This document shows, piece after piece, positions 1 to 64,000 of a stretch of DNA of 64,000 nucleotides. The notes under the pieces are model-generated. The model made no database searches and had not been told where the DNA came from. It saw nothing but the letters and a program-made list of their open reading frames with translations. The translations under genes were made by a program, and so were the position numbers. The stretch covers positions 2,914,001 to 2,978,000 of the forward strand of contig NZ_CP019607.1 in assembly GCF_001998865.1 (NCBI RefSeq), written 5' to 3'. How positions within the stretch are numbered: the stretch's first letter is position 1; the number at the start of each line of letters is the position of its first letter. This DNA is from Tessaracoccus flavescens (GTDB lineage: Bacteria; Actinomycetota; Actinomycetes; Propionibacteriales; Propionibacteriaceae).

Positions 1-149
1 CGCTGCACGGGGCGACCGACCCGACGAAGGCCGACCCGGGCACCATCCGGGCCGACTACGCCGAGTCCACACGCCACAACGCCGTACACGCGTCCGACTC
101 GCCCGAGTCGGCCGCCTCCGAGATCGCCCTCTGGTACCCGGACCTGTGA
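1..149 (+). CDS. ndk: Nucleoside diphosphate kinase, C-terminal end (partial)
   Basis: The first 149 bases encode the last 48 or so residues of a nucleoside diphosphate kinase, the housekeeping enzyme that moves the gamma phosphate between NTPs and NDPs through a phospho-histidine. The visible part contains the family hallmarks: PGTIRADYA, then [12 protein letters not shown] carrying the active-site histidine (NAVHASDS), and the typical ending EIALWYPDL. The 5' part lies outside the window. Its TGA overlaps the GTG start of the next gene (GTGA), so the two are probably co-transcribed. Identification is secure from the motif; only completeness is unknown. Confidence 0.95.
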
Positions 150-1357
150 CCGACGACTCAGACCCGGGCCGCTTGCTCCCCGGCCCGGACGTGGACGAGG
201 TTGGCCCGCCCGTCGAGCCACGCCGCGCGACGCCCGAGCCACTGTCCGAGTGGGAGCGCGAGCGATCCGCCTGGCCACCTCCACCCGTGCCGCCGCATCA
301 GTCACCGGCTCAGTGGGGGCCGCCGAGCCCCCCGCAGTGGACGCCTCCCACCCAGGCGAGCTGGGGGCCACCGCCGGGGCCGGGCGCCGCTCAGAGCTGG
401 CCGGCGCCGGGACCCGGTCGCGTGCAGGAGCCTGTCCTGCCCGTCCAGCAGACCAGGTATCCGCAGTTCTGGCGGGCCCCTGGACTGCTGCCGTGGATGT
501 CCATCGTCGCCACACTGCTGCTCGGGGGAGCGTTCATCGCGCTCTCCACCGTCACGGTGTTGGTCGCCCTGTCCCTCGACGGGTTCCCGACGATGGAGGA
601 GCTCGAGGCGCTCACCCAGGGATCACTCACGCCCGAGGTCGTGTTCGCCAACAGCCTGGGAATCGCGCTCGTCCTGCCCTGCGCCTTCCTCATCGTGCGG
701 CTGTGCCGCCAACGACCCGGGTTCCTGTCATCGGTGGTCGGCCGGTTCCGCTGGGGCTTCTTCTGGAAGGCGGTGGGGGTCACCGCCGCAGTGTTCGCCG
801 TGCACACCACCGTCTCCATCCTGATCGACGGCCCAGAGTCGCTCGGCCTCGCGGTGCGTGACTACACGTGGTGGCTGCTAGTGGGCCTGATGCTGGTCAC
901 GCCGTTCCAGGCAGCGGCAGAGGAGTACATGCTACGCGGCCTCGTGTTCCGCACGGTCGGCTCATGGTTCGCCGCGCCGATGGTCGCGGCGCTGGTCGGC
1001 GGGCTGGTCAACACGCTCATCTTCATGGGTCTGCACGCGTCGACGGACGTGTGGCTCAACGTCGTCTACTTCTCCATGGGCGCCATCGCAAGTTGGCTCG
1101 TGTGGCGCACCGGCGGGCTCGAGGGCGCCGTCGCGATCCACGTGGTCAACAACATGATCGGCATGGCGCTGCTCCCGTTCCAGGACATGGAGGCCCAGTT
1201 CGACCGGTCATCGGGCGTCGGCGGCCCGGAGCTCCTGCTCCAGGTGCTCACGATGCTGCTGGCCGGCCTGCTGATCGCCTGGCTCGCGAAACGGTCCGGG
1301 CTTGCCGCGACGGGTCCCGTCGGCGCGGCGGAACGCGACGACGCGTCGCGAACCTAG
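146..1357 (+). CDS. CPBP-family intramembrane metalloprotease
   Basis: A 403-residue multi-pass membrane protein of the CPBP (CAAX protease and bacteriocin-processing, Abi) family. The first ~105 residues are a proline-rich, probably cytosolic tail with repeated PPxxW units; hydrophobic helices follow from about residue 113. The three family motifs are present: EEYMLRG (E259, E260, R264), a histidine in FMGLHAS (H297) and IHVVNN (H332, N336), the expected glutamate/histidine metal-site residues. Start is the GTG at 146, which overlaps the ndk stop by four bases. Substrate unknown; relatives act in prenyl-protein processing, bacteriocin self-immunity or envelope control. The proline-rich extension is longer than in minimal members. 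Confidence 0.88.
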
Positions 1358-1377
1358 GGATTCGGGGCGGCGACCGT

Positions 1378-1383
1378 TATTCT
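1378..1383 (+). promoter_or_regulatory. Candidate -10 box (TATTCT) of the TIGR03960 gene
   Basis: TATTCT sits 10 bases before the ATG at 1394, placing the expected transcription start only a few bases before the start codon. No ribosome-binding sequence lies between, consistent with a near-leaderless transcript. Inference from spacing only. Confidence 0.4.
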
Positions 1384-1393
1384 GGGCGGCGCT

Positions 1394-3349
1394 ATGACTA
1401 CCACGCCAGCGCTCCCAGCACACTCCGTCTTCGACCGGCTCGAGCCGCTGCTCGCCCAGGTGAGCAAGCCGATCCAGTACGTCGGCGGAGAGCACAACTC
1501 CGTCGTCAAGGACTGGGACTCGGTCCCGGTGCGCTGGTGCCTGTCCTACCCGGACGCCTACGAGGTCGGCCAGCCCAACCAGGGCGTCGCCATCCTCTAC
1601 GAGGTGCTCAACGAGCGCGACTGGATCCTCGCCGAGCGCACCTACTCGGTGTGGCCCGACATGGAGGAGCAGATGCGCTCCCACCAGATCCCGCAGTTCA
1701 CGCTCGACGCGCACCGCCCCGTCGGCCTGTTCGACGTGCTCGGGGTGTCCTTCTCCACCGAGCTCGGCTACACCAACCTGCTCAACCTGATCGACCTGTC
1801 GCAGCTCACGCTGCACGCCGCCGACCGTGGTGAGGACGAGCCGATCGTCGTCGCGGGAGGGCATGCCGCGTTCAACCCCGAGCCGATCGCCGACTTCATC
1901 GACGTCGCGGTGCTCGGCGACGGTGAGGAGGCCTCGCTGCTGATCTCGGACATCATCCGGGAGTGGAAGGAGGACGGCCGCGAGGGCGGACGCGACGGGC
2001 TGCTGATGCGCCTGGCGCTGACCGGCTCGTTCTACGTCCCCAGGTTCTACGACGTCGACTACCTCGATGACGGCCGCATCCAGCGCATCGCGCCGAACCG
2101 GCCGGGCGTCCCGCACCAGGTGCGCAAGCACACCCTGATGGACCTCGACCAGTGGCCCTACCCGAAGCAGCCCATCGTCCCGATGGCCGAGACGGTGCAC
2201 GAGCGCTACTCCGTTGAGATCTTCCGCGGCTGCACCCGCGGCTGTCGCTTCTGCCAGGCGGGCATGATCACCCGTCCGGTGCGCGAGCGCAACATCGAGA
2301 CGATCGGCGCGATGGTCCAGGGCGGGCTGAAGGCCACCGGCCTCGAGGAGATCGGCCTGCTCTCGCTGAGCTCGGCAGACCACTCCGAGATCGCGGAGGT
2401 CACCAAGCAGCTCGCCGACCGCTACGAGGGCACCAACGTCTCGCTCTCGCTGCCGTCGACCCGCGTCGATGCCTTCAACATCGACCTGGCGAACGAACTC
2501 AGCCGCAACGGACGCCGCTCCGGCCTCACCTTCGCCCCCGAGGGCGGATCCGAGCGGATGCGCAAGGTGATCAACAAGATGGTCTCCGAGGACGACCTGA
2601 TCAACACGGTGGCCGCGGCGTTCTCGTCGGGCTGGCGGCAGGTCAAGCTGTATTTCATGTGCGGGCTCCCCACGGAGACCGACGAGGACGTGCTCGCGAT
2701 CGCGAAGCTCGCCACCCGGGTGATCGAGACCGGACGCCGGGCCTCGGGCACCCGCGACATCCGGTGCACCGTGTCCATCGGTGGCTTCGTGCCGAAGCCG
2801 CACACCCCGTTCCAATGGGCCGGGCAGGCAAGCGCCGAGACCATCGACCACCGCCTGATGCTGCTCAAGGAGACCATCAAGCAGGACCGCAACTACGGCA
2901 AGGCCATCGGCATGCGGTACCACGACGGCAAGCCGGGCATCATCGAGGGTCTGCTCTCGCGCGGCGACCGCCGTGTCGGCCGCGTCATCGAGCGCGTGTG
3001 GCGCGAGGGCGGCAAGTTCGACGGTTGGAGCGAGCACTTCAGCTACGAGCGCTGGACCACCGCAGCCAACGAGGAGCTCGCCAACTTCGGCGTCGACCTC
3101 GACTGGTTCACCACCCGCGAGCGTGGCTACGAGGAGGTTCTTCCCTGGGACCACCTCGACGCAGGACTCGACCGTGACTGGCTCTGGGAGGACTGGCAGG
3201 ACGCCATCGACGAGCGCGAGGTCGAGGACTGCCGCTGGACGCCGTGCTACGACTGTGGCGTGTGCCCCCAGATGGACACCGAGATCCAGATCGGCCCTAC
3301 CGGCCGCACCCTCCTGCCGTTGACGGTGGTCAAGCCGGATCTCGTCTGA
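1394..3349 (+). CDS. TIGR03960-family radical SAM protein
   Basis: A 651-residue protein matching the TIGR03960 family of B12-binding-domain-like radical SAM proteins. The N-terminal ~250 residues form the cobalamin-binding-like Rossmann region (LFDVLGVSFSTELGYTN, then VVAGGHAAFNPEPIADF). The radical SAM cluster motif CxxxCxxC is C280, C284, C287 (RGCTRGCRFCQAG), followed by the AdoMet barrel. The C-terminus has a further cysteine group (CRWTPCYDCGVCP) that may hold another cluster. The reaction is unestablished. In most actinobacteria it adjoins or is fused to a TIGR03936/DUF2344 protein; here that partner lies 7.5 kb downstream at 10859. The start is preceded by a -10 box rather than an RBS. 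Confidence 0.88.
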   Translation: MTTTPALPAHSVFDRLEPLLAQVSKPIQYVGGEHNSVVKDWDSVPVRWCLSYPDAYEVGQPNQGVAILYEVLNERDWILAERTYSVWPDMEEQMRSHQIPQFTLDAHRPVGLFDVLGVSFSTELGYTNLLNLIDLSQLTLHAADRGEDEPIVVAGGHAAFNPEPIADFIDVAVLGDGEEASLLISDIIREWKEDGREGGRDGLLMRLALTGSFYVPRFYDVDYLDDGRIQRIAPNRPGVPHQVRKHTLMDLDQWPYPKQPIVPMAETVHERYSVEIFRGCTRGCRFCQAGMITRPVRERNIETIGAMVQGGLKATGLEEIGLLSLSSADHSEIAEVTKQLADRYEGTNVSLSLPSTRVDAFNIDLANELSRNGRRSGLTFAPEGGSERMRKVINKMVSEDDLINTVAAAFSSGWRQVKLYFMCGLPTETDEDVLAIAKLATRVIETGRRASGTRDIRCTVSIGGFVPKPHTPFQWAGQASAETIDHRLMLLKETIKQDRNYGKAIGMRYHDGKPGIIEGLLSRGDRRVGRVIERVWREGGKFDGWSEHFSYERWTTAANEELANFGVDLDWFTTRERGYEEVLPWDHLDAGLDRDWLWEDWQDAIDEREVEDCRWTPCYDCGVCPQMDTEIQIGPTGRTLLPLTVVKPDLV

Positions 3350-3354
3350 CCCGG

Positions 3355-4413
3355 TCAGCGCGAGGCGAACCTGCCGTCGGCCTGCTCGAGCAGCATCAGC
3401 GGCATGATCGGCGGCACGCCGTCGGCGAGCGTCAGGGTGACGACGGCGACTCCGTCGCCGACCTCGGCCCCGTCGACGCTGGCGAACATGTCGATCGGCT
3501 GCCCGCTCGTGCTCAGCTGGCCCGTCTTCCAGATCGTCTCGAAGGCCGCCGCGTCCGCCTCGCTGTCGACGCGGTAGGCAACGAGCACCTTCTCGCCTGT
3601 CCAGGCGAGGGCCACCGCATCGAACGGGACCTCGGCCGTCGTGTCGGGGCTGTGGCCCGCCGAGGGGTTGAAGGCGACGGGTCCGCTGATCACCACTGAG
3701 ACGGCTCCGCGCTCGTCGAGGGCGCCGGCCAGCGAGGCCAGGCCCGTGTCATCGGCGAGCGTGTCTCCGCTGTCGAGCCAGGCCTTGACCGCCTCAGTTG
3801 AGGCCGACAGCGCGATGGCGCCGTCCTTGGCCGCCAGCCTGGTCGGCGCGCCGGTCCAGTCCAGGGCGTCGGGGTTTCCTGGCTGACTGATCTGGCGGTC
3901 CTCGCCCTCGATGTCACTTCGGATGGGTCCGTCGACCTCCACGAGTGAGTCGGCGAGGCTGTCCTCGCCCAGGTCGCCGGTGACAACAGTGAAGGTGTCG
4001 GGCTTGCGGCCCACAGTGACGAAGCCGTCCGCCTGCCCGAGGTCGAACCCTGTGATCCGCCTTGTCGTCGCCTGGTCGACCGCGAGCAGTTCCGGGAACC
4101 CGACGTGGATGTGGGAGTCGCCGGGTGGGTTGCCGCTGAGCTGCCTGATCCACTCGGGGTTGGGGTCATCGGCGGAGCCGCGCTGCAACCCCGATGCCTC
4201 GAGGGCCGCGTCGAGGTCGGCGCCGCTCAGCCAGAGCGGATCGCCCCCCGCCGAGGCTGGTACCTGTCCGAGTGCCTGCTCGACGCTCCAACCGGCAGCG
4301 GCCTCGTCGCTCGTGGACGCAGACGGCGGCGACGTGGGATCGTCGCCGGCCGTGTCCGGGACGCACGAGGCAAACGCCAGGACGGCGATGCCTGTGACGC
4401 TGATGGTGCGCAT
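3355..4413 (-). CDS. Putative lipoprotein of unknown function
   Basis: About 352 residues. The ATG at 4413 is preferred over one 18 bases upstream because a strong RBS (GAGAGGAAG) precedes it and it gives a compact lipoprotein signal: a short hydrophobic stretch ending in a lipobox-like VLAFASC with C17 as the lipidated residue. A Ser/Thr/Pro/Asp-rich linker follows, then a globular domain with a recurrent aspartate/alanine-rich pattern and no enzymatic motif I recognise. It is probably attached to the outer face of the membrane. The gene just upstream on the same strand is a decayed tandem copy (shared GWSV..AL...PAS start and matching C-terminus). It converges with the radical SAM gene, leaving a 5-bp gap. 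Confidence 0.7.
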   Translation of the reverse strand: MRTISVTGIAVLAFASCVPDTAGDDPTSPPSASTSDEAAAGWSVEQALGQVPASAGGDPLWLSGADLDAALEASGLQRGSADDPNPEWIRQLSGNPPGDSHIHVGFPELLAVDQATTRRITGFDLGQADGFVTVGRKPDTFTVVTGDLGEDSLADSLVEVDGPIRSDIEGEDRQISQPGNPDALDWTGAPTRLAAKDGAIALSASTEAVKAWLDSGDTLADDTGLASLAGALDERGAVSVVISGPVAFNPSAGHSPDTTAEVPFDAVALAWTGEKVLVAYRVDSEADAAAFETIWKTGQLSTSGQPIDMFASVDGAEVGDGVAVVTLTLADGVPPIMPLMLLEQADGRFASR

Positions 4414-4427
4414 GGGCTTCCTCTCGT

Positions 4428-5106
4428 TCATCTGCTGCTCATCAGTGGTTCTCCGCCCAGCCAGGGGGCAAGTTGTGGGGCCCTGATCCCCGAGTCGACG
4501 CTCAGACGCACGACGCCGATCTGACCCTCTGCCTTCACGTCCCCGAGCGTGTACCCCTCCAGCACCGGCTCGCGGCGGGCAGTGATCCCGTTCTTCCAGT
4601 TGGCGCGCAGCGCCTCGGCATCGGCCTCCCCGTTGAAGTGGTAGACGACCACCGCGGCGTCGGCCGCCCAGCCGACGGCGATGAGATCGAAGGGCGCGGC
4701 CGGGGCGGTGGCCTCGAAGTGAGCCTCCAGGAGGCTCGCCTCCTCCTCCGAGTCGTCCGAGCCGATGAACCGCGTCGGGTCGAATGGAGCAGGACTGGTG
4801 ATGAACGTCGAGACGACGTCTCCGGAAAGGGAACGTACATCTTCGACGCGTCCTCGCCCACGCCCGTCACCGCGGGCAGCCAGTCGCGGGGATCGGTGTC
4901 TTCGCCTCGCTCGATGCCGGCCGCCTCAAGGCTCCCTTGTTCTCGGCAGTCTGCAGGATGAGCTGGTCTCCGACTGCCGAGGCTGGCAGCTCCGCGAGCG
5001 CGGACGTGACGGACCAGCCGCCTCCCACTCCCGTCGGTGAGCAGCCGCTCAGGGCGAAGCCGCCCAGGACAACGAGCGTGCGGCCGGTTCGTAGCGGGTG
5101 ACGCAT
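4428..5106 (-). pseudogene. Degenerate tandem copy of the lipoprotein gene
   Basis: A broken paralogue of the gene at 3355-4413. It begins well: RBS GGAAGGCAGAG, an ATG at 5106, a lipoprotein signal ending ALSGC, then GWSVTSALAELPASAVGD, which mirrors GWSVEQALGQVPASAGGD in the intact copy. Homology then stops. The rest of the match (SLSGDVVSTFITSPAPFDP, then VVVYHFNGEADAEALRANW down to the stop at 4428) is in a different reading frame, and the middle ~150 residues of the intact copy are missing. So there is at least one large internal deletion plus frameshifting. A sequencing error alone would not explain the deletion. Confidence 0.75.
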
Positions 5107-5172
5107 CTCTGCCTTCCGATCGGAGACGGCCATGCTAACAACGGGGCCGGTCAGGGCAGGATCACCGGAGGC

Positions 5173-7116
5173 TCAGCGGCCCTCGATCTTGTCGTCCGGG
5201 ATCTCCGTCTCGGTGAGCACCTCGTCGGGCACGTCCCCGTCCGGGGTCCAGCCGTCGGCGTAGGTGCCGGTCGCGTAGTCGTAGTCGACCGGGGCGCCGT
5301 GTTCGTCGGTGCGCTGGTACCACTCGGTGACGGAGGCATCGTGCGAGTCGAAGTTGGCTCCGGCTCCCTGGCCCTCCGGGGCGCGCTGCACGGAGAGGCT
5401 GAAGTCGTCGCCGTACTTGTCGACGCCTCGCCGGACGGCGTTGCGCAGGGCAGAGGCGGCGTACTGGCGCCGGATGACGAGCGGGTCGGAGCGCAGGTCC
5501 TTTGCGAAGGAGATCATCATGGCGGCGATGATCGCCGCGAACGGGATCGCCGAGACGATGATCATGTTCTGCAGGCCGTCGAGCGCGTCCCCGCCGCCGA
5601 CCAGGAGCATGACCACCGCGATGCCCATCATGGCGAGGCCCCAGAAGATGGTCACGCCCTTCGTCGGCTCGGAGTTCCCGCGCTGGGACAGCGTTCCCAT
5701 CACGATGGAGGCCGAGTCGGCGGAGGTGATGAAGAAGATCGCGATGATCACCATGCCGAGGATGGGGGTGAACTGGGAGAGCGGAAGCGTGTCGAGCACG
5801 TGGAAGAACAACTGCTCGGGGGCGTCCCCGGAGGAGATCGAATCGCCCTGCTGGCGTAGCCAGATGCTGGTGCCGCCGAGGATGCCGAAGGTGAACACGC
5901 ACACCATGGTGGGCATGGTGATCACGTAGAGCACGAACTCGCGCAGCGTGCGCCCGCGGGAGATCTTGGCGAGGAAGATGCCGACGAAGGGGGACCAGGA
6001 GATCCACCATGCCCAGTAGAAGACGGTCCAGGTTCCGGTGAACTCGGCCGCCTCCGGGCCGTAGGAGGGGCCGAGGCCCAGCATGTGGAAGAAGCTCTGG
6101 GCGTACTCCATGAGCGCCGCGGGCCACATGTTCAGGATGAACAGGGTCGGGCCCGCGATGAAGATGAACAGCGAGAGCGCAAGCGCCAGGGCCATGTTGA
6201 TGTTCGACAGCCAGCGGATGCCGCGTCCGACGCCGGAGACCGCCGAGGCGATGAAACCGGCGGTCAGGACGGCGACGATCGCGATCAGGGCGGCGTTGGG
6301 CAGCGCTCCGATGCCGCTGACGATCTCCACGCCCTTGCCGATCTGCATCGCGCCGATGCCGAGCGAGGCTGCGGTGCCGAAGAGGGTCGCGACGATGGCG
6401 AATATGTCGACCATCCGTCCTGCCACCCCGTCGACCCGCTTCTGGCCGAGCAGCGCCACGAGGATGGAGCTCATGAGCGGGACCCGGCCGCGTCGGAAGG
6501 CCCCGTAGGCGACGGCGGCGCCGACCAGCCCGTAGATCGCCCAGGGACCGATTCCCCAGTGGAAGAAGGTCTGCGCAAGCGCCTTGACCGCGGCCTCCGG
6601 CGTCTCCGGCCCGGCCGCGCCGGGGGCGGGGGACTGGTAGTAGGTGAGTGGCTCGAGCGGACCGAAGAAGATGATGCCGATGCCGATGCCAGCGGAGAAC
6701 ATCATGGCGATCCAGGAGAACTTGCGGTACTCCGGCTTCTCGTCGTCCTTGCCGAGCGGGATGTTGCCGTAGCGGCTGAGCGCGATGAAGATCATGAAGA
6801 GCAGGATGACCGCGACAAGACCGGTGAACAGCCAGCCCACGTTCTCGAGCGTCCAGTTGAGGGCCGCCGCCGAGACCGCGGAAAGGCTCTCGGTCGAGAT
6901 GATGCCCCAGGCGATGAACGCGACGATCAGGATCGCCGTCACCCCGAAGACCACCTTGTCCGTGCCGTAGCGGTTGCGCTGCTCCTCGACGCTGATGCCG
7001 GGCACGAGGGCTGGATGGATGCCGTGGGGGTAGGTCTCTTCGACCTTCTTCAGCAGGCGTCGGGCCTTCGGCCCGATTCCCTCCTTCGGCGACCGGTTCT
7101 GTTCGTCGGACTGCAC
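5173..7116 (-). CDS. BCCT-family betaine/choline/carnitine-type transporter
   Basis: A 647-residue secondary transporter of the BCCT family, which imports quaternary-ammonium compounds such as glycine betaine with Na+ or H+ for osmoprotection. About twelve hydrophobic helices follow a ~50-residue cytosolic N-terminus, and the signature segment WAWWISWSPFVGIFLAKISR is clear (tryptophan cage region and the EL2/TM8-type consensus). A ~100-residue hydrophilic acidic C-terminal tail is present, as in osmosensing members. Start is the GTG at 7116 with RBS GGAGGAGA six bases upstream. A TAGGGT -10 box lies 37 bases further up. Exact substrate cannot be read from the sequence. Confidence 0.92.
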   Translation of the reverse strand: MQSDEQNRSPKEGIGPKARRLLKKVEETYPHGIHPALVPGISVEEQRNRYGTDKVVFGVTAILIVAFIAWGIISTESLSAVSAAALNWTLENVGWLFTGLVAVILLFMIFIALSRYGNIPLGKDDEKPEYRKFSWIAMMFSAGIGIGIIFFGPLEPLTYYQSPAPGAAGPETPEAAVKALAQTFFHWGIGPWAIYGLVGAAVAYGAFRRGRVPLMSSILVALLGQKRVDGVAGRMVDIFAIVATLFGTAASLGIGAMQIGKGVEIVSGIGALPNAALIAIVAVLTAGFIASAVSGVGRGIRWLSNINMALALALSLFIFIAGPTLFILNMWPAALMEYAQSFFHMLGLGPSYGPEAAEFTGTWTVFYWAWWISWSPFVGIFLAKISRGRTLREFVLYVITMPTMVCVFTFGILGGTSIWLRQQGDSISSGDAPEQLFFHVLDTLPLSQFTPILGMVIIAIFFITSADSASIVMGTLSQRGNSEPTKGVTIFWGLAMMGIAVVMLLVGGGDALDGLQNMIIVSAIPFAAIIAAMMISFAKDLRSDPLVIRRQYAASALRNAVRRGVDKYGDDFSLSVQRAPEGQGAGANFDSHDASVTEWYQRTDEHGAPVDYDYATGTYADGWTPDGDVPDEVLTETEIPDDKIEGR

Positions 7117-7152
7117 GCAGATCTCCTCCGCTGGGGTAAGGGACGGTGCGTT

Positions 7153-7158
7153 ACCCTA
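7153..7158 (-). promoter_or_regulatory. Candidate -10 box (TAGGGT) for the BCCT gene
   Basis: On the minus strand TAGGGT lies about 37 bases before the GTG start of the transporter, leaving room for a short leader containing the GGAGGAGA RBS. No convincing -35 was seen. Confidence 0.4.
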
Positions 7159-7185
7159 CCCGCAACGCGGTCAGGAGGCGTGTTT

Positions 7186-7962
7186 TCAGCTGAGAACGCG
7201 GGTGAGGAAGGCGTCGACGGCGGCGAAGAACTCCTCTGGCCGGTCACGTCTGACGCAGTGACCCGCGCCCTCGACGTCGACCCGCTCCACCAGGGGATTG
7301 GCCGCCTTGCGCACGTCGGGGGCCATCTCGCCACCCGCAGGCACGACCACCAGGGTCGCGACGCTCAACTCGCTGAAGAGGCCCACCTCCCACGGCCCCT
7401 CGGCAAGGGCGAGGCCTTCGGCGAGGTAGGACCTGTCCACCCTCGCCTTGGAGTCGGCCCACGCCTCGATCTCGGCCCGGCTCCAGGGAGTCTCGAGCTC
7501 CATCCGCTGGATCTCGTCTTCGCGATGTGCGGTGACGAGGTCGACGAACGCCAGTTGTTCGGAGCGGAAGAGCGACTGGTCGAAGGTGGTCTCCTCACCG
7601 TCCTGCGGGGGCTTCGCGGGATCCTCGAGCACCGCCCCTCTGATCAGGTGGGGCGTCTCGAGCGCGATCCGGGCGGCCAGGTAGCCGCCGAGCGAGTGCC
7701 CGACAATCACCGGCGGGGAGGGGAGCGAGGCGAGAAGGGCCTCGAGGTCGTCCTGCATGACCCGCGATGTCGAGCCCATCTGGGAGGCCGTGAAGCGCGG
7801 TGAGGTGCCGTGGCCTCTCAGGTCGACGGTGAGCAGGTCGAACCGGTCACCCCAGTGCTCGACGGCGTCGGGCCAAGTGGTTGCGTCCTCGGTCAGGCCG
7901 TGCACGAGCACCAGAGTGGGGCCCCCCGGCTTGCCGTAGCGGTGCAGCGTCAGTTCCGTCAT
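7186..7962 (-). CDS. Alpha/beta-hydrolase fold protein
   Basis: A 258-residue single-domain alpha/beta hydrolase. [10 protein letters not shown] gives the HG oxyanion region, DLRGHGTS follows strand 4, and the nucleophile elbow is GHSLGG (serine at about residue 92). A C-terminal [14 protein letters not shown] supplies the catalytic histidine, and the acid probably lies in the [10 protein letters not shown] segment. Such proteins cleave esters, amides or C-C bonds; the substrate is not predictable. Start at 7962 is the only ATG that begins right at the fold. It is divergent from the DUF1846 gene, with about 63 bp between the two starts, so they may share a regulatory region. No signal peptide, so cytoplasmic. 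Confidence 0.85.
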
Positions 7963-8011
7963 GTCGGGATCATAGATCCGGTGCGGATGGGGGATTCCAG
8001 GGGTGGCACGA

Positions 8012-8017
8012 TACGAT
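8012..8017 (+). promoter_or_regulatory. Candidate -10 box (TACGAT), leaderless start
   Basis: TACGAT ends eight bases before the GTG at 8026, and no RBS is present. This spacing puts the transcription start at or next to the start codon. Confidence 0.45.
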
Positions 8018-8025
8018 CGACACCC

Positions 8026-9519
8026 GTGACGCGCAACGTTGGATTTGACCGGGAACGCTACCTCGCACTGCAGTCGGAGCACATCAACGAGCGCCGCGAG
8101 CGCTTCGGGGGCAAGCTCTATCTCGAGTTCGGCGGGAAGCTGTTCGACGACCACCACGCCTCGCGCGTCCTTCCCGGGTTCACGCCCGACAACAAGATCC
8201 AGATGCTCGAGACCATCAAGGACGAGGTCGAGGTCGTCATCGCCGTCTCCGCGCATGACCTGGCGCGCAACAAGGTCCGGGCCGATCTGGGGATCCCCTA
8301 CGAGTCCGACGTGCTGCGACTGATCGACGAGTTCCGCTCCTATGGGCTGTTCGTCGGCAGCGTCGTGATCACGCAGATGACAGACGAGCATCGTCAGGCC
8401 CGCGCCTTCAAGCGCAAGCTCGAACGGCTGGGCCTGAAGGTCTACCGGCACTACCCGATCAAGGGCTACCCCAACGACGTCTCGCTGATCGTCAGCGAGG
8501 CGGGCTACGGCCGCAACGAGTACATCGAGACCGAGCGCGATGTCGTGGTCGTGACGGCGCCGGGTCCCGGCAGCGGAAAGATGGCGACCTGCCTTTCGCA
8601 GCTCTACCACGATCATCAGCGCGGGATCTCGTCCGGCTACGCCAAGTACGAGACGTTCCCGATCTGGAACCTCCCGCTCGACCACCCGGTCAACCTGGCC
8701 TACGAGGCGGCGACGGCCGACCTCGACGACGTCAACATGATCGACCCGTACCATCTGGCCGCCTACGGGGAGCAGTGCGTCAACTACAACCGTGATGTGG
8801 AGATCTTCCCGGTGCTCAAGCTTCTGCTCGAGCGACTGACGGGGAGCTCGCCGTACGAGTCGCCCACCGACATGGGCGTCAACATGGCGGGAGTGTGCAT
8901 CTCCGACGACGAGGTGTGCCGTGACGCCGCCAAGCAGGAGATCATCCGCCGCTACTTCAAGGCGCTCGTCGCCGAGCGTCGCGACGAGTTGGAGCCGACC
9001 ATCTCGGACCGGATCGCGCTCACCATGAGCCAGGTCGGGATCGTGCGCGAGGACCGGCCCGTCGTCGGTCCCGCCCTCGAGGTGGAGCGCAGGTCGAAGG
9101 GGCCGTCAGCCGCCATCGAACTGCCCGACGGTCGCATCGTGACGGGCAAGACCTCCGCGCTGCTCGGCGCCTGCTCGGCCATGCTGCTCGACTCCCTCAA
9201 GGCGCTGGCTGGCATCGACGACTCGGTGCGTCTGCTCGCGCCCGAGACCATCGAGCCCATCCAGACGTTGAAGACCGAGCACCTCGGAAGCTCCAACCCT
9301 CGCCTGCACACCGACGAGGTGCTGATCGCGCTGTCGGTGAGCGCGACCTATGACCCCAACGCTGAGGCGGCCCTCGACCATCTCCGGGAGCTGCGCGGCT
9401 GCGACATGCACAGCAGCGTGATTCTCGGCTCCGTCGACGAGGGGATCCTGCGCAACCTCGGGGTCAACGTCACCAGCGAGCCCGTCTACCAGTCGAAGAA
9501 GCTGTACAAGAAGCGCTAG
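8026..9519 (+). CDS. DUF1846 domain-containing protein
   Basis: A 497-residue protein that matches DUF1846 over its full length, including the conserved opening ([20 protein letters not shown]), [22 protein letters not shown], and the P-loop-like [19 protein letters not shown] at about residues 179-197. Length is typical for the family. Members are cytosolic; a nucleotide-related role is suspected but no reaction is established, so none is assigned. The GTG at 8026 is chosen because it starts the conserved domain and follows a well-placed -10 box. It ends convergently with the MFS gene: both stop codons use the same CTAG, overlapping by four bases. Confidence 0.88.
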
Positions 9520-10700
9520 TCCTTGAGCTGGTCCTCCACCAGAAGGGGACGGCACGCGTACAGCCCGGCGATCAGCATCGGCACCACGAGGACGAGCTGC
9601 AGCACGATCGAAGGCGTCCAGCTGTCGGTGCGGGCATGGAGGATGCCAAACGAGAGCGGGCCAAGGGTGGCGATCACGTACCCGACCGACTGCGCGAACC
9701 CGCTCAGCGCCGCGGTGGCGACCGGCGTGCGCGCCCGCGTGCCGAACAGCGCCAACAGCAGCGGGAACGAGGCCGTGCCGAGCGCGAGGAACACCGCCCA
9801 GAGCCATGGGGCCGACGTCGGGGCGAGCATCAGGCCGAGATAGCCGGCCACGAGGAACACCATCAGGCTCACGAACAGCACGCTCGGGTTCTTGGTCCGG
9901 GCAACGTAGGCGGGGATCAGGAAGGCGGGGAGGATGCCGACCCCGGTGGCGATCCCGAGCATGAGGCCGGCCTGCACCTCGTCCAGCCCGGCGGAGCGGT
10001 AGACGCTCGGCAGCCAGCCGAAGATCGAGTAGGCCTGCGAGGACTGGATCCCGAAGAAGACGGCGAGCGCCCAGCCGAGCCGGGTGCGCGCGATCTGGCC
10101 GAGGGTGACCCGGGCGAGTTCGTGGGAGCGGATGGGTTCCCGCTGGCCGAGCAGCGGCAGCCAGCAGAGCAGCGCCGCGACCGCGGCGACCACCCACGCG
10201 ACGAAGGCCGCACGCCAGCCGCCAAGCGCGTTGGCAAGCGGCACCGTCGTGGCGCTCGCGAGCGTCACCCCGATCGTCATCGTCAGCGAGTACAGGGCGG
10301 TGGCCATCCCGATCCTGCCCGGATAGTGGCGCCTGACAAGCGACGGCATCAACACGTTGGCGAGCGCCATGCCCGACAGCGCGACCATCGACAGCAGCAG
10401 GAACGAGGCTGAGCCGTCGACCATGAGCCTGCCGACCTGGCCGACGATCAGCAGCACGAGCGCGATGCCGATGGCCAGGTGGTCGCCGAATCGGCGCGCG
10501 ACGGCGGGCGCGAGCGCACCGAACACGGCGAAGCAGATCGTCGGCAGCGACGTCAGTAGTCCGGCGAGGGAACCGCTCAACCCGATGTCGCCCGCGATCT
10601 CGGCGAGGACCGGCCCCACCGACACCGCAACCGGACGCAGGTTGAACGCGAGTGCGAGCAGAGCGACAAGCGGCCACCAGCGGCGCAGGGCATCGGTCAC
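9516..10700 (-). CDS. MFS transporter, CynX/NimT-like
   Basis: A 394-residue major-facilitator permease with about twelve hydrophobic helices. The N-terminal pattern ([17 protein letters not shown]) and overall plan resemble the CynX/NimT group (COG2807), whose members include a cyanate permease and a nitroimidazole exporter; the true substrate is unknown. GTG at 10700 is chosen because AAAGG lies upstream and it begins just before the first helix; an upstream in-frame start would add 17 hydrophilic residues. It belongs to the block that separates the TIGR03960 and TIGR03936 genes. Confidence 0.85.
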
Positions 10701-10845
10701 GTCAGGGCCTTTCTCGTCAGCCCGATCACGATACCCAAAGCGGGCGGCCAAGGGCGGTGATCATGCGGGGGCCCCCCTGCACGGCCACCGCGGCCCGCAC
10801 CGGCTGCCCGCGCCGCTCACGGGCTGACCCGGCGGCGGGTGCCGT

Positions 10846-10851
10846 TACACT
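10846..10851 (+). promoter_or_regulatory. Candidate -10 box (TACACT), leaderless start
   Basis: TACACT ends seven bases before GTG 10859 and there is no RBS between them, the layout expected of a leaderless mRNA. Confidence 0.5.
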
Positions 10852-10858
10852 TCCAGCC

Positions 10859-11557
10859 GTGGGAAACCGTCAACCTCCAGTCCAGCAGGCACCTCCGGCG
10901 CAGAAGCTGCGCCTGCGCTACGCGAAGCGTGGCCCCGGCCGCTTCACCTCGCACCGCGACTTCGGCCGCGCGCTCGAGCGGGCGTTGCGGCGCGCGGAGA
11001 TCCCGATGGCCTACTCGTCGGGCTTCAATCCCCACCCGCGCATCTCCTACGCGAACGCGGCGCCGACATCGGCGGCCAGCGAGGCCGAGTACGTCGAGCT
11101 GGGACTGAAGGAGGTCTGCGATCCGGCAAAGATCACCGAGGCGCTCAACGCGGTGATGCCCACCGGTTTCGTGGTCCTCGACGCGGCCGACGCTGTGAAG
11201 GAGTCGCTGGGCGACCTGCTCCAGGCCTCGGACTGGATCATGAAGACGGCAGGGGCGCAACCGGGCGTGCTTGCCCCTGCGGTCGAGGCGCTGATGGCCA
11301 ACGACGAGTTCACCGTCGAGCGGATGACCAAGAACGGGATGCGCACCTTCGACGTGCGCTCGGCACTTGTCACCCTCACGGTGGTCGACGACGAGACGCT
11401 CGCCCTCCGCTCCATCCATCAGACGCCGCTCGTGCGTCCAGACGATGTGCTCACCGCTCTGCGGATGCTCGACGAGCGGGTACCCGCCCAGGCGTTGCTG
11501 ACCAGGCTGGCCCAGGGCCCGCTGCGCGACGGCGAGATTGGCGACCCGCTCCGCTGA
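10859..11557 (+). CDS. TIGR03936/DUF2344 family protein
   Basis: A 232-residue protein of the DUF2344/TIGR03936 family. The core motif is visible: LRLRYAKRGPGRFTSHRDF near the start and then YSSGFNPHPRISYANAAP. The family is usually encoded beside or fused to a TIGR03960 radical SAM protein and just before rne, so a shared RNA-related or modification role is suspected but unproven. Here it directly precedes rne but is 7.5 kb from the TIGR03960 gene at 1394. Start GTG 10859 follows a -10 box at leaderless spacing. Confidence 0.87.
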   Translation: MGNRQPPVQQAPPAQKLRLRYAKRGPGRFTSHRDFGRALERALRRAEIPMAYSSGFNPHPRISYANAAPTSAASEAEYVELGLKEVCDPAKITEALNAVMPTGFVVLDAADAVKESLGDLLQASDWIMKTAGAQPGVLAPAVEALMANDEFTVERMTKNGMRTFDVRSALVTLTVVDDETLALRSIHQTPLVRPDDVLTALRMLDERVPAQALLTRLAQGPLRDGEIGDPLR

Positions 11558-11749
11558 CAGTGGAAATACGCCGGAATTTGGGAACCTGTGCGAGAATAAC
11601 AATCAGGTCACGGCACCGCCGGTGCCACCCGGGAGCAGCGAGCTGCACCGCGGCAGTTCTGCCGCGACTGCTCGTAGCCTCGGCCGACCTTCTGTCTTGG
11701 TGCACAGCTTGCCTGTGCCTGTCCGCGCTATGCGCGTTAAGGAGCCGCC
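11558..11749 (+). promoter_or_regulatory. rne leader region with hairpin
   Basis: This 192-bp gap before rne has an AT-richer segment (GAGAATAACAAT near 11589-11600) that could hold the promoter, a hairpin CGCGGCA/TGCCGCG at 11649-11666 with a four-base loop, and a good RBS (AAGGAG, 11739-11744) before ATG 11750. A long structured leader would fit the autoregulation known for RNase E in other bacteria, but that is inference. Confidence 0.4.
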
Positions 11750-14700
11750 ATGCTCGACATTGAAAACTCCAACGAGTCGACCGAGCCCCAGGAATCCTCC
11801 GCCCCCGCCCCGCGTCGCCGCCGCGCCGCGAGCCGCACCGCTGGCTCGCCGAAGGCCGACGTCGCCGCGGAGCCCACGCCGGAGTCCGAGGCACCCGCCT
11901 CCGCTGTGAAGAGCGATCTGACCCCCAAGCGCCGCAAGGCCAACACCAAGCCGGAGGGCGCCGCACCCACGCGCCGCCGCCGCGTCGCCACCGTCGAGCC
12001 GACCGAGCCGGAGGCCGCCGCACGGGCTGCTGCCGAGCCGGTCACCGACGAGACGAAGCCGACCCGCCGCCGCGCCACCCGCAAGACGGCCGCTCCCGCT
12101 GAGGCCGCGGTCGAGCAGGCCACGCCCGAGCAGCCCGACGCTGCCTCAGAGGCGCCCAGGACCCGCCGCCGCGCGACCCGCCCTGCCGCTGCGGCCCAGC
12201 ACGTCGAGGCCCCCGCCCAGGTGGCCGAGACCAGCATCGCCACGCCCGCTGAGGCGCCGCCCGCGCAGGCTGAGGAGGCTCCGGTCGAGGAGCAGAAGCC
12301 CGCCCGTCGCCGTCGCGCGACCCGCCCTGCCGCTGCCGCTGAGCACGTCGAGGCCCCCGCCCATGTCGTCGAGACCAGCATCGCGACGCCTGCCGAGGCG
12401 GAGGCCGCGCAGGCTGAGGAGGCCCCGGTCGAGGAGCAGAAGCCCGCCCGTCGCCGTCGCGCCACCCGCGCCGCGGCAGCGCCTGTCCACGTGGAGGCGC
12501 CCGCCTCCGCTCCGGTCGAGGAGACCGAGGCCGTCGCCGTCGTGGAGGATGCCCCCGTCGAGGAGACCCCCGTCGTCGAGCCTCCTGCGCCGACGCGACG
12601 CCGTCGTGCGAGCCGCCCTGCGGCCGCTCCCGAGGTCGTCGAGGCCCCCGCTGCGGAGGCAGTCGAGGCAGCCTCCGATGAGCTGGAGGTCGAGTCGGTC
12701 GCTGCCGTCGAGGCAGAGGCGGAGCCAGACCGCGAGGAGGCCCCGGCCCGCAACCGCCGTCGTCGCGCGAGCCGCTCCGCCGCGGCACCCGAGACCAAGC
12801 AGGCCGACGAGGACGACGATCCGATCGGCGCCGCGCTGAAGGCCGCCGAGGACCTCGCAGAGGCCCGCCGCTCGGTGCTTGCCGACCCGTTCATGACCCC
12901 AGAGGCCCGTGCGGCCGAGCTCGCGGCGCTTGCCGGGGCCATCGCCGCCGACTCCGACGAGGACGACGACGAGGACGAGGAGTCCGAGCAGGACGAGTCG
13001 GCCACCGAGGAGACTTCGGACGAGGACGACGAGTCGACCGACGAGGATTCCTCCGACGACGATCGCCCGGCCCGCCGTCGTCGCCGCAGGGGAGGCCGTC
13101 GCCGTCGCCGCAACGGTTCCCGTGACGACGACGACACCAACGGATCCGATGACGACTCGTCCGACGACTCCGACGGGACCTCCGAGGGCGACGAGTCGAG
13201 CGAGGACAGCGACAACGGTGAGTCCTCCGACCAGTCCGAGGAAGGCGGCTCGACCACGCGCCGCCGCCGCCGTCGCCGCCGTCGTGGGGACTCCGACAAG
13301 GAAGGCTCCATCGACGACGAGGTGACCGGCATCGAGGGCTCTACCCGGATGGAGGCCAAGCGCCAGCGTCGCAAGGAGTCCCGCGCAGCGGGTCGCCGTC
13401 GCGCTCCGATCCTCAGCGAGGCCGAGTTCCTCGCCCGCAGGGAGTCGGTCGACCGTAAGCTCGTGATCCGCCAGTCCGAGAACTACACGCAGCTCGCCGT
13501 GATCGAGGACGACATCCTCGTCGAGCACTACGTCGACAAGGCTTCGGCGGCCTCGCTGATCGGCAACATCTACGTCGGCAGGGTGCAGAACGTGCTGCCG
13601 AGCATGGAGGCCGCCTTCATCGACATCGGCCGCGGCCGCAACGCCGTGCTGTACGCGGGCGAGGTCGACTGGGCTGCGTTCGGCGTGACCGGTGAGAACC
13701 GCAAGGTCGAAAACGTCCTCAAGTCCGGCCAGAGCGTGCTCGTCCAGGTGACGAAGGACCCGGTCGGCGCGAAGGGCGCCCGCCTGACCTCGCACATCTC
13801 GCTTCCCGGCCGCTACATCGTCTACTCGCCGGGTGGCCACCTCAGCGGCATCTCCCGCAAGCTGCCCGACAGCGAGCGCCAGCGTCTGCGCAAGGTGCTC
13901 GGCAACCTGATCTCCGACGAGGAGTCGGTGATCGTGCGCACCGCCGCAGAGGGCGTCAGCGAGGAGGAACTGGTCCGCGACGTCAACCGACTCAAGGCCC
14001 AGTGGGAGATCATCGAGAAGAAGTCGAAGACCGGCGGCGCACCGCAGGCCCTCTACGCGGAGCCCGACCTGACCCTGCGCATCGTCCGTGACCTCTTCAC
14101 CGAGGACTTCGGACGCCTCATCGTCCAGGGCAACGGCGAGCAGGACGACTCCTACGACGCCATCTCCGCCTACGTCGGCCACGTCGCCCCGCACCTCCTC
14201 GAGCGGGTCGAGCGGTTCCAGCCCGGTGACGACGGCAGGGACGTGTTCGCGAAGTTCCGCATCGACGAGCAGATCGCCAAGGCGCTCGACCGCAAGGTCT
14301 ACCTGCCCTCCGGTGGATCGCTCGTGATCGACCGGACCGAGGCCATGACCGTCATCGACGTCAACACCGGCCGGTTCACCGGCTCGGCTGGCAACCTCGA
14401 GGCCACCGTCACCAGCAACAACCTGGAGGCGGCCGAGGAGATCGTGCGCCAGCTGCGGCTCCGCGACCTCGGCGGCATCATCGTGATCGACTTCATCGAC
14501 ATGGTGCTTCCCTCGAACCGCGACCTGCTGCTGCGCCGTCTCGTCGAGTGCCTCGGCCGCGACCGGACCCGCCACCAGGTTGCCGAGGTCACCAGCCTCG
14601 GCCTCGTCCAGCTGACCCGCAAGCGGATCGGCACGGGGCTGCTGGAGGCCTTCACCGAGCAGTGCGACCACTGCCACGGTGCCGGTTACCTGCGATTCGA

Positions 14701-14773
14701 CGAGCCCGTCGAATCGCAGGCCCCCGCAGACGGTGGGGAGCGCAAGTCGGGCTCCCGTCGTCGACGCAAGTGA
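11750..14773 (+). CDS. rne: Ribonuclease E/G
   Basis: A 1007-residue RNase E/G family endoribonuclease, central to mRNA decay and rRNA/tRNA maturation. The catalytic half begins near residue 560: S1 RNA-binding domain (IGNIYVGRVQNVLPSMEAAF), then the metal-binding aspartates D869 (VIDVNTGRF) and D914 (IVIDFIDM), and the zinc-link CDHCHG with C972 and C975. The N-terminal ~550 residues are low complexity: arginine clusters (RRRR) alternate with Ala/Glu/Pro-rich spacers, including a 48-residue unit repeated two to three times, then a Glu/Asp/Ser-rich tract (~residues 400-510). Actinobacterial RNase E often carries its disordered scaffold N-terminally, as here. It is followed by rpmB. Confidence 0.95.
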   Translation: MLDIENSNESTEPQESSAPAPRRRRAASRTAGSPKADVAAEPTPESEAPASAVKSDLTPKRRKANTKPEGAAPTRRRRVATVEPTEPEAAARAAAEPVTDETKPTRRRATRKTAAPAEAAVEQATPEQPDAASEAPRTRRRATRPAAAAQHVEAPAQVAETSIATPAEAPPAQAEEAPVEEQKPARRRRATRPAAAAEHVEAPAHVVETSIATPAEAEAAQAEEAPVEEQKPARRRRATRAAAAPVHVEAPASAPVEETEAVAVVEDAPVEETPVVEPPAPTRRRRASRPAAAPEVVEAPAAEAVEAASDELEVESVAAVEAEAEPDREEAPARNRRRRASRSAAAPETKQADEDDDPIGAALKAAEDLAEARRSVLADPFMTPEARAAELAALAGAIAADSDEDDDEDEESEQDESATEETSDEDDESTDEDSSDDDRPARRRRRRGGRRRRRNGSRDDDDTNGSDDDSSDDSDGTSEGDESSEDSDNGESSDQSEEGGSTTRRRRRRRRRGDSDKEGSIDDEVTGIEGSTRMEAKRQRRKESRAAGRRRAPILSEAEFLARRESVDRKLVIRQSENYTQLAVIEDDILVEHYVDKASAASLIGNIYVGRVQNVLPSMEAAFIDIGRGRNAVLYAGEVDWAAFGVTGENRKVENVLKSGQSVLVQVTKDPVGAKGARLTSHISLPGRYIVYSPGGHLSGISRKLPDSERQRLRKVLGNLISDEESVIVRTAAEGVSEEELVRDVNRLKAQWEIIEKKSKTGGAPQALYAEPDLTLRIVRDLFTEDFGRLIVQGNGEQDDSYDAISAYVGHVAPHLLERVERFQPGDDGRDVFAKFRIDEQIAKALDRKVYLPSGGSLVIDRTEAMTVIDVNTGRFTGSAGNLEATVTSNNLEAAEEIVRQLRLRDLGGIIVIDFIDMVLPSNRDLLLRRLVECLGRDRTRHQVAEVTSLGLVQLTRKRIGTGLLEAFTEQCDHCHGAGYLRFDEPVESQAPADGGERKSGSRRRRK
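12170..12500 (+). repeat. In-frame 144-bp tandem repeat inside rne
   Basis: Two near-identical 48-codon units plus a partial third, each running from an RRRATRPAAA start through HVEAPA, ETSIATPAEA and EEAPVEEQKPAR. The repeat is in frame, so copy number could change without breaking rne. Confidence 0.75.
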
Positions 14774-14778
14774 TCGGT

Positions 14779-14807
14779 TTGATCTCAGCGCCCCCGCGGG
14801 TTAACAT
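14779..14807 (+). promoter_or_regulatory. Predicted rpmB promoter
   Basis: TTGATC (14779-14784), a 17-base spacer and TAACAT (14802-14807) make a good sigma-70-type promoter just after the rne stop, about 75 bases ahead of rpmB. Confidence 0.6.
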
Positions 14808-14850
14808 TGTGCGGTTGCCTTCTCTTGAGGGCACCCCTCGAACAGAAACT

Positions 14851-14866
14851 CCAGGCCTCGGCCTGG
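14851..14866 (+). other. Hairpin in the rpmB leader
   Basis: CCAGGCC and GGCCTGG form a perfect seven-base stem with a two-base apex, ending nine bases before the AAGGAG RBS. It could influence translation of rpmB; there is no further evidence. Confidence 0.35.
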
Positions 14867-14889
14867 GCTCGAACTACAAGGAGATTCCA

Positions 14890-15075
14890 GTGGCTGCGAA
14901 GTGTGATGTCTGCGCCAAGGTACCTGGGTTCGGTCACAACGTGCCGTGGTCGAAGAAGAAGACCAACCGTCGCTGGAACCCGAACATTCAGCGCGTCCGC
15001 GCCACCATCAACGGTGCTGCGCAGCGCGTCAACGTGTGCACGTCCTGCCTGAAGGCAGGGAAGGTCTCGCGCTGA
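14890..15075 (+). CDS. rpmB: 50S ribosomal protein L28
   Basis: A 61-residue ribosomal protein L28. It starts with the family sequence CDVCAKVPGFGHNVPWSKKKT and ends with CTSCLKAGKVSR. Both CxxC pairs are present (C5/C8 near the start and the CTSC pair near the end), so this is the zinc-binding C+ form; many actinobacteria also have a cysteine-free paralogue for zinc starvation. GTG start is set by RBS AAGGAGATTCCA. Promoter at 14779-14807 and terminator at 15087-15128 make it a single-gene unit. Confidence 0.96.
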   Translation: MAAKCDVCAKVPGFGHNVPWSKKKTNRRWNPNIQRVRATINGAAQRVNVCTSCLKAGKVSR

Positions 15076-15086
15076 TCTAGGCGCCC

Positions 15087-15128
15087 GAAACCGGCGGTCC
15101 GCTTCTGCGGGCCGCCGGTTTCCTTTTG
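15087..15128 (+). terminator. Rho-independent terminator after rpmB
   Basis: GAAACCGGCGG pairs with CCGCCGGTTTC, and the inner bases extend the stem to about 16 pairs around a TTCT loop. It is followed by CCTTTTG. Confidence 0.85.
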
Positions 15129-15634
15129 TCCCTGGTCCCTCTGCTGCGCAGGGTTGGCTGCCGGTTGCCCGGGCCGGGCGCCCGTGCGGCGTGGCGGCCC
15201 GCTGGGGAGGTCGGACCGGCCCTGGTGGGTGGTCGGGTCTGCACAACTGCACAGAGGGGCGACGGGGGGCTTCTGGGCGACTTTGTTGCGGCCGTCTGTT
15301 GCGCTGTTGGCGTGGCCGGGTTCTCTGCGGCGGTACCGATTTCATCGCCGGGGTGCCGTCGGCCCGGCCCGGTCGTCCGTCCCGGCCCTCCCTTGGTGTC
15401 GCGGTGAGGCGGTGTGGGGGTTGTGGGCGCGAGAGTGGGAGGTCCCGGCCCAGCGCCCACTGGTATCGCCCTGCTGGGGAGGGTTCGTCTCGGGCGGGCC
15501 GGCCCTGGTGGGTGTTGCGGCCGTCTGTTGCGCTGCCGGCCCTCCTGACGCGCGCCTGCCCCTACGTCGCGTGCGGCCGAGACGCTTCGTCCACAGGTCG
15601 CCGCCGGCCGCGAGCGACTGTCGGCTCCGATCGG
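15129..15634 (+). repeat. Non-coding interval with interspersed direct repeats
   Basis: A ~500-bp gap between the rpmB terminator and the recG promoter with no ORF that looks real. It holds two exact direct repeats: a 22-mer starting GTTGCGGCCGTCTGTT at 15285-15306 and 15514-15535, and a 16-mer CCGGCCCTGGTGGGTG at 15216-15231 and 15499-15514. In the second occurrence the two repeats abut. The top strand is unusually G/T-rich, unlike flanking genes. It may be a decayed duplication or an untranslated RNA; undecided. Confidence 0.6.
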
Positions 15635-15640
15635 TAAGGT
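15635..15640 (+). promoter_or_regulatory. Candidate recG -10 box (TAAGGT), leaderless start
   Basis: TAAGGT ends seven bases before ATG 15648 and no RBS intervenes. Confidence 0.5.
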
Positions 15641-15647
15641 TGCCCCC

Positions 15648-17852
15648 ATGGCGACCTGGCGCACCCCCATCTACCGCGAGCTGTCGCGCCGACTGGCGGA
15701 CGTCGTCGGTGGGAAGACCGCGGGAGAGTTCGCCAAGCTGGGGATCAACACCGTCGACGACCTCGTCCGGCACGTGCCGCGCCGCTACATCGCGGGCACC
15801 GAGATGACCTCCTTCGCGCAACTCCAGGTGGGCGAGGACGTCGCCGTCATCGCGCAGGTCGTGCGCTCAGAGATCAAGCACAGCCGAGGCACGGGGCGTG
15901 TCCAGGCGACTCTCACCGACGGGAGCGACTACCTCTCGCTGTCGTTCTTCTCCAAACGCAACCACGTGCTCGAATACTGGGCCAAGCAGCTCGCGCCGGG
16001 CTCCCGCGGCATCTTCGTGGGCAAGGTCGGCGTCTTCAACGGCCAGCTGCAGCTCACCCATCCCGACTATGTGATCCTCGACGGTGCCCGCGTGACCGGC
16101 GGGAAGAACGCGTCGGCGCGCGAGGCGATGGAGCGGCAGGTGCAGCGCGCCACCCTCGTCGGGCTCTACCCGGCCTCCTCGAAGCTGCCCACCTGGGTGA
16201 TCGCCGAGTCCATCGAGATGGTGCTGCCGACCCTGCGCGGCGACACGCTGCCGGACTGGATCGTCGAGCGGGCGGGCGTGCTGCCCTTCGAGCCCGCGCT
16301 CACGGCCGTCCACGAGCCCACCTCGGTCGACCAGGCAAGGATCGGCGTCGACCGGCTCCGCTTCGACGAGGCCTTCGGCATCCAGCTCGCCATGGCCACC
16401 CGGCGCAGGGAACTTGCCAGCCAGAAGGCGACCCCCAGGCCGCGCCGATCCGGTGGCATCCTCGAGGCCTTCGACGAGCGGCTCCCGTTCACCCTGACCG
16501 CAGGACAGCAGGAGGTGGGGGAGACCATCTTCGCCGAACTCGCCGGCTCCTCGCCCATGAACCGGCTGCTGCAGGGAGAGGTGGGCTCCGGCAAGACCAT
16601 CGTGGCGCTGCGCGCGATGCTCGATGTCGTCGACGCCGGTGGCCAGGCGGTGCTCCTCGCGCCCACCGAGGTGCTTGCCAAGCAGCACTACAACACCATC
16701 ACCCGGATGCTCGGCGACCTCGGCGAGGGACGACAGCTCGGCGCCCACCCCGACGCGACCGGCGTCGTCCTGTTGACCGGGAGCCGCGCCACGGCCGCCA
16801 AGCGCGAAGCCCTCAACGACATCGTCACGGGTGACGCGGGGATCGTGATCGGCACCCACGCACTGCTCAGCGACCCCGTCACCTTCTTCGACCTCGGCCT
16901 GGTCGTGATCGACGAGCAGCATCGCTTCGGCGTCGAACAGCGTGCGGCGCTCTCCGCGAAGGCCGAGAACAAGCCCCACACGCTCGTAATGACGGCCACC
17001 CCCATCCCGCGCTCGATCGCCATGACCGTCTTCGGCGATCTTGAGGTCAGCGAGCTCAGGGAACGCCCGGCTGGTCGTCAGGCGGTGCAGACGGTCTTCG
17101 TCAACACCGTCGCGCACCCCACGTGGGTCGACCGGGCCTGGCAGCGCATCCGCGAGGAGGTCGCCGACGGGAGGCAGGCCTTCGTCGTGTGCCCCGCGAT
17201 CTCAGCCTCCCAGGTCGAGGCAGGCATCGAGACCGACGGCGAACGCCAACTCGCTGCCGTCGAGGACCTCGCGCCGCAGCTGGCCTCCGGTGCGCTGAAG
17301 GGGCTGCGGATCGGCATCGTCCACGGCAAGCAGAACGTCGCCGAACGCGACGAGACCATGGCCGCCTTCGCGGCTGGGAAGCTGGACGTGCTGGTCGCGA
17401 CGACCGTGATCGAGGTCGGCGTCGACGTGCCCAACGCCTCCGTCATGGTGGTGATGGACGCCGACCGCTTCGGCCTCAGCCAGCTGCACCAGCTGCGCGG
17501 ACGCATCGGCCGCGGCGGCCACGCGGGGTTGTGCCTGCTGCTCGCCCCGGTGACCGAGAACCTCGACGCCGAGACCCGGCTGAGCGCCATGGCCTCCACC
17601 GACGACGGCTTCGAACTGGCAGAGCTCGACCTCACCATCCGCAGGGAGGGCGACGTGCTCGGTGCGAACCAGTCAGGGCGCGGCACCCTCAAGCTGCTGC
17701 GCGCCCTCACCGACGCAGACGTGATCAGGCAGGCGAAGGTGCTGGCCGACGAGGTGCTCGACGACGCCCGCGCCGCCGACGATCCGCTGCTCGCCGACCT
17801 GATGACGAAGGCCGAGGATCTCGCCGCGGGCGAATGGATGGAGAAGTCGTGA
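15648..17852 (+). CDS. recG: ATP-dependent DNA helicase RecG
   Basis: A 734-residue RecG, the superfamily-2 helicase that drives branch migration and fork regression during recombination and replication repair. It has an N-terminal wedge/OB domain (~residues 1-170), Walker A GEVGSGKT near residue 310, DEQHRFGVEQR (DExH box) near 421, then TATPIPRS and the helicase C-terminal motifs (TTVIEVGVDVPNAS, QLRGRIGRG). Length is normal for the family. The TGA overlaps the GTG of rsmD, so the pair is translationally coupled. Confidence 0.97.
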   Translation: MATWRTPIYRELSRRLADVVGGKTAGEFAKLGINTVDDLVRHVPRRYIAGTEMTSFAQLQVGEDVAVIAQVVRSEIKHSRGTGRVQATLTDGSDYLSLSFFSKRNHVLEYWAKQLAPGSRGIFVGKVGVFNGQLQLTHPDYVILDGARVTGGKNASAREAMERQVQRATLVGLYPASSKLPTWVIAESIEMVLPTLRGDTLPDWIVERAGVLPFEPALTAVHEPTSVDQARIGVDRLRFDEAFGIQLAMATRRRELASQKATPRPRRSGGILEAFDERLPFTLTAGQQEVGETIFAELAGSSPMNRLLQGEVGSGKTIVALRAMLDVVDAGGQAVLLAPTEVLAKQHYNTITRMLGDLGEGRQLGAHPDATGVVLLTGSRATAAKREALNDIVTGDAGIVIGTHALLSDPVTFFDLGLVVIDEQHRFGVEQRAALSAKAENKPHTLVMTATPIPRSIAMTVFGDLEVSELRERPAGRQAVQTVFVNTVAHPTWVDRAWQRIREEVADGRQAFVVCPAISASQVEAGIETDGERQLAAVEDLAPQLASGALKGLRIGIVHGKQNVAERDETMAAFAAGKLDVLVATTVIEVGVDVPNASVMVVMDADRFGLSQLHQLRGRIGRGGHAGLCLLLAPVTENLDAETRLSAMASTDDGFELAELDLTIRREGDVLGANQSGRGTLKLLRALTDADVIRQAKVLADEVLDDARAADDPLLADLMTKAEDLAAGEWMEKS

Positions 17853-18424
17853 GCCGGATCATCGCCGGGCGTGCGAAGGGCCGCAGGTTAGGCACTCCGA
17901 AGGGGGCCAACACCCGGCCGACGACCGACCGCACGCGCGAGGCTCTGTTCTCGGCGCTGGTCAGCTGGTTCAACACCGTCGACGCCGAGGCCGCGGAGCA
18001 ACTCGCGGGGGTCTCGGTGCTCGACCTCTACGCAGGGTCCGGAGCCGTGGGTCTCGAGGCCGCGAGCAGGGGAGCCGGGCCGGTCGTCCTCGTCGAGGCC
18101 GATCGGCCGACCGCACGGCTCATCGAGTCAAACGCCCGCGAACTCGGCCTCCAGGCAGACGTCAGGTCCGCGAAGGCCGAGACCTTCGCCGCCGCCCCGG
18201 GCCGACGCTTCGACCTGGTCTTCCTCGACCCGCCCTACGACGTGCCGACGGACACCGTCGAGTCCCTGCTCGCTGGCATCGCCGAGCACGCGGTGGCGGA
18301 CCGGGGACTGGTCGTCGTGGAGCGTTCGGCGCGGTACCGGGCACCCGCGTGGCCGTCGTCCTTCACCGACACCTGGGAGAAGAACTACGGGGAGACGACG
18401 CTGTACTACGGCTCGGTCGACTGA
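17849..18424 (+). CDS. rsmD: 16S rRNA (guanine966-N2)-methyltransferase RsmD
   Basis: A 191-residue class I SAM-dependent methyltransferase that modifies G966 of 16S rRNA. Visible features: N-terminal RIIAGRAKGRRL, RPTTDRTREALFS, the SAM-binding VLDLYAGSGAVGLEAASRG and the catalytic DPPY in LVFLDPPYD. The GTG start overlaps the recG stop (GTGA). Order recG-rsmD-coaD is conserved in actinobacteria. Confidence 0.95.
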   Translation: MSRIIAGRAKGRRLGTPKGANTRPTTDRTREALFSALVSWFNTVDAEAAEQLAGVSVLDLYAGSGAVGLEAASRGAGPVVLVEADRPTARLIESNARELGLQADVRSAKAETFAAAPGRRFDLVFLDPPYDVPTDTVESLLAGIAEHAVADRGLVVVERSARYRAPAWPSSFTDTWEKNYGETTLYYGSVD

Positions 18425-18443
18425 GCTCACACCCGCGTGGGGG

Positions 18444-18740
18444 TCAGGTGACCAGACCCCGGTGCTCTGCCCAGAGTTGGGCGGCCCGGTCGGCCGAACG
18501 CGCCACCAGTTCACGCAGTTCGGGGCGCTCCGGCACAGGGAAGGACACGTAGCCTCCCCGGCCGCCTGCGACGGGACGGCCGTAGGCCTTCGCGGCCAGG
18601 GTGCCGTCCGGAAGCAGCCGGACGGTGATCGACTGCAGTTCGTACTCGACCTCGCGTCGGGTGTCCCTCCAGCGCAGGGCCTCCGGGACGGCCACGTTGA
18701 TCGCGAGGGCACTCACCTCGGAACCGGACAGCTTCGTCAT
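18444..18740 (-). CDS. Small conserved-looking protein of unknown function
   Basis: 98 residues starting MTKLSGSEVSALAINVAVP and containing an Arg/Glu-rich middle and the segment GRGGYVSFPVPERPEL. No signal peptide, membrane segment or known motif was recognised. It lies on the opposite strand between rsmD and coaD, its end 20 bp from the rsmD stop. The ATG at 18740 is chosen because upstream sequence is shared with the coaD promoter region. Codon third positions are GC-rich as in neighbours, which supports it being real. Confidence 0.6.
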   Translation of the reverse strand: MTKLSGSEVSALAINVAVPEALRWRDTRREVEYELQSITVRLLPDGTLAAKAYGRPVAGGRGGYVSFPVPERPELRELVARSADRAAQLWAEHRGLVT

Positions 18741-18838
18741 GTGCCCATGCTGCCATGCGGCCAACAGGCAGGGCAGTGCCGCTGCGGCGTGACGGCCGGG
18801 GACGGTACTGTCGCTCCAACACCCTCCAAGGAGCAACA

Positions 18839-19315
18839 GTGAAGGTCCTCTGCCCCGGATCGTTCGACCCGATCACCGTCGGACACCTCGATGTCGTGCG
18901 GCGTGCCCACGCCCTGTTCGGCGAGGTGGTGGTCGCGATCGGCAACAACTCCACCAAGAGCTACCTGTTCGACTTCGACGAGCGCGTCGAGCTGGTCAAG
19001 GGGGCCACGTCCGATCTGGACGGGATCACCGTCGAGGCGATGGACGGACTGCTCGTCGACTTCTGCAGGCAGCGCGGAATCCCCGCCGTGGTCAAGGGGC
19101 TGCGCTTCGGGGCCGACTTCGACTTCGAACTGCAGATGGCGCACATGAACCAGGAGATGGGCGACATCGAGACCGTCCTGCTCCCAGCGGCCCGCGAGCA
19201 CGTGACGCTGTCCTCGACGATCATCCGGCAGGTCGTCCGGCTCGGCGGGGACGTGTCGCGCTACGTCCCGCCGAACGTGCAGGAGGCCCTCGCGGCCAGA
19301 TTCCCGAGGGGGTGA
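18839..19315 (+). CDS. coaD: Phosphopantetheine adenylyltransferase
   Basis: A 158-residue CoaD, which transfers AMP from ATP to 4'-phosphopantetheine in the penultimate step of coenzyme A synthesis. It has the nucleotidyltransferase signature SFDPITVGHLDV (TxGH motif), VKGLRFGADFDFELQMAHMN, and the C-terminal LSSTIIRQ. Size is typical of the hexameric bacterial enzyme. The GTG start is fixed by RBS AAGGAGCAACA; a TACTGT -10-like box lies at 18806-18811. The stop overlaps the next gene's GTG. Confidence 0.96.
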   Translation: MKVLCPGSFDPITVGHLDVVRRAHALFGEVVVAIGNNSTKSYLFDFDERVELVKGATSDLDGITVEAMDGLLVDFCRQRGIPAVVKGLRFGADFDFELQMAHMNQEMGDIETVLLPAAREHVTLSSTIIRQVVRLGGDVSRYVPPNVQEALAARFPRG

Positions 19316-20004
19316 GCGTGTCCTTCGTCCTGATTCTCGGGGTGTGCCTCCTGCTGGTGTGGCTGTCGCTCGCCGTCAGGCAGTCGAGACGCGAGATCGA
19401 CCACTATCAGCACTTCGAGCAGGTGGACTTCCCGGAGGTCGACGGCGAACTGCCCGACGATCCGGGCTTCCCGCTCCATCAGCAGGTCACGCAGCGGCAC
19501 ACTGCGCAGAGATACCTGCCCCCACGACAGCCCGCCCCGCTGTACCCGTCGAAGCAGCGCTCCGCAGAGAGGGTGGAGGCGGTCAAGCAGCGGCTCGGCG
19601 ACCTTCGAACCGACCTCGTCTGGGTGATCGAGCACCCGTCCCTCTTCGACGGGAACACCGCCGAGTCCGGGCTCTTCTTCGAGAAACTCGGCACCTGGGA
19701 CGACGAGCACCGCTACCTCTCCGACCGCGAGGCACACGACCTCGCGGGCTCTGTGGAGGACGCCTTCACCCAGGCGCGCAGGGCGGCCGAACGGGTCGGT
19801 CTCGACTTCTACGACGAGCCCGGGCGTGAAGAGGCCGAGGTCGCGGTCAAGCTCGTGACGAAGGCCCGCTCCACCACCGGCGAGGAGGCGAGGCTGCTGA
19901 TGGACAAGGTCGCCGAGATCCTCGCCCGGCTGCTGCCCTTCGACGTCCCCGAGGCGATCTCCGCGGCGACCGGCAGCACACAGCCTCCCTCTCAGGCCCC
20001 GTAG
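19312..20004 (+). CDS. Membrane-anchored protein of unknown function
   Basis: A 230-residue protein with one N-terminal hydrophobic helix (SFVLILGVCLLLVWLSLAV), then a charged, proline-containing linker and a helical, acidic cytosolic or external domain (VEAVKQRLGDLRTDLVWVIEHPSLFDG..., later ARRAAERVGLDFYDE). No catalytic motif recognised. It follows coaD with a GTGA overlap (a second GTG six bases on is also possible). It converges with the next gene, their ends overlapping by about 13 bp. Confidence 0.7.
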   Translation: MSVSFVLILGVCLLLVWLSLAVRQSRREIDHYQHFEQVDFPEVDGELPDDPGFPLHQQVTQRHTAQRYLPPRQPAPLYPSKQRSAERVEAVKQRLGDLRTDLVWVIEHPSLFDGNTAESGLFFEKLGTWDDEHRYLSDREAHDLAGSVEDAFTQARRAAERVGLDFYDEPGREEAEVAVKLVTKARSTTGEEARLLMDKVAEILARLLPFDVPEAISAATGSTQPPSQAP

Positions 20005-20756
20005 CCGCCAGGCACTCGGTGCTCGGCGTCGATCTCACGCGGGGCGCGACCGGGCAGCAGCGCGATCTTCTGCCAGATCTCGCGTCCCATGCCCGTGGTC
20101 AGGTCCTCGATGCTGTCGACCGTCTGCAGCACCGTGTTGTCCTGGGTGTGCTCCGCGAACAGCGCGGCGGTCTTGCTGACGAGCGACAACAGTTCGGAGC
20201 AGTAGTCGAGGTAGTTGCTCAGCTCGGCTGCGGTCATGCCGAGCTCGACCGTCTGGGGTGTCTTGCGGAAGTCCGCCCTCAGTCGGTCCGGGTCCTTTGT
20301 CAGCTGATGCATGTCGATGACGTGGGCGAGCGAGCGGAGCCGGTGCAGCGAGGCCAGGTCGTGCGACCGCTCCCATCGCAGGGGGAGCTGCCACAGGAAG
20401 AACACCGCGATGCTGACGAAGACGATGTCGTTGATCACCGACTCGACGATCTGCACCCACTCCCACACGCTCTCGGGCTGGCGGTCGTCGGCGGCCTGCC
20501 CGATCAGCACGGCGAGCGCGATGAAGAGCACCGCAATCAACAGGAACACCACGACCCGCGACGCGATCCGCGCCCAGCCGTACCAGCGCGCCTGGGGACG
20601 TAGCAGCAGCTCGTCGATAGCCCCGGAAAGCGAGGCGGAGACCTCGCCGAGGTTCCGCTCCGGAAAGCGCGCCCTGATCCGGCCGGTCAGTCGGTCGACG
20701 GTGGCCTTGACGGCCCGGGCATCCAGACGCTGGTAGTCGGACGGTTGCGAGGACAT
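19992..20756 (-). CDS. Two-helix membrane protein of unknown function
   Basis: About 254 residues. It has a ~60-residue hydrophilic N-terminus, two strongly hydrophobic segments (VVFLLIAVLFIALAVLIG and a second around DIVFVSIAVFFLWQLPL), then a ~140-residue helical soluble domain with HRLRSLAHVIDMHQLTKDP. The ATG at 20756 is preferred to an earlier in-frame one because it sits at the start of the hydrophilic region. Function not recognised. An insertion sequence begins 42 bp upstream of its start. Confidence 0.7.
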   Translation of the reverse strand: MSSQPSDYQRLDARAVKATVDRLTGRIRARFPERNLGEVSASLSGAIDELLLRPQARWYGWARIASRVVVFLLIAVLFIALAVLIGQAADDRQPESVWEWVQIVESVINDIVFVSIAVFFLWQLPLRWERSHDLASLHRLRSLAHVIDMHQLTKDPDRLRADFRKTPQTVELGMTAAELSNYLDYCSELLSLVSKTAALFAEHTQDNTVLQTVDSIEDLTTGMGREIWQKIALLPGRAPREIDAEHRVPGGYGA

Positions 20757-20798
20757 GGCGGCAACCCTATCCGCCGTCTCGCGCAACGGCTCGGAGGA

Positions 20799-22241
20799 CG
20801 TGGTACCTCACTGTCAAGTCCCCGCGAAATGGTAGGCCTTACCTCAGATATTTTTCCCCGCGAAAACAAGGGTTAGCTGGCCCGGGTTTTGAGGCCGGCG
20901 GGGTCGGGTGCCTTCCATGCGATGTGTTGTTCGAGACGGGCTGTCTTTCGGCCTGCGAGTCGGGTGAGCTCCTGTTGGATCTCGGTGATGCGTCGTTGCA
21001 TTGCGACGGGTTTGAGGGTGGCCTTGTAGGCGGCTAGTTCTGTTTCCTGGGCGGGGTTGAGGACCCCGGCGGCCAGGAGCCTCTGGTAGGGGGAGCGTGG
21101 CTTGTCGTAGAGGCGTTTGCGGCGCCCTACGGTGTCGGTGGCCCAGCCTTCGGGTTTCTTCGTGGGGGTGAAGAAGTTGAGCCGGTCGTTGACCAGCGGC
21201 CATAGCTGGTTGAGTAACGCGAGTTCGGTGGCGGTGTCGTAGCGGTGGTAGAAGCCGTAGCGGCGCACGAGGTGGTTGTTCTTCGATTCGATGGTGGCTT
21301 GATCGTTTTTCTTGTAAGGCCGCGACCGGGTGAAGAACACCTCTCGTTGGCCGGCCCAGCCGATCAGGTCGTGGTTGATGAACTCCGAGCCGTTGTCACA
21401 ATCGATCCCGGTGACCGCGAACGGGACCTGGGCGATGAAGTGGTCGAACGCGGTCCGGATGTGGAGGTGGGCGTTGTTGCGGATGGAGTAGGTGAAGCTC
21501 CAGCCGGTGTGCATGTCGGTGAAGTTCACGCTGCGGGCGAACTCGCCCTTCAGCGTGGGGCCGCAGTGGGCCACGGTGTCGACTTCGAAGAACCCGGGTT
21601 CGGCTTCGACCTCGTCACCGGCTTTACGCACGGTGATCGAGTTTCGTAGCAGGCTGCCGGGCTTGGTGGCGGTCTTTCCTCGGATCGGGTCCTTCGCCCG
21701 CGCCGGTGCGAGGTACCGGTCGATCGTGGCCGCCGACATCGATTCCAGCTCGGCCCTGACCTCGGCGCTGTAACGGTCCTGGCTAGGCACCAGTTCGCCT
21801 TCGGCTTCCATCGCATCGATCAGATCGCTCATGGATGCGGCGAGGTACTGCCCGCAGCTGCCCCCCGAGGCCGCCCATACCCGCTGCAGGATCAGCCTGG
21901 CGTCGTAGGAGTACTTACACGCCTTGGTCTTGCGCCGATCGATCACCGCGACCGTCGCGGTGGCCCGTCCCGGGGCCTGTTTCAACCGGGCCACCAACTG
22001 CTGGCGGGCATGGTCACGGTTCCAGCCGGTGATCTCGACCACGTGGTCGAGGATCTGGGACTTGCCCTTCTTCGGGGCCGCGGCATAGGCCTTGGCGTAC
22101 TTCTTCGTGATCTCGACTCGGGCTGCCATCGACAGCTTCTCTCCAACCTCCACACCCCATCGTGGCCGGTCACTGTTTCCCGGGGAAAAGTATGTGAGGT
22201 ACGGCCCCTTCGTTCGCGGGGACTATGTATGAGTGTCGTCG
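20799..22241 (-). mobile_element. Intact DDE insertion sequence, copy 1
   Basis: A ~1.44-kb element with one transposase gene, repeated exactly at 45569-49589. Ends are imperfect inverted repeats of ~50 bp: both contain GTCCCCGCGAA, TACCTCA and TTTTCCCCG at matching spacing, and both tips start with CG. The boundaries come from comparing the two copies: shared sequence ends at 20799 and 22241. Flanks show AGGA/GAGGA on both sides, a likely 4-5 bp target duplication. It lies between the membrane-protein gene and the yceD promoter. Family not assigned with confidence. Confidence 0.9.
20873..22129 (-). CDS. Transposase, integrase-core (rve) DDE type
   Basis: A 418-residue transposase with an N-terminal helix-turn-helix-like region (VEITGWNRDHARQQL) and an integrase catalytic core. 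The catalytic triad reads D184 (FEVDTVAH), D245 (DCDNGSEF) and E281 (QATIESKNNHLVRR), preceded by TRSRPYKKND, which is typical of rve transposases. A C-terminal coiled region carries PGRAT-like and RRITEIQQELTRLAG segments. ATG 22129 is chosen; an in-frame GTG eight codons upstream is possible. No frameshift is seen, so it may be active; the second copy is nearly identical, suggesting recent movement. Confidence 0.9.
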   Translation of the reverse strand: MAARVEITKKYAKAYAAAPKKGKSQILDHVVEITGWNRDHARQQLVARLKQAPGRATATVAVIDRRKTKACKYSYDARLILQRVWAASGGSCGQYLAASMSDLIDAMEAEGELVPSQDRYSAEVRAELESMSAATIDRYLAPARAKDPIRGKTATKPGSLLRNSITVRKAGDEVEAEPGFFEVDTVAHCGPTLKGEFARSVNFTDMHTGWSFTYSIRNNAHLHIRTAFDHFIAQVPFAVTGIDCDNGSEFINHDLIGWAGQREVFFTRSRPYKKNDQATIESKNNHLVRRYGFYHRYDTATELALLNQLWPLVNDRLNFFTPTKKPEGWATDTVGRRKRLYDKPRSPYQRLLAAGVLNPAQETELAAYKATLKPVAMQRRITEIQQELTRLAGRKTARLEQHIAWKAPDPAGLKTRAS

Positions 22242-22246
22242 AGGAT

Positions 22247-22275
22247 TTGGACCGGCGCGTACAGCGCGGTAAAGT
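22247..22275 (+). promoter_or_regulatory. Predicted promoter of yceD-rpmF-rnc-mutM
   Basis: TTGGAC (22247-22252), a 17-base spacer and TAAAGT (22270-22275). The -35 lies only six bases from the end of the insertion sequence, so the element landed just outside the core promoter. Confidence 0.6.
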
Positions 22276-22326
22276 TGGCGGTCGGTCATGACGAGATTCA
22301 TGGACGGTCTACGAAGGAGATCCGAC

Positions 22327-22875
22327 GTGTCACCCGTGCATCCCCACCCAGATCGCCGCTCGCCCCTCGTTCTCGAGGTGCACGAGCTCGGTCGCAGGGC
22401 TGGTGCGATGAAGCGGATCGAGACGACGGTACCTGCACCGGCCGACCTTGGCATCGAAGTGATCGGAGTACCGCAGGATTCCGACGTGGAGTTTGATCTC
22501 ACGCTCCAGTCAGTCTCCGAAGGTGTCCTGGTCTCGGGAACGGCAACCGTGGAACTGCACGGCCAGTGTGCCCGATGCCTGACAGACATCGAAGACGAAC
22601 AGAGCTTCGATGTGCAGGAACTCTTCTTCTATCCCGGTAGGGAGATGGAGGAGGACGAGAGCCTCGTCGTCGACGAGACGATCGACCTCGAGGAGACTCT
22701 GCGCGACGCCGTGGTGCTCGAGTTGCCGTTCACGCCTCTGTGCAGGGAAGATTGTCTGGGTCTGTGCCCCGACTGTGGTTTCAACCGGAACCTCGACCCT
22801 GACCATGGGCACGGTGAGAAGATCGACCCTCGCTGGGAGAAGCTCACCGAACTGACCGGGGACAACCCCAACTGA
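22327..22875 (+). CDS. yceD: DUF177 (YceD) family protein
   Basis: A 182-residue DUF177 protein, encoded as usual immediately before rpmF; YceD is linked to 23S rRNA metabolism and L32 expression in other organisms. Motifs: VSGTATVELHGQCARCLTDI (CxxC pair), DVQELFFYP, then a second cysteine set CREDCLGLCPDCG, as in actinobacterial and cyanobacterial members. The GTG at 22327 follows AAGGAG with eight-base spacing. An upstream in-frame ATG would start inside the leader and lacks an RBS. Confidence 0.92.
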   Translation: MSPVHPHPDRRSPLVLEVHELGRRAGAMKRIETTVPAPADLGIEVIGVPQDSDVEFDLTLQSVSEGVLVSGTATVELHGQCARCLTDIEDEQSFDVQELFFYPGREMEEDESLVVDETIDLEETLRDAVVLELPFTPLCREDCLGLCPDCGFNRNLDPDHGHGEKIDPRWEKLTELTGDNPN

Positions 22876-22905
22876 CTTTGAGTCGCAAGACATAAGGAGA
22901 AGATC

Positions 22906-23097
22906 GTGGCCGTTCCGAAGCGGAAGATGTCGCGCAGCAACACCCGTTCGCGTCGTTCGCAGTGGAAGACGTCCGTCGTCCCCACCGTGACCTGCGCCAA
23001 CCCCGCCTGCCGTGAGCAGCACCTCTCGCACACCGCGTGCCCGAGCTGCGGCCAGTACGGCCCCCGCGGTGAGCGCCGTCAGGTCCTCGAGGCCTGA
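22906..23097 (+). CDS. rpmF: 50S ribosomal protein L32
   Basis: A 63-residue L32 with the standard start VPKRKMSRSNTRSRRSQW and a zinc ribbon: CANPAC then CPSCG. The four-cysteine form needs zinc. GTG start with RBS AAGGAGAAGATC. It follows yceD by 30 bp in the conserved yceD-rpmF pair. Confidence 0.97.
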   Translation: MAVPKRKMSRSNTRSRRSQWKTSVVPTVTCANPACREQHLSHTACPSCGQYGPRGERRQVLEA

Positions 23098-23128
23098 GCC
23101 TCAAGCCATTACCCCGCGGGAGACGCGG

Positions 23129-23809
23129 GTGAGCAGGCTCCAAGACCGGCTTCAGGAGCTGGGCGTCGTGGTCGACGCCCAGCTCTTTGAGTTGTCCTTC
23201 ACCCACCGCAGCTACGCCTACGAGCACGGTGGTATCCAGTCGAACGAACGCCTGGAGTTCCTCGGTGACGCGGTCCTCCAGATCGTCGTCACCGAACACA
23301 TCTACCGCAGCTACCCCCTCCTCAGCGAGGGGCAGTTGGCGAAGCTTCGCGCCAGCGTGGTCAGTGCGGTCGCCCTCGCCGAAGTCGCGCGCAGCCTCGA
23401 TCTCGCCGAACATCTCCTGCTAGGCAAGGGCGAGATCTCGACCCGCGGAACCGAGAAGACCTCCATCCTGGCCGACACGATGGAGGCGGTCATCGGGGCG
23501 ATCCACCTCTCCGCTGGGCCGGAGGCGTCCGCCCTCTTCGTGCACCGCACCTTCGACGAGCTGATCGCCGCCTCGGAGGCGACGGGCGACTACGCCGACC
23601 ACAAGACCGTCCTGCAGGAGGTCTGCGCCCAACGAGGCTGGGGCCTCCCGCGCTACGAGGTGAGCGGAACCGGGCCCGACCACCAGCGGGTCTTCACCGC
23701 GACGGTCCTGGTCAACGGCGAGCCGATGGGGGAGGGAACCGCCCCGAGCAAGAAGCGGGCCGAACAGATCGCCGCCCGATTGGCGGTGCAGGAGCTGGCC
23801 CGTGCCTGA
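23129..23809 (+). CDS. rnc: Ribonuclease III
   Basis: A 226-residue RNase III that cleaves double-stranded RNA in rRNA processing. It holds the nuclease signature [13 protein letters not shown] (catalytic acidic residues), [18 protein letters not shown] with the second acidic set, and a C-terminal dsRNA-binding domain ([18 protein letters not shown] ... [15 protein letters not shown]). The GTG at 23129 is the likeliest start; length then matches the family. The stop overlaps the mutM GTG by eight bases. Confidence 0.95.
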
Positions 23810-24641
23810 GCTCCCTGAGGTCGAAGTGGTCCGACGCGGGCTCGCCAGCCATGCCGCGGGCCGCAGCATCGACAAGGTCACCGTCCTGCACCCACGGCCC
23901 GTGCGCACCCATCCCATCGGGCCCGAGGCGTTCGCGGTCGAACTCACCGGTCGTCGCATAGATGACATCCGCCGGCGCGGCAAGTTCACGTGGCTCGCCC
24001 TGGGCGATGACGCCCTCGTGGTGCATCTTGGCATGAGCGGGCAGTTCCGGATCAACCGTCCGGGCGACGAGTTGCCGCGCAACACCCGCGTGCTCTTCGA
24101 CCTCGACGACGGCTTCCAGCTCCGCTTCGTCGACCAACGCATGTTCGGCGGGCTCGATCTGCGCGCGGGAGCCGCCGACGACCCCGTCCCGCACATCGCG
24201 CTCGACCCCTTCGACCCCGCGTTCGACGTGCGTGCGGTCGCCGCGCGGCTCCGCACCCGACGCACAGGGGTCAAGCGCGCGCTGCTGGACCAGTCGCTGA
24301 TCAGCGGCATCGGCAACATCTATGCCGACGAGGCGCTCTGGCGCGCCCGCATCCACTACGACCTTCCGGCCACCGACCTCGGCCCTCGCAAGGCCGTCGA
24401 ACTCCTCGACGCCTCCCGGACGGTGATGGACGAGGCGCTCCGGCAGGGCGGAACGTCCTTCGACTCCCTGTATGTGAACGTCAACGGTGAGTCGGGCTAC
24501 TTCTCAAGGGGTCTCGAGGCCTATGGTCGCGAGGGAGAACCCTGCAGAAGATGTGGAACTGCCATCGTCAGACGCAGTTTCATGAACCGCAGCTCATACT
24601 TGTGCCCGAGGTGTCAACGGGCCCCGAAGGGACGCCCGTGA
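23802..24641 (+). CDS. mutM: Formamidopyrimidine-DNA glycosylase
   Basis: A 279-residue Fpg/MutM, the bifunctional glycosylase/AP lyase that removes 8-oxoguanine. After initiator removal the protein starts P-E-L-P-E-V, supplying the catalytic proline and glutamate. The helix-two-turn-helix segment ([17 protein letters not shown]) and the C-terminal zinc finger (CRRCG ... CPRC) are intact. GTG start overlaps the rnc stop; its own TGA overlaps the next GTG. The order rnc-mutM-smc is typical of actinobacteria. Confidence 0.96.
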
Positions 24642-25204
24642 TCAAGGACCTCACCGCGAAGTACGCAAACAGCTTCCGACAGCTGATCAAGTTCGGCCTG
24701 GTCGGAGGCTCCGGCGTCCTGGTCAACATGGCCGTCGCGGTCGTGATGAACAAGCTCAACGGCGGCACCGTCAACAGCCGCGACGTGATCTTCCCCCTCC
24801 TCGGAGCCTGGAACTTCCGGTTCACCCACCTCGTGTGGATCGTCGGCTTCATCGTCGCGTGCGTGTGGAACTTCCAGCTGAACCGGTGGTGGACCTTCAA
24901 GTCCCACAAGCACGCCGGGTGGTTCAAGGAGTTCTGGCCGTTCCTGGCCGTCGGTTCCGTGGCGGCGCTCGTCGGCCTGGTGCTCAAGATGGCGATGACC
25001 AACCCCACCAGCCCGTTCTTCCTGCCGGAACCGTACTTCCACGAGGACCGGGGACTGCAGTCCCGGGAATACTGGTCGCAGCTGATCGCCATCATCATCA
25101 CCATGCCGATCAACTTCATCGTGAACAAGCTCTGGACCTTCCGGGCGGTCCGGGCAGGCAATCTCGCGCACCACGATGCGCCAGAGGTCGAGGCCGCCGA
25201 ATAG
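24638..25204 (+). CDS. GtrA-like membrane protein
   Basis: A 188-residue, four-helix membrane protein of the GtrA family, which in characterised cases helps move lipid-linked sugars across the membrane. The first helix carries [19 protein letters not shown], the family hallmark, and the last pair ends [11 protein letters not shown], also typical. A long loop between helices 3 and 4 (residues ~125-150) is enlarged. GTG 24638 overlaps the mutM stop. Sugar and partner glycosyltransferase are unknown and none is nearby. Confidence 0.85.
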
Positions 25205-25207
25205 GCC

Positions 25208-28200
25208 ATGTACCTCAAGAAGCTCACCCTGCGCGGGTTCAAGTCCTTCGCGTCAGCGACGACGCTGCTGTTTGAACCCGGGATCACGTGTGTGGTCGGC
25301 CCCAACGGGTCCGGCAAGTCCAACGTGGTCGACGCCCTGAGTTGGGTGATGGGTGAGCAGGGAGCGAAGACGCTGCGCGGCGGCAAGATGGAAGACGTCA
25401 TCTTCGCCGGCACCACCAAGCGGGCCCCGCTCGGCCGGGCAGAGGTCGAGCTCACCATCGACAACTCCGACGGTGCGCTGCCCATCGAGTACTCCGAGGT
25501 GACGATCACCAGGACGATGTTCCGCAGCGGCGGCTCCGAGTACGCCATCAACGGCGCCTCTGCCCGCCTGCTCGACGTGCAGGAACTGCTCAGCGACTCC
25601 GGCATCGGCCGTGAGATGCACGTGATCGTCGGGCAGGGCCAGCTCGACGCCATCCTCCAGGCCACGCCCGAGTCGCGCCGCGGCTTCATCGAGGAGGCGG
25701 CCGGCGTCCTGAAGCACCGCAAGCGCAAGGAGAAGGCGCTGCGCAAGCTCGAGGCGACGAAGGCGAATCTCGAGCGCCTCCAGGATCTGGTCGGGGAGCT
25801 GCAGCGCCAACTCAAGCCCCTGGGAAGGCAGGCCCAGGCGGCGAGGAAGGCCGCCGTCATCCAGGCGGAGCTGCGCGACTCCAAGGCGAGGCTGCTCGCC
25901 GACGAGCTCTCAACCGAACAGGCGAAACTCGCGGCCGAACTCGCGGACGAGGCCGCAGCAGAGCAGGCCAAGGCGCGGGCCGAACAGGCGGTCACCGAGG
26001 CGCAGGAGGCCGAGGAGGCGGCCGAGCGGCGGCTGAAGTCGGCCGCTGCAGACTTCGACGCCGCCCAGGAACAGTGGTACCACCTCGCCAGCCTCAGGGA
26101 GCGGGTCACCACCACGGTCTCCATCTCCGCCGAGCGGATGCGCGCCGGGGAGAACCAGCCGAGCCTCGACGTCGGCGGCCGCGACCCAGAGGCGCTCGAG
26201 CGGGAGGCGGCGGACGTGCGTGCCCGCGAACAGGCCCTGCGAGCCGACGCCGACGAGGCGAGTGCCGCCCTCACCGACGCTACGCTGCGGCGCAACGCGG
26301 CCGAGCAGGAGCACGCCGCCGCCGAGCAGGCCTATGGCGCCGCCCTGCGCGCCATCGCCGACCGCCGGGAGGGGGTGGCGAGGCTCGGCGGGCGGGTCAA
26401 CTCCATCCGGTCGCGCCTCGAGGCCTCCGACGAGGAGATCGCACGGCTCAACGCACGCAGGCAGGAGGCGCTCGCGCGGGCCGAGGAGGCCGCCGGGAGG
26501 TACCACGCCACCGAGTCCTCTCTTGCAGGACTCGGCGACTCCGAGTCCGACCTCGACGCCACCTACGAGCGTGCCGCACAGGCCGTCGCCGCCGCAGAGG
26601 AGAGGGCGGCCGACCTCGCGACGAGGGAGACGGAGACCGCGAGGTCGCGGGCCGCGCTGGAGGCCCGCGTCGAGGCGCTGCACCTGCTCACCCAGCGACG
26701 CGACGGCTCCGCCGATCTGCTCGAGGCAGGGCGCGACGATGTCGTCGGCCGCCTCAGCGAGCTGATCACCGCCCGGCCAGGTCACGAGGCCGCGGTGTCG
26801 GCGGCGCTGCGTGGGATGGCGGAGGCCGTCGTCGTCACCGGCCTCGACGGCGCCCTCGCGGCCTCCCGGTTCCTTGACGAGGAAGACCTGGGGCGCGCAC
26901 CCCTGATCCTGACCGGCGCGGCCAGGACGGGCGAACGTCCAGGCGTCGGAACCCCGGTGCGCGACCTGGTCAGCGGGCCGGAGAGCCTCGACGGTGCACT
27001 CGACCGACTGCTCGCGGACGTGGTCCGGGTCGCCGACGCGGACGAGGCCGCCGCCCTCGTCGCCGCGCATCCGGACCTGGTCGCCGTCACCGCCGGAGGC
27101 GACCTCTACTCCAGTTGGCTGATCGAGTCCGGCTCCGCTGCGGGCCCCTCGCTGCTCGAGGTCCAGGCCCAACTCGCCGATGCGAGGGACGCGCTCACCC
27201 AGGTGCTCCACACGAGCGAACAGCTGCGCTTCGAGGCCCAGGGCGTCGCGGCCGAACTCGAGAAGGCGCGGCGCGACGAGGCGGAGGCACTCGCCCTCCT
27301 GCACGACTCCGACGCCCAACTCGCAGCAGTCGCCGACCAGCTCAACTCGTTCCGGCAGGGTCAGGCCAGCGCCTCCCGCGAGGCGGAGCGGCTCGCCGAG
27401 GCGGTCGACGCAGCGCAGGCCGCGCGCAGCCGCGACGAGGAGCAACTCGCCGAGCTCACCCAGCGACTCGAGGCCGCCTCCGCCGAGGACGACCTGGCCG
27501 AGCCCGACCCGCAGGAGCGCGATGCGCTCGCAGCGGAGGCACGCAGGGCGCGGCAGGCCGAGATGGATGCACGGCTGGCCCTGCGCAGCGTCGAGGAACA
27601 GCTCAAGGCCATCGGGGGACGCGCCGACTCGCTACAGCGGGCCGCCCAGCATGAGCGCCAGTCGCGCGAGAAGGCCAGGCAACGTGCCGAGCAGCTGCGT
27701 CGCGAGGCCGAGGTGGCCCGGGTCGTCCACGAGGCGGCCCTCCTGCTCGCCGACCGGGTCGAGACCACGAGGCAGCGCGCCGCCGCGCAGCGCGACGCGG
27801 CTGAACAGGCCAGGCGGCAGGCCGAGTCGGGCACCACGCAGGCCAGGCATGCGTCGAAGGCGGCAAGCTCACGGTTGGACGAGATCGTCCGAGGCGCCCA
27901 CAAGGACGAGATGGTGCGGATCGAGCACCGGATGCGGATCGAACAGCTGGTCGACCGATCTCTCAGCGAGCTCGGCCTCGAACCCGACCGGTTGATCGCC
28001 GAGTACGGTCCAGACCAGCCAGTGCCTGTCATCACCCGACCGGACGGGACGGCGCTCACCGATGAGGACGAGCAGCCCGAGCCGGTCCCGTTCGACCGCG
28101 ACAAGCAGACGGCCCGCCTGCGTGCCGCGGAACGCAATCTCGCGGTGCTTGGGCGGGTCAACCCGCTCGCGCTCGAGGAGTTCGACGCCATGACGGCGCG

Positions 28201-28747
28201 GCACCAGTTCCTGGCCGAACAGCTCGAGGACCTGCGCCAGACCCGCACCGATCTGCTCGGCATCGTCGATGAGATCGACAAGCGCGTGCAGGAGGTGTTC
28301 GAGGCGGCCTACCTGGACGTCGAGAAGAGCTTCGAATCCGTGTTCACCCGGCTGTTTCCAGGAGGTGAGGGCAAGCTGATCCTCACCGAACCGGGCAACT
28401 GGCTCACCACCGGCGTCGACGTCGAGGCCCGCCCCGCAGGCAAGCAGGTCAAGCGGCTCTCGCTGCTCTCCGGCGGGGAGCGTTCGCTGGTGGCTGTCGC
28501 GTTCCTCGTCTCGCTCTTCATCGCCCGCCCGAGCCCGTTCTACATCCTCGACGAGGTGGAGGCGGCCCTCGACGACGCCAACCTCGGCCGACTGCTCGGC
28601 ATCTACGAGGAACTGCGCGCGAACTCGCAGCTGCTGATCATCACGCACCAGAAGCGGACGATGGAGATCGCCGACTCGCTCTACGGCGTCACCATGCGCG
28701 GAGACGGCATCTCGACGGTCGTGTCCCAACGCCTCGCCGAGGCCTGA
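25208..28747 (+). CDS. smc: Chromosome segregation protein SMC
   Basis: A 1179-residue SMC, the ATPase that compacts and segregates chromosomes with ScpA/ScpB. Domains in order: Walker A GPNGSGKSN (31-39), Q-loop region GQGQLDAILQATP, first Ala/Glu/Arg-rich coiled coil (~170-500), hinge (~500-660, with DVVGRLSELI and GRAPLILTGA), second coiled coil, ABC signature LSGGERSLVAVAFL and Walker B FYILDEVEAALDD. No scpAB genes are in the window. Four bases separate it from the GtrA gene. Confidence 0.97.
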   Translation: MYLKKLTLRGFKSFASATTLLFEPGITCVVGPNGSGKSNVVDALSWVMGEQGAKTLRGGKMEDVIFAGTTKRAPLGRAEVELTIDNSDGALPIEYSEVTITRTMFRSGGSEYAINGASARLLDVQELLSDSGIGREMHVIVGQGQLDAILQATPESRRGFIEEAAGVLKHRKRKEKALRKLEATKANLERLQDLVGELQRQLKPLGRQAQAARKAAVIQAELRDSKARLLADELSTEQAKLAAELADEAAAEQAKARAEQAVTEAQEAEEAAERRLKSAAADFDAAQEQWYHLASLRERVTTTVSISAERMRAGENQPSLDVGGRDPEALEREAADVRAREQALRADADEASAALTDATLRRNAAEQEHAAAEQAYGAALRAIADRREGVARLGGRVNSIRSRLEASDEEIARLNARRQEALARAEEAAGRYHATESSLAGLGDSESDLDATYERAAQAVAAAEERAADLATRETETARSRAALEARVEALHLLTQRRDGSADLLEAGRDDVVGRLSELITARPGHEAAVSAALRGMAEAVVVTGLDGALAASRFLDEEDLGRAPLILTGAARTGERPGVGTPVRDLVSGPESLDGALDRLLADVVRVADADEAAALVAAHPDLVAVTAGGDLYSSWLIESGSAAGPSLLEVQAQLADARDALTQVLHTSEQLRFEAQGVAAELEKARRDEAEALALLHDSDAQLAAVADQLNSFRQGQASASREAERLAEAVDAAQAARSRDEEQLAELTQRLEAASAEDDLAEPDPQERDALAAEARRARQAEMDARLALRSVEEQLKAIGGRADSLQRAAQHERQSREKARQRAEQLRREAEVARVVHEAALLLADRVETTRQRAAAQRDAAEQARRQAESGTTQARHASKAASSRLDEIVRGAHKDEMVRIEHRMRIEQLVDRSLSELGLEPDRLIAEYGPDQPVPVITRPDGTALTDEDEQPEPVPFDRDKQTARLRAAERNLAVLGRVNPLALEEFDAMTARHQFLAEQLEDLRQTRTDLLGIVDEIDKRVQEVFEAAYLDVEKSFESVFTRLFPGGEGKLILTEPGNWLTTGVDVEARPAGKQVKRLSLLSGGERSLVAVAFLVSLFIARPSPFYILDEVEAALDDANLGRLLGIYEELRANSQLLIITHQKRTMEIADSLYGVTMRGDGISTVVSQRLAEA

Positions 28748-28823
28748 CGCGCCGGGCGACGCTCACCGGGGGAGCCAGTTGCCGGTGGCACACTGGAATC
28801 ACTTACCCCGGAAAGGACCCGAG

Positions 28824-29024
28824 ATGCCGCTCGCCGCAGCCACGCTGATCGCCCTGTTCGTCGTCCTGGCCCTCGCGGCCGGTGTCTTCCTCATCGTTGC
28901 CGTCTCCTCCGGTCACCTCTCCGTGCGTCACCGCAGGATCGAGCGGATCGCCCGGCAGGCCGATCTGCACCTCAACGCGAAGGGACAGGTGCCGCAGTTC
29001 CTGCGCCGCCTCGACGAGCGCTGA
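28824..29024 (+). CDS. Small single-pass membrane protein
   Basis: A 66-residue protein with one long N-terminal helix (TLIALFVVLALAAGVFLIVAV) and a basic tail (RHRRIERIARQADLHLN). ATG 28824 is set by GAAAGGACC upstream. It sits between smc and ftsY. No family recognised; the basic tail suggests a cytosolic C-terminus. Confidence 0.65.
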   Translation: MPLAAATLIALFVVLALAAGVFLIVAVSSGHLSVRHRRIERIARQADLHLNAKGQVPQFLRRLDER

Positions 29025-29083
29025 GCAGCCGCCCTGCGCCGGGCGGTGGCAGGGCCAGGGGCACTGTCAACGGCCCTCGCCGC

Positions 29084-29089
29084 TAGGAT
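29084..29089 (+). promoter_or_regulatory. Candidate ftsY -10 box (TAGGAT), leaderless start
   Basis: TAGGAT ends six bases before GTG 29096 with no RBS, so the mRNA is probably leaderless. Confidence 0.5.
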
Positions 29090-29095
29090 GTCGGC

Positions 29096-30313
29096 GTGTG
29101 GATTTTCTGGACAGTAATCGCGATCGTCGGCATCGCCATCGTCGTGGCCGGCGCCATCGTCTACCTCGACGGCCGCAAGCAGCGTGAGCTCGAGCAGGCC
29201 GAGAAGGCGGAACTCGAGTCGAAGGTCGGCGGCGACGAGGTCGTCGTGGCGCCGAGTCCGACCGAGACCGTCGAACCAGAGGTCGTCGAGGTCCTCGAAC
29301 CGCAGGAGCCCGGCTCCACGGTCCTCGTCGAGCCGGTCGTCGAGCCGGAGCCTGCCGTCGTCGAGCCCGAGGTCGAGCGCCCCGAGGCGCCGCTCAGCCG
29401 TTGGGCCCGGCTGCGTCGCCGCCTGTCCACCAGCAACAACGCCCTCGCCCGCGCGCTGGCCGACCTGCTGTCGGTCGACAAGATCGACGCCGACGTCTGG
29501 GACGACTTCGAGACCACGCTGATCACCTCTGACCTCGGCGTCGGACCGGCCACCGAGCTGACCGAGGCGCTGCGCAAGCGGCTCGCCGTCGACGGCGTCG
29601 CCGACCCGGTCAAGGCCAAGGAGATCCTCACCGAGGAACTGCTCAGGCTCGTCGACCCGAGCCTCGACCGGTCGCTCAACCTGACTCCCGCGAACGACGG
29701 TGATCCTGCCGTGGTGCTGGTCGTCGGCGTCAACGGCACCGGAAAGACCACCACCGTCGGCAAGCTCGCCCGCGTGCTCGTGGCCGAGGACAAGTCGGTC
29801 GTGCTCGGCGCGGCCGACACCTTCCGTGCCGCCGCAGCAGAACAGCTCGCGACGTGGGGCGAACGGGTCGGGGTCGAGACCGTCCGCTCCGACGTCGACG
29901 GGGCAGACCCCGCCTCGGTCGCCTTCGACGCCGTCGCCAAGGGCGTCGAGGACGGCGTCGACGTGGTCATCGTCGACACCGCGGGTCGCCTCCACACCAA
30001 GACCGGGCTGATGGACGAGCTCGGAAAGGTCAAGCGCGTCATTGAGAAGAAGGCGCCCGTCAACGAGGTCCTCCTCGTGCTCGACGCGACCACCGGCCAG
30101 AACGGCATGACCCAGGCCCGCATCTTCGCAGAGGTCGTCGACGTGACCGGCATCGTCCTGACAAAGCTCGACGGCTCCGCGAAGGGTGGCATCGTCGTCC
30201 AGGTCCAGCGCGAGCTCGGCGTCCCCGTGAAGCTCGTCGGCCTCGGTGAGGGCGTCGACGACCTCGCCCCGTTCGACCCGGAGGGCTTCGTTCAGGGCAT
30301 CCTCGGAGACTGA
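29096..30313 (+). CDS. ftsY: Signal recognition particle receptor FtsY
   Basis: A 405-residue SRP receptor GTPase that docks ribosome-SRP complexes at the membrane. The N-terminus is a transmembrane helix (WTVIAIVGIAIVVAGAIVYL), as in many actinobacteria, followed by an acidic A domain (~residues 30-100). The NG domain has G1 GVNGTGKTTT (~211), DTFRAAAAEQL, VDTAGRLHTK and TKLDGSAKGG. Its partner ffh lies 4.3 kb downstream, separated by the WXG-like/calpain cassette and recQ. Confidence 0.96.
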   Translation: MWIFWTVIAIVGIAIVVAGAIVYLDGRKQRELEQAEKAELESKVGGDEVVVAPSPTETVEPEVVEVLEPQEPGSTVLVEPVVEPEPAVVEPEVERPEAPLSRWARLRRRLSTSNNALARALADLLSVDKIDADVWDDFETTLITSDLGVGPATELTEALRKRLAVDGVADPVKAKEILTEELLRLVDPSLDRSLNLTPANDGDPAVVLVVGVNGTGKTTTVGKLARVLVAEDKSVVLGAADTFRAAAAEQLATWGERVGVETVRSDVDGADPASVAFDAVAKGVEDGVDVVIVDTAGRLHTKTGLMDELGKVKRVIEKKAPVNEVLLVLDATTGQNGMTQARIFAEVVDVTGIVLTKLDGSAKGGIVVQVQRELGVPVKLVGLGEGVDDLAPFDPEGFVQGILGD

Positions 30314-30359
30314 CGCCCGACACAGAGTTCAGACGCAGAGTTCAGGGGAGGCAGAGACC

Positions 30360-30659
30360 GTGGGACTCGATGTCAGACCATCAATGGTGCACGCGGAGGC
30401 GGACCATGTCGCCGCCGCGGGCGTCGCGCTCGCCCGACTCGCGGGCGATCTCGGCGCGCTGACGGGCGAGGGCGAGTTCGAGACCGACGCCATGCTCGGG
30501 CGGGTCACCGCACATCTGGCCGAACAGTGGCGGACCCTCTCCAGCAACGCGTCGACGCTCGCTGAGGCGATGCACGACTCGGCGACCTCCGTCGAGAAGC
30601 CCGAGGCGACCAACACCGAACTGGCGCGTGAGTTCTTCCGCCGCGCGGGCGGTGAGTGA
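30360..30659 (+). CDS. Small helical WXG100/ESX-like protein (putative)
   Basis: 99 residues, almost entirely predicted helix, with a central hydrophobic-heptad pattern and a tryptophan in LAEQWRTLSSNASTLAEAM. The size, helical-hairpin design and position directly upstream of a gene with a similar N-terminus suggest an ESX/WXG100-type secretion partner, although a strict WxG turn is not visible. GTG 30360 follows GGGGAGG. Only three bases separate it from the next gene. The family call is inference; an uncharacterised helical protein remains possible. Confidence 0.6.
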   Translation: MGLDVRPSMVHAEADHVAAAGVALARLAGDLGALTGEGEFETDAMLGRVTAHLAEQWRTLSSNASTLAEAMHDSATSVEKPEATNTELAREFFRRAGGE

Positions 30660-30662
30660 CGC

Positions 30663-31850
30663 GTGGGCATCAGCGTCCCCGGGCTGCTCAACTTCAGGGG
30701 AGACCGTTGGCAGGTGGCCGCCGACCTGTTGCGCTCATCGGCGCGCGGATCGACGGCGCAGGCGGACTCCCTCCGTGCGGCCGCGGACGCGATGTCGAAG
30801 GCATGGAGCGACGAGATCGGTGCCATGATCGCCGAGCGCTGCCGTCAGCAGGCCGACGTCGTCGAGCAGCAGGCAACGACCCTCCCACCCCTGGCAGACG
30901 CCCTCGACGCCGGGGCCGCGCAGATGCAGGACCTCTCGACCGAGATGCTGAAACTGGTCGAGCGCGCGGCCGCCGCAGACGTCGTGGTGACCGACGACGG
31001 CGGAGCGCGGCCCGCCTTCGACCTCGGCCTGCTTGACCCGCGCGAGGCGGCCAGGCGGATCGCCATCGCCAACGCCGTGCGCGCCGTGGCCACCTCGATC
31101 CTGCACCGCGCCGACCTCGTCGACCGCCGCCTCGCCACCGTGCTTGCACTGGCCCTCGGCCTGATGGCGCCGCCGTTCGACATGGGCCCCCTCGACCTCT
31201 CCGACGAGGCCCTGGCCCGGGCCGCCGATCTGACCACCCAGGGCTCGACCGGCTACTGCGCCTGGGTCTCGCCCCTGATGTCGCTCGCCCGCTCGAACCC
31301 CGACTTCATCCGCAGGCGCATGGTGTGGGACGAGGACTCGCAGACCTACACCGTCACTCTCTATGACAGGGACACCGGAGCCCCGATCCAGGTGAGCGTC
31401 GATCCGAGGCAGCTGCCCGAGTTCCCGTCAAACGGCATGACGCAGGAGCCCGACTTCGTCAGCATCTACACCCAGGCGATGCGGCAGACCTACCCCGACA
31501 TCGACAGCAGCAACTTCCAGCTGACAGGCAAGATCGTGCTCGGCAAGACCTACGACGAGCAGACCTCGCGCGAGGTGCCCTTCGACGAGATCCGCGACAC
31601 CCTCGACACCGAGCCTCCGGGCTCCGCGATGGTCGCGACGACGGGGGCGCCCGAGCAGCAGCCCGACGACGTGCCCGCGCACAAGAAGCTGTACGGCGGC
31701 CACGCCTACTCCGTCGTCGGGTTCACCCCCGACGGGCAGATCATTCTGCGCAACCCCCATGGCCCCGGCTCCGACTCACACACCGTGACGTTGACCGAGG
31801 ACGAGTACCGACGCTGGATCAACGGCGTCATGACCTGGCCGGCGCAGTGA
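30663..31850 (+). CDS. Calpain-fold cysteine protease with WXG-like N-terminus
   Basis: 395 residues. Residues ~12-105 are two long amphipathic helices with AWSDEIG (W48) near the turn, like WXG100 or LXG targeting domains of type VII substrates. After a helical middle, residues ~190-395 match the calpain (peptidase C2) catalytic core: Q193 and the nucleophile C199 in TTQGSTGYCAWVSPLMSLA, a VDPRQLP strand echoing calpain VDDxLP, H347 in GGHAYSVVGF and N364 in ILRNPHG. The triad Cys-His-Asn is complete. No signal peptide, so either cytosolic or exported with the helical domain. A secreted toxin or effector is plausible; a housekeeping protease is the alternative. Confidence 0.7.
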   Translation: MGISVPGLLNFRGDRWQVAADLLRSSARGSTAQADSLRAAADAMSKAWSDEIGAMIAERCRQQADVVEQQATTLPPLADALDAGAAQMQDLSTEMLKLVERAAAADVVVTDDGGARPAFDLGLLDPREAARRIAIANAVRAVATSILHRADLVDRRLATVLALALGLMAPPFDMGPLDLSDEALARAADLTTQGSTGYCAWVSPLMSLARSNPDFIRRRMVWDEDSQTYTVTLYDRDTGAPIQVSVDPRQLPEFPSNGMTQEPDFVSIYTQAMRQTYPDIDSSNFQLTGKIVLGKTYDEQTSREVPFDEIRDTLDTEPPGSAMVATTGAPEQQPDDVPAHKKLYGGHAYSVVGFTPDGQIILRNPHGPGSDSHTVTLTEDEYRRWINGVMTWPAQ

Positions 31851-31864
31851 GGGGGGTGTGTGAG

Positions 31865-32260
31865 ATGAACGACGAACTGCTCCGGCGCCACTCCGCGCAC
31901 TATGGCCCGATGCTCGACGCGATCCAGGAGATCCTCGAGACGGCCACCGGACCGCTCGTGTGGCGCGACCGGGACGACGCACGCCTCCTCGACGATCGCT
32001 CCCTGATGCAGGTGCTCGACCCCGTCGTGAGGGTCGGCCCCGTCTTCGGCTGCGGCGTCGCCACGGCGGCGATCGACCAGGTGGGGCTGGTCGAGGCCCT
32101 TGACCGGCTGGTCACCGGGCACGGCTTCCGCCCGCTCGGAGCCCTCGCGGCCGAGCCGTGGGGTCTGCTCCACTGCAACGCGAACGACGGCTACGAATCG
32201 ACCCTGCACGTCGAACTGTTCGGCTACGCGAAGGCCTGGGTGGACGTCAAGGTCCGCTGA
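31865..32260 (+). CDS. Unknown protein following the calpain-like gene (candidate immunity partner)
   Basis: 131 residues, acidic and hydrophilic with a few hydrophobic patches (PVFGCGVATAAIDQVGLVEAL; HVELFGYAKAWVDVKV). No signal peptide or known motif. It starts 14 bases after the calpain-like gene, with GAGGGGGG upstream, so the three genes form one unit. Position directly after a putative toxin is what is expected of an immunity protein, but nothing in the sequence itself proves it. Ends three bases from the convergent recQ stop. Confidence 0.6.
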   Translation: MNDELLRRHSAHYGPMLDAIQEILETATGPLVWRDRDDARLLDDRSLMQVLDPVVRVGPVFGCGVATAAIDQVGLVEALDRLVTGHGFRPLGALAAEPWGLLHCNANDGYESTLHVELFGYAKAWVDVKVR

Positions 32261-32263
32261 GGC

Positions 32264-34552
32264 TCAGGCAACGGAGGCGAGTGCGAGCGGAAGCACCGAC
32301 GGCGCCCCTGCCAGGCGAAGCAGACGCCCGGCGACGGTCATCGTCCAGCGCGAGTCGATCAGGTCGTCGACCAGCAGCACCGGGCCGCCAAGCGAACGCA
32401 GCCTGCCCGCCATCTCCGGCGGCACGGAGAACCGACGCCACAGGTCACGCACCCTGAAGGCGCTGTTGGCCGCAGGAACCGACCGTTCGTCTTCGAGCCT
32501 CAGCGGTCCGAGCGCCACCAGGCCACCGGCGCGGGCGATCCCTGAGCCGAGTGACTCGACCAACCTCGGCCGACGAACGCTCGGCAGCCAGGCGACGGCC
32601 ACCGGACGCTCCGACCAGTCCCACTCCTTCAGGACCCTGAGGCAGGCCGAGGCGAGGGCGGGCGGCAGCTCACGGTCCACAGGGGCACCCTCCCGGTCGG
32701 GTGCGAACAGCTCGCGAAGGCTCGTCCCGTAGCCCAGATCGGTGAGCCGGGCGATCACCCGTCCCTCCTCGACCTGCTGCTCGGCAGGCAGCTTTCCCTT
32801 GACGGGGGAGCCGTCGTCGGTGACCCCCAGCGTGTCGAGTCCCTGCGGCCACATCGCCCTCGGCGCGATCTCCACACCGACCTTCCCCAGGCTGGCGCGG
32901 GCCCCGCGCTCCGAGTCGATCGAGACCTCCGTCGGGAACCAGGCACCCGCGCACACGTCGCAGCGTCCGCAGGGGGCGCTTGCGGGATCGTCGAGCGAGC
33001 GGGTCAGGTACTCCATCCGGCATCCGGTCGTGGACTGGTACTCGAGCATCGAGTGCTGTTCCGCGACCCGCGCCTCCGCGATCCGGTCGTAGCGCCCCTT
33101 GTCGAACTCCCAGGCGCGGCCGGTGGCCGTCCAGCCGCCCTGGCCGTACTCGACCACCCCGTCGACCGCCAGCACCTTCAGCAGCAGCTCCAGCTGACCG
33201 CGGCGCAGGTCGACCCGAGACTCGAGCGCACCGACCGACAGCGGCCGCCCTTCCTGGCGCAACGCCTCAAGGACGCCGTCGGCGCGCCTCCTCGTCGGCA
33301 TCGCGTTGGTGGCGAAGTAGTGCCAGATGTCGCGGTCCTCGAGGCCCGGCAGCAGCAGCACGTCGGCGTTGTCCGTGGCACGCCCGGCGCGTCCGACCTG
33401 CTGGTAGTACGCCACGGGGGAGCTGGGGGAGCCGAGGTGGACCACGAAGCCGAGGTCAGGTTTGTCGAAGCCCATGCCGAGCGCTGAGGTGGCGATCAGC
33501 GCCTTCACCCGGTTTGCCTTGAGCGCCTCCTCGGCGGCCAGCCGCTCCGCCTGATCGGTGCGGCCGGTGTAGGCGAGCACCTCGTGACCCGCCTTTCTGA
33601 GCATCGCAGCCGTCTCCTCCGCCGACGAGACGGTCAGGCAGTAGACGATGCCGCTGCCGGGAAGCTCCTCGAGATGCTGTGTGAGCCAGGCAAGCCTGCG
33701 CCAGGACGTGCCGAGTTCCAGCACCCCCAGCCGCAGCGACTGCCGCGCGAGCGGGCCGCGCAGCGTGAACACCTCGTGCCCGCCTGCCGCCATCTGCTCG
33801 GCCACGTCGTGCACCACGCGCTCGTTGGCGGTCGCGGTCGTGGCGAGCACCGGCACGTCCGAGGGGAGCTCGGCGATCAGGGTGCGGATGCGACGGTAGT
33901 CGGGCCGGAAGTCGTGGCCCCAGTCGCTGATGCAGTGCGCCTCGTCGATCACCAGCAGCCCCGCAGTGCCGATCAGGCGAGGCAACTGCTCGGCCCGGAA
34001 GCGGGGATTGACCAGCCGCTCGGGCGAGACGAGCAGCACGTCGAGCGCGCCCTCGTCCAGCAGGCGTTCGATCTCGTTCCACTCGGTGACGTTGGCCGAG
34101 TTGATGGCCGCGGCGCGGACCCCCGCCCGCTCGGCGGCCGCCACCTGGTCGCGCATCAGGGCGAGCAGCGGAGAGACGATCAGCGCGGGTCCGGCTCCCG
34201 CGCGCCGCTGGAGGAGGGCGGCGATGAAGTACACGGCCGACTTGCCCCAGCCGGTGCGCTGCACCACGAGGGCTCGCCGGTGGTGCGCCACGAGAGCCTC
34301 GATAGCCTCGAACTGACCCTCGTGGAACTGCGCATCCGGGCGTCCGGTGAGCGCGCGCAGGATGGTGAGCGCCTCCTCCCGGAGGCCCTCGGCGCCCCGG
34401 CGGACCTCGTCACGCTCCGGTACCGCTACCGGCTCCGGTCGTCGGGGTGGCGCGGCGACGGCGTCGGCGAGGTCGGCGGGCGGCTCGCTCCAGGGGTCGG
34501 GAGGCAGCTCATCGAACTCGGGCGGCGGTTCCTGGTCCCACTGGTCGCTCAT
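32264..34552 (-). CDS. recQ: RecQ-family helicase with C-terminal phosphoribosyltransferase-like domain
   Basis: 762 residues. RecQ-type SF2 helicase core: Walker A RTGWGKSAVYF, DEAH in VIDEAHCISDWGHDFRPDY, and GMGFDKPDLGFVVHLGSP with YYQQVGRAGR. A cysteine-rich zinc-binding segment follows (CRMEYL ... CGRCDVC). The C-terminal ~130 residues end with VLLVDDLIDSRWT (~725-737), the PRPP-loop signature of phosphoribosyltransferases. This fusion is known in actinobacterial RecQ-like proteins, but the role of the tail is not established. A proline/acid-rich N-terminal ~50 residues precede the helicase. ATG 34552 is chosen over one ten codons upstream. Confidence 0.9.
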   Translation of the reverse strand: MSDQWDQEPPPEFDELPPDPWSEPPADLADAVAAPPRRPEPVAVPERDEVRRGAEGLREEALTILRALTGRPDAQFHEGQFEAIEALVAHHRRALVVQRTGWGKSAVYFIAALLQRRAGAGPALIVSPLLALMRDQVAAAERAGVRAAAINSANVTEWNEIERLLDEGALDVLLVSPERLVNPRFRAEQLPRLIGTAGLLVIDEAHCISDWGHDFRPDYRRIRTLIAELPSDVPVLATTATANERVVHDVAEQMAAGGHEVFTLRGPLARQSLRLGVLELGTSWRRLAWLTQHLEELPGSGIVYCLTVSSAEETAAMLRKAGHEVLAYTGRTDQAERLAAEEALKANRVKALIATSALGMGFDKPDLGFVVHLGSPSSPVAYYQQVGRAGRATDNADVLLLPGLEDRDIWHYFATNAMPTRRRADGVLEALRQEGRPLSVGALESRVDLRRGQLELLLKVLAVDGVVEYGQGGWTATGRAWEFDKGRYDRIAEARVAEQHSMLEYQSTTGCRMEYLTRSLDDPASAPCGRCDVCAGAWFPTEVSIDSERGARASLGKVGVEIAPRAMWPQGLDTLGVTDDGSPVKGKLPAEQQVEEGRVIARLTDLGYGTSLRELFAPDREGAPVDRELPPALASACLRVLKEWDWSERPVAVAWLPSVRRPRLVESLGSGIARAGGLVALGPLRLEDERSVPAANSAFRVRDLWRRFSVPPEMAGRLRSLGGPVLLVDDLIDSRWTMTVAGRLLRLAGAPSVLPLALASVA

Positions 34553-34656
34553 GGGTATCAGCTTTCCACGTCGGGCTGACAACGTCGCGTGGGCCGCGGC
34601 TGCCCGCGTTGAGTATCCTTGTGACGATCACGCAATCTGCGAAGGGTAAAGCCAAA

Positions 34657-36180
34657 GTGTTCGACACGCTGCAGGACCGGCTCTCGACGGTTTTCAAGGG
34701 GCTGCGCTCCAAGGGACGCCTCTCCGAGGCCGACATCGACGCCACGATGCGCGAGATCCGCATCGCGCTGCTCGAGGCCGACGTCAACCTGGCCGTCGTC
34801 AAGGAGTTCGTCGCCGCCGTCAAGACGCGCGCGCTCGACGCCGAACTGTCGAAGGCGCTCAACCCATCGCAGCAGATCATCAAGATCGTCAACGAGGAGC
34901 TCATCTCCATCCTCGGTGGTGAGGACCGCACCATCCGCTTCGCGAAGCGGCCACCGACGGTGATCATGCTTGCCGGTCTCCAGGGCGCAGGAAAGACGAC
35001 GCTCGCGGGCAAGCTCGCCAAGTGGCTCAAGGACTCCAAGCACGCGCCGCTGCTCGTCGCGGCCGACCTGCAGCGCCCCAACGCGGTCAACCAGCTCCAG
35101 ATCGTCGGCGAGCGCGCCGGCGTGCACGTCTTCGCGCCCGAGCCTGGCAACGGCATCGGCGACCCGGTCGACGTGGCGCGCCGCGCCATCGAGCACGCCG
35201 AGGCGAAGCTCTACGACGTGGTCATCGTCGACACCGCAGGCCGGCTCGGCGTCGACCAGGAACTCATGCAGCAGGCCGCCGACATCAAGGCGGCGGTCGG
35301 CCCCGATGAGACGCTGTTCGTCGTAGACGCCATGATCGGCCAGGACGCCGTCAACACCGCGAAGGCATTCGACGAGGGCGTCGGGGTCGATGGTGTCGTG
35401 CTGACCAAGCTCGACGGCGACGCCCGCGGTGGCGCGGCGCTGTCGATCGCCCGTGTGCTCGGCAAGCCGATCATGTTCGCCTCCAACGGCGAGGGCCTCT
35501 CCGACTTCGACATGTTCCATCCCGACCGGATGGCCTCGCGCATCCTCGGCATGGGCGACATGCTCACCCTGATCGAGCAGGCCGAGAAGACCTTCGACGC
35601 GGAGCAGTCCCGCGCCGCGGCCGAGAAGCTGATGGGGAAGAACCAGTTCGGCCTGCAGGACTTCCTCTCGCAGATGCAGCAGTTGCGCCAGATGGGCCCC
35701 ATGTCGAAGATCCTCGGCATGCTGCCGGGAGCAGGCCAGTTCAAGCAGGCGATCAACGAGATCGACGAGCGCGAGATCGACCGGATCGAGGCCATCATCT
35801 ACTCGATGACCCCGGCCGAGCGCGACGACGTGGCCATCCTGAACGGCTCGCGCCGCGCCAGGATCGCCAAGGGCGCAGGCGTCCAGGTCTCCGAGGTCAA
35901 CAAGCTCGTCAACCGCTTCGTCGACGCGCGCAAGATGATGGAGTCGATGGCGGGCGGCGGCTTCCCGGGCATGCCCGGCATGGGAGGCATGGGCGGAGGC
36001 CGGCGCGCCGGAAGCAAGAAGCAGCAGGGCAAGAAGGGGCGAAAGGGCGCAGCCCGCCCCGCGAACCGTCCCCAGGTTCCGCAGCAGCCCCAGGCCCCGC
36101 AGATCCCACAGTCGATGGACGACTTCCAGCTCCCGCCCGAGCTGGCGAAGATGTTCGATCAGAACAAGCCGAAGTTCTAG
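34657..36180 (+). CDS. ffh: Signal recognition particle protein Ffh
   Basis: A 507-residue SRP54 homologue that binds signal peptides on nascent chains and the 4.5S RNA. NG domain: G1 GLQGAGKTTLAGKLA (~107), VDTAGRLGVDQE, TKLDGDARGGAALS. The methionine-rich M domain follows from ~residue 300, with a Gly/Met tail (PGMPGMGGMGGG) and a basic Lys/Arg stretch, then a Gln/Pro-rich end. GTG 34657 follows GAAGGG; a GTG 36 bases upstream is in frame but sits too close to a TATCCT -10 box (34614-34619). Confidence 0.96.
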   Translation: MFDTLQDRLSTVFKGLRSKGRLSEADIDATMREIRIALLEADVNLAVVKEFVAAVKTRALDAELSKALNPSQQIIKIVNEELISILGGEDRTIRFAKRPPTVIMLAGLQGAGKTTLAGKLAKWLKDSKHAPLLVAADLQRPNAVNQLQIVGERAGVHVFAPEPGNGIGDPVDVARRAIEHAEAKLYDVVIVDTAGRLGVDQELMQQAADIKAAVGPDETLFVVDAMIGQDAVNTAKAFDEGVGVDGVVLTKLDGDARGGAALSIARVLGKPIMFASNGEGLSDFDMFHPDRMASRILGMGDMLTLIEQAEKTFDAEQSRAAAEKLMGKNQFGLQDFLSQMQQLRQMGPMSKILGMLPGAGQFKQAINEIDEREIDRIEAIIYSMTPAERDDVAILNGSRRARIAKGAGVQVSEVNKLVNRFVDARKMMESMAGGGFPGMPGMGGMGGGRRAGSKKQQGKKGRKGAARPANRPQVPQQPQAPQIPQSMDDFQLPPELAKMFDQNKPKF

Positions 36181-36188
36181 GAGTCGAG

Positions 36189-37268
36189 ATGGGTGGACCC
36201 TGGCATCTTCCCGACGCGCGGATCCTCCCGGACGGTGACGTCCGGGACCTGTGGATCGCCGACGGCATCGTGGTCGACGGCCCGGTTGCCGGGGCACAGA
36301 GGCTCGCCTCGGGCGCCTGGGTGCTGCCGGGACTGGTCGACGCGCACTGCCACATCGGGCTCGGACCCGATGGCGCGGTCAGTGCGGAGATGGCACGCGC
36401 GCAGGCGCTGACCGACCTTGGCGCAGGCGTGATGCTGATCCGCGACGCGGGCTCACCGTCCGACACGCGCTGGATCCATGACGAGGCCACCCTTCCGCGC
36501 CTCGTCCGCGCGGGCAGGCACGTGGCGAGGCCGAAGCGCTACCTGCGTGGCCTTGGCGCCGAGGTCGAGCCCGAGCAGCTCGTCGAGCAGGTCCGTCACG
36601 AGGCACGCTCCGGCGACGGCTGGGTCAAGCTCGTGGGTGACTGGATCGACCGCTCGGTCGGCGACCTCGCGCCGTTGTGGCCGGCGGAGGCCGCGTCGGC
36701 CGCGATCGAGGCGGCCCACGAGGAGGGCGCTCGAGTGACGGCGCACTGCTTCGGTGAACAGTCGGTCGCCGAACTCGTGGCGGCGGGCATCGACTGCATC
36801 GAGCACGGCACAGGCCTGACTGACGAGGTGATCGCCCAGATGGTCTCCCGCGGAACCGCGCTCGTGCCGACGATGATCAACCTCGCCCGCTTCCCGATGT
36901 ACGCGGCCCCTGCAAAGGACAAGTACCCCACCTACTTCGCCCACATGACCGATCTCTACGCCCGCCGCAAGGAAACCATCGGCAAGGCCATCGACGCCGG
37001 CGTCGCGGTCTACACGGGCACGGACGCAGGCACCGTCGTCCCGCACGGCGGCATCGGCGAGGAGATCGAGGAACTCGCGGCCATCGCCGGAGCGGAGTAC
37101 GCGCTCGGCGCGGCCAGCTGGCGCGCCCGGCCGTGGCTCGGCGCCCCGAACGTCGAGGTGGGAGAGAGTGCCGACCTGATCGTGCTCCCAGCCGACCCGC
37201 GCGAGGAACTCGGCGTCATCTTCGAGCCGACGGCGAAGCTGCTGCGCGGCGCGCTTGTGGTCGCCTGA
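36189..37268 (+). CDS. Amidohydrolase-superfamily protein (imidazolonepropionase-like)
   Basis: A 359-residue metal-dependent amidohydrolase. Metal ligands: VDAHCHIG (HxH, ~residues 50-55), a histidine in VTAHCFGEQSV, another in IEHGTG, and the aspartate in YTGTDAGTVVPHGG. A lysine in WVKLVGDW may bridge the metals. The C-terminal beta-sandwich fragment (VGESADLIVLP) is typical of the superfamily. Likely acts on a cyclic amide or amine, but substrate is unknown. RBS TAGGAGTCGAG. It lies 8 bp after ffh, so probably co-transcribed. Confidence 0.85.
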   Translation: MGGPWHLPDARILPDGDVRDLWIADGIVVDGPVAGAQRLASGAWVLPGLVDAHCHIGLGPDGAVSAEMARAQALTDLGAGVMLIRDAGSPSDTRWIHDEATLPRLVRAGRHVARPKRYLRGLGAEVEPEQLVEQVRHEARSGDGWVKLVGDWIDRSVGDLAPLWPAEAASAAIEAAHEEGARVTAHCFGEQSVAELVAAGIDCIEHGTGLTDEVIAQMVSRGTALVPTMINLARFPMYAAPAKDKYPTYFAHMTDLYARRKETIGKAIDAGVAVYTGTDAGTVVPHGGIGEEIEELAAIAGAEYALGAASWRARPWLGAPNVEVGESADLIVLPADPREELGVIFEPTAKLLRGALVVA

Positions 37269-37299
37269 GCAGCGAGACGACAGAGCCCTCGACCACCGT

Positions 37300-37504
37300 T
37301 AGAATCCGCCAAGTGGCCGGCGGCCCTGTGCTTGACGGAATCCAGGGGAACATCACGATGTTGTTGAACGGGAAGATGCGCTGCTCCCGGAACCCGCCTC
37401 CCGTCGGCGAACCAGTTGAAGCTCTGCGCCGGAGCCCCCTTGAGTTCGGCGAGCTTTGCGTCGAGGAACTTCTGCCAACGGGGCAGGTAGAAGCTCTTCA
37501 CTAG
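37300..37504 (+). pseudogene. Leaderless-looking start joined to antisense debris
   Basis: TAGAAT (37300-37305) ends seven bases before a GTG at 37313, the layout of the leaderless genes in this window. The short reading frame from it (63 codons, beginning VAGGPVLDGIQGNITMLLNG) then runs antisense through a GH89 fragment and looks non-functional beyond about 22 codons. It may be the preserved promoter and start of a gene whose body was lost. Low certainty. Confidence 0.3.
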
Positions 37505-37717
37505 GCCCTGGATCTCCCGACCCGCGTAGTCGCCGAGGGCCGCGTTGTAGCCGGCCGGGGTGCCCCAGATGGTCAGGATCGTGCGCTGCGACTTCTCGAA
37601 CGCGGCCTTCTCGGCGGCTGTAGTTCCCGCCGACTCGGCCTCGTCGAGCAGGCGGCCGAGCAGCGAGATGGACTCCGTGCCCGCGAGGTCGTCGATCAGG
37701 GGAGCGGGTTTCTCATC
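37388..37717 (-). pseudogene. Fragment of an alpha-N-acetylglucosaminidase (GH89/NAGLU)
   Basis: About 110 codons resembling the C-terminal domain of NAGLU-type enzymes: AEKAAFEKSQRTILTIWG, then GDYAGREIQGLVKSFYLPRW, where the TLWG..DYA.K.W.GL..FY.PRW pattern is characteristic. The catalytic domain is absent. Flanking frames do not continue the family, so this is a stranded piece. GH89 removes terminal GlcNAc from glycans. No other glycan-degradation gene is nearby. The region 37270-37960 holds nothing else I can support. Confidence 0.55.
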
Positions 37718-37964
37718 AGATCCTGCGTTGGTATCTGTCGTTCCAAGGCAGCAAAGCACCTTGAGCCGAAGCTGAAAACGCTCCCAGCCGATTCGCTCAT
37801 AGTCGTTGTCCGGGCCCCGCGAGGCATTGGCGGCGTCACGACCAACTTTCGGGCACACATCTCATCCGCAGGGATGAGTCGAACCACCCGATCCCAGACC
37901 TTCGGGGCAGGCGTCAGAGGGTTGTGGAAACCTAGGCTCGAAGTACGACAGGAGGAGATCAGAG

Positions 37965-39191
37965 ATGACTCACGGAACCCCCGAAGTTCCAGAACCAGCA
38001 AAGACAGACACCGACTTCCCACCCCCGCAGACCGCCGAGCGGTCGCCGGATCCGCAGCCGTCCCCGGCCCGGCCGGCGACGGCCGTCGAACCGCGACCCC
38101 GCGAGGGAGGGTTCAAACGCGGCTTCGGCCTCGGCGCCGGCCTCGCGCTCGGCCTCGGGGCGGTGAGCGTCGTCGCGTCGATCGTGACGGGGGTGATGCT
38201 GCTGATCAGCGCGCTGGTGTTCTCGATGGGCTCTGAGGACGCAACCAGCACCACGACGGAGACCATCTGGGGCTCCGGGGAGCAGCGGTTGCGCGCCATC
38301 CGCCTCGAGGGCGCCATCATGGCCGACAGCAGCGACGGCGGCCTGCTCAGCGCGGGCACCTATGGCTACGAGATCGCCGAACAACTCGACGAATTGAAGA
38401 AGGAGGATGCCGGCGGCGTCGTCCTGCTCGTCAACACCCCGGGTGGGAGCATCAGCGGATCGAAGGCCATCTCGGACGCGGTTCAGCGGTACCAGGAGCG
38501 CACCGGCCAGAAGGTCCTCGTGCACGTGAGCAGCATGTCGGCCTCAGGCGGCGTCTACTCGACGGCGACCGCGGACGAGATCCTCGCCGACTACGGAACC
38601 CTCGTCGGATCCATCGGGGTCGTGATGGGCCCATTCACCCACTACAACGGCGTCACCGCGACCGGGAGCACGCTCCTCGAGGCCGGAGTGACGACCACGG
38701 GAGGGGTGACGAGCGAGTACATCACAGCAGGAAAGGGCAAGGACTTCGGTAACCCGTTCCGCGAGATGACCGACGAGGAGCGCAAGCATTACCAGGCGGT
38801 CATCGACGCTGAGTACGAGGCGTTCGTCGACCACGTCTCCCAGAACCGTGACATCCCCCGCGAGACGATCATCAACGAGTTCGGGGCGTTCATCTTCGAC
38901 GCGCAGGCCGCGAAGGCCAACGGTCTGGTCGACGAGGTGATGGGCCGCGACGAGTTCTTCCGCCACGCGGCAGAGGCCGCCGGCCTGGATCCGGAGCAGA
39001 CCCGCGTCGAGGCATCCGTCGCAGACAGCGGGTTCCTCGGCTCGCTGATCGGGATGGAGCTCAAGCGCCCGCTGGGGTTCGCCCCCGCCGTCGAGCAGGG
39101 CGCCGGCGTCACCCCGTCGCTCAGCAGCGCCATCTGCTCGGGCACCCAGCCGCTGGTCTACGCGGGCGACTTCAGGGGCGTGTGCGCCTGA
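37965..39191 (+). CDS. sppA: Signal peptide peptidase SppA (S49 family)
   Basis: A 408-residue S49 serine protease that degrades released signal peptides in the membrane. A proline-rich cytosolic N-terminus (~1-40) leads to one helix (GLGAGLALGLGAVSVVASIV then MLLISALVFSMG). The S49 core has LLVNTPGGSISGS, VLVHVSSMSASGGVYSTATADEI (nucleophile serine in MSASGG) and GTLVGSIGVVMGPF. Start ATG 37965 has RBS AGGAGGAG; TAGGCT (37931-37936) may be its -10 box. The C-terminal ~60 residues are Ser/Gly/Pro-rich. Confidence 0.92.
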   Translation: MTHGTPEVPEPAKTDTDFPPPQTAERSPDPQPSPARPATAVEPRPREGGFKRGFGLGAGLALGLGAVSVVASIVTGVMLLISALVFSMGSEDATSTTTETIWGSGEQRLRAIRLEGAIMADSSDGGLLSAGTYGYEIAEQLDELKKEDAGGVVLLVNTPGGSISGSKAISDAVQRYQERTGQKVLVHVSSMSASGGVYSTATADEILADYGTLVGSIGVVMGPFTHYNGVTATGSTLLEAGVTTTGGVTSEYITAGKGKDFGNPFREMTDEERKHYQAVIDAEYEAFVDHVSQNRDIPRETIINEFGAFIFDAQAAKANGLVDEVMGRDEFFRHAAEAAGLDPEQTRVEASVADSGFLGSLIGMELKRPLGFAPAVEQGAGVTPSLSSAICSGTQPLVYAGDFRGVCA

Positions 39192-39244
39192 CATTCGTGC
39201 AAGGGGTCGGGTCCTCCGGGGCCCGGCCATTCGCCATGTTCGGC

Positions 39245-39589
39245 TCAGCCCCAGCCGAGTTCGTGGAGAGCCTCCTCCTCGATGCCGTGGTAGTGGCCGA
39301 GCTCGTGCACGAGCGTGATCCAGATCTCGTCGTAGAGTTCGTCCTCGTCCTCACACATCCGGGTGAGCGGCCCCTGGAACAGGACCACCCGGTCGGGGAG
39401 TTGGCCGTAGCCGTACCCGTCGCGCTCGGTCAGCGCCGTCCCCTCGTAGACACCGAGGGTGTCGGAGCCGTCCTCGGGTTCGTCCTCGATCACGAAGATG
39501 AGGTTGTCAAGGCCTTCGAGGAGTTGCTCGGGCAGCGCCTCGAGGGCTTCCTCGACAAGGGCCTCGAAGGCGTCGGCTGTCACGTCCAC
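39245..39589 (-). CDS. Zinicin-like metallopeptidase (UPF0054-type fold, HExxH)
   Basis: A 114-residue single-domain protein with the zincin motif [14 protein letters not shown] (HExxH plus GIxE), which supplies two zinc histidines, the catalytic glutamate and a third ligand. Very acidic N-terminal half. This matches the small metallopeptidase family with HELGHxxGI found across actinobacteria (often annotated DUF1025/zinicin). No signal peptide, so cytosolic; substrate unknown. It converges with sppA and is divergent from the rpsP promoter. Confidence 0.85.
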
Positions 39590-39623
39590 GCCACAACCCT
39601 AACCGGCGGAGGAAGTGGAGTTT

Positions 39624-39653
39624 TTGGGCGGGGAGGGGCCCTTCTGGCACAAT
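39624..39653 (+). promoter_or_regulatory. Predicted rpsP promoter
   Basis: TTGGGC (39624-39629), an 18-base spacer and CACAAT (39648-39653). The transcript would have a ~135-base leader before rpsP. Confidence 0.45.
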
Positions 39654-39795
39654 GGCACCTGCACCTTCTTCGTCTGTGCCCTCTCACGCGGGCGAAGGGG
39701 ATCCTAGGTTTGCGCCGAGCGTGCCCCACACGCGAGGTCGCGTCCATCCAACTCGTCTGCCGGGCAGACACCTTGAAACAGGAGTACCCACCCAA

Positions 39796-40266
39796 GTGGC
39801 AACCAAGATCCGCCTGAAGCGTCTCGGCAAGATTCGCTCGCCCCACTACCGCATCATCGTCATCGACTCGCGCGCCAAGCGCGACGGTCAGGCCATCGAG
39901 GAGATCGGCCTGTACCACCCGAAGAACGATCCCAGCGTGATCCGCGTCGACTCCGAGCGCGCGCAGTACTGGCTGTCCGTCGGCGCCCAGCCGACCGAGG
40001 CCGTCGTCGCCATCCTCAAGCGCTCCGGCGACTGGCAGAAGTTCACCGGCGACAAGACGCCTGCAGGCATCGATCCGCAGCCCGAGCGTCGCGACCGCGA
40101 GGCCGCCTTCGCCGCTGCCCTTGCCGAGGACTCGAACGCCACCTCGCCCGCCATCTCCAAGGCCAAGAAGAAGGCCGACGAGGATGCCGCGAAGAAGGCT
40201 GCTGAGGCCACCGCCGAAGCTGAGGCTCCGGCTGAAGAGGCCGAGGCTCCTGCCGAAGAGGCCTGA
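39796..40266 (+). CDS. rpsP: 30S ribosomal protein S16
   Basis: A 156-residue S16, starting [22 protein letters not shown] and containing [23 protein letters not shown]. The ~80-residue core is normal; the rest is a Lys/Ala/Glu-rich tail with repeated [13 protein letters not shown], an extension seen in many actinobacteria. GTG start with GGAG upstream. It leads the rpsP-khpA-rimM-trmD cluster. Confidence 0.95.
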
Positions 40267-40268
40267 CG

Positions 40269-40517
40269 GTGCTCGCCGACGCCCTTGAGCACCTCGTCGC
40301 GGGTATTGTCTCGAACCCCGACGACGTGACCGTCAAGGACAAGGATCTGCGTCGTGGCCGGCTGCTCGAGGTGCGCGTGCACCCCGACGACGTCGGCAAG
40401 GTGATCGGTCGCCAGGGCCGCACCGCGCAGGCCCTCCGCACCGTCATCGGCGCCCTCGCGGGCAACGAGAGCGTCCGCGTGGACTTCGTCGACGTGGACC
40501 GTCCCCGCCGCCGCTGA
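40269..40517 (+). CDS. khpA: KhpA, single KH-domain RNA-binding protein
   Basis: An 82-residue KH-domain protein (YlqC/KhpA family), with the GxxG loop in KVIGRQGRTAQALRTVI. It partners KhpB in other bacteria and binds many RNAs; there it affects cell division and envelope synthesis. GTG at 40269 starts two bases after the rpsP stop. A strong terminator immediately downstream separates it from rimM. Confidence 0.92.
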   Translation: MLADALEHLVAGIVSNPDDVTVKDKDLRRGRLLEVRVHPDDVGKVIGRQGRTAQALRTVIGALAGNESVRVDFVDVDRPRRR

Positions 40518-40528
40518 AGCGACACTGA

Positions 40529-40568
40529 TCGCCGGTTGAGAGCTTCCCAGCCCTCAACCGGCGATTTT
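40529..40568 (+). terminator. Rho-independent terminator after khpA
   Basis: TCGCCGGTTGAG pairs perfectly with CTCAACCGGCGA (12 pairs) around a 12-base loop, followed by TTTT. It lies inside the conserved rpsP-trmD cluster, so rimM-trmD depend on readthrough or on another promoter. Confidence 0.85.
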
Positions 40569-40611
40569 CATTCACGCACGAACTGCAGCACATCCATGAG
40601 GAGTCGAGGAC

Positions 40612-41133
40612 ATGACCGGACTGATCGAGGTGAGGGTCGGCAAGGTGGGGAGGGCCCACGGCATCAAAGGCGATGTCGCGATCGACCTGCGCACCGATGA
40701 GCCCGCGCGCAGGTTCACACCCGGTGCCAGGCTGCGGCTGGGCGACACCGGCCGCTCGGTGGAGATCGGCACGGTCCGCTGGCACAAGGGCCGCGTGGTC
40801 GTCTCCTTCGTCGGATACCCGGACCGCAGCGCGGTGGAGGCCCTCACGGGTGAGTGGTTGAGCGTCGACGTCCCCGCAGACGAGCGCCCGAGCGAGCCCG
40901 AGGAGTACTTCGATCGCCAGCTCGTCGGGCTGCGGGTCCTCGACCATGCGGGCGACGCGGCAGGAACCGTGGCCGAGGTGCTGCACATGCCCGCACAGGA
41001 CCTGCTGCGGATCGACGTCGACGGTGAGGACCGGCTCGTCCCGTTCGTCATCGCTCTCGTCCCCGTCGTCGACCTCGAGGCCGGGCACGTGCAGCTCGCC
41101 GACGTCGGAGGGCTCTTGGAGGGCGACGAATGA
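40612..41133 (+). CDS. rimM: Ribosome maturation factor RimM
   Basis: A 173-residue RimM, needed for 30S head maturation and binding ribosomal protein S19. The N-terminal domain carries [19 protein letters not shown] and the C-terminal PRC-barrel has [11 protein letters not shown] and [10 protein letters not shown]. Length typical. RBS GAGTCGAGGAC. The stop overlaps the trmD ATG. Confidence 0.94.
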
Positions 41134-41837
41134 GACTCGACGTCGTCAGCATCTTCCCCGACTACTTCGCCCCGCTCGGGCTGAGCCTCGTCGGAAAGGC
41201 CATCGCGGCCGGGACGGTCGACCTCGCCGTCCACGATCTGCGGACCTGGACCCACGACCGGCACCACACCACCGACGACACCCCCTACGGAGGGGGAGCA
41301 GGCATGGTGATGAAGCCCGAGCCGTGGGGCGAGGCGCTCGACGCCCTCGAAGCGGCCTCACCGCTGCCGATGACGATCGTCGTGCCGACCCCTGCCGGGC
41401 GTCCGTTCACGCAGGCCATGGCCTACGAGTTGGCGGCCCGCGAGCGGCTCGTCTTCGCCTGCGGCAGGTACGAGGGCATCGACCAGCGCGTGATCGACCA
41501 CTGCCGCGAGCGCTACGACGTCGTGGAGGTCAGCCTCGGCGACTACGTGCTCAACGGCGGAGAGGTGGCCTCGCTCGCCGTCATCGAGGCGGTCGTGCGG
41601 CTGCTCCCCGGAGTGATCGGCAACCCCGACTCGCTGCTCGAGGAATCACACTCGACGGGTAATGAGCAGTTGCTGGAATACCCCAACTACACCAAGCCCC
41701 CCGTGTGGCGCGACCGCGCGGTCCCCGAGGTGCTGCTCAGCGGCAACCATGCGCTGATCGCCAAGTGGCGCCGCGAAAGGGCCATGGAGCGCACCCGTGA
41801 GCGGCGTCCCGACCTCCTCGGAGAAGACTTTTCGTAA
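41130..41837 (+). CDS. trmD: tRNA (guanine37-N1)-methyltransferase TrmD
   Basis: A 235-residue SPOUT (trefoil-knot) methyltransferase that forms m1G37 in tRNAs and prevents +1 frameshifting. Motifs: [18 protein letters not shown], the knot [11 protein letters not shown] and [11 protein letters not shown], and [10 protein letters not shown] with [11 protein letters not shown] overlaps the rimM stop (ATGA). In most bacteria rplS follows directly; here sdhCAB and an insertion sequence lie between. Confidence 0.96.
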
Positions 41838-41917
41838 CGTCTGCGGCGCGAAAATTGCCTAGCAGACTCGCGTTTCGGCTAATCTCCCCCCTCGGCAAAA
41901 TGGGGGCGACCTCCGGC

Positions 41918-41923
41918 TAGAGT
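41918..41923 (+). promoter_or_regulatory. Candidate sdhC -10 box (TAGAGT), leaderless start
   Basis: TAGAGT ends six bases before GTG 41930; no RBS lies between. This suggests a leaderless sdhCAB mRNA. Confidence 0.5.
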
Positions 41924-41929
41924 GTGGCC

Positions 41930-42640
41930 GTGGCAACAACTCTCACCATTCATCAGCGAGCGGTGCGGTCGACTGTCGTCAAGAAGGTCATCATGGCGGT
42001 GTCCGGCTTGATCATGATCGCATTCCTGCTCATGCACATGTACGGCAACCTCAAGATGTTCATGGGTGCCGAGGCATTCGACCATTACGCGCACTGGCTC
42101 AAGGGGCAGACCGACGACGGTGGCATCCTGTACCCGATCCTGCCCGCGGGCTGGTTCATCTGGATCTTCCGCTTCGCCCTCGTGCTGGCCGTCATCCTGC
42201 ACATCTGGTCGGCGTACACGCTTTCGCGTGCGACGCTTGCCAACCGCGGCGACAGGTACGTGAACAAGAAGACGCGCGTGCAGACCTACTCGGCCCGCAC
42301 CATGCGTTGGGGTGGCGTCATCATCCTGGCGTTCCTGATCTTCCACCTGATCCAGTTCACGATCGTGCCCGGATCCATGGGTGGCACCGCCGACGAGCCG
42401 CACACCATGGTGCTCGCAGGCTTCAAGCTCTGGTGGATGGTGGCGATCTACGCCGTCTGCATGGTGCTGGTCTGCATGCACGTCCGGCACGGGTTCTGGA
42501 GCGCCTTCGCCACGCTGGGCGCCAACACGTCCGCCAACGCGCGCAAGTGGCTCAACATCCTCGCGATCATCGTGGCGGTCGCACTGTTCGTGGGCTTCAT
42601 GAGCATGCCCGTGGCCGTCCTGTTTGGAGCAATCTCGTGA
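41930..42640 (+). CDS. sdhC: Succinate dehydrogenase cytochrome b subunit
   Basis: A 236-residue membrane anchor of complex II with five hydrophobic helices (for example [23 protein letters not shown] and [23 protein letters not shown]). Histidines at the helix ends ([23 protein letters not shown]) are placed to ligate two hemes b, as in Bacillus-type single-subunit SdhC; there is no separate sdhD. GTG 41930 is preferred to 41924 because of the -10 spacing. Overlaps the sdhA start. Confidence 0.92.
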
Positions 42641-44640
42641 CCGACACCATCACCACCAACCAGTTCTGGGCCGTCGGCGAGGAGATCGAAGACACCAAGG
42701 CACCCAAGGGCGTCGACATCGACAAGGTGTGGAAGACCCGGCAGTTCCAGGCGCGTCTCGTCAACCCCGCCAACCGCCGCAAGCTCAGCGTCATCATCGT
42801 CGGCACCGGCCTCGCCGGTGGCGCTGCCGCCGCGACGCTCGGTGAGGCCGGCTACAACGTCCTCAACTTCTGTTACCAGGACAGCCCGCGTCGCGCCCAC
42901 TCGATCGCCGCCCAGGGCGGCATCAACGCCGCCAAGAACTACAGAAACGACAACGACTCGACGTTCCGGCTGTTCTACGACACCGTCAAGGGCGGTGACT
43001 ACCGTGCCCGCGAGACGAACGTCTACCGCCTCGCGGAGGTTTCGGCCAAAATCATCGACCACTGCGTCGCGCAGGGTGTCCCCTTCGCGCGCGAGTACGG
43101 CGGCCTGCTCGACACCCGTTCCTTCGGTGGCGTGCAGGTGCAGCGCACCTTCTACGCGCGCGGCCAGACGGGTCAGCAGTTGCTGATCGGCGCGTACCAG
43201 CAGCTGGAGCGCCAGGTCGCGGCGGGCACCGTCAAGATGTACACCCGCCACGAGATGGTCGAGCTGATCGTCGTCGACGGCAAGGCCCGCGGCATCGTGA
43301 CCCGCAACATGATCAACGGCAAGGTCGAGACCTGGACGGCTGACGCCGTCGTGCTCGCCACCGGCGGCTACGGCAACGTCTTCTTCCTGTCGACCAACGC
43401 CATGGGCTGCAACGTCACCGCGACGTGGCGCGCCCACCGCAAGGGTGCCTACTTCGGCAACCCCTGCTTCACGCAGATCCACCCCACCTGCATCCCGGTG
43501 CACGGCGAGACCCAGTCGAAGCTGACCCTGATGTCGGAGTCGCTGCGTAACGACGGTCGCATCTGGGTGCCGAAGAAGGCCGAGGACTGCGGAAAGGATC
43601 CGCGCCAGATCCCCGAGGAGGATCGCGACTACTACCTGGAGCGCATCTACCCGGCGTTCGGCAACCTGGTCCCGCATGACATCGCGTCGCGTCAGGCGAA
43701 GAAAGTGTGCGACGAGGGCCGCGGTGTCGGCCCGGCCGTCGTGGAGGTCGATGAGGACGGCACCGAGCGCCTCGTGCGTCGTGGCGTCTACCTCGACTTC
43801 TCCGACGCGATCAACCGGCTCGGGCAGAAGGCCGTCGAGAACAAGTACGGCAACCTGTTCGACATGTACGCGCAGATCACCGGTGAGAACCCGTACGAGG
43901 TGCCGATGCGCATCTACCCTGCGGTCCACTACACGATGGGTGGCCTCTGGGTCGACTACGACCTGCAGTCCTCCATCCCCGGCCTGTACGTGACCGGTGA
44001 GGCGAACTTCTCGGATCACGGCGCGAACCGCCTCGGTGCCTCGGCGCTGATGCAGGGCCTCGCGGACGGCTACTTCGTGCTGTCGAACACCATCAACGAC
44101 TACCTCGCTGATGCGCCGTTCGACAAGCTGCCGGAGGACCACCCGGCCGTCGCGGAGGCCCGCGACTCGGCACAGGCCCGTATCGACAAACTGCTGTCCA
44201 TCCAGGGCACCCGCTCGGTCGACTCCTACCACAAGGAACTCGGCCACATCATGTGGGAGTACTGCGGCATGGAGCGCACCGAGGAGGGCCTGAAGAAGGC
44301 CATCGGTCTGATCCAGAACCTCCGCGAGGACTACTGGAGCAACGTGCGCGTCACCGGCAAGAACGAGGACTTCAACCAGGCCCTCGAGCGCGCAGGCCGC
44401 GTCGCCGACTTTATGGAGCTCGGCGAGCTCATGTGCGTCGACGCCCTGCACCGTCGCGAGAGCTGTGGCGGTCACTTCCGCGCCGAGTCGCAGACCCCTG
44501 AGGGTGAGGCCCTTCGCCACGACGACGAGTTTCTCTACGTCGCGGCATGGGAATGGAACGGCGAGGGTAACGTGCCGGTCCTGCATCGCGAACCCCTCAA
44601 CTACAAGGCAATCGAACTCAAGCAACGGAGTTACAAGTGA
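42637..44640 (+). CDS. sdhA: Succinate dehydrogenase flavoprotein subunit
   Basis: A 667-residue FAD subunit that oxidises succinate to fumarate. The dinucleotide motif VGTGLAGG lies at 55-62, followed by the flavinylation region [12 protein letters not shown] with H88, the expected covalent-FAD histidine. Catalytic-domain landmarks include TQIHPTCIP and the C-terminal GALxA-type [14 protein letters not shown]. Length is typical for the long actinobacterial/Bacillus-type SdhA. Start and stop overlap sdhC and sdhB by four bases each, so the three are one operon. Confidence 0.96.
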
Positions 44641-45389
44641 AGCTCAAGCTACGTATCTGGCGTCAGGCCGGCCCTGAAGCAGCCGGCCGGATGGTCGAGT
44701 ACGACCTGGACGGCGTGTCGGAGGACATGTCCTTCCTCGAGATGCTTGACCTCCTCAACGAGAACCTCACCGAGCGCAACGAGGAACCGGTCGCGTTCGA
44801 TCACGACTGCCGCGAGGGCATCTGCGGCATGTGCGGCGTCGTCATCAACGGCATCGCGCACGGTGGTTCGGCCACGACCACCTGCCAGCTGCACATGCGC
44901 TCGTTCTCGGACGGCGCGACGATCGACATCGAGCCATGGCGCGCGGGTGCATTCCCGGTGATCAAGGACCTCGCGGTCGACCGCAACGCCTTCGACCGGA
45001 TCATCGCCGCAGGCGGTTTCATCTCGTCGAACACCGGCTCCGCCCCGGAGGCCCACTCGACCCCCGTGCCCAAGCGCGAGGCAGACAGGGCGTTCGACAA
45101 CGCCACCTGCATCGGCTGTGGCGCCTGCGTCGCGGCCTGCCCGAACAGCTCCGCCATGCTGTTCACGGCGGCGAAGATCACGCACCTGGCCATGCTCCCG
45201 CAGGGCCAGCCGGAGCGCTACCGTCGCGTGAAGTCGATGGTCGCCCAGCACGACGAGGAAGGCTTCGGCAACTGCACCAACATCGGTGAGTGCGCCGCGG
45301 TCTGCCCCAAGGGCATCCCGCTCGAGTCCATCGCCCAGCTGAACCGTGACCTGATCGCGTCGCTGTTCAAGGCCGACGGCAAGCAGTAG
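44637..45389 (+). CDS. sdhB: Succinate dehydrogenase iron-sulfur subunit
   Basis: A 250-residue iron-sulfur subunit. N-terminal [2Fe-2S] ligands: C58, C63, C66 and C83 (CREGICGMC ... TCQLH). The C-terminal ferredoxin part holds [13 protein letters not shown] and [15 protein letters not shown] for the [4Fe-4S] and [3Fe-4S] clusters. GTG overlaps the sdhA stop. With SdhCA it makes succinate:menaquinone oxidoreductase of the TCA cycle and respiratory chain. A hairpin follows. Confidence 0.96.
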
Positions 45390-45399
45390 GACCTGCACC

Positions 45400-45436
45400 G
45401 ACGAGGGGCGACGCTTCAGCGTCGCCCCTCTCGTCA
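45400..45436 (+). terminator. Terminator-like hairpin after sdhB
   Basis: GGGGCGACGC pairs with GCGTCGCCCC around TTCA, with GACGA/TCGTC extending the stem past a one-base bulge. There is no strong U-tract, so it may be weak or Rho-assisted. Confidence 0.6.
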
Positions 45437-45459
45437 CGTCTGGGGGAGGGCTCGAGCTT

Positions 45460-45535
45460 GAGCACTTTTCCGGGTTCGTCCGCCGTCTGAAGCGATGGCA
45501 ACGCTGCCAGTGGCAACGAGTCCGGGAAAGTGCTC
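45460..45535. repeat. Inverted repeat of unknown role
   Basis: GAGCACTTTTCCGG and CCGGGAAAGTGCTC form a 14-base arm pair (one G-T wobble) enclosing 48 bases. It sits between the sdhB terminator and insertion-sequence copy 2. It could be a palindromic repeat unit, a bidirectional terminator or an operator. No second copy was seen in the window. Confidence 0.5.
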
Positions 45536-46914
45536 ATGGGCACGGCCCGGACCGGAGGGCCACCCTGACGTGGTACCTCACTGTCAAGTCCCCGCGAAAT
45601 GGTAGGCCTTACCTCAGATATTTTTCCCCGCGAAAACAAGGGTTAGCTGGCCCGGGTTTTGAGGCCGGCGGGGTCGGGTGCCTTCCATGCGATGTGTTGT
45701 TCGAGACGGGCTGTCTTTCGGCCTGCGAGTCGGGTGAGCTCCTGTTGGATCTCGGTGATGCGTCGTTGCATTGCGACGGGTTTGAGGGTGGCCTTGTAGG
45801 CGGCTAGTTCTGTTTCCTGGGCGGGGTTGAGGACCCCGGCGGCCAGGAGCCTCTGGTAGGGGGAGCGTGGCTTGTCGTAGAGGCGTTTGCGGCGCCCTAC
45901 GGTGTCGGTGGCCCAGCCTTCGGGTTTCTTCGTGGGGGTGAAGAAGTTGAGCCGGTCGTTGACCAGCGGCCATAGCTGGTTGAGTAACGCGAGTTCGGTG
46001 GCGGTGTCGTAGCGGTGGTAGAAGCCGTAGCGGCGCACGAGGTGGTTGTTCTTCGATTCGATGGTGGCTTGATCGTTTTTCTTGTAAGGCCGCGACCGGG
46101 TGAAGAACACCTCTCGTTGGCCGGCCCAGCCGATCAGGTCGTGGTTGATGAACTCCGAGCCGTTGTCACAATCGATCCCGGTGACCGCGAACGGGACCTG
46201 GGCGATGAAGTGGTCGAACGCGGTCCGGATGTGGAGGTGGGCGTTGTTGCGGATGGAGTAGGTGAAGCTCCAGCCGGTGTGCATGTCGGTGAAGTTCACG
46301 CTGCGGGCGAACTCGCCCTTCAGCGTGGGGCCGCAGTGGGCCACGGTGTCGACTTCGAAGAACCCGGGTTCGGCTTCGACCTCGTCACCGGCTTTACGCA
46401 CGGTGATCGAGTTTCGTAGCAGGCTGCCGGGCTTGGTGGCGGTCTTTCCTCGGATCGGGTCCTTCGCCCGCGCCGGTGCGAGGTACCGGTCGATCGTGGC
46501 CGCCGACATCGATTCCAGCTCGGCCCTGACCTCGGCGCTGTAACGGTCCTGGCTAGGCACCAGTTCGCCTTCGGCTTCCATCGCATCGATCAGATCGCTC
46601 ATGGATGCGGCGAGGTACTGCCCGCAGCTGCCCCCCGAGGCCGCCCATACCCGCTGCAGGATCAGCCTGGCGTCGTAGGAGTACTTACACGCCTTGGTCT
46701 TGCGCCGATCGATCACCGCGACCGTCGCGGTGGCCCGTCCCGGGGCCTGTTTCAACCGGGCCACCAACTGCTGGCGGGCATGGTCACGGTTCCAGCTGAG
46801 TATTCGAGCCTGACGGGACCACTGGATATTGCCTCTGGGAGCCATCGATATTGACGTTGGGGGCCACCGGTGGCGCTGGTGGGGGCCGGGGGCCGTCCAC
46901 CAGCGCCGGGCTGG

Positions 46915-47658
46915 TCACTTCGTGGCGGTGTGTTCTCTCATGTTGTGGGTGCCGGTGTCGATCCAGATGGTGTTGTGGACGATGCGGTCCATGATGGCGT
47001 CGGCGTGGACTCCTCCGCCGAGGCGCTGGTGCCAGTCCTTCTTCGCGTATTGGGTGCAGAAGACGGTGGAGGTGGTGTCGTAGCGGCGCTCGAGGAGCTC
47101 CAGGAGCATGCTGCGCATGCTTTCGTCGGGTGGGTCGAGGAGCCATTCATCGATCACGAGCAGGGTGAAGGCCGCGTACTTGCGGAGGAACTTCATCTGC
47201 CCCTGTGGCTTGTCCTTGGCGAGATGCCAGGCTTCGGCGAGGTCGGGCATTCGGATGTAGTGGGCCCGGATCCGGTGGAGGCAGGCTTGTTTCGCCAGGG
47301 CGCAGCCGAGGTAGGATTTCCCGGAGCCGGTGAAGCCTTGGAACACGACGTTGTGGGAGCGTTCGATGAACGAACAGGTCGCCAGCTGCGAGATCACGCC
47401 CCTGTCCAGACCGCGTTCCTCGACGAGGTCGATCCTGCGCAGGTCCGCTGTGGGATAGCGCAGCCCAGCGCGGCGGATGAGGCCGTCGACTTTGGAGTGG
47501 GTGAAGGCTGAGTGTGCCTCGTCCACGATGATCCGGATCCGTTCCTCGAACCCGAGACCGAGCACCAAGGCCTCGTCCTGGGTCTGGATGGCCTCCAGCA
47601 GCGGGGTGGCGCCCATCTCGCGGAGTTTGCGTTTGGTCTCGACGTCCAAGCTGCTCAT
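46915..47658 (-). CDS. istB: IS21-family helper ATPase IstB
   Basis: A 247-residue AAA+ DnaC-like ATPase that works with IstA in target selection and transposition. Walker A is GFTGSGKS (108-115) and Walker B LLVIDEW (D170, E171). The N-terminal helical segment and the C-terminal HADAIMDRIVHNTIWID are family features. ATG overlaps the istA stop (ATGA), giving translational coupling. Confidence 0.93.
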   Translation of the reverse strand: MSSLDVETKRKLREMGATPLLEAIQTQDEALVLGLGFEERIRIIVDEAHSAFTHSKVDGLIRRAGLRYPTADLRRIDLVEERGLDRGVISQLATCSFIERSHNVVFQGFTGSGKSYLGCALAKQACLHRIRAHYIRMPDLAEAWHLAKDKPQGQMKFLRKYAAFTLLVIDEWLLDPPDESMRSMLLELLERRYDTTSTVFCTQYAKKDWHQRLGGGVHADAIMDRIVHNTIWIDTGTHNMREHTATK

Positions 47659-49205
47659 CGGCTGCTCCGCTCTGCGTAGTAGTCGGCGCCGCGGACGTAG
47701 CCACCGGCATCAACGGGCTCTGGGATGGGCTGCTTGTCTTGCCCGGTGTCCAGGATCGGTCTGAGGTGGACGTAGCGAGGCGACCTGACCCCTGCGGCCA
47801 GAGCCAGCTGGCAGGCGTCCTCCACCCGGTCGGCGGAGAACCGACGCGACAGCCGCAACACCGCCAACGCCGGGTCCAGGCCCTGCTCATCAATCGCCAC
47901 GGATTCGAAGATCCGGTCGATGACCGTCTGCGCTGCCGGCCCGACCCTGGCCGCCCATTCCCGGACCCGGGCGGCGTCCCAGGGCTGATACTTCTCACCG
48001 GTGGGAAGGTCGGCCTCGGCTGTGCGCCAGCCCCCGGCGGATCCCTCCGGCAGCAGCAGGTGGCTGCTCAACCGCTGAGACCCGGCGAAGACTTCCAAGA
48101 CCCGGTCAGTGATCCGCAGGTCGACCTTAGATCCAATGTGGAGATAAGGCACCGAGTAGTGGTTCTTCTCCCAGACCACGTGCCCGCTGCGTCCGACGCG
48201 GCGCCCATAGGCCCAGCGGCTGATCTCGTAGGCGACCTGGGGCAACGGTCGCAGCAGCGGCTGCTCCTCAATCGTGAACACACTCGCCCGTGAGCCGGGA
48301 CGCTTCTGGAACGGCTCAGCGTTGTAAGCCTCGACCCGGCCCTCGATCGCGGCGGCCAGTTCGGGCAGCGACGTGAACACCTCGTCCCTGAGGGCAGCGA
48401 TCACCCAGGTCGCAACATGAGCCACGGTGTTCTCGACCGAGGCCTTGTCCTTGGGTTTCCTCACCCGTCCGGGCAGCACCGCCGCCGAGTAGTGCGCAGC
48501 CATCTCCCGATACGAGTCGTTCAACACGACCTCACCCTCCCGGGGATGCTTCACCACCCCGGTCTTCAAGTTGTCCGGCACGATCCTGGGCACCGACCCG
48601 CTGAAGGCGGTGAACATGGCCACGTGTGCCCGCAGCCACGTGTCCTGCTTCATGTCCAAGGCGGGATAGACGAACGCGAACCGGCTGAACGGCAAACACG
48701 CCACGAACAGATAGACCTTCGAAACCTCCCCGGTGGCCGGGTTCGTCAGTTCCATCGTCGGCCCGGACCAGTCGACCTCGACGCTCTGCCCGGCCTTGTG
48801 ACCCACCCTCGAAGCCGCACCGGTGACCAGGACGTGGCGCTGGTAGGTCTTGCAGAACCGGTCATAGCCCATCGCCGGCACCCGCTCCGCGGCGCACGAG
48901 TCGGCGTATTCGCCGTGGAGCAGTTTCAGCGTGACCCCGACCCTGGCCATCTCCCTGTGGACCTGGTCCCAGTCCGGGGAAGCGAACACCGTCTCATGCT
49001 CACCCCGCCCCGGGAACAACAGGCGATAGACCTCGTCGTTGCTGCGCTGGGAGACGTCGTCCCACGACACCCCCGCGGTGTCGGCGGCCTCGAACACCGC
49101 CATCACGGACTTGCGCGACATCTGCTGCGACGCGGCAATCGCCCGCCCCGACAAGCCCTCGGCGCGAAGCCGCAACACCAGCTTCGCCCTGATCTTTCGT
49201 ACCAT
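47655..49205 (-). CDS. istA: IS21-family transposase IstA
   Basis: A 516-residue transposase. N-terminal helix-turn-helix (VLRLRAEGLSGRAIAASQQ) is followed by an rve integrase core: VEVDWSGPTMEL supplies the first aspartate, IVPDNLKTGVV the second and KDKASVENTVAHV the glutamate. A C-terminal Mu-type beta-barrel follows (NHYSVPYLHIGSKVDLRI). ATG 49205 has RBS AAGGAGATTC. Intact and coupled to istB. Confidence 0.93.
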   Translation of the reverse strand: MVRKIRAKLVLRLRAEGLSGRAIAASQQMSRKSVMAVFEAADTAGVSWDDVSQRSNDEVYRLLFPGRGEHETVFASPDWDQVHREMARVGVTLKLLHGEYADSCAAERVPAMGYDRFCKTYQRHVLVTGAASRVGHKAGQSVEVDWSGPTMELTNPATGEVSKVYLFVACLPFSRFAFVYPALDMKQDTWLRAHVAMFTAFSGSVPRIVPDNLKTGVVKHPREGEVVLNDSYREMAAHYSAAVLPGRVRKPKDKASVENTVAHVATWVIAALRDEVFTSLPELAAAIEGRVEAYNAEPFQKRPGSRASVFTIEEQPLLRPLPQVAYEISRWAYGRRVGRSGHVVWEKNHYSVPYLHIGSKVDLRITDRVLEVFAGSQRLSSHLLLPEGSAGGWRTAEADLPTGEKYQPWDAARVREWAARVGPAAQTVIDRIFESVAIDEQGLDPALAVLRLSRRFSADRVEDACQLALAAGVRSPRYVHLRPILDTGQDKQPIPEPVDAGGYVRGADYYAERSSR

Positions 49206-49746
49206 CGAAGAATCTCCTTCCGCCGCGTGCCCTATACACACGGCGGAAGGAGCCTAGAATCCAGCGGCCCCCAACCACACCACTGCCGGCCCCCAACGAG
49301 ACGATCACCACCGCCAGCCAGTGGCCCCCAAACACACGATCAACGGCCCCCAGCAGCGCTGATATTCATCCAGCCGGTGATCTCGACCACGTGGTCGAGG
49401 ATCTGGGACTTGCCCTTCTTCGGGGCCGCGGCATAGGCCTTGGCGTACTTCTTCGTGATCTCGACTCGGGCTGCCATCGACAGCTTCTCTCCAACCTCCA
49501 CACCCCATCGTGGCCGGTCACTGTTTCCCGGGGAAAAGTATGTGAGGTACGGCCCCTTCGTTCGCGGGGACTATGTATGAGTGTCGTCGCCTGATTTCCC
49601 CGGCCCGCGCGGAGATGCAATAATTGTCAGTCGTTGCCCACTCCGGGCGACCCCATCACGCACGGCTCCTGCCACGGGGGGAAAGTCTGTGTGTGTCCGG
49701 GCCAGAACAACCCGCGGTGACCTGTGGCACTGACGGAAGGCACATC

Positions 49747-50097
49747 ATGACCAACAAGCTGATCCTGGACATCGACCAGGCGTCGCTGCGCGACGACATC
49801 CCCGAGTTCCGCGCCGGCGACAACGTTCGCGTGCACGTGCGCGTCATCGAGGGCAACCGCTCCCGTGTCCAGGTGTTCGCAGGCGTCGTCATCGCCCGCA
49901 ACGCCGGTGGCATCCAGGAGGCGTTCACCGTCCGCAAGGTGAGCTTCGGCGTCGGCGTCGAGCGCACCTTCCCGCTGCACTCTCCGATCATCGAGAAGAT
50001 CGAGGTCGAGCGCCGCGGTGACGTCCGTCGCGCCAAGCTGTACTACCTCCGCGGCCTCCGCGGCAAGGCAGCCAGGATCAAGGAGAAGCGCGTCTGA
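49747..50097 (+). CDS. rplS: 50S ribosomal protein L19
   Basis: A 116-residue L19 located at the 30S-50S interface. It contains [43 protein letters not shown] and [23 protein letters not shown] 49747 with RBS GGAAGG. Normally it follows trmD; here the insertion sequence ends 157 bases upstream, so its transcription must start in the intervening region or within the element. An efficient terminator follows. Confidence 0.96.
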
Positions 50098-50111
50098 TCC
50101 GCGTCAGCTTC

Positions 50112-50155
50112 GCAGAACCGCCGGTCGACTTCGGTCGACCGGCGGTTCTGCATTT
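50112..50155 (+). terminator. Rho-independent terminator after rplS
   Basis: GCAGAACCGCCGGTCGAC pairs perfectly with its complement (18 pairs) around a TTCG tetraloop, followed by ATTTC. Confidence 0.85.
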
Positions 50156-50220
50156 CAGCGGCGCTGGGAGCCGCCGCTATATCCTCAAGGCGCAGGATCC
50201 CCACCAGAGGGAGCGAGCTG

Positions 50221-50985
50221 GTGGCTCACAGCGGGCACGACGCTCACGCTCCAGCCGACGCGCCGAGGCCGGGAGCCGGACACCGCGCGCTGCGGTGGCT
50301 GATCGAGGCAGCGGTGATCCTTGTCGGGGCGGTCGTGATCGCGACTCTGCTGCGTACCTTCGTCGCGCAGAATGTTCGTCATCCCCTCGACGTCCATGGA
50401 GAACACGCTGCAGGTACACGACCGGATCCTCGTGGCGAAGTTCGGGGGCTTCCAGCGCGGTGACGTCGTCGTCTTCGAGGACCCGGGCACTGGCTGGGTG
50501 CAGCCGAACCCAACACCGACGGCCTCGCGAGGGCGCTCGAGTTCGTCGGCGTGCTTCCCGACTCGGGCACAGGACACCTCGTCAAGCGCGCAGTCGGCAT
50601 GCCAGGCGACCACGTCCGGCTCAACGAGCAGGCACTGATCGAGGTCAACGGGGCCGCGCTGGACGAGGCCGACTACCTCTACGCGCGCGACGGCGTCCAG
50701 GTGGCACCCGCGACGGTGCCGTTCGACATCGTCGTGCCACAGGGCCACATCTTCGTGATGGGGACCACCGCAACAACTCCGAGGACTCGCTGCCGTCTCG
50801 CCAACGGGGACGGCAGCATCGCCCTCGTCCCCGTCGACAAGGTGGTCGGCGCCGCGGTCGCCATCGTCTCCCCGCTGGAGAGGCTCTCCACGTTCAGCGT
50901 GCCCGACTCGTTCGACGACGTGCCCGACGCCGACGCGCCGCCGCCGGAGAGGGCGGAACTGATCCACGTCGAGCCGGGCTGCTGA
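50221..50985 (+). pseudogene. lepB: Frameshifted signal peptidase I gene
   Basis: A tandem relative of the intact lepB at 51102. All parts are recognisable but in several frames: RALRWLIEAAVILVGAVVIATLLRTFVAQ in one; FVIPSTSMENTLQVHDRILV with the catalytic serine in a second; and LVKRAVGMPGDHVRL with the catalytic lysine in a third. One extra A at ~50372 (CAGAATG versus CAGATG in the intact copy) makes the first shift. Further deletions near 50495-50520 and 50760-50800 destroy the next stretch and the GDHRN motif. At least three lesions, so a true pseudogene is more likely than sequencing error. Confidence 0.82.
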
Positions 50986-51101
50986 CCCCTGCGGCGCGGG
51001 CTCCGACGGCGACCGCCTGCCGCACGGCGGTTCGGCGAGGCTGACCCGAACGCGGCGGCGGTATGCTCGCTATGCACCCAGCCACTCGCGAAGGACATTC
51101 T

Positions 51102-51881
51102 GTGGAAGCCACTACTCACGACGAAGCGGACGCCCCCACCGAGGAGCCGAAGCCGAGCGCAGGCCGTCGCGCCCTCGGATGGCTCACAGAGGGGGTCCTC
51201 ATCCTCGTCGGGGCGATCATCATCGCGACGCTGCTTCGCACCTTCGTCGGCCAGATGTTCGTCATCCCCTCGACGTCCATGGAGAACACCCTCCAGGTCA
51301 ACGACCGCGTGCTGGTGGCGAAGTTCGGTGGCTTCCAGCGCGGCGACGTGGTGGTGTTCGAGGACCCGGGCAACTGGCTGGCTCCGAGCCCGCCGGTGAC
51401 CAACAAGTTCCAGATCGCGCTCGAGTTCATCGGCGTGCTGCCGAACTCCGGGACGGAGCACCTGATCAAGCGCGTCATCGGCATGCCGGGCGACCACGTC
51501 CGGCTCGATGACGAGGGGCGGATCGAGGTCAACGGTGTTCAGCTCGAGGAGAGCGCCTACCTCTTCGCCGAGGACGGCATCCAGGTCGCTCCCGCGACCG
51601 TGCCGTTCGACATCGTCGTCCCGAAGGACCGGATCTTCGTGATGGGAGATCACCGCAACGCCTCGAACGACTCGCGCTGCCGGCTCGGCAACGTGGGCCG
51701 CAACCCGGGCGAGGACGCCTTCGTCCCGGTCGACAAGGTGGTAGGTGCCGCAGTGGCGATCGTCTCGCCGCTCGACCGACTCTCCACCTTCACCGTCCCC
51801 CCGACGTTCAAGGACGTCCCGGAGCCGACCGAGCCCGCCCCCGACAAGCCCGACCTGATCCATGTGGAGTCCGGCTGCTGA
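51102..51881 (+). CDS. lepB: Signal peptidase I
   Basis: A 259-residue membrane-anchored serine protease that cleaves Sec and Tat signal peptides. One N-terminal helix (GVLILVGAIIIATLLRTFVG) precedes the catalytic domain: S59 in IPSTSMENT and K123 in IKRVIGMPGDHVRL form the Ser-Lys dyad, and GDHRNASNDSR (182-192) is box E. GTG 51102 is set by AAGGA with six-base spacing; an upstream ATG at 51063 in frame lacks an RBS. The stop overlaps the rnhB ATG by one base. Confidence 0.94.
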   Translation: MEATTHDEADAPTEEPKPSAGRRALGWLTEGVLILVGAIIIATLLRTFVGQMFVIPSTSMENTLQVNDRVLVAKFGGFQRGDVVVFEDPGNWLAPSPPVTNKFQIALEFIGVLPNSGTEHLIKRVIGMPGDHVRLDDEGRIEVNGVQLEESAYLFAEDGIQVAPATVPFDIVVPKDRIFVMGDHRNASNDSRCRLGNVGRNPGEDAFVPVDKVVGAAVAIVSPLDRLSTFTVPPTFKDVPEPTEPAPDKPDLIHVESGC

Positions 51882-52522
51882 TGATCCGTCTTGGCCGCGG
51901 CGCCTACAGTTACGAACGGGCGCTCTTCCGAGCCGGTCTCGGCCCCGTAGCGGGGGCCGATGAGGCCGGTCGCGGGGCCTGCGCAGGCCCGCTCGTCGCC
52001 GCGGCCGCGATCCTCGACCCGAACCGACCCATCCCCGGTCTCGACGACTCGAAGGCCCTCACGCCTGCGGCGCGGGAACGCATGTACGAGGTGATCCAGA
52101 AGCGGGCCGTCGCCGTCGCCGTGGCGATCGTCGACCCTGAGGAGTGCGACGAACTTGGCATGCACCAGGCCGACCTGCACGGGCTGCGCAGGGCGGTGGG
52201 TCGGCTCGACGTGCCTGCCAACTTCGTGATCACAGACGGTTTCCCCGTCGACGGGCTCGGCGTGCCCGGGGTGGCGATGTGGAAGGGCGACAAGGTCAGC
52301 GCCTGCGTGAGCGCGGCGTCGATCGTGGCGAAGGTGACAAGGGACCAGATCATGACCGGGTATCACGACACCTACCCCGACTACCGCTTCGACATTCACA
52401 AGGGGTACTGCACGTCGGTGCACCAGGCCGCGCTCGACGCCGTCGGCCCGTCACCGATCCACCGCTGGTGCTTCGACAATGTCGCCCGCCTCGCCCCGGC
52501 AGGCCGTTCGTCACTGGGATAG
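51881..52522 (+). CDS. rnhB: Ribonuclease HII
   Basis: A 213-residue RNase HII that nicks RNA in DNA-RNA hybrids, including single ribonucleotides. The active site begins VAGADEAGRGACAGPLVAAA (D27, E28), then LDDSKALT and VITDGFPVDG with the third acidic residue; the C-terminus has HKGYCTSVHQAAL. TGATG overlap with lepB. Confidence 0.95.
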   Translation: MIRLGRGAYSYERALFRAGLGPVAGADEAGRGACAGPLVAAAAILDPNRPIPGLDDSKALTPAARERMYEVIQKRAVAVAVAIVDPEECDELGMHQADLHGLRRAVGRLDVPANFVITDGFPVDGLGVPGVAMWKGDKVSACVSAASIVAKVTRDQIMTGYHDTYPDYRFDIHKGYCTSVHQAALDAVGPSPIHRWCFDNVARLAPAGRSSLG

Positions 52523-52525
52523 AGT
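52520..52525 (+). promoter_or_regulatory. Candidate -10 box (TAGAGT) for the DUF2469 gene
   Basis: TAGAGT spans the rnhB stop codon and ends nine bases before ATG 52535. No RBS lies between, so the transcript would be near-leaderless. Confidence 0.4.
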
Positions 52526-52534
52526 TGGCTCACC

Positions 52535-52855
52535 ATGAGCGCCGATGACCTTGAACAGTACGAGAGCAAGCTCGAACTCGACCTGTACCGCGAGTACAAG
52601 GACGTGGTCGGGATCTTCACCTACGCGGTGGAGACGGAGCGACGCTTCTACCTCTGCAACGCGGTGGACCTCAAGGTGCGCACCGAGGGAGGCGACGTCT
52701 ACTACGAGGTCTCGATGGGCGACGCCTGGGTGTGGGACATGTACCGACCGGCCCGCTTCGTGAAGTCGGCGAAGGTGCTGACCTTCCGTGACGTCTCCAT
52801 CGAGGAGATCGTGCACTCCGACCTCGAGGTCCCCGAGGGCGACGCCCGCGCCTGA
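52535..52855 (+). CDS. DUF2469 family protein
   Basis: A 106-residue DUF2469 protein, highly conserved across actinobacteria next to rnhB. It begins MSADDLEQYESKLELDLYREY and contains DVVGIFTYAVETERRFYLCN. No biochemical role is established. Acidic overall, no membrane segment. Confidence 0.9.
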   Translation: MSADDLEQYESKLELDLYREYKDVVGIFTYAVETERRFYLCNAVDLKVRTEGGDVYYEVSMGDAWVWDMYRPARFVKSAKVLTFRDVSIEEIVHSDLEVPEGDARA

Positions 52856-52944
52856 TGCTCTCCAGCATCGGCCGGAAACTCGGCCTGTGGATAGTGCAAA
52901 ACCGGTGACGCTCCGCCTGATCGTGAGGGTGGAGGTGGTCACCC

Positions 52945-53316
52945 ATGACCGATCGACGCCACGATTTCGGGCGAAGGGGAGAACAGCGCGCGGAGGAATA
53001 TCTCCGCTCGCTCGGCTGGCAGATACTCGAGCGCAACTGGCGCTGCCGGGAGGGCGAGGTCGACATCGTCGCCCGCGATCCCCAGGCAGACGCCCTCGTC
53101 GTGGTGGAGGTCAAGTCGCGCTCCGGCACCGGGTACGGCACCCCGCTCGAGGCCATCACCTACCGGAAGGTGATGCGGCTGCGCCAACTCGCGGCCATCT
53201 ATGCCCGCGGCAGCCGGGTGCGCACCAGGCGGCTCCGGGTCGACGCGATAGGCCTCGTGTGGCCCCGTGGCGGTGACTGCGAACTGATCCACGCCCGCGG
53301 GATCGAGGAACTGTGA
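52945..53316 (+). CDS. yraN: YraN/UPF0102 family nuclease-like protein
   Basis: A 123-residue protein with a restriction-endonuclease-like fold. Recognisable: RRGEQRAEEYLRSLGW, CREGEVDIVARD and LVVVEVKSRSG, giving the D...E.K active-site order. Related proteins (NucS-unrelated) are suspected Holliday-junction resolvase-like enzymes; activity unproven. RBS GTGGAGGTGG. Its stop overlaps the comM GTG. Confidence 0.9.
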   Translation: MTDRRHDFGRRGEQRAEEYLRSLGWQILERNWRCREGEVDIVARDPQADALVVVEVKSRSGTGYGTPLEAITYRKVMRLRQLAAIYARGSRVRTRRLRVDAIGLVWPRGGDCELIHARGIEEL

Positions 53317-54848
53317 GAGGCTCGGCCTGGTCGGTCGCGCTCACCGGCATCGAGGGGGCGGTGATCGAGGTGGAGGCCGCCAAGGGCGGTGGCCTTCCGC
53401 GCACCCAGCTGGTCGGCCTGCCCGACACCGCGCTCCGGGAGGCGAAGGAGCGGGTCAAGGCGGCCGTGACCGCCTTCGAACTGCCGTGGCCGCCGCAGCT
53501 GATCACCATCAATCTCTCTCCGGCGAGCCTGCCGAAGACCGGTTCGCACTTCGACGTGGCGATCGCCGTCGCGGCGATCCTCGCCGAGAGCCGATGGTCG
53601 ATGCCGCTGGTGGCCAGCACCATCTTGTTCGGTGAGCTGAGCCTCGATGGCCGGATCAGGAACGTGCGCGGCGTGCTCCCCGCCATGCTGGCCGCGGCGA
53701 AGGCGGGCTTCGAGCACGCGATCGTGCCGAGTGCGCAGGTCGAGGAGGCAGCCCTCGTGCCCGGCTTGACGGTATGGGGAGCCGGGCGGCTGACGGAGGT
53801 GGTCCAGATCCTGCGGGGCCGGCCTGTCGACTCGCCGAGCGAGTCGGCCCCCAGCGCGTCGCTCCCGCCGGTCGAGGCGTCGGCCATCCCACCCGACCTC
53901 GCCGATGTCGTCGGCCACGAGGACGGCAAGTTCGCGCTCGAGGTTGCCGCGGCCGGGCGGCATCATCTGTACCTGCACGGAGCGCCGGGGGTTGGAAAGA
54001 CGATGCTGGCCTCGCGCCTCACCTCGCTGCTGCCCGATCTCACCCAGGACGAGTCGCTGGAGGTCTCCGCCATCCACTCCCTTGCCGGGCATCAGCTCAC
54101 CGGGCTGCTGTCGCGGCCGCCGTACGCCGATCCGCACCACTCGGTGACACCGGCCGCGCTGCTCGGCGGTGGGTCAGGCGAACTCAAACCAGGCGCCATC
54201 TCCATCGCGCACAGGGGCGTGCTCTTCCTCGACGAGTGCCCCGACTTCGGCCCGAAGCTCGACGCGCTGCGCACCCCGCTGGAGAACGGCAGCATCATCA
54301 TCTCAAGGGCCCGCGCGACGGCCCTGTTCCCGGCCAGGTTCCAGCTCATCCTCGCAGCCAACCCGTGTCCCTGCGGCAACCATGGAGTGGCCGGGCTGGA
54401 GTGCACCTGCGACAGCGTGAAGGTGCGCAGGTACCAGGAACGGATCAGCGGGCCGATCCTCGATCGGATCGACATCCGGCACCAGATGGTCAGCACGAAG
54501 CGGGTCCTGCTCGATGTGGCTGCCTCGCCTCCTGAACCCAGCTCCGTCGTTGCGGAGAGGGTGGCCGAGGCGCGTCAGCGGCAGGCGCGGAGGTTGGCGG
54601 ACACGCCCTGGTCGACCAACGGCGAAGTGGCAGGCCCTTACCTGCGCAAGGAACTACCTCTGCCCGAGGATCTCGGCTCGCTGAACTCGGCGCTCGATCG
54701 TGGGGCGCTCAGCCTGCGTGGCGTCGACAAGGTACTCAGGGTGTCGTGGACGCTGGCAGACCTGGCCGGTCATGACCGGATCGGTCCGCGCGAACTGCGC
54801 GCAGCCCTGCGCCTGCGTCAGGGCGAGCAGTTGAGGGCCGTCTCGTGA
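53313..54848 (+). CDS. comM: ComM/YifB Mg-chelatase-like AAA+ protein
   Basis: A 511-residue AAA+ ATPase homologous to ComM, a branch-migration helicase that supports natural transformation. N-terminal ChlI-like domain (LVGLPDTALREAKERVKAAV), Walker A GAPGVGKTML (~residue 226), LFLDECPDFGPK as the Walker B region, NPCPCGNHG, and a C-terminal Mg-chelatase domain. Next to dprA, a transformation DNA-loading protein; order yraN-comM-dprA is common. Overlaps both neighbours by four bases. Confidence 0.93.
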   Translation: MRGSAWSVALTGIEGAVIEVEAAKGGGLPRTQLVGLPDTALREAKERVKAAVTAFELPWPPQLITINLSPASLPKTGSHFDVAIAVAAILAESRWSMPLVASTILFGELSLDGRIRNVRGVLPAMLAAAKAGFEHAIVPSAQVEEAALVPGLTVWGAGRLTEVVQILRGRPVDSPSESAPSASLPPVEASAIPPDLADVVGHEDGKFALEVAAAGRHHLYLHGAPGVGKTMLASRLTSLLPDLTQDESLEVSAIHSLAGHQLTGLLSRPPYADPHHSVTPAALLGGGSGELKPGAISIAHRGVLFLDECPDFGPKLDALRTPLENGSIIISRARATALFPARFQLILAANPCPCGNHGVAGLECTCDSVKVRRYQERISGPILDRIDIRHQMVSTKRVLLDVAASPPEPSSVVAERVAEARQRQARRLADTPWSTNGEVAGPYLRKELPLPEDLGSLNSALDRGALSLRGVDKVLRVSWTLADLAGHDRIGPRELRAALRLRQGEQLRAVS

Positions 54849-55948
54849 TCGACGAGCGGAGAGCACGGATGGCGCTCTGTGCCCTCGAACCGTTGGGTAC
54901 CCCCGCGTTCGCCCGGGCGTTGGCCAGGTTCGGCGCGGCGGAGTTGTGGGAGGGGTTCCGTGCCAGGGCTGATGAGTCAGCGTGGGGGAGGAGGGCGCAG
55001 GCGATCGACGTGGCCGAACTCGAGCGATCCACCGAGGCCTGCGGTGCCAGGTTCATCATTCCGGGCGACGACGAGTGGCCGCTCCAGCTCGAGGACCTGG
55101 GCCAGGTGAGCGTTGCAGGGCAGGCGGGCGAGCCGGTCGGCCTCTGGGTCCGGGGGTTGCCGCTCAGCGGGCTGGCTGGTGGCGTCGCCATCGTCGGTGC
55201 GCGGGCCGCCAGCGCCTACGGGGAGAACGTGACGCTCGAGGTGGCGGCCGACCTCGCATCCGGTGGCCGGGTGGTGATCAGTGGGCTGGCCTTCGGCGTC
55301 GACGCCGCTGCGCACAGGGGAGCGCTGGGGGTGCGTGGCCTCACCGTCGGGGTCGTGGCCAGCGGCGTCGACGACCCGTATCCGGCCGCCAACCGGATCC
55401 TGGCCGAGTCGATGACCCGCTCAGGCGCCGTGGTCTCCGAACTGCCACCTGGGGCGCGTCCCACGCGCTACGCGTTCCTTGCCCGCAACCGGATCATCGC
55501 GGCGCTGTCAGAGGCCGTCGTGGTCACTGAGGCGGCCGCGAGATCCGGGGCCAAGAACACGGCCTCCTGGGCGAGCGCGCTCGGGCGTGCGCTGCTCGCC
55601 GTGCCAGGCCCGGTGACATCGTCGATCTCAGTCACGCCGCACAGGCTCATCCGCGACGGGGCGGCGATCCTGTGCACGTGTGCCGCGGATGTGGAGGAGG
55701 TGCTCGGGCCGCTCGGGTCGGCTGACCAGGGGGATGGTCGGGGAGCGGAGCGACCCCTGGACAGGCTGGCCCCAGATCTGCTGGCCATCCGTGAGGCGGT
55801 CCAGCCGAGAGAGGAGGTGACGGCGGCCCAGCTCGTGGCGCGCACCGGTCAGCGGATGTTCGACGTGCTGGCCAACGCGGGCGAGCTGGTGGAGCAGGGG
55901 TGGCTCGACGAGGTCGACGGAGGGTTCACCCTGCCAGGAAGGAGGTGA
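54845..55948 (+). CDS. dprA: DNA-processing protein DprA
   Basis: A 367-residue DprA, which loads RecA on incoming single strands during transformation. N-terminal helical region, then a Rossmann core with VAIVGARAASAYGENVTLE, GGRVVISGLAFGVDAAAHRGAL, VASGVDDPYPAANR and EAAARSGAKNTASWA. The ~60-residue C-terminal winged-helix-like end is kept (TAAQLVARTGQRMFDVLANAGELVEQG). Overlaps comM. Whether the host is competent cannot be judged. Confidence 0.93.
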   Translation: MIDERRARMALCALEPLGTPAFARALARFGAAELWEGFRARADESAWGRRAQAIDVAELERSTEACGARFIIPGDDEWPLQLEDLGQVSVAGQAGEPVGLWVRGLPLSGLAGGVAIVGARAASAYGENVTLEVAADLASGGRVVISGLAFGVDAAAHRGALGVRGLTVGVVASGVDDPYPAANRILAESMTRSGAVVSELPPGARPTRYAFLARNRIIAALSEAVVVTEAAARSGAKNTASWASALGRALLAVPGPVTSSISVTPHRLIRDGAAILCTCAADVEEVLGPLGSADQGDGRGAERPLDRLAPDLLAIREAVQPREEVTAAQLVARTGQRMFDVLANAGELVEQGWLDEVDGGFTLPGRR

Positions 55949-55979
55949 GGATGAGGGCGGGCTCGCGGTCCGAGGCCGG

Positions 55980-56909
55980 TCAGCTGACGCGATCTCCGGT
56001 CGCCAGGTCGAAGGCGAGAGGTTCGCCGTCGACGACGCACTGAAGGAGCAGTTGGCCGGTCTCCGGCGAGCACCGCCGTGAGCGCCTCCGCAGTCACCGC
56101 GCCAGGGGAGAACGGAGCACGGGACTCGTAGTCCACGAGGGGAGGAACGCACTGCACAAGGCTGCGCGACTGGCCCGGGACCAGTGCTTGCAGCACGGCC
56201 CCGTCGCAGGGCTCATCGCCCAAGAAGGCCTTCGCGTCTCCCGCGATCTGGACGTTGCGGGCGTCGTCCCCCGCCGCAACCATGACCGAGTACTAGGCGC
56301 CGCCGATGGCGGCCTCAGCCGTCTGAAGCCACGCATTCCAGGACGCCTCGTCTGCGAGCGCCGCGTCCCCGGACACGGGGGCGGGCGCCTGCTGAACGTC
56401 GCCGAGGTAGACGGCAAGGTCGGGGGCGGTGGTGTCGAGGGAGCAACGGTAGGTAACCAGGGGCTGCCCGGTCGGGGTCGCCTGCACGGTGATCCCGACC
56501 CGCTCGCGCTCGCACGCCCCGGCGTCCGGAGTCCGCGCCAGGATCCCCTCGGCGTCCAGCCGATCGAGCGGCAGGGGAACGGAACCTTCGTCGGCGCCGC
56601 GTCCGGGTCGGTGGTGTCGCGAAGCTCGTCGCCCCAGAGATCATGCTGGTACTCGAGAGTGCGGGTCTCGCTGTCGGTGACGACGGTGACGTTGAGGATT
56701 CCGGGCGCGTGATAGAAGATGGCGATCTCGCCGCCGTCCACCTGCGCGGTCGCGCGCTCAAGCAGCTTCGGGAGGTCGTCTGGTCGGTCGGCGGACTGCC
56801 ACCAGAGCACGACCCCGCCCACGGCGAGCAGCGCGAGGACGAGCACAGCGACGATGTGGGCCGGGCGGCGCCTGATGGCGCCGGCCGGCCCGGATGTTTC
56901 AGCTGTCAT
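55980..56909 (-). pseudogene. Frameshifted gene for a membrane-anchored exported protein
   Basis: A reading frame begins at ATG 56909 with one transmembrane helix (IVAVLVLALLAVGGVVLWW), then an external domain (DVDGGEIAIFYHAPGILNVTV-like, DLWGDELRDTTDP). The rest continues in another frame: TGQPLVTYRCSLDTTAPDLA, an in-frame TAG after AAIGGA at 56293, readthrough sequence VAAGDDARNVQIAGDAKAFLG, and a further shift to ETGQLLLQCVVDGEPLAFDL ending at 55980. At least two frameshifts and one nonsense codon. Original function unknown. Confidence 0.72.
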
Positions 56910-56965
56910 GGCCCCTCCGACCGGTCTGCTCAGGTGAGGGTAACCGGCGGAAGGGCCAGGCTCGC

Positions 56966-58399
56966 TCAGCCGGTGAAGCGCACGATGTTGTTGAACACCA
57001 TGCCCTTCGTCCACGCGTACCTGGCGGGCTGACCCGGCTTCGCGACGTTGCTGATGTAGCTGGTCTCGGTGTAGCTGCGGCAGCCGTTGCGTCCGGTCTT
57101 GGCGTTGTCGCACTCGGTGAACCACTTACGGCCGTTGACCACGTGCGTGCCGGGCGTGGCGAGCGGGTTGCCCTTCCAGATCGCGCGGGCTGAGGGCTGG
57201 TAGGTCAGGTTGTTGAACGTCCACCCGTTGCTCGCGTAGAAGGATCCGTTGGCCGCCTGCTTGATGACGGTCGCCTGGATGTCGGTGCGGCAGCGGGTCG
57301 TCGCCGAGTACTTCTCGCAGCTGGTGCGCCACTGGCGACCGTTGAGCGTGTGCTGCCCCGGCGTGGAATAGACGTCGAAGCCGCCGCGCTTGAGCCGGTA
57401 GAAGTCGACGGGTGCGTAGGAGAAGAGGCCCTGGGTCGTGGCACGCACCCACGTGCCGCGGTTCAGGTTGGTGATGCCCTTCGCCTTGTCGGCGGCGCTG
57501 TAGGCGATGGCGCCGGAGTCGGCGCCGCTGGTGATGGTCATCGACCCCATCCAGGTCCTCGTCCTCGCGACCGTTCCCGAGTCGAGATCGGACAGCGCGG
57601 CTGCGACGAGGCCCGTCGTGTTGGCGTTCTCGACCTCCGTGTAGACGGGGGCACCCCAGTACGAGCCGTTGCCGCGCTGCAGCTTCTTCAGGTAGCCGAC
57701 GGCCTTCGTCAGCGGCGCGTCGGCGGCCTTGATGCCCTTCGCCTTCGCGGCACGCAGGCCCATCACGAGGAGCGCGGTGCCGTCCGGGTCGGACTGGGCG
57801 GTGCAGCCCTTGCCCGCGGTGAAGTTCATCGGGAATCCGCCGTCGGCGCACTGCTTGCCCGCGACGAAGGAGACGGTGGAGGCGGGGAGGGTGCCGGTGC
57901 GGGCGAGGCCGATCATGGCGTAGCCCTGGCCGAAGGCGTTGGTGCCCTTCGACCATCCGGCCTCACCCGAGCCGTTGAACGAGGCAGCGGTGAGGGCGCG
58001 CGGGTTGATCCCGTCGTAGGAGGTAGTGCTGCGTCCCGAGGCCGACAGCGCGACCAGCGCCTTGGCGATCATGCCGTTGTCCTGCTGGGTCCCGTAGTTG
58101 GCGTTTGCCATGACCCGCTCCTTGAACGGGCCCTCGGCGGCCTTGAGCCAGCCGTCGGTCGTGGCCTGGGGCGCGCCCGCGGCGAGGCCGGCGAGGACGG
58201 CGTCGAGGGTGAGGCCGGGGTCCGCGGTTCCGGCGACCGATTCGAGCATCTTGTGTTTGGCCGAGGTCTGCTTGGCCATCCAGGCGACCGCCGCGACGGC
58301 CCTGTCGGCGTCGTGGCTCTCGGCGTTGGCGGGCAGGGAGGGGGCGATCGCAACTCCGGCGACCAGTGCGGCTGTCAGCAGCCGTGCGCGTGCACGCAT
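56966..58399 (-). CDS. Secreted alpha/alpha-toroid protein under a cobalamin riboswitch (transcobalamin alpha-domain-like)
   Basis: 477 residues. Signal peptide (~1-27, ending PANA). Residues ~30-330 form repeated helical hairpins: AVLAGLAAG, MIAKALVALSASG, GYAMIGLARTG, ALLVMGLRAAKAKG, TTGLVAAALSDL. This is the pattern of terpene-cyclase/prenyltransferase-like alpha6/alpha6 barrels and of the alpha domain of intrinsic factor and transcobalamin. Residues ~336-477 are two ~70-residue repeats, each with PGxHxxNGRxWxTxC, a CR pair and a FNN segment. A cobalamin riboswitch lies directly upstream. Predicted to bind or present cobalamin outside the cell; a polysaccharide-binding role for the C-terminal repeats is possible. 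Cobalamin binding is inference. Confidence 0.75.
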   Translation of the reverse strand: MRARARLLTAALVAGVAIAPSLPANAESHDADRAVAAVAWMAKQTSAKHKMLESVAGTADPGLTLDAVLAGLAAGAPQATTDGWLKAAEGPFKERVMANANYGTQQDNGMIAKALVALSASGRSTTSYDGINPRALTAASFNGSGEAGWSKGTNAFGQGYAMIGLARTGTLPASTVSFVAGKQCADGGFPMNFTAGKGCTAQSDPDGTALLVMGLRAAKAKGIKAADAPLTKAVGYLKKLQRGNGSYWGAPVYTEVENANTTGLVAAALSDLDSGTVARTRTWMGSMTITSGADSGAIAYSAADKAKGITNLNRGTWVRATTQGLFSYAPVDFYRLKRGGFDVYSTPGQHTLNGRQWRTSCEKYSATTRCRTDIQATVIKQAANGSFYASNGWTFNNLTYQPSARAIWKGNPLATPGTHVVNGRKWFTECDNAKTGRNGCRSYTETSYISNVAKPGQPARYAWTKGMVFNNIVRFTG

Positions 58400-58444
58400 G
58401 TGGATCCTTTCGCGTCATTCCGCTGGCCATCTGCCGCGGACGAT

Positions 58445-58557
58445 CCGTGTGTGCCGAGCCCAGGTCCGACTTGCCCCGACGAGGGGGTCACGGTTGCGCG
58501 TCAGTCCCGGATTCGCACCGGATTCCACGCTCGGCCTGCTGAGCGTAACACGCTGTC
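58445..58557 (-). promoter_or_regulatory. Cobalamin riboswitch upstream of the alpha/alpha-toroid gene
   Basis: On the minus strand the core GGTGCGAATCCGGGACTGAC, then GCGCAACCGTGA, and the B12-box-like AGTCGGACCTGG appear in the order and spacing of the cobalamin class. GCCGAGC and GCTCGGC can form the closing stem. The gene's RBS (AAAGGA) lies ~45 bases beyond, so either transcription or translation could be controlled. High cobalamin would be expected to switch expression off. Confidence 0.88.
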
Positions 58558-58599
58558 ACCCGGGACTGTGCGGGCGGCTTCGAGGAAGCGTCCTTCGGC

Positions 58600-59445
58600 T
58601 CAGCCGGTCTTGGCGGGGGCGGCGATCCGGGCCATCCCGGACGCGCGCCGCAGCACCGTCAGGACGGGTCGTCCGAGGATCAGGATGGCGAGGCTCGTGG
58701 TGATCGCCCTGCCGGTGTCCCAGCCGCCGGTCGAGGTGATCAGCGTGAACCAGCCGAACCGGGTGAGGTTCTCTCCGATCGGTGCCCCGGGGATGTAGTC
58801 CAGGCTCCCCGGGACGCCGTTGGCGTCGATGTCGGAGATGAAGGGCCAGAACCAGAGGTTCATCAGCGCGCCGTAGACGTAGGCCGAGACGATGCCGAAG
58901 ACGATCAGCATGACGATCTCCCAGCGGCCCTTTACCCGTCTTGGCAGCAGCCCGGCGGCCAGCCCCACCCAGCCAGCGCACAGCATCTGGAACGGAAGCC
59001 ACGGGCCGATGCCCGCGGTGAGCAGGGCCGAGGCGAACAGCGACGTGAACCCCAGCAGATAGCCGAACCCTGGCCCGAAGGCGCGCCCCGCGAGCACGAG
59101 CAGGAAGAAGACCGACTCGATGCCCGCCGTTCCCGCCCCGAGTGCCGGTCGGATCGCGGCGTTGATGGCGGAAAGGACGCCCAGCACCGCGAGCGCCTTC
59201 GAGTCGAGTCCGCCCTCGGCGACCTGGGCGATCACCAGGAGCAGGATGATCGGCAGCAGCGCCGCGAAGACGAACGGCGCGTCCTCGGCGTGCTGAGGGG
59301 AGACGTCGACGGCCGGGATGATCAGCGGCCACCCCAACGCGAACAGCCCGAGCAGCGTCGACAGCGCGATGACCAGCCAGGTCCGCCAGCCGAGGGCGAC
59401 GCCGATCACCGGGTCCGGGATCTCCAGGGACTCAGCGCGAGGCAT
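58600..59445 (-). CDS. ECF transporter substrate-specific (S) component, probable cobalamin type
   Basis: A 281-residue membrane protein with about six to seven helices (TWLVIALSTLLGLFALGWPLI; FVFAALLPIILLLVIAQ; FLLVLAGRAFGPGFGYLLGF). Aromatic and glycine-rich loops (GALMNLWFWPF) resemble ECF S components that bind vitamins. It is encoded last in the T-ATPase-S operon under a cobalamin riboswitch, so cobalamin or a precursor is the likely ligand (a CbrT-like role); no cobalamin-specific residue is recognised. ATG 59445 overlaps the ATPase stop by 14 bases. Confidence 0.8.
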   Translation of the reverse strand: MPRAESLEIPDPVIGVALGWRTWLVIALSTLLGLFALGWPLIIPAVDVSPQHAEDAPFVFAALLPIILLLVIAQVAEGGLDSKALAVLGVLSAINAAIRPALGAGTAGIESVFFLLVLAGRAFGPGFGYLLGFTSLFASALLTAGIGPWLPFQMLCAGWVGLAAGLLPRRVKGRWEIVMLIVFGIVSAYVYGALMNLWFWPFISDIDANGVPGSLDYIPGAPIGENLTRFGWFTLITSTGGWDTGRAITTSLAILILGRPVLTVLRRASGMARIAAPAKTG

Positions 59446-60988
59446 CGACGAACTCCCTGACGGTGAGCACAGGGGTGGGGTTTGCCACCTTCGCGACCTG
59501 CGTGGCGAGGAGCGCCGACCCGGCGAGCACCGGGCGGGTCGGCCCGTCGGAGACGATCTCGCCCTCGGCCATCACGACGACCCGCTCGCACGTCTCGGCG
59601 ACCATCTCGACGTCGTGGGTGGCGATCAGCACCGACCGGCCCGCCGCGGCGAGGTCGGCGATGATGCGGCTCAGTTCGGCCTTCGCGGCGTAGTCGAGGC
59701 CGCGGGTGGGCTCGTCGAGCAGCACGACGGGCGGGTCCCCGGCGAGCTCGACGGCGAGCACCACGGCGAGCTTCTGCCCCTCCGACAGGTCGCGCGGATG
59801 GGCCGACGGGTCGATGGTCGGGACGAGCCGCCGCAGCAGGGCCAGCGTCGTGCCGGCCTCGAGTTCGGCGTTGCGGTCGCTCATCGAGCACTCCGCCTCG
59901 ACGGAGGTGAGGTAGAGCAGGTCGGCGGGGGTCTGCGGGACCAGCGCGATCCGGTCTGCGAGCTCGACGGTGCCGCCGTCGCGTCGACCCGCACCCTGGA
60001 TGGCCCACATCAGGCTCGACTTGCCGCAGCCGTTGCGCCCCATCAGCGCCGTCACCTCGCCCTTGTGCAGGGTCAGGTCGACGCCGGACACGGCGAGTTT
60101 CTCGGGGTAACGCACGATGATGCCCTGCGCGCGCAGCGCGATGTCCGTGTGCGGCAGGGGAGCAGGCAGTGCCGGCGGCTGGTCGCGCCAGCGCTGGCGT
60201 TCGGCCGACGCGGCCCTGCGCCCCTCCCGGATCGTCAGCGGCAGCGGCGACCAGCCGAGCTCCACCCCCAACTCCACCAGCGGTGGCTTGATCGGAGAGG
60301 TGCGCAGCATGGCGCGGGTCTCTCCGACGCTGACCTCGTCACCGACGAGCAGCACGCTGTCCGCGAACTCGATCACGCGCTCCATCCGGTGCTCGGCGAT
60401 GACGACGGTGGTGCCGAGGTCGCGGACGAGTCGGCTGATCGTGGCGAGCACCTCCTCGGCGGCGATCGGGTCGAGCGCGGAGGTGGGCTCGTCGAGGACG
60501 AGCACCTGCGGCGAACTGGCGATCACCGAACCGATCGCGACGCGCTGCTGTTGCCCGCCCGACAGAGTGCGCAGCGGCCGCGCGCGCAGGTCGGCAATGC
60601 CGAGCAGGTCGAGCGTCTCCTCGACGCGGCGGCGCATCTCCGCGGGCGGGAACCCCAGTTGCTCCATCGAGTAGGCCAGTTCCTCTTCGACGACATCGGT
60701 CACGAAGCCGGCGAGCGGATCCTGGCCCACGTAGCCGACGGTGGTCGCGAGTTCCCGGGGCTGCAGCATCGTGGTGTCCCTGCCGTCGATGACGATGCGG
60801 CCGGTGCGCACGCCCCCCGTGAAGCGGGGGACCAGGTTGTTGATGCAGCCGAGCAGGGTCGACTTTCCGCTGCCGGTCGGCCCGACGACGAGGCACAACT
60901 CGCCCTCCTCCAGCTCGAAGCTGGCGTGGCTGAGCCGGAGCACCTCGTTGTTGGCGTAGCGGAGGCTGACGTCGTCGAAGGTGATCAT
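59432..60988 (-). CDS. ECF transporter double ATPase (fused EcfA-EcfA')
   Basis: 518 residues holding two complete ABC ATPase domains. First half: Walker A GPTGSGKST (36-44), ABC signature LSGGQQQRVAIG and Walker B VLVLDEPTSALD. Second half: Walker A GRNGCGKSS (317-325), signature LSEGQKLAVVLA and Walker B VVLLDEPTRGLD. ECF energy modules usually use two separate ATPases; here they are one chain. It energises the T and S subunits encoded on either side. ATG at 60988 overlaps the T-subunit stop (ATGA). Confidence 0.92.
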   Translation of the reverse strand: MITFDDVSLRYANNEVLRLSHASFELEEGELCLVVGPTGSGKSTLLGCINNLVPRFTGGVRTGRIVIDGRDTTMLQPRELATTVGYVGQDPLAGFVTDVVEEELAYSMEQLGFPPAEMRRRVEETLDLLGIADLRARPLRTLSGGQQQRVAIGSVIASSPQVLVLDEPTSALDPIAAEEVLATISRLVRDLGTTVVIAEHRMERVIEFADSVLLVGDEVSVGETRAMLRTSPIKPPLVELGVELGWSPLPLTIREGRRAASAERQRWRDQPPALPAPLPHTDIALRAQGIIVRYPEKLAVSGVDLTLHKGEVTALMGRNGCGKSSLMWAIQGAGRRDGGTVELADRIALVPQTPADLLYLTSVEAECSMSDRNAELEAGTTLALLRRLVPTIDPSAHPRDLSEGQKLAVVLAVELAGDPPVVLLDEPTRGLDYAAKAELSRIIADLAAAGRSVLIATHDVEMVAETCERVVVMAEGEIVSDGPTRPVLAGSALLATQVAKVANPTPVLTVREFVDASR

Positions 60989-62112
60989 GCAGACCTCCGG
61001 ATCTCGGGAGCGGGCGTGATGAAGGCGGGAAGGGCGGCGACGATCAGGACCAGCAGGAGCGGCAGGTCGAGGGCGGGCCACTGGAATGGTGAGACCGAGG
61101 GGAACAGGATCCAGGCGTCTGCGTAGTTCGCCCTGAGGTAGATGGTGACGGCCGGGATGACGCCGCAGGCGACGGCGAGCGTCTCCGCGAGCCCCCAACG
61201 GATCGGGCGGTACTGGGTGCGCTGTACGTCGCGCCCGGAGATGCGCAGGGCGGCCACCGCCGCGCCGACCCCGACCGCGAGCAGGACGGTGGAGATCACC
61301 GGGATGTCAAGCAGGCGGAGATCGGGCACGCCGCCCAGGAACCGGAACGCCCAGACAGCGAGCCCGCCCATGGAGACCAGAGCGAGGCCGAGGGACAGCG
61401 CCCGGTCCCGAGGGGTCTGCGTACCGGTGCGGCCGTAGCCGCGCACATCCATCGATGCCGCAAGCGAGAGTGAGCGCTCCAGCGCGTCCGACAGCACGGG
61501 AACGATGATCGTCTCGACGACCCGTAGCCGCTCCCGGCGCGTGCGCGTCGCCGGGGCCCGCCGCAGCTTCCGCGCCCGGGCCACCCGCTGCAGGGACTCT
61601 CCGAGCTGGGGGAGGGCCGAGACGGCCACGATCATCACGGTGCCCAGCTCGTAGAGGGCCCCGGGAAGGCTGGCCAGCAGCTTCTTCGGGTTGGCGAGCG
61701 AGTTGGCCGCGCCGAAGCAGACCACGATCATGGCGAGCCGGGCGCCGTCGTAGAAGCCGCTCAGCACCGACTCGAGCGAGACGGGGCCGAGCAGCCTGAT
61801 CCCGCGCACCCAGCTCGGCAGGGGGATCTCGGGGAGGGTGAACAGGATCGTCGGCCCGTCCGCCCCGCCGAACAGCACCCGGAATCCGATCCGCACGACG
61901 ATGATGAACGCGGCCAGGTACAGGTACATGCGAAAGGATCGCGCCCAGGGGTTCGAGCCGCGCCGCGACACCGTCACCAGGCAGATCACGGCGATGAACC
62001 CGAGCAGCAGCAGGGGGTTCGTCGTGGTCGACCCGGCGACGGCGATGGCGAGGGCGTAGCCCCACCAGGCGAACGGGTGCAGTTGGCGGGGCAGCAGGTA
62101 GCGCTGAATCAC
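60985..62112 (-). CDS. ECF transporter transmembrane T component
   Basis: About 375 residues, with six or more helices and the cytosolic coupling helices of EcfT, including [13 protein letters not shown] (the ARG-type motif that docks on the ATPases). GTG 62112 is chosen because it overlaps the preceding TGA (GTGA); GTG 62130 is an alternative giving six more residues. With the fused ATPase and the S component it forms a complete group I ECF importer. Strand order from the riboswitch: two secreted proteins, T, ATPase, S. Confidence 0.85.
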
Positions 62113-63074
62113 AGTCCGCGTCGTCGCCACCAGACGATGCCGCCTCCGGCTCCGATCGCCGCGACGACCCCGACCCCGACGAAGGTGCCGAGCGGAACCC
62201 CTGCTGGCTCGGCAGGCACGGTTGGCGCCGCTGTCGAGGACGGGCTCGGCGTGGGCGTCGGTGTCGGCGAAGGGCTCGGGGTGGGGGTCGGCGTCGGCGA
62301 CTGGATCGGGGAACGGGACGGGCTCGGCGTGGGGGTCGGGCTGGGCGTCGGCGTCGGCGCGGCCGAGCGCGACGGTGTGGGCCTCGCTGACGGTGTCGCC
62401 GACGCAGTGGTGGGGCGTTTCGTCGGCTCGGCGCTCGGCACCTCCGCGCTGGAGGCGGGAGCCTCCGGCGTCGGCTCGGGCGCCTGTCCGGTCTCCGCGG
62501 CCGTAGGCTCGGCCGGCTCGGGCGCCGCCGTCGTCGGCTCGGCGACGGGGTGTGTGGGCTTCACCCTGGGGGCCGGGTTGGTGTCCTTCGCCTTGTTCAG
62601 CGAGAACGACCACCCTTCGTAGCCACCGAGGATCGCCTCGTGCGCCGCTCCTCCTGTCTGGGAAAAGGTCCACCTGCCGCCGTTGTCTGCGTGCCAGTAC
62701 GACCAGAAGGCCCCGTCCGGCGGGGTCTGCCCGCAGCGCTCCCGGTAGGTCGGGTCCCCCGTGAGTGGAAGGGTCTCGTTGACGCCGGGCCTGCCGCCGA
62801 TCCGACACACGAAGCTCGGCCCGTCGTGCAGGGTGCCCTCGGGATTCAGCCCGGCCAACTGCAGGATCTGCAGCCCCGAGGTGCCCGGCTCGACCCCGGA
62901 GATGCAGGTGACGATCGTCTCGCCTCCGAGGTCCTGGTAGTCGACCACGAGCGTGACGCCTGCGTCATCGGTGCACGCGCCGGCGGTGACGTCCGCCGCC
63001 GCGGGGGTGCTGTCGATCCAGGCCGAGCCGAGGACGAGCAGACCCGCCGCGGTGGCGGCGGTGGTGCGTCGCAT
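62109..63074 (-). CDS. Exported DUF4430/transcobalamin-C-like protein with P/T/S stalk and membrane anchor
   Basis: 321 residues. Signal peptide (~1-27, ending AAA). Residues ~30-150 form a compact domain with the transcobalamin-C/DUF4430 style: [40 protein letters not shown]. Three or four cysteines suggest disulfides. Residues ~160-285 are a Pro/Thr/Ser-rich stalk with [11 protein letters not shown] repeats, and the C-terminus is one helix ([21 protein letters not shown]) with RRR, anchoring the domain at the cell surface. Cobalamin ligand is inferred from the riboswitch and the ECF neighbours. Confidence 0.78.
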
Positions 63075-63080
63075 CAGGGA

Positions 63081-63698
63081 TCAGACTCCCGAGTCGGGCA
63101 GGCCCGGCTTGACGGTGGGAGCGACGGTCGGCTTCGCGGGCGTCGGCGTGGCTGCGCTCGGGGTGGCAGCGGGGGTCGACGGCACGAGACTCGGCGTGGC
63201 TGCGGGGGTGGACGGCTCCGGAGTGGGCGTGGCGTCGAGGGTGACGCCCTCGACCGGGTCGGCGGTCGGGGCGACGGCATCGACCTCCCAGTCAGGCTGC
63301 AGCACGAGCGCGAGGACGTCGCTCGCGGACAGTTCGAGCTGCCCGAGGCCGACCTGCGCGAACTCCCACTCCGCCGGGTAGGCGCCATCTGCGGGGCTCT
63401 TCGAGTAGACCGACCACCACTCCCTGTCCTTGGCGGTGCGGCCGTCGATCTCGGTGACGTAGGCGTCGGTCTGCGTGGTCAGGCCTGTGTCGAGCAGGGC
63501 CTCCTGGGCGGTGCGGAACTTCTCGGCGCACGCGCCGGTGGTCGTCTCGTCGTACTGCACGTGCACCCAGACAAGGCCTGCCTGGACGCATTCGGCGGCG
63601 GTGGCCGGCGCGGCATTCGCGGTGACCGCCGGGACGGCGAGGCCTGCGGTGAGGATGGCTGCCGCGGTCAGCGCGGCGGGCTTTGAGTGGCGGAACAT
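63081..63698 (-). CDS. Secreted DUF4430/transcobalamin-C-like protein
   Basis: 205 residues. Signal peptide (~1-30, ending ANA). Residues ~32-135 resemble DUF4430: VWVHVQYDETTTGACAEKF, TAQEALLDTGLTTQTDAYV, REWWSVYSKSPADG and DVLALVLQPDW. A Pro/Thr-rich tail follows. The protein ends GLPDSGV, a sorting-signal-like pattern but with no following membrane helix. First gene after the second cobalamin riboswitch; RBS GAGGG. The stop (TGA) is followed two codons later, in the same frame, by the ATG of the next gene. Confidence 0.78.
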   Translation of the reverse strand: MFRHSKPAALTAAAILTAGLAVPAVTANAAPATAAECVQAGLVWVHVQYDETTTGACAEKFRTAQEALLDTGLTTQTDAYVTEIDGRTAKDREWWSVYSKSPADGAYPAEWEFAQVGLGQLELSASDVLALVLQPDWEVDAVAPTADPVEGVTLDATPTPEPSTPAATPSLVPSTPAATPSAATPTPAKPTVAPTVKPGLPDSGV

Positions 63699-63754
63699 GT
63701 GGCCCTCGAATCGTTTGGTCCGTCGGCCACGGGGCTTGTCCGCTTGTGCGACGG

Positions 63755-63870
63755 AGGATCAACCTGACGCCAGACGGCGGTCCGACTCCCCGCGAGGCTC
63801 GCGGGATCACGGTTGCGCGACAGCTCCGGGATCTCACCGGATTCATCCGCCTGACGGGCGTCACCTTACC
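63755..63870 (-). promoter_or_regulatory. Cobalamin riboswitch upstream of the DUF4430/ECF operon
   Basis: On the minus strand CCGGTGAGATCCCGGAGCTG, GCGCAACCGTGATCCC and the box AGTCGGACCGCC are in the canonical order; GACGCC and GGCGTC form the closing stem. It precedes the ATG at 63698 by ~60 bases. This would switch off the whole secreted-protein/T/ATPase/S operon when cobalamin is plentiful. Confidence 0.9.
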
Positions 63871-63877
63871 CCAGCGC

Positions 63878-63883
63878 TAGGGT
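63878..63883 (+). promoter_or_regulatory. Candidate -10 box (TAGGGT) of the HAD gene
   Basis: TAGGGT is ~31 bases before ATG 63914, leaving a short leader that contains the AGGAAGGA RBS at 63901-63908. Confidence 0.45.
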
Positions 63884-63913
63884 GGAGACCGTACCGGCCC
63901 AGGAAGGACCCCC

Positions 63914-64000
63914 ATGCCCGACGCGATCATCTTCGACCTCGACGGAACGCTCGCCGACACCGAGACCGTCTGGGACGGCGTGCGCCAAGGGATGGCCGCC
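63914..64000 (+). CDS. HAD-superfamily hydrolase, N-terminal part (partial)
   Basis: The visible 29 residues start MPDAIIFDLDGTLADTETVW, the motif I DxDGT of haloacid-dehalogenase phosphatases with the nucleophile and acid/base aspartates, and the LADTE pattern of beta-phosphoglucomutase-like members. The gene continues beyond the window. RBS AGGAAGGA fixes the ATG. Divergent from the cobalamin operon. Confidence 0.9.
   Translation, partial: MPDAIIFDLDGTLADTETVWDGVRQGMAA

Follow-up and report, generated by a model that had tools for sequence, protein, structure and literature searches.

The alpha and beta domains of human transcobalamin, when expressed apart, co-elute only in the presence of cyanocobalamin (PMC5599065). 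In 2007 Burroughs et al. had proposed bacterial binders that combine a transcobalamin-like toroid with a beta domain (PMC1796856). The SLBB/transcobalamin-like clade was placed in animals, low-GC Gram-positives, planctomycetes and euryarchaea, and toroid fusions were given from Desulfotomaculum and Bacillus; in passages of that paper actinobacteria are mentioned once, for ComEA.

The gene set described here comes from Tessaracoccus flavescens (GCF_001998865.1, contig NZ_CP019607.1). It lies entirely on the minus strand at positions 56966-63870 of the window, i.e. the whole analysed stretch of 64,000 nt (contig positions 2,914,001 to 2,978,000); all coordinates below are window positions. A preliminary description had proposed a split transcobalamin-like capture system beside an ECF importer, and every element it named was recovered in place and on the minus strand using open reading frames, Pfam and covariance models:

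63737-63844, minus strand: riboswitch before the beta/ECF operon (RF00174)
63081-63698, minus strand: beta-domain protein 1, predicted secreted, 205 aa (ORF, weak DUF4430, beta profile A7)
62109-63074, minus strand: beta-domain protein 2, predicted secreted, 321 aa (ORF, predicted beta fold)
60985-62112, minus strand: EcfT, transmembrane coupling protein (Pfam CbiQ)
59432-60988, minus strand: EcfAA', two ABC ATPase domains in one chain (ABC_tran)
58600-59445, minus strand: EcfS, substrate-binding membrane component (ECF_trnsprt PF12822)
58453-58535, minus strand: adenosylcobalamin-type riboswitch before the toroid gene (RF01482)
56966-58399, minus strand: alpha/alpha toroid protein, predicted secreted, 477 aa, toroid at about 57395-58318 (AF2 model, Foldseek)
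56972-57376, minus strand: C-terminal module of the toroid protein, residues 342-476 (recurrent on other proteins)

The beta-domain proteins and the toroid are encoded by separate genes, so the two domains are not on one chain. Signal-like N-terminal stretches of the secreted proteins can be read directly from the sequence. Profile searches recognised CbiQ, ABC_tran and ECF_trnsprt, whereas DUF4430 stayed below its cut-off and the toroid gave zero Pfam matches up to E 1.

Rather than an unrelated fold, the 56966-58399 protein is predicted to form an alpha/alpha toroid (AF2, pLDDT 92.2), corresponding to the alpha6/alpha6 domain of transcobalamin and intrinsic factor, and transcobalamin fills Foldseek ranks 1-10 against the PDB, ordered by E-value. 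It should be noted that Foldseek is the one comparison that suggests a special closeness to transcobalamin. Superposition over whole chains is poor, with an rmsd of 22-24 A and TM-scores of 0.31-0.39, below the 0.41-0.45 reached by several terpene cyclases and glycosidases. The best 50 VIA matches are enzymes, GH76 and terpene cyclases among them; neither the TM-score nor the VIA Z ranks transcobalamin above other toroids. The nearest PDB chains by sequence profile are terpene cyclases (squalene-hopene cyclase, E 1.8e-32), and transcobalamin is absent among the chains matched up to E 10. Pfam Cobalamin_bind matches 4 of 41 rows of the toroid family at E up to 0.1 (best 2.1e-4), the window toroid not being one of them.

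Alignment A1 comprises the window toroid protein and 53 of 108 homologues; those left out matched mainly through the C-terminal module or were the same protein. In the host genome this module matches 34 more stretches, spread over about 33 places, and in relatives it is carried by many proteins that are not otherwise related. It probably serves surface attachment.

Both beta-domain proteins had been described as DUF4430-like. For 63081-63698 this holds weakly, with a match to DUF4430 (PF14478) below the gathering cut-off (E 0.0081, score 17.0 against 23.8), but 62109-63074 has no Pfam match up to E 1, DUF4430 included. Within the family, DUF4430 matches 1 of 29 beta domains. Our beta profile A7, which includes the window sequence among its rows, matches 63081-63698 at 1.7e-13. 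The beta domain of this protein lies at about 63279-63611, and alignment A3 shows a signal-like start and a Pro/Thr-rich tail that terminates in a GLPxTG-like motif. In the 62109-63074 protein the beta domain (62559-62993) is accompanied by a C-terminal hydrophobic segment and an Arg tail. Its predicted structure has the beta-grasp fold of the transcobalamin/intrinsic factor beta domain: Foldseek ranks 1-7 are intrinsic factor and transcobalamin (E 0.016-0.064), and the nearest VIA matches are transcobalamin, haptocorrin, intrinsic factor and 3u7z, with a clear gap to the rest. Identity to the animal chains is 16-23% over 95-102 aligned residues in VIA.

Adjacent genes encode a full ECF importer, consisting of EcfT, two ABC ATPase domains and an S-component. 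EcfT matches Pfam CbiQ above the cut-off (4.1e-8), and its chosen GTG start overlaps the stop codon of the preceding gene. The fused EcfAA' matches ABC_tran in two stretches (8.4e-50) and ECF_ATPase TIGR04521 at 4.2e-78, below the cut-off for the latter. EcfS matches ECF_trnsprt above the cut-off (1.3e-12). The EcfS family profile matched no PDB sequence up to E 1, which says little because S-components diverge strongly; CbrT and FolT2, for instance, are 16% identical (PMC5997447). Elsewhere in the host, CbiM and CbiQ are encoded separately next to cob genes, and this cluster has riboswitches of its own. With its cob genes, the host may have a source of B12 besides capture.

The riboswitches of the preliminary description resolve into two, of which one precedes the beta/ECF genes and the other the toroid gene. 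Both were found on the minus strand directly before a gene, but neither reaches the Rfam gathering cut-off, at which no riboswitch was found. RF01482 scores 43.4 bits against 50 at 58453-58535 (E 1.5e-5) and RF00174 scores 25.8 bits against 31.5 at 63737-63844 (E 0.0018). Our own covariance model R1, used with a threshold of 45 bits, gives 99.1 bits at 63743-63874 and 83.4 bits at 58431-58553, both sites (L011 and L001) being among its training rows. Of the 78 loci kept from the 306 stretches that the beta-domain profile matched, 72 have an R1 match of at least 45 bits, as do 50 of the 56 without a training sequence; at this threshold 107 of 121 R1 matches entered the neighbour table. Rfam riboswitches above gathering stand directly before a toroid gene in each of the three relatives' loci given (L065, L128 and L162), and the three control loci given contain no riboswitch. 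Because the arrangement recurs in relatives, we consider the significant matches in the window to exceed chance. The leader of the toroid gene has no unusually stable fold (z -0.31). The host genome encodes three beta domains and, by the toroid profile, two toroids, and all of these are behind cobalamin riboswitches.

The link between toroid, beta protein, ECF importer and cobalamin riboswitch is conserved in relatives. We took 40 toroid-centred loci from 74 genomes, namely the 20 best-scoring other than the host and 20 spread further down; beta was present in 38, EcfS in 36 and a riboswitch in 39. All three were absent from 10 terpene-cyclase-like control loci, which are weak toroid-profile matches, four of them from genomes with a clear toroid elsewhere. 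A frequent gene order is riboswitch-toroid-beta-ECF.

Co-occurrence among 196 Actinomycetes genomes, a check proposed at the outset, agreed with this: the toroid occurs with EcfS in 73 of 74 genomes and beta with EcfS in 93 of 95, with Fisher values that ignore kinship. EcfS was matched in 105 genomes (two partial matches counted), and all three parts in 67. The 74 toroid genomes are those scoring at least 57 bits, a cut of our own choice that dropped 25 lower-scoring genomes from at least 99 with a match at E up to 0.001; many of the beta matches are weak (E 1e-4 to 1e-6) and all were counted. The sample may contain species that are also among the named loci. Some starts set by the gene caller are too far upstream, and the resulting rough counts of signal starts and C-terminal anchors are left out. 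Relatives also carry natural fusions of beta and toroid in both domain orders, and a quick tree of the toroids forces at least 10 changes between fused and split forms.

Based on the computed gene content, predicted folds, conserved linkage and natural fusions, we suggest, with a probability of roughly 0.7, that the locus is a split transcobalamin-like system for capture and import of cobalamin, or of cobamides more widely. The ligand, its binding by both domains at once, attachment to the surface, transfer to EcfS and the way in which the riboswitches act are what we infer. In brief, low intracellular cobalamin would let both riboswitches permit expression. The 62109-63074 protein would be anchored in the membrane with 63081-63698 as its soluble partner, and the toroid would be bound to the surface. 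The three proteins may then act as a transcobalamin whose two domains sit on different chains, the beta domain binding one face of cobalamin and the toroid closing over the other, after which the ligand would be passed to EcfS and carried in through EcfT and EcfAA'. We count the behaviour of the separated human domains (PMC5599065) as support for such split capture. The recurrence of the gene set across many actinobacteria suggests an undescribed route of catching B12 at the cell surface. To a more far-reaching version we give even odds: a ligand-assembled split transcobalamin of actinobacteria, in which membrane-tethered beta and surface toroid clamp one cobamide for the ECF importer and so give it an extracellular capture stage of its own, with halves joined or parted at least 10 times and one such joined form a model for the origin of animal B12 carriers.

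The beta protein and the ECF importer might instead catch and import cobalamin by themselves, with the toroid storing ligand separately at the surface, or binding cobinamide or a different cobamide, so that the two never share one molecule. The isolated human beta domain does bind cobalamin (PMC5599065), the window toroid gene has its own riboswitch, and no beta domain was found on the second toroid protein of the host. Furthermore, the toroid is not recognisable in 26 of the 93 sampled genomes with beta and EcfS. In 13 loci fetched from these it was not found even at E 1, and all 13 keep beta beside the ECF genes; six have a riboswitch of at least 45 bits, and six of the seven with no riboswitch match encode the ECF parts in a single long frame or in two. 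The repeated beta-toroid fusions and the frequent riboswitch-toroid-beta-ECF order nevertheless favour joint action, and we regard separate roles as unlikely.

We give still less credence to an importer of cobalt or a cobalamin precursor. The CbiQ-like EcfT would fit such a transporter, and cobalt importers can stand under cobalamin riboswitches, as in the cbiM operon of Streptomyces lividans (PMC8079986). Against this, the host has its separate CbiM and CbiQ genes near the cob genes, and the window EcfS belongs to ECF_trnsprt and not to CbiM. We know of no transcobalamin-like cobalt binder. That the toroid is a secreted terpene cyclase or glycosidase in an incidental neighbourhood seems very improbable, in spite of the squalene-hopene cyclase profile match, the GH76 and terpene cyclase rows that lead in VIA, and TM-scores higher to such enzymes than to transcobalamin. 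Class II terpene cyclases have the catalytic motif DxDD, which occurs in 0 of 41 and 0 of 54 toroid rows in two alignments and in 10 of 10 terpene-cyclase-like control ORFs, and the linkage of the toroid to beta, ECF and riboswitch is absent from all 10 controls.

A split capture and import system would bear on how a large and scarce cofactor crosses the wall of Gram-positives and reaches an importer without a classical binding protein, and the locus offers a concrete, conserved and testable answer for B12. The halves of intrinsic factor and transcobalamin would appear here as separate, exchangeable bacterial genes. Such a system readily escapes notice, because the window riboswitches fall below Rfam cut-offs and a source that names toroid relatives lists them as hypothetical, terpene cyclase, squalene oxidase repeat or cell wall anchor proteins.

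In titles and beginnings of abstracts, largely of papers outside subscription, we found no report of the split system. The NCBIfam SCO2322 family (NF040672), whose name gives no function, matches 28 of 29 beta domains at E up to 0.01; the window beta protein scores 30.4 and does not reach its curated cut-off of 85. ECF-CbrT of Lactobacillus delbrueckii is likewise an ECF-type importer tied to cobalamin, but it uses a shared ECF module and CbrT is encoded in an nrdJ-cbrS-cbrT-pduO cluster (PMC5997447); the words riboswitch and lipoprotein are absent from the text of that paper. The surface B12 lipoproteins of Bacteroides are reported to catch B12 at the cell surface as extra proteins, as proposed here; unlike the window proteins they are lipoproteins of gut Bacteroides (PMC6143338). 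The animal carriers transcobalamin, intrinsic factor and haptocorrin (PF01122 toroid plus beta domain) are secreted and have the same two folds by predicted structure, whereas the window has separate chains, two beta proteins per toroid, a bacterial C-terminal module, cobalamin riboswitches and coupling to an ECF importer. The SLBB/transcobalamin-like proteins of Burroughs et al. likewise have a toroid and a beta-grasp domain that are predicted to bind B12 as a pair, together with signal peptides and cell-wall anchors; a split or ECF-linked form, as in the window, does not occur in passages of PMC1796856. Since toroid and beta binders were proposed there in 2007, it is the split, ECF-coupled actinobacterial form alone that appears to be new.

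The locus occupies the last 7 kb of the window and is encoded on the negative strand. In order of transcription, its features are as follows.

63844-63737, negative strand, cobalamin riboswitch 1 (RF00174, E 0.0018, permissive settings)
63698-63081, negative strand, beta protein 1, secreted, 205 aa (ORF; weak DUF4430 match in Pfam)
63074-62109, negative strand, beta protein 2, secreted, 321 aa, with a C-terminal hydrophobic segment (ORF)
62112-60985, negative strand, EcfT (ORF; clear in Pfam)
60988-59432, negative strand, fused EcfAA' (ORF; clear in Pfam)
59445-58600, negative strand, EcfS (ORF; clear in Pfam)
58535-58453, negative strand, cobalamin riboswitch 2 (RF01482, E 1.5e-5, permissive settings)
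58399-56966, negative strand, toroid protein, secreted, 477 aa (ORF)

The first five genes are spaced by a gap of 6 bases and then by overlaps of 4, 4 and 14 bases, which suggests a single operon. The toroid gene lies 200 bases downstream of the EcfS gene, with its own riboswitch in front. The window thus contains what the preliminary description reported, separate toroid and beta proteins behind cobalamin riboswitches with an adjoining ECF importer; secretion is predicted from the N-termini, judged by eye. Searches with Pfam bore out the ECF parts clearly and the DUF4430 assignment weakly, in beta protein 1; Pfam gave no domain in the toroid protein or in beta protein 2. The anatomy, folds, linkage and fusions described here are computational observations.

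Beta protein 1 has a GLPxTG-like motif at its extreme C-terminus with no membrane segment beyond it, and the pattern G-x-P-x-x-G is conserved in 15 of 15 aligned family members. The ORF following the toroid gene (56094-56909) starts with a membrane-like segment and, by eye, appears to lose its coding character part-way; it may be frame-broken.

The claimed link between toroid, beta protein and cobalamin riboswitch is conserved in relatives. Among 78 loci collected by the beta profile alone, 65 encode a toroid, 63 encode EcfS and 72 carry a riboswitch scoring 45 bits or more; all three occur together in 54, and several of the remainder are truncated by contig ends. A frequent gene order is riboswitch, toroid, one or two beta genes, EcfT, EcfAA' and EcfS. 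The gene next to a strong riboswitch belongs to the system in 98 of 107 cases and does not in 9. Our own covariance model, trained on 32 sites from the host and the beta-profile set, matched 50 of the 56 beta loci that contributed no training site. Rfam placed a riboswitch over the gathering score upstream of a toroid gene in each of three relatives' loci (L065 from Streptomyces, L162 and L128), plus a second one under gathering in L128, and found none in three control loci.

The reciprocal set agrees. Searching a class-wide sample with the toroid profile, we retrieved 40 loci that match it clearly and, as controls, 10 whose hits are weak and cyclase-like. A beta domain was found in 38 of the 40 (37 at a stricter single-domain E), EcfS and EcfT in 36 each, and a riboswitch scoring 42 bits or more, anywhere in the fetched stretch, in 39; one locus lacking EcfS, L138, is truncated by a contig end. 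Not one of beta, EcfS, EcfT and riboswitch was found in any of the 10 controls. In a sample of 196 genomes, uncorrected for kinship and counting weak matches, 73 of the 74 genomes with a toroid and 93 of the 95 with a beta domain also have EcfS, and 67 have all three proteins.

In several relatives beta and toroid share one reading frame, with beta first in, for example, L049, L073, L078, L086, L090 and L020 (the last with a beta domain of the first beta subfamily) and toroid first in L041 and L085. In a quickly built tree of 129 toroid domains, including 16 fused ones, there are 12 switches between the fused and the split state, of which at least 10 are forced by well-supported branches; the count is approximate, as the program warns of long branches meeting. 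Repeated joining in both orders is expected if beta and toroid are parts of one machine.

A recognisable toroid is absent from 26 of the 93 genomes with beta and EcfS. We fetched 16 toroid-less loci: 13 of those 26, two with beta and no EcfS, and one with EcfS and no beta (E 0.001). A toroid search relaxed to E 1 gave 0 of 16. The beta gene adjoins the ECF genes in all 13 beta and EcfS loci. Six of these and 3 of the 3 others carry a riboswitch scoring 45 bits or more, which was not seen in 7 of the 13. One of the seven lies close to a contig end; in the other six (L182, L183 and L186-L189, five of one family and one of another) one or two long frames contain the ECF parts. Therefore beta and ECF form the core, with the toroid as a frequent partner, and some lineages show no visible tie to cobalamin control. 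The whole-chain superposition of the toroid is weak. In L182, EcfT, EcfAA' and EcfS share a single 1006-aa ORF, and the same 17 kb holds a lipoprotein-like beta gene and metH (TIGR02082 over cut-off).

The host genome gave seven RF00174 matches at E up to 10, six of them with E ≤0.0013. Two of these six are the window's pair and two lie inside a cob/CbiM/CbiQ cluster, so the host has at least some cobalamin-biosynthesis and cobalt-import genes. A fifth stands before the gene of a leucine-rich-repeat protein (L094:6090-8735) that combines a transcobalamin-type beta domain with the C-terminal module of the window's toroid protein, and the sixth before that of a second toroid protein, likewise with this module. 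By profile the host has three beta domains and two toroids. Cobalamin riboswitches lie upstream of all five, with the second beta gene in second position in its operon. Pfam also detects two B12-binding domains, which point to two candidate B12 enzymes. Only one of the six clear matches exceeds the gathering score and, at gathering thresholds, Rfam reported no riboswitch in the window. Because these scores miss the window pair and five of six host sites, actinobacterial cobalamin riboswitches may be under-reported. Consistent with such low scores, PMC8079986 gives an Rfam-based list for Streptomyces lividans with two cobalamin riboswitches, upstream of cbiM and cob genes.

The C-terminal module (residues 342-476, 56972-57376, about 135 aa) has no Pfam match. 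The host genome contains another 34 matches to it, spread over about 33 places, and in relatives it is attached to otherwise unrelated proteins, including, by their names and Pfam accessions, leucine-rich-repeat, CAP, peptidase and Ig-like proteins. It is probably a general, lineage-wide surface-attachment module.

Riboswitches of the cobalamin class generally exert OFF control, which would probably apply to both window leaders; folding these gave no support for a hidden ribosome site. Most likely, a tethered beta protein would catch cobalamin, the toroid would clamp it and EcfS would receive it. We suggest this by analogy with two published accounts: the domains of human transcobalamin, expressed apart, assemble only upon cobalamin addition, and its beta domain alone binds cobalamin (PMC5599065); Burroughs et al. 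2007 made the case that toroid-plus-beta proteins of bacteria bind B12 likewise (PMC1796856).

A full-text literature search, which did not extend to the main survey of vitamin transporters of the ECF type from 2009, gave no description of a split, ECF-linked actinobacterial system. The bacterial toroid and beta pair is already known, as are, separately, ECF B12 importers. The window system differs from the known pair in being split over separate chains, ECF-linked and actinobacterial.
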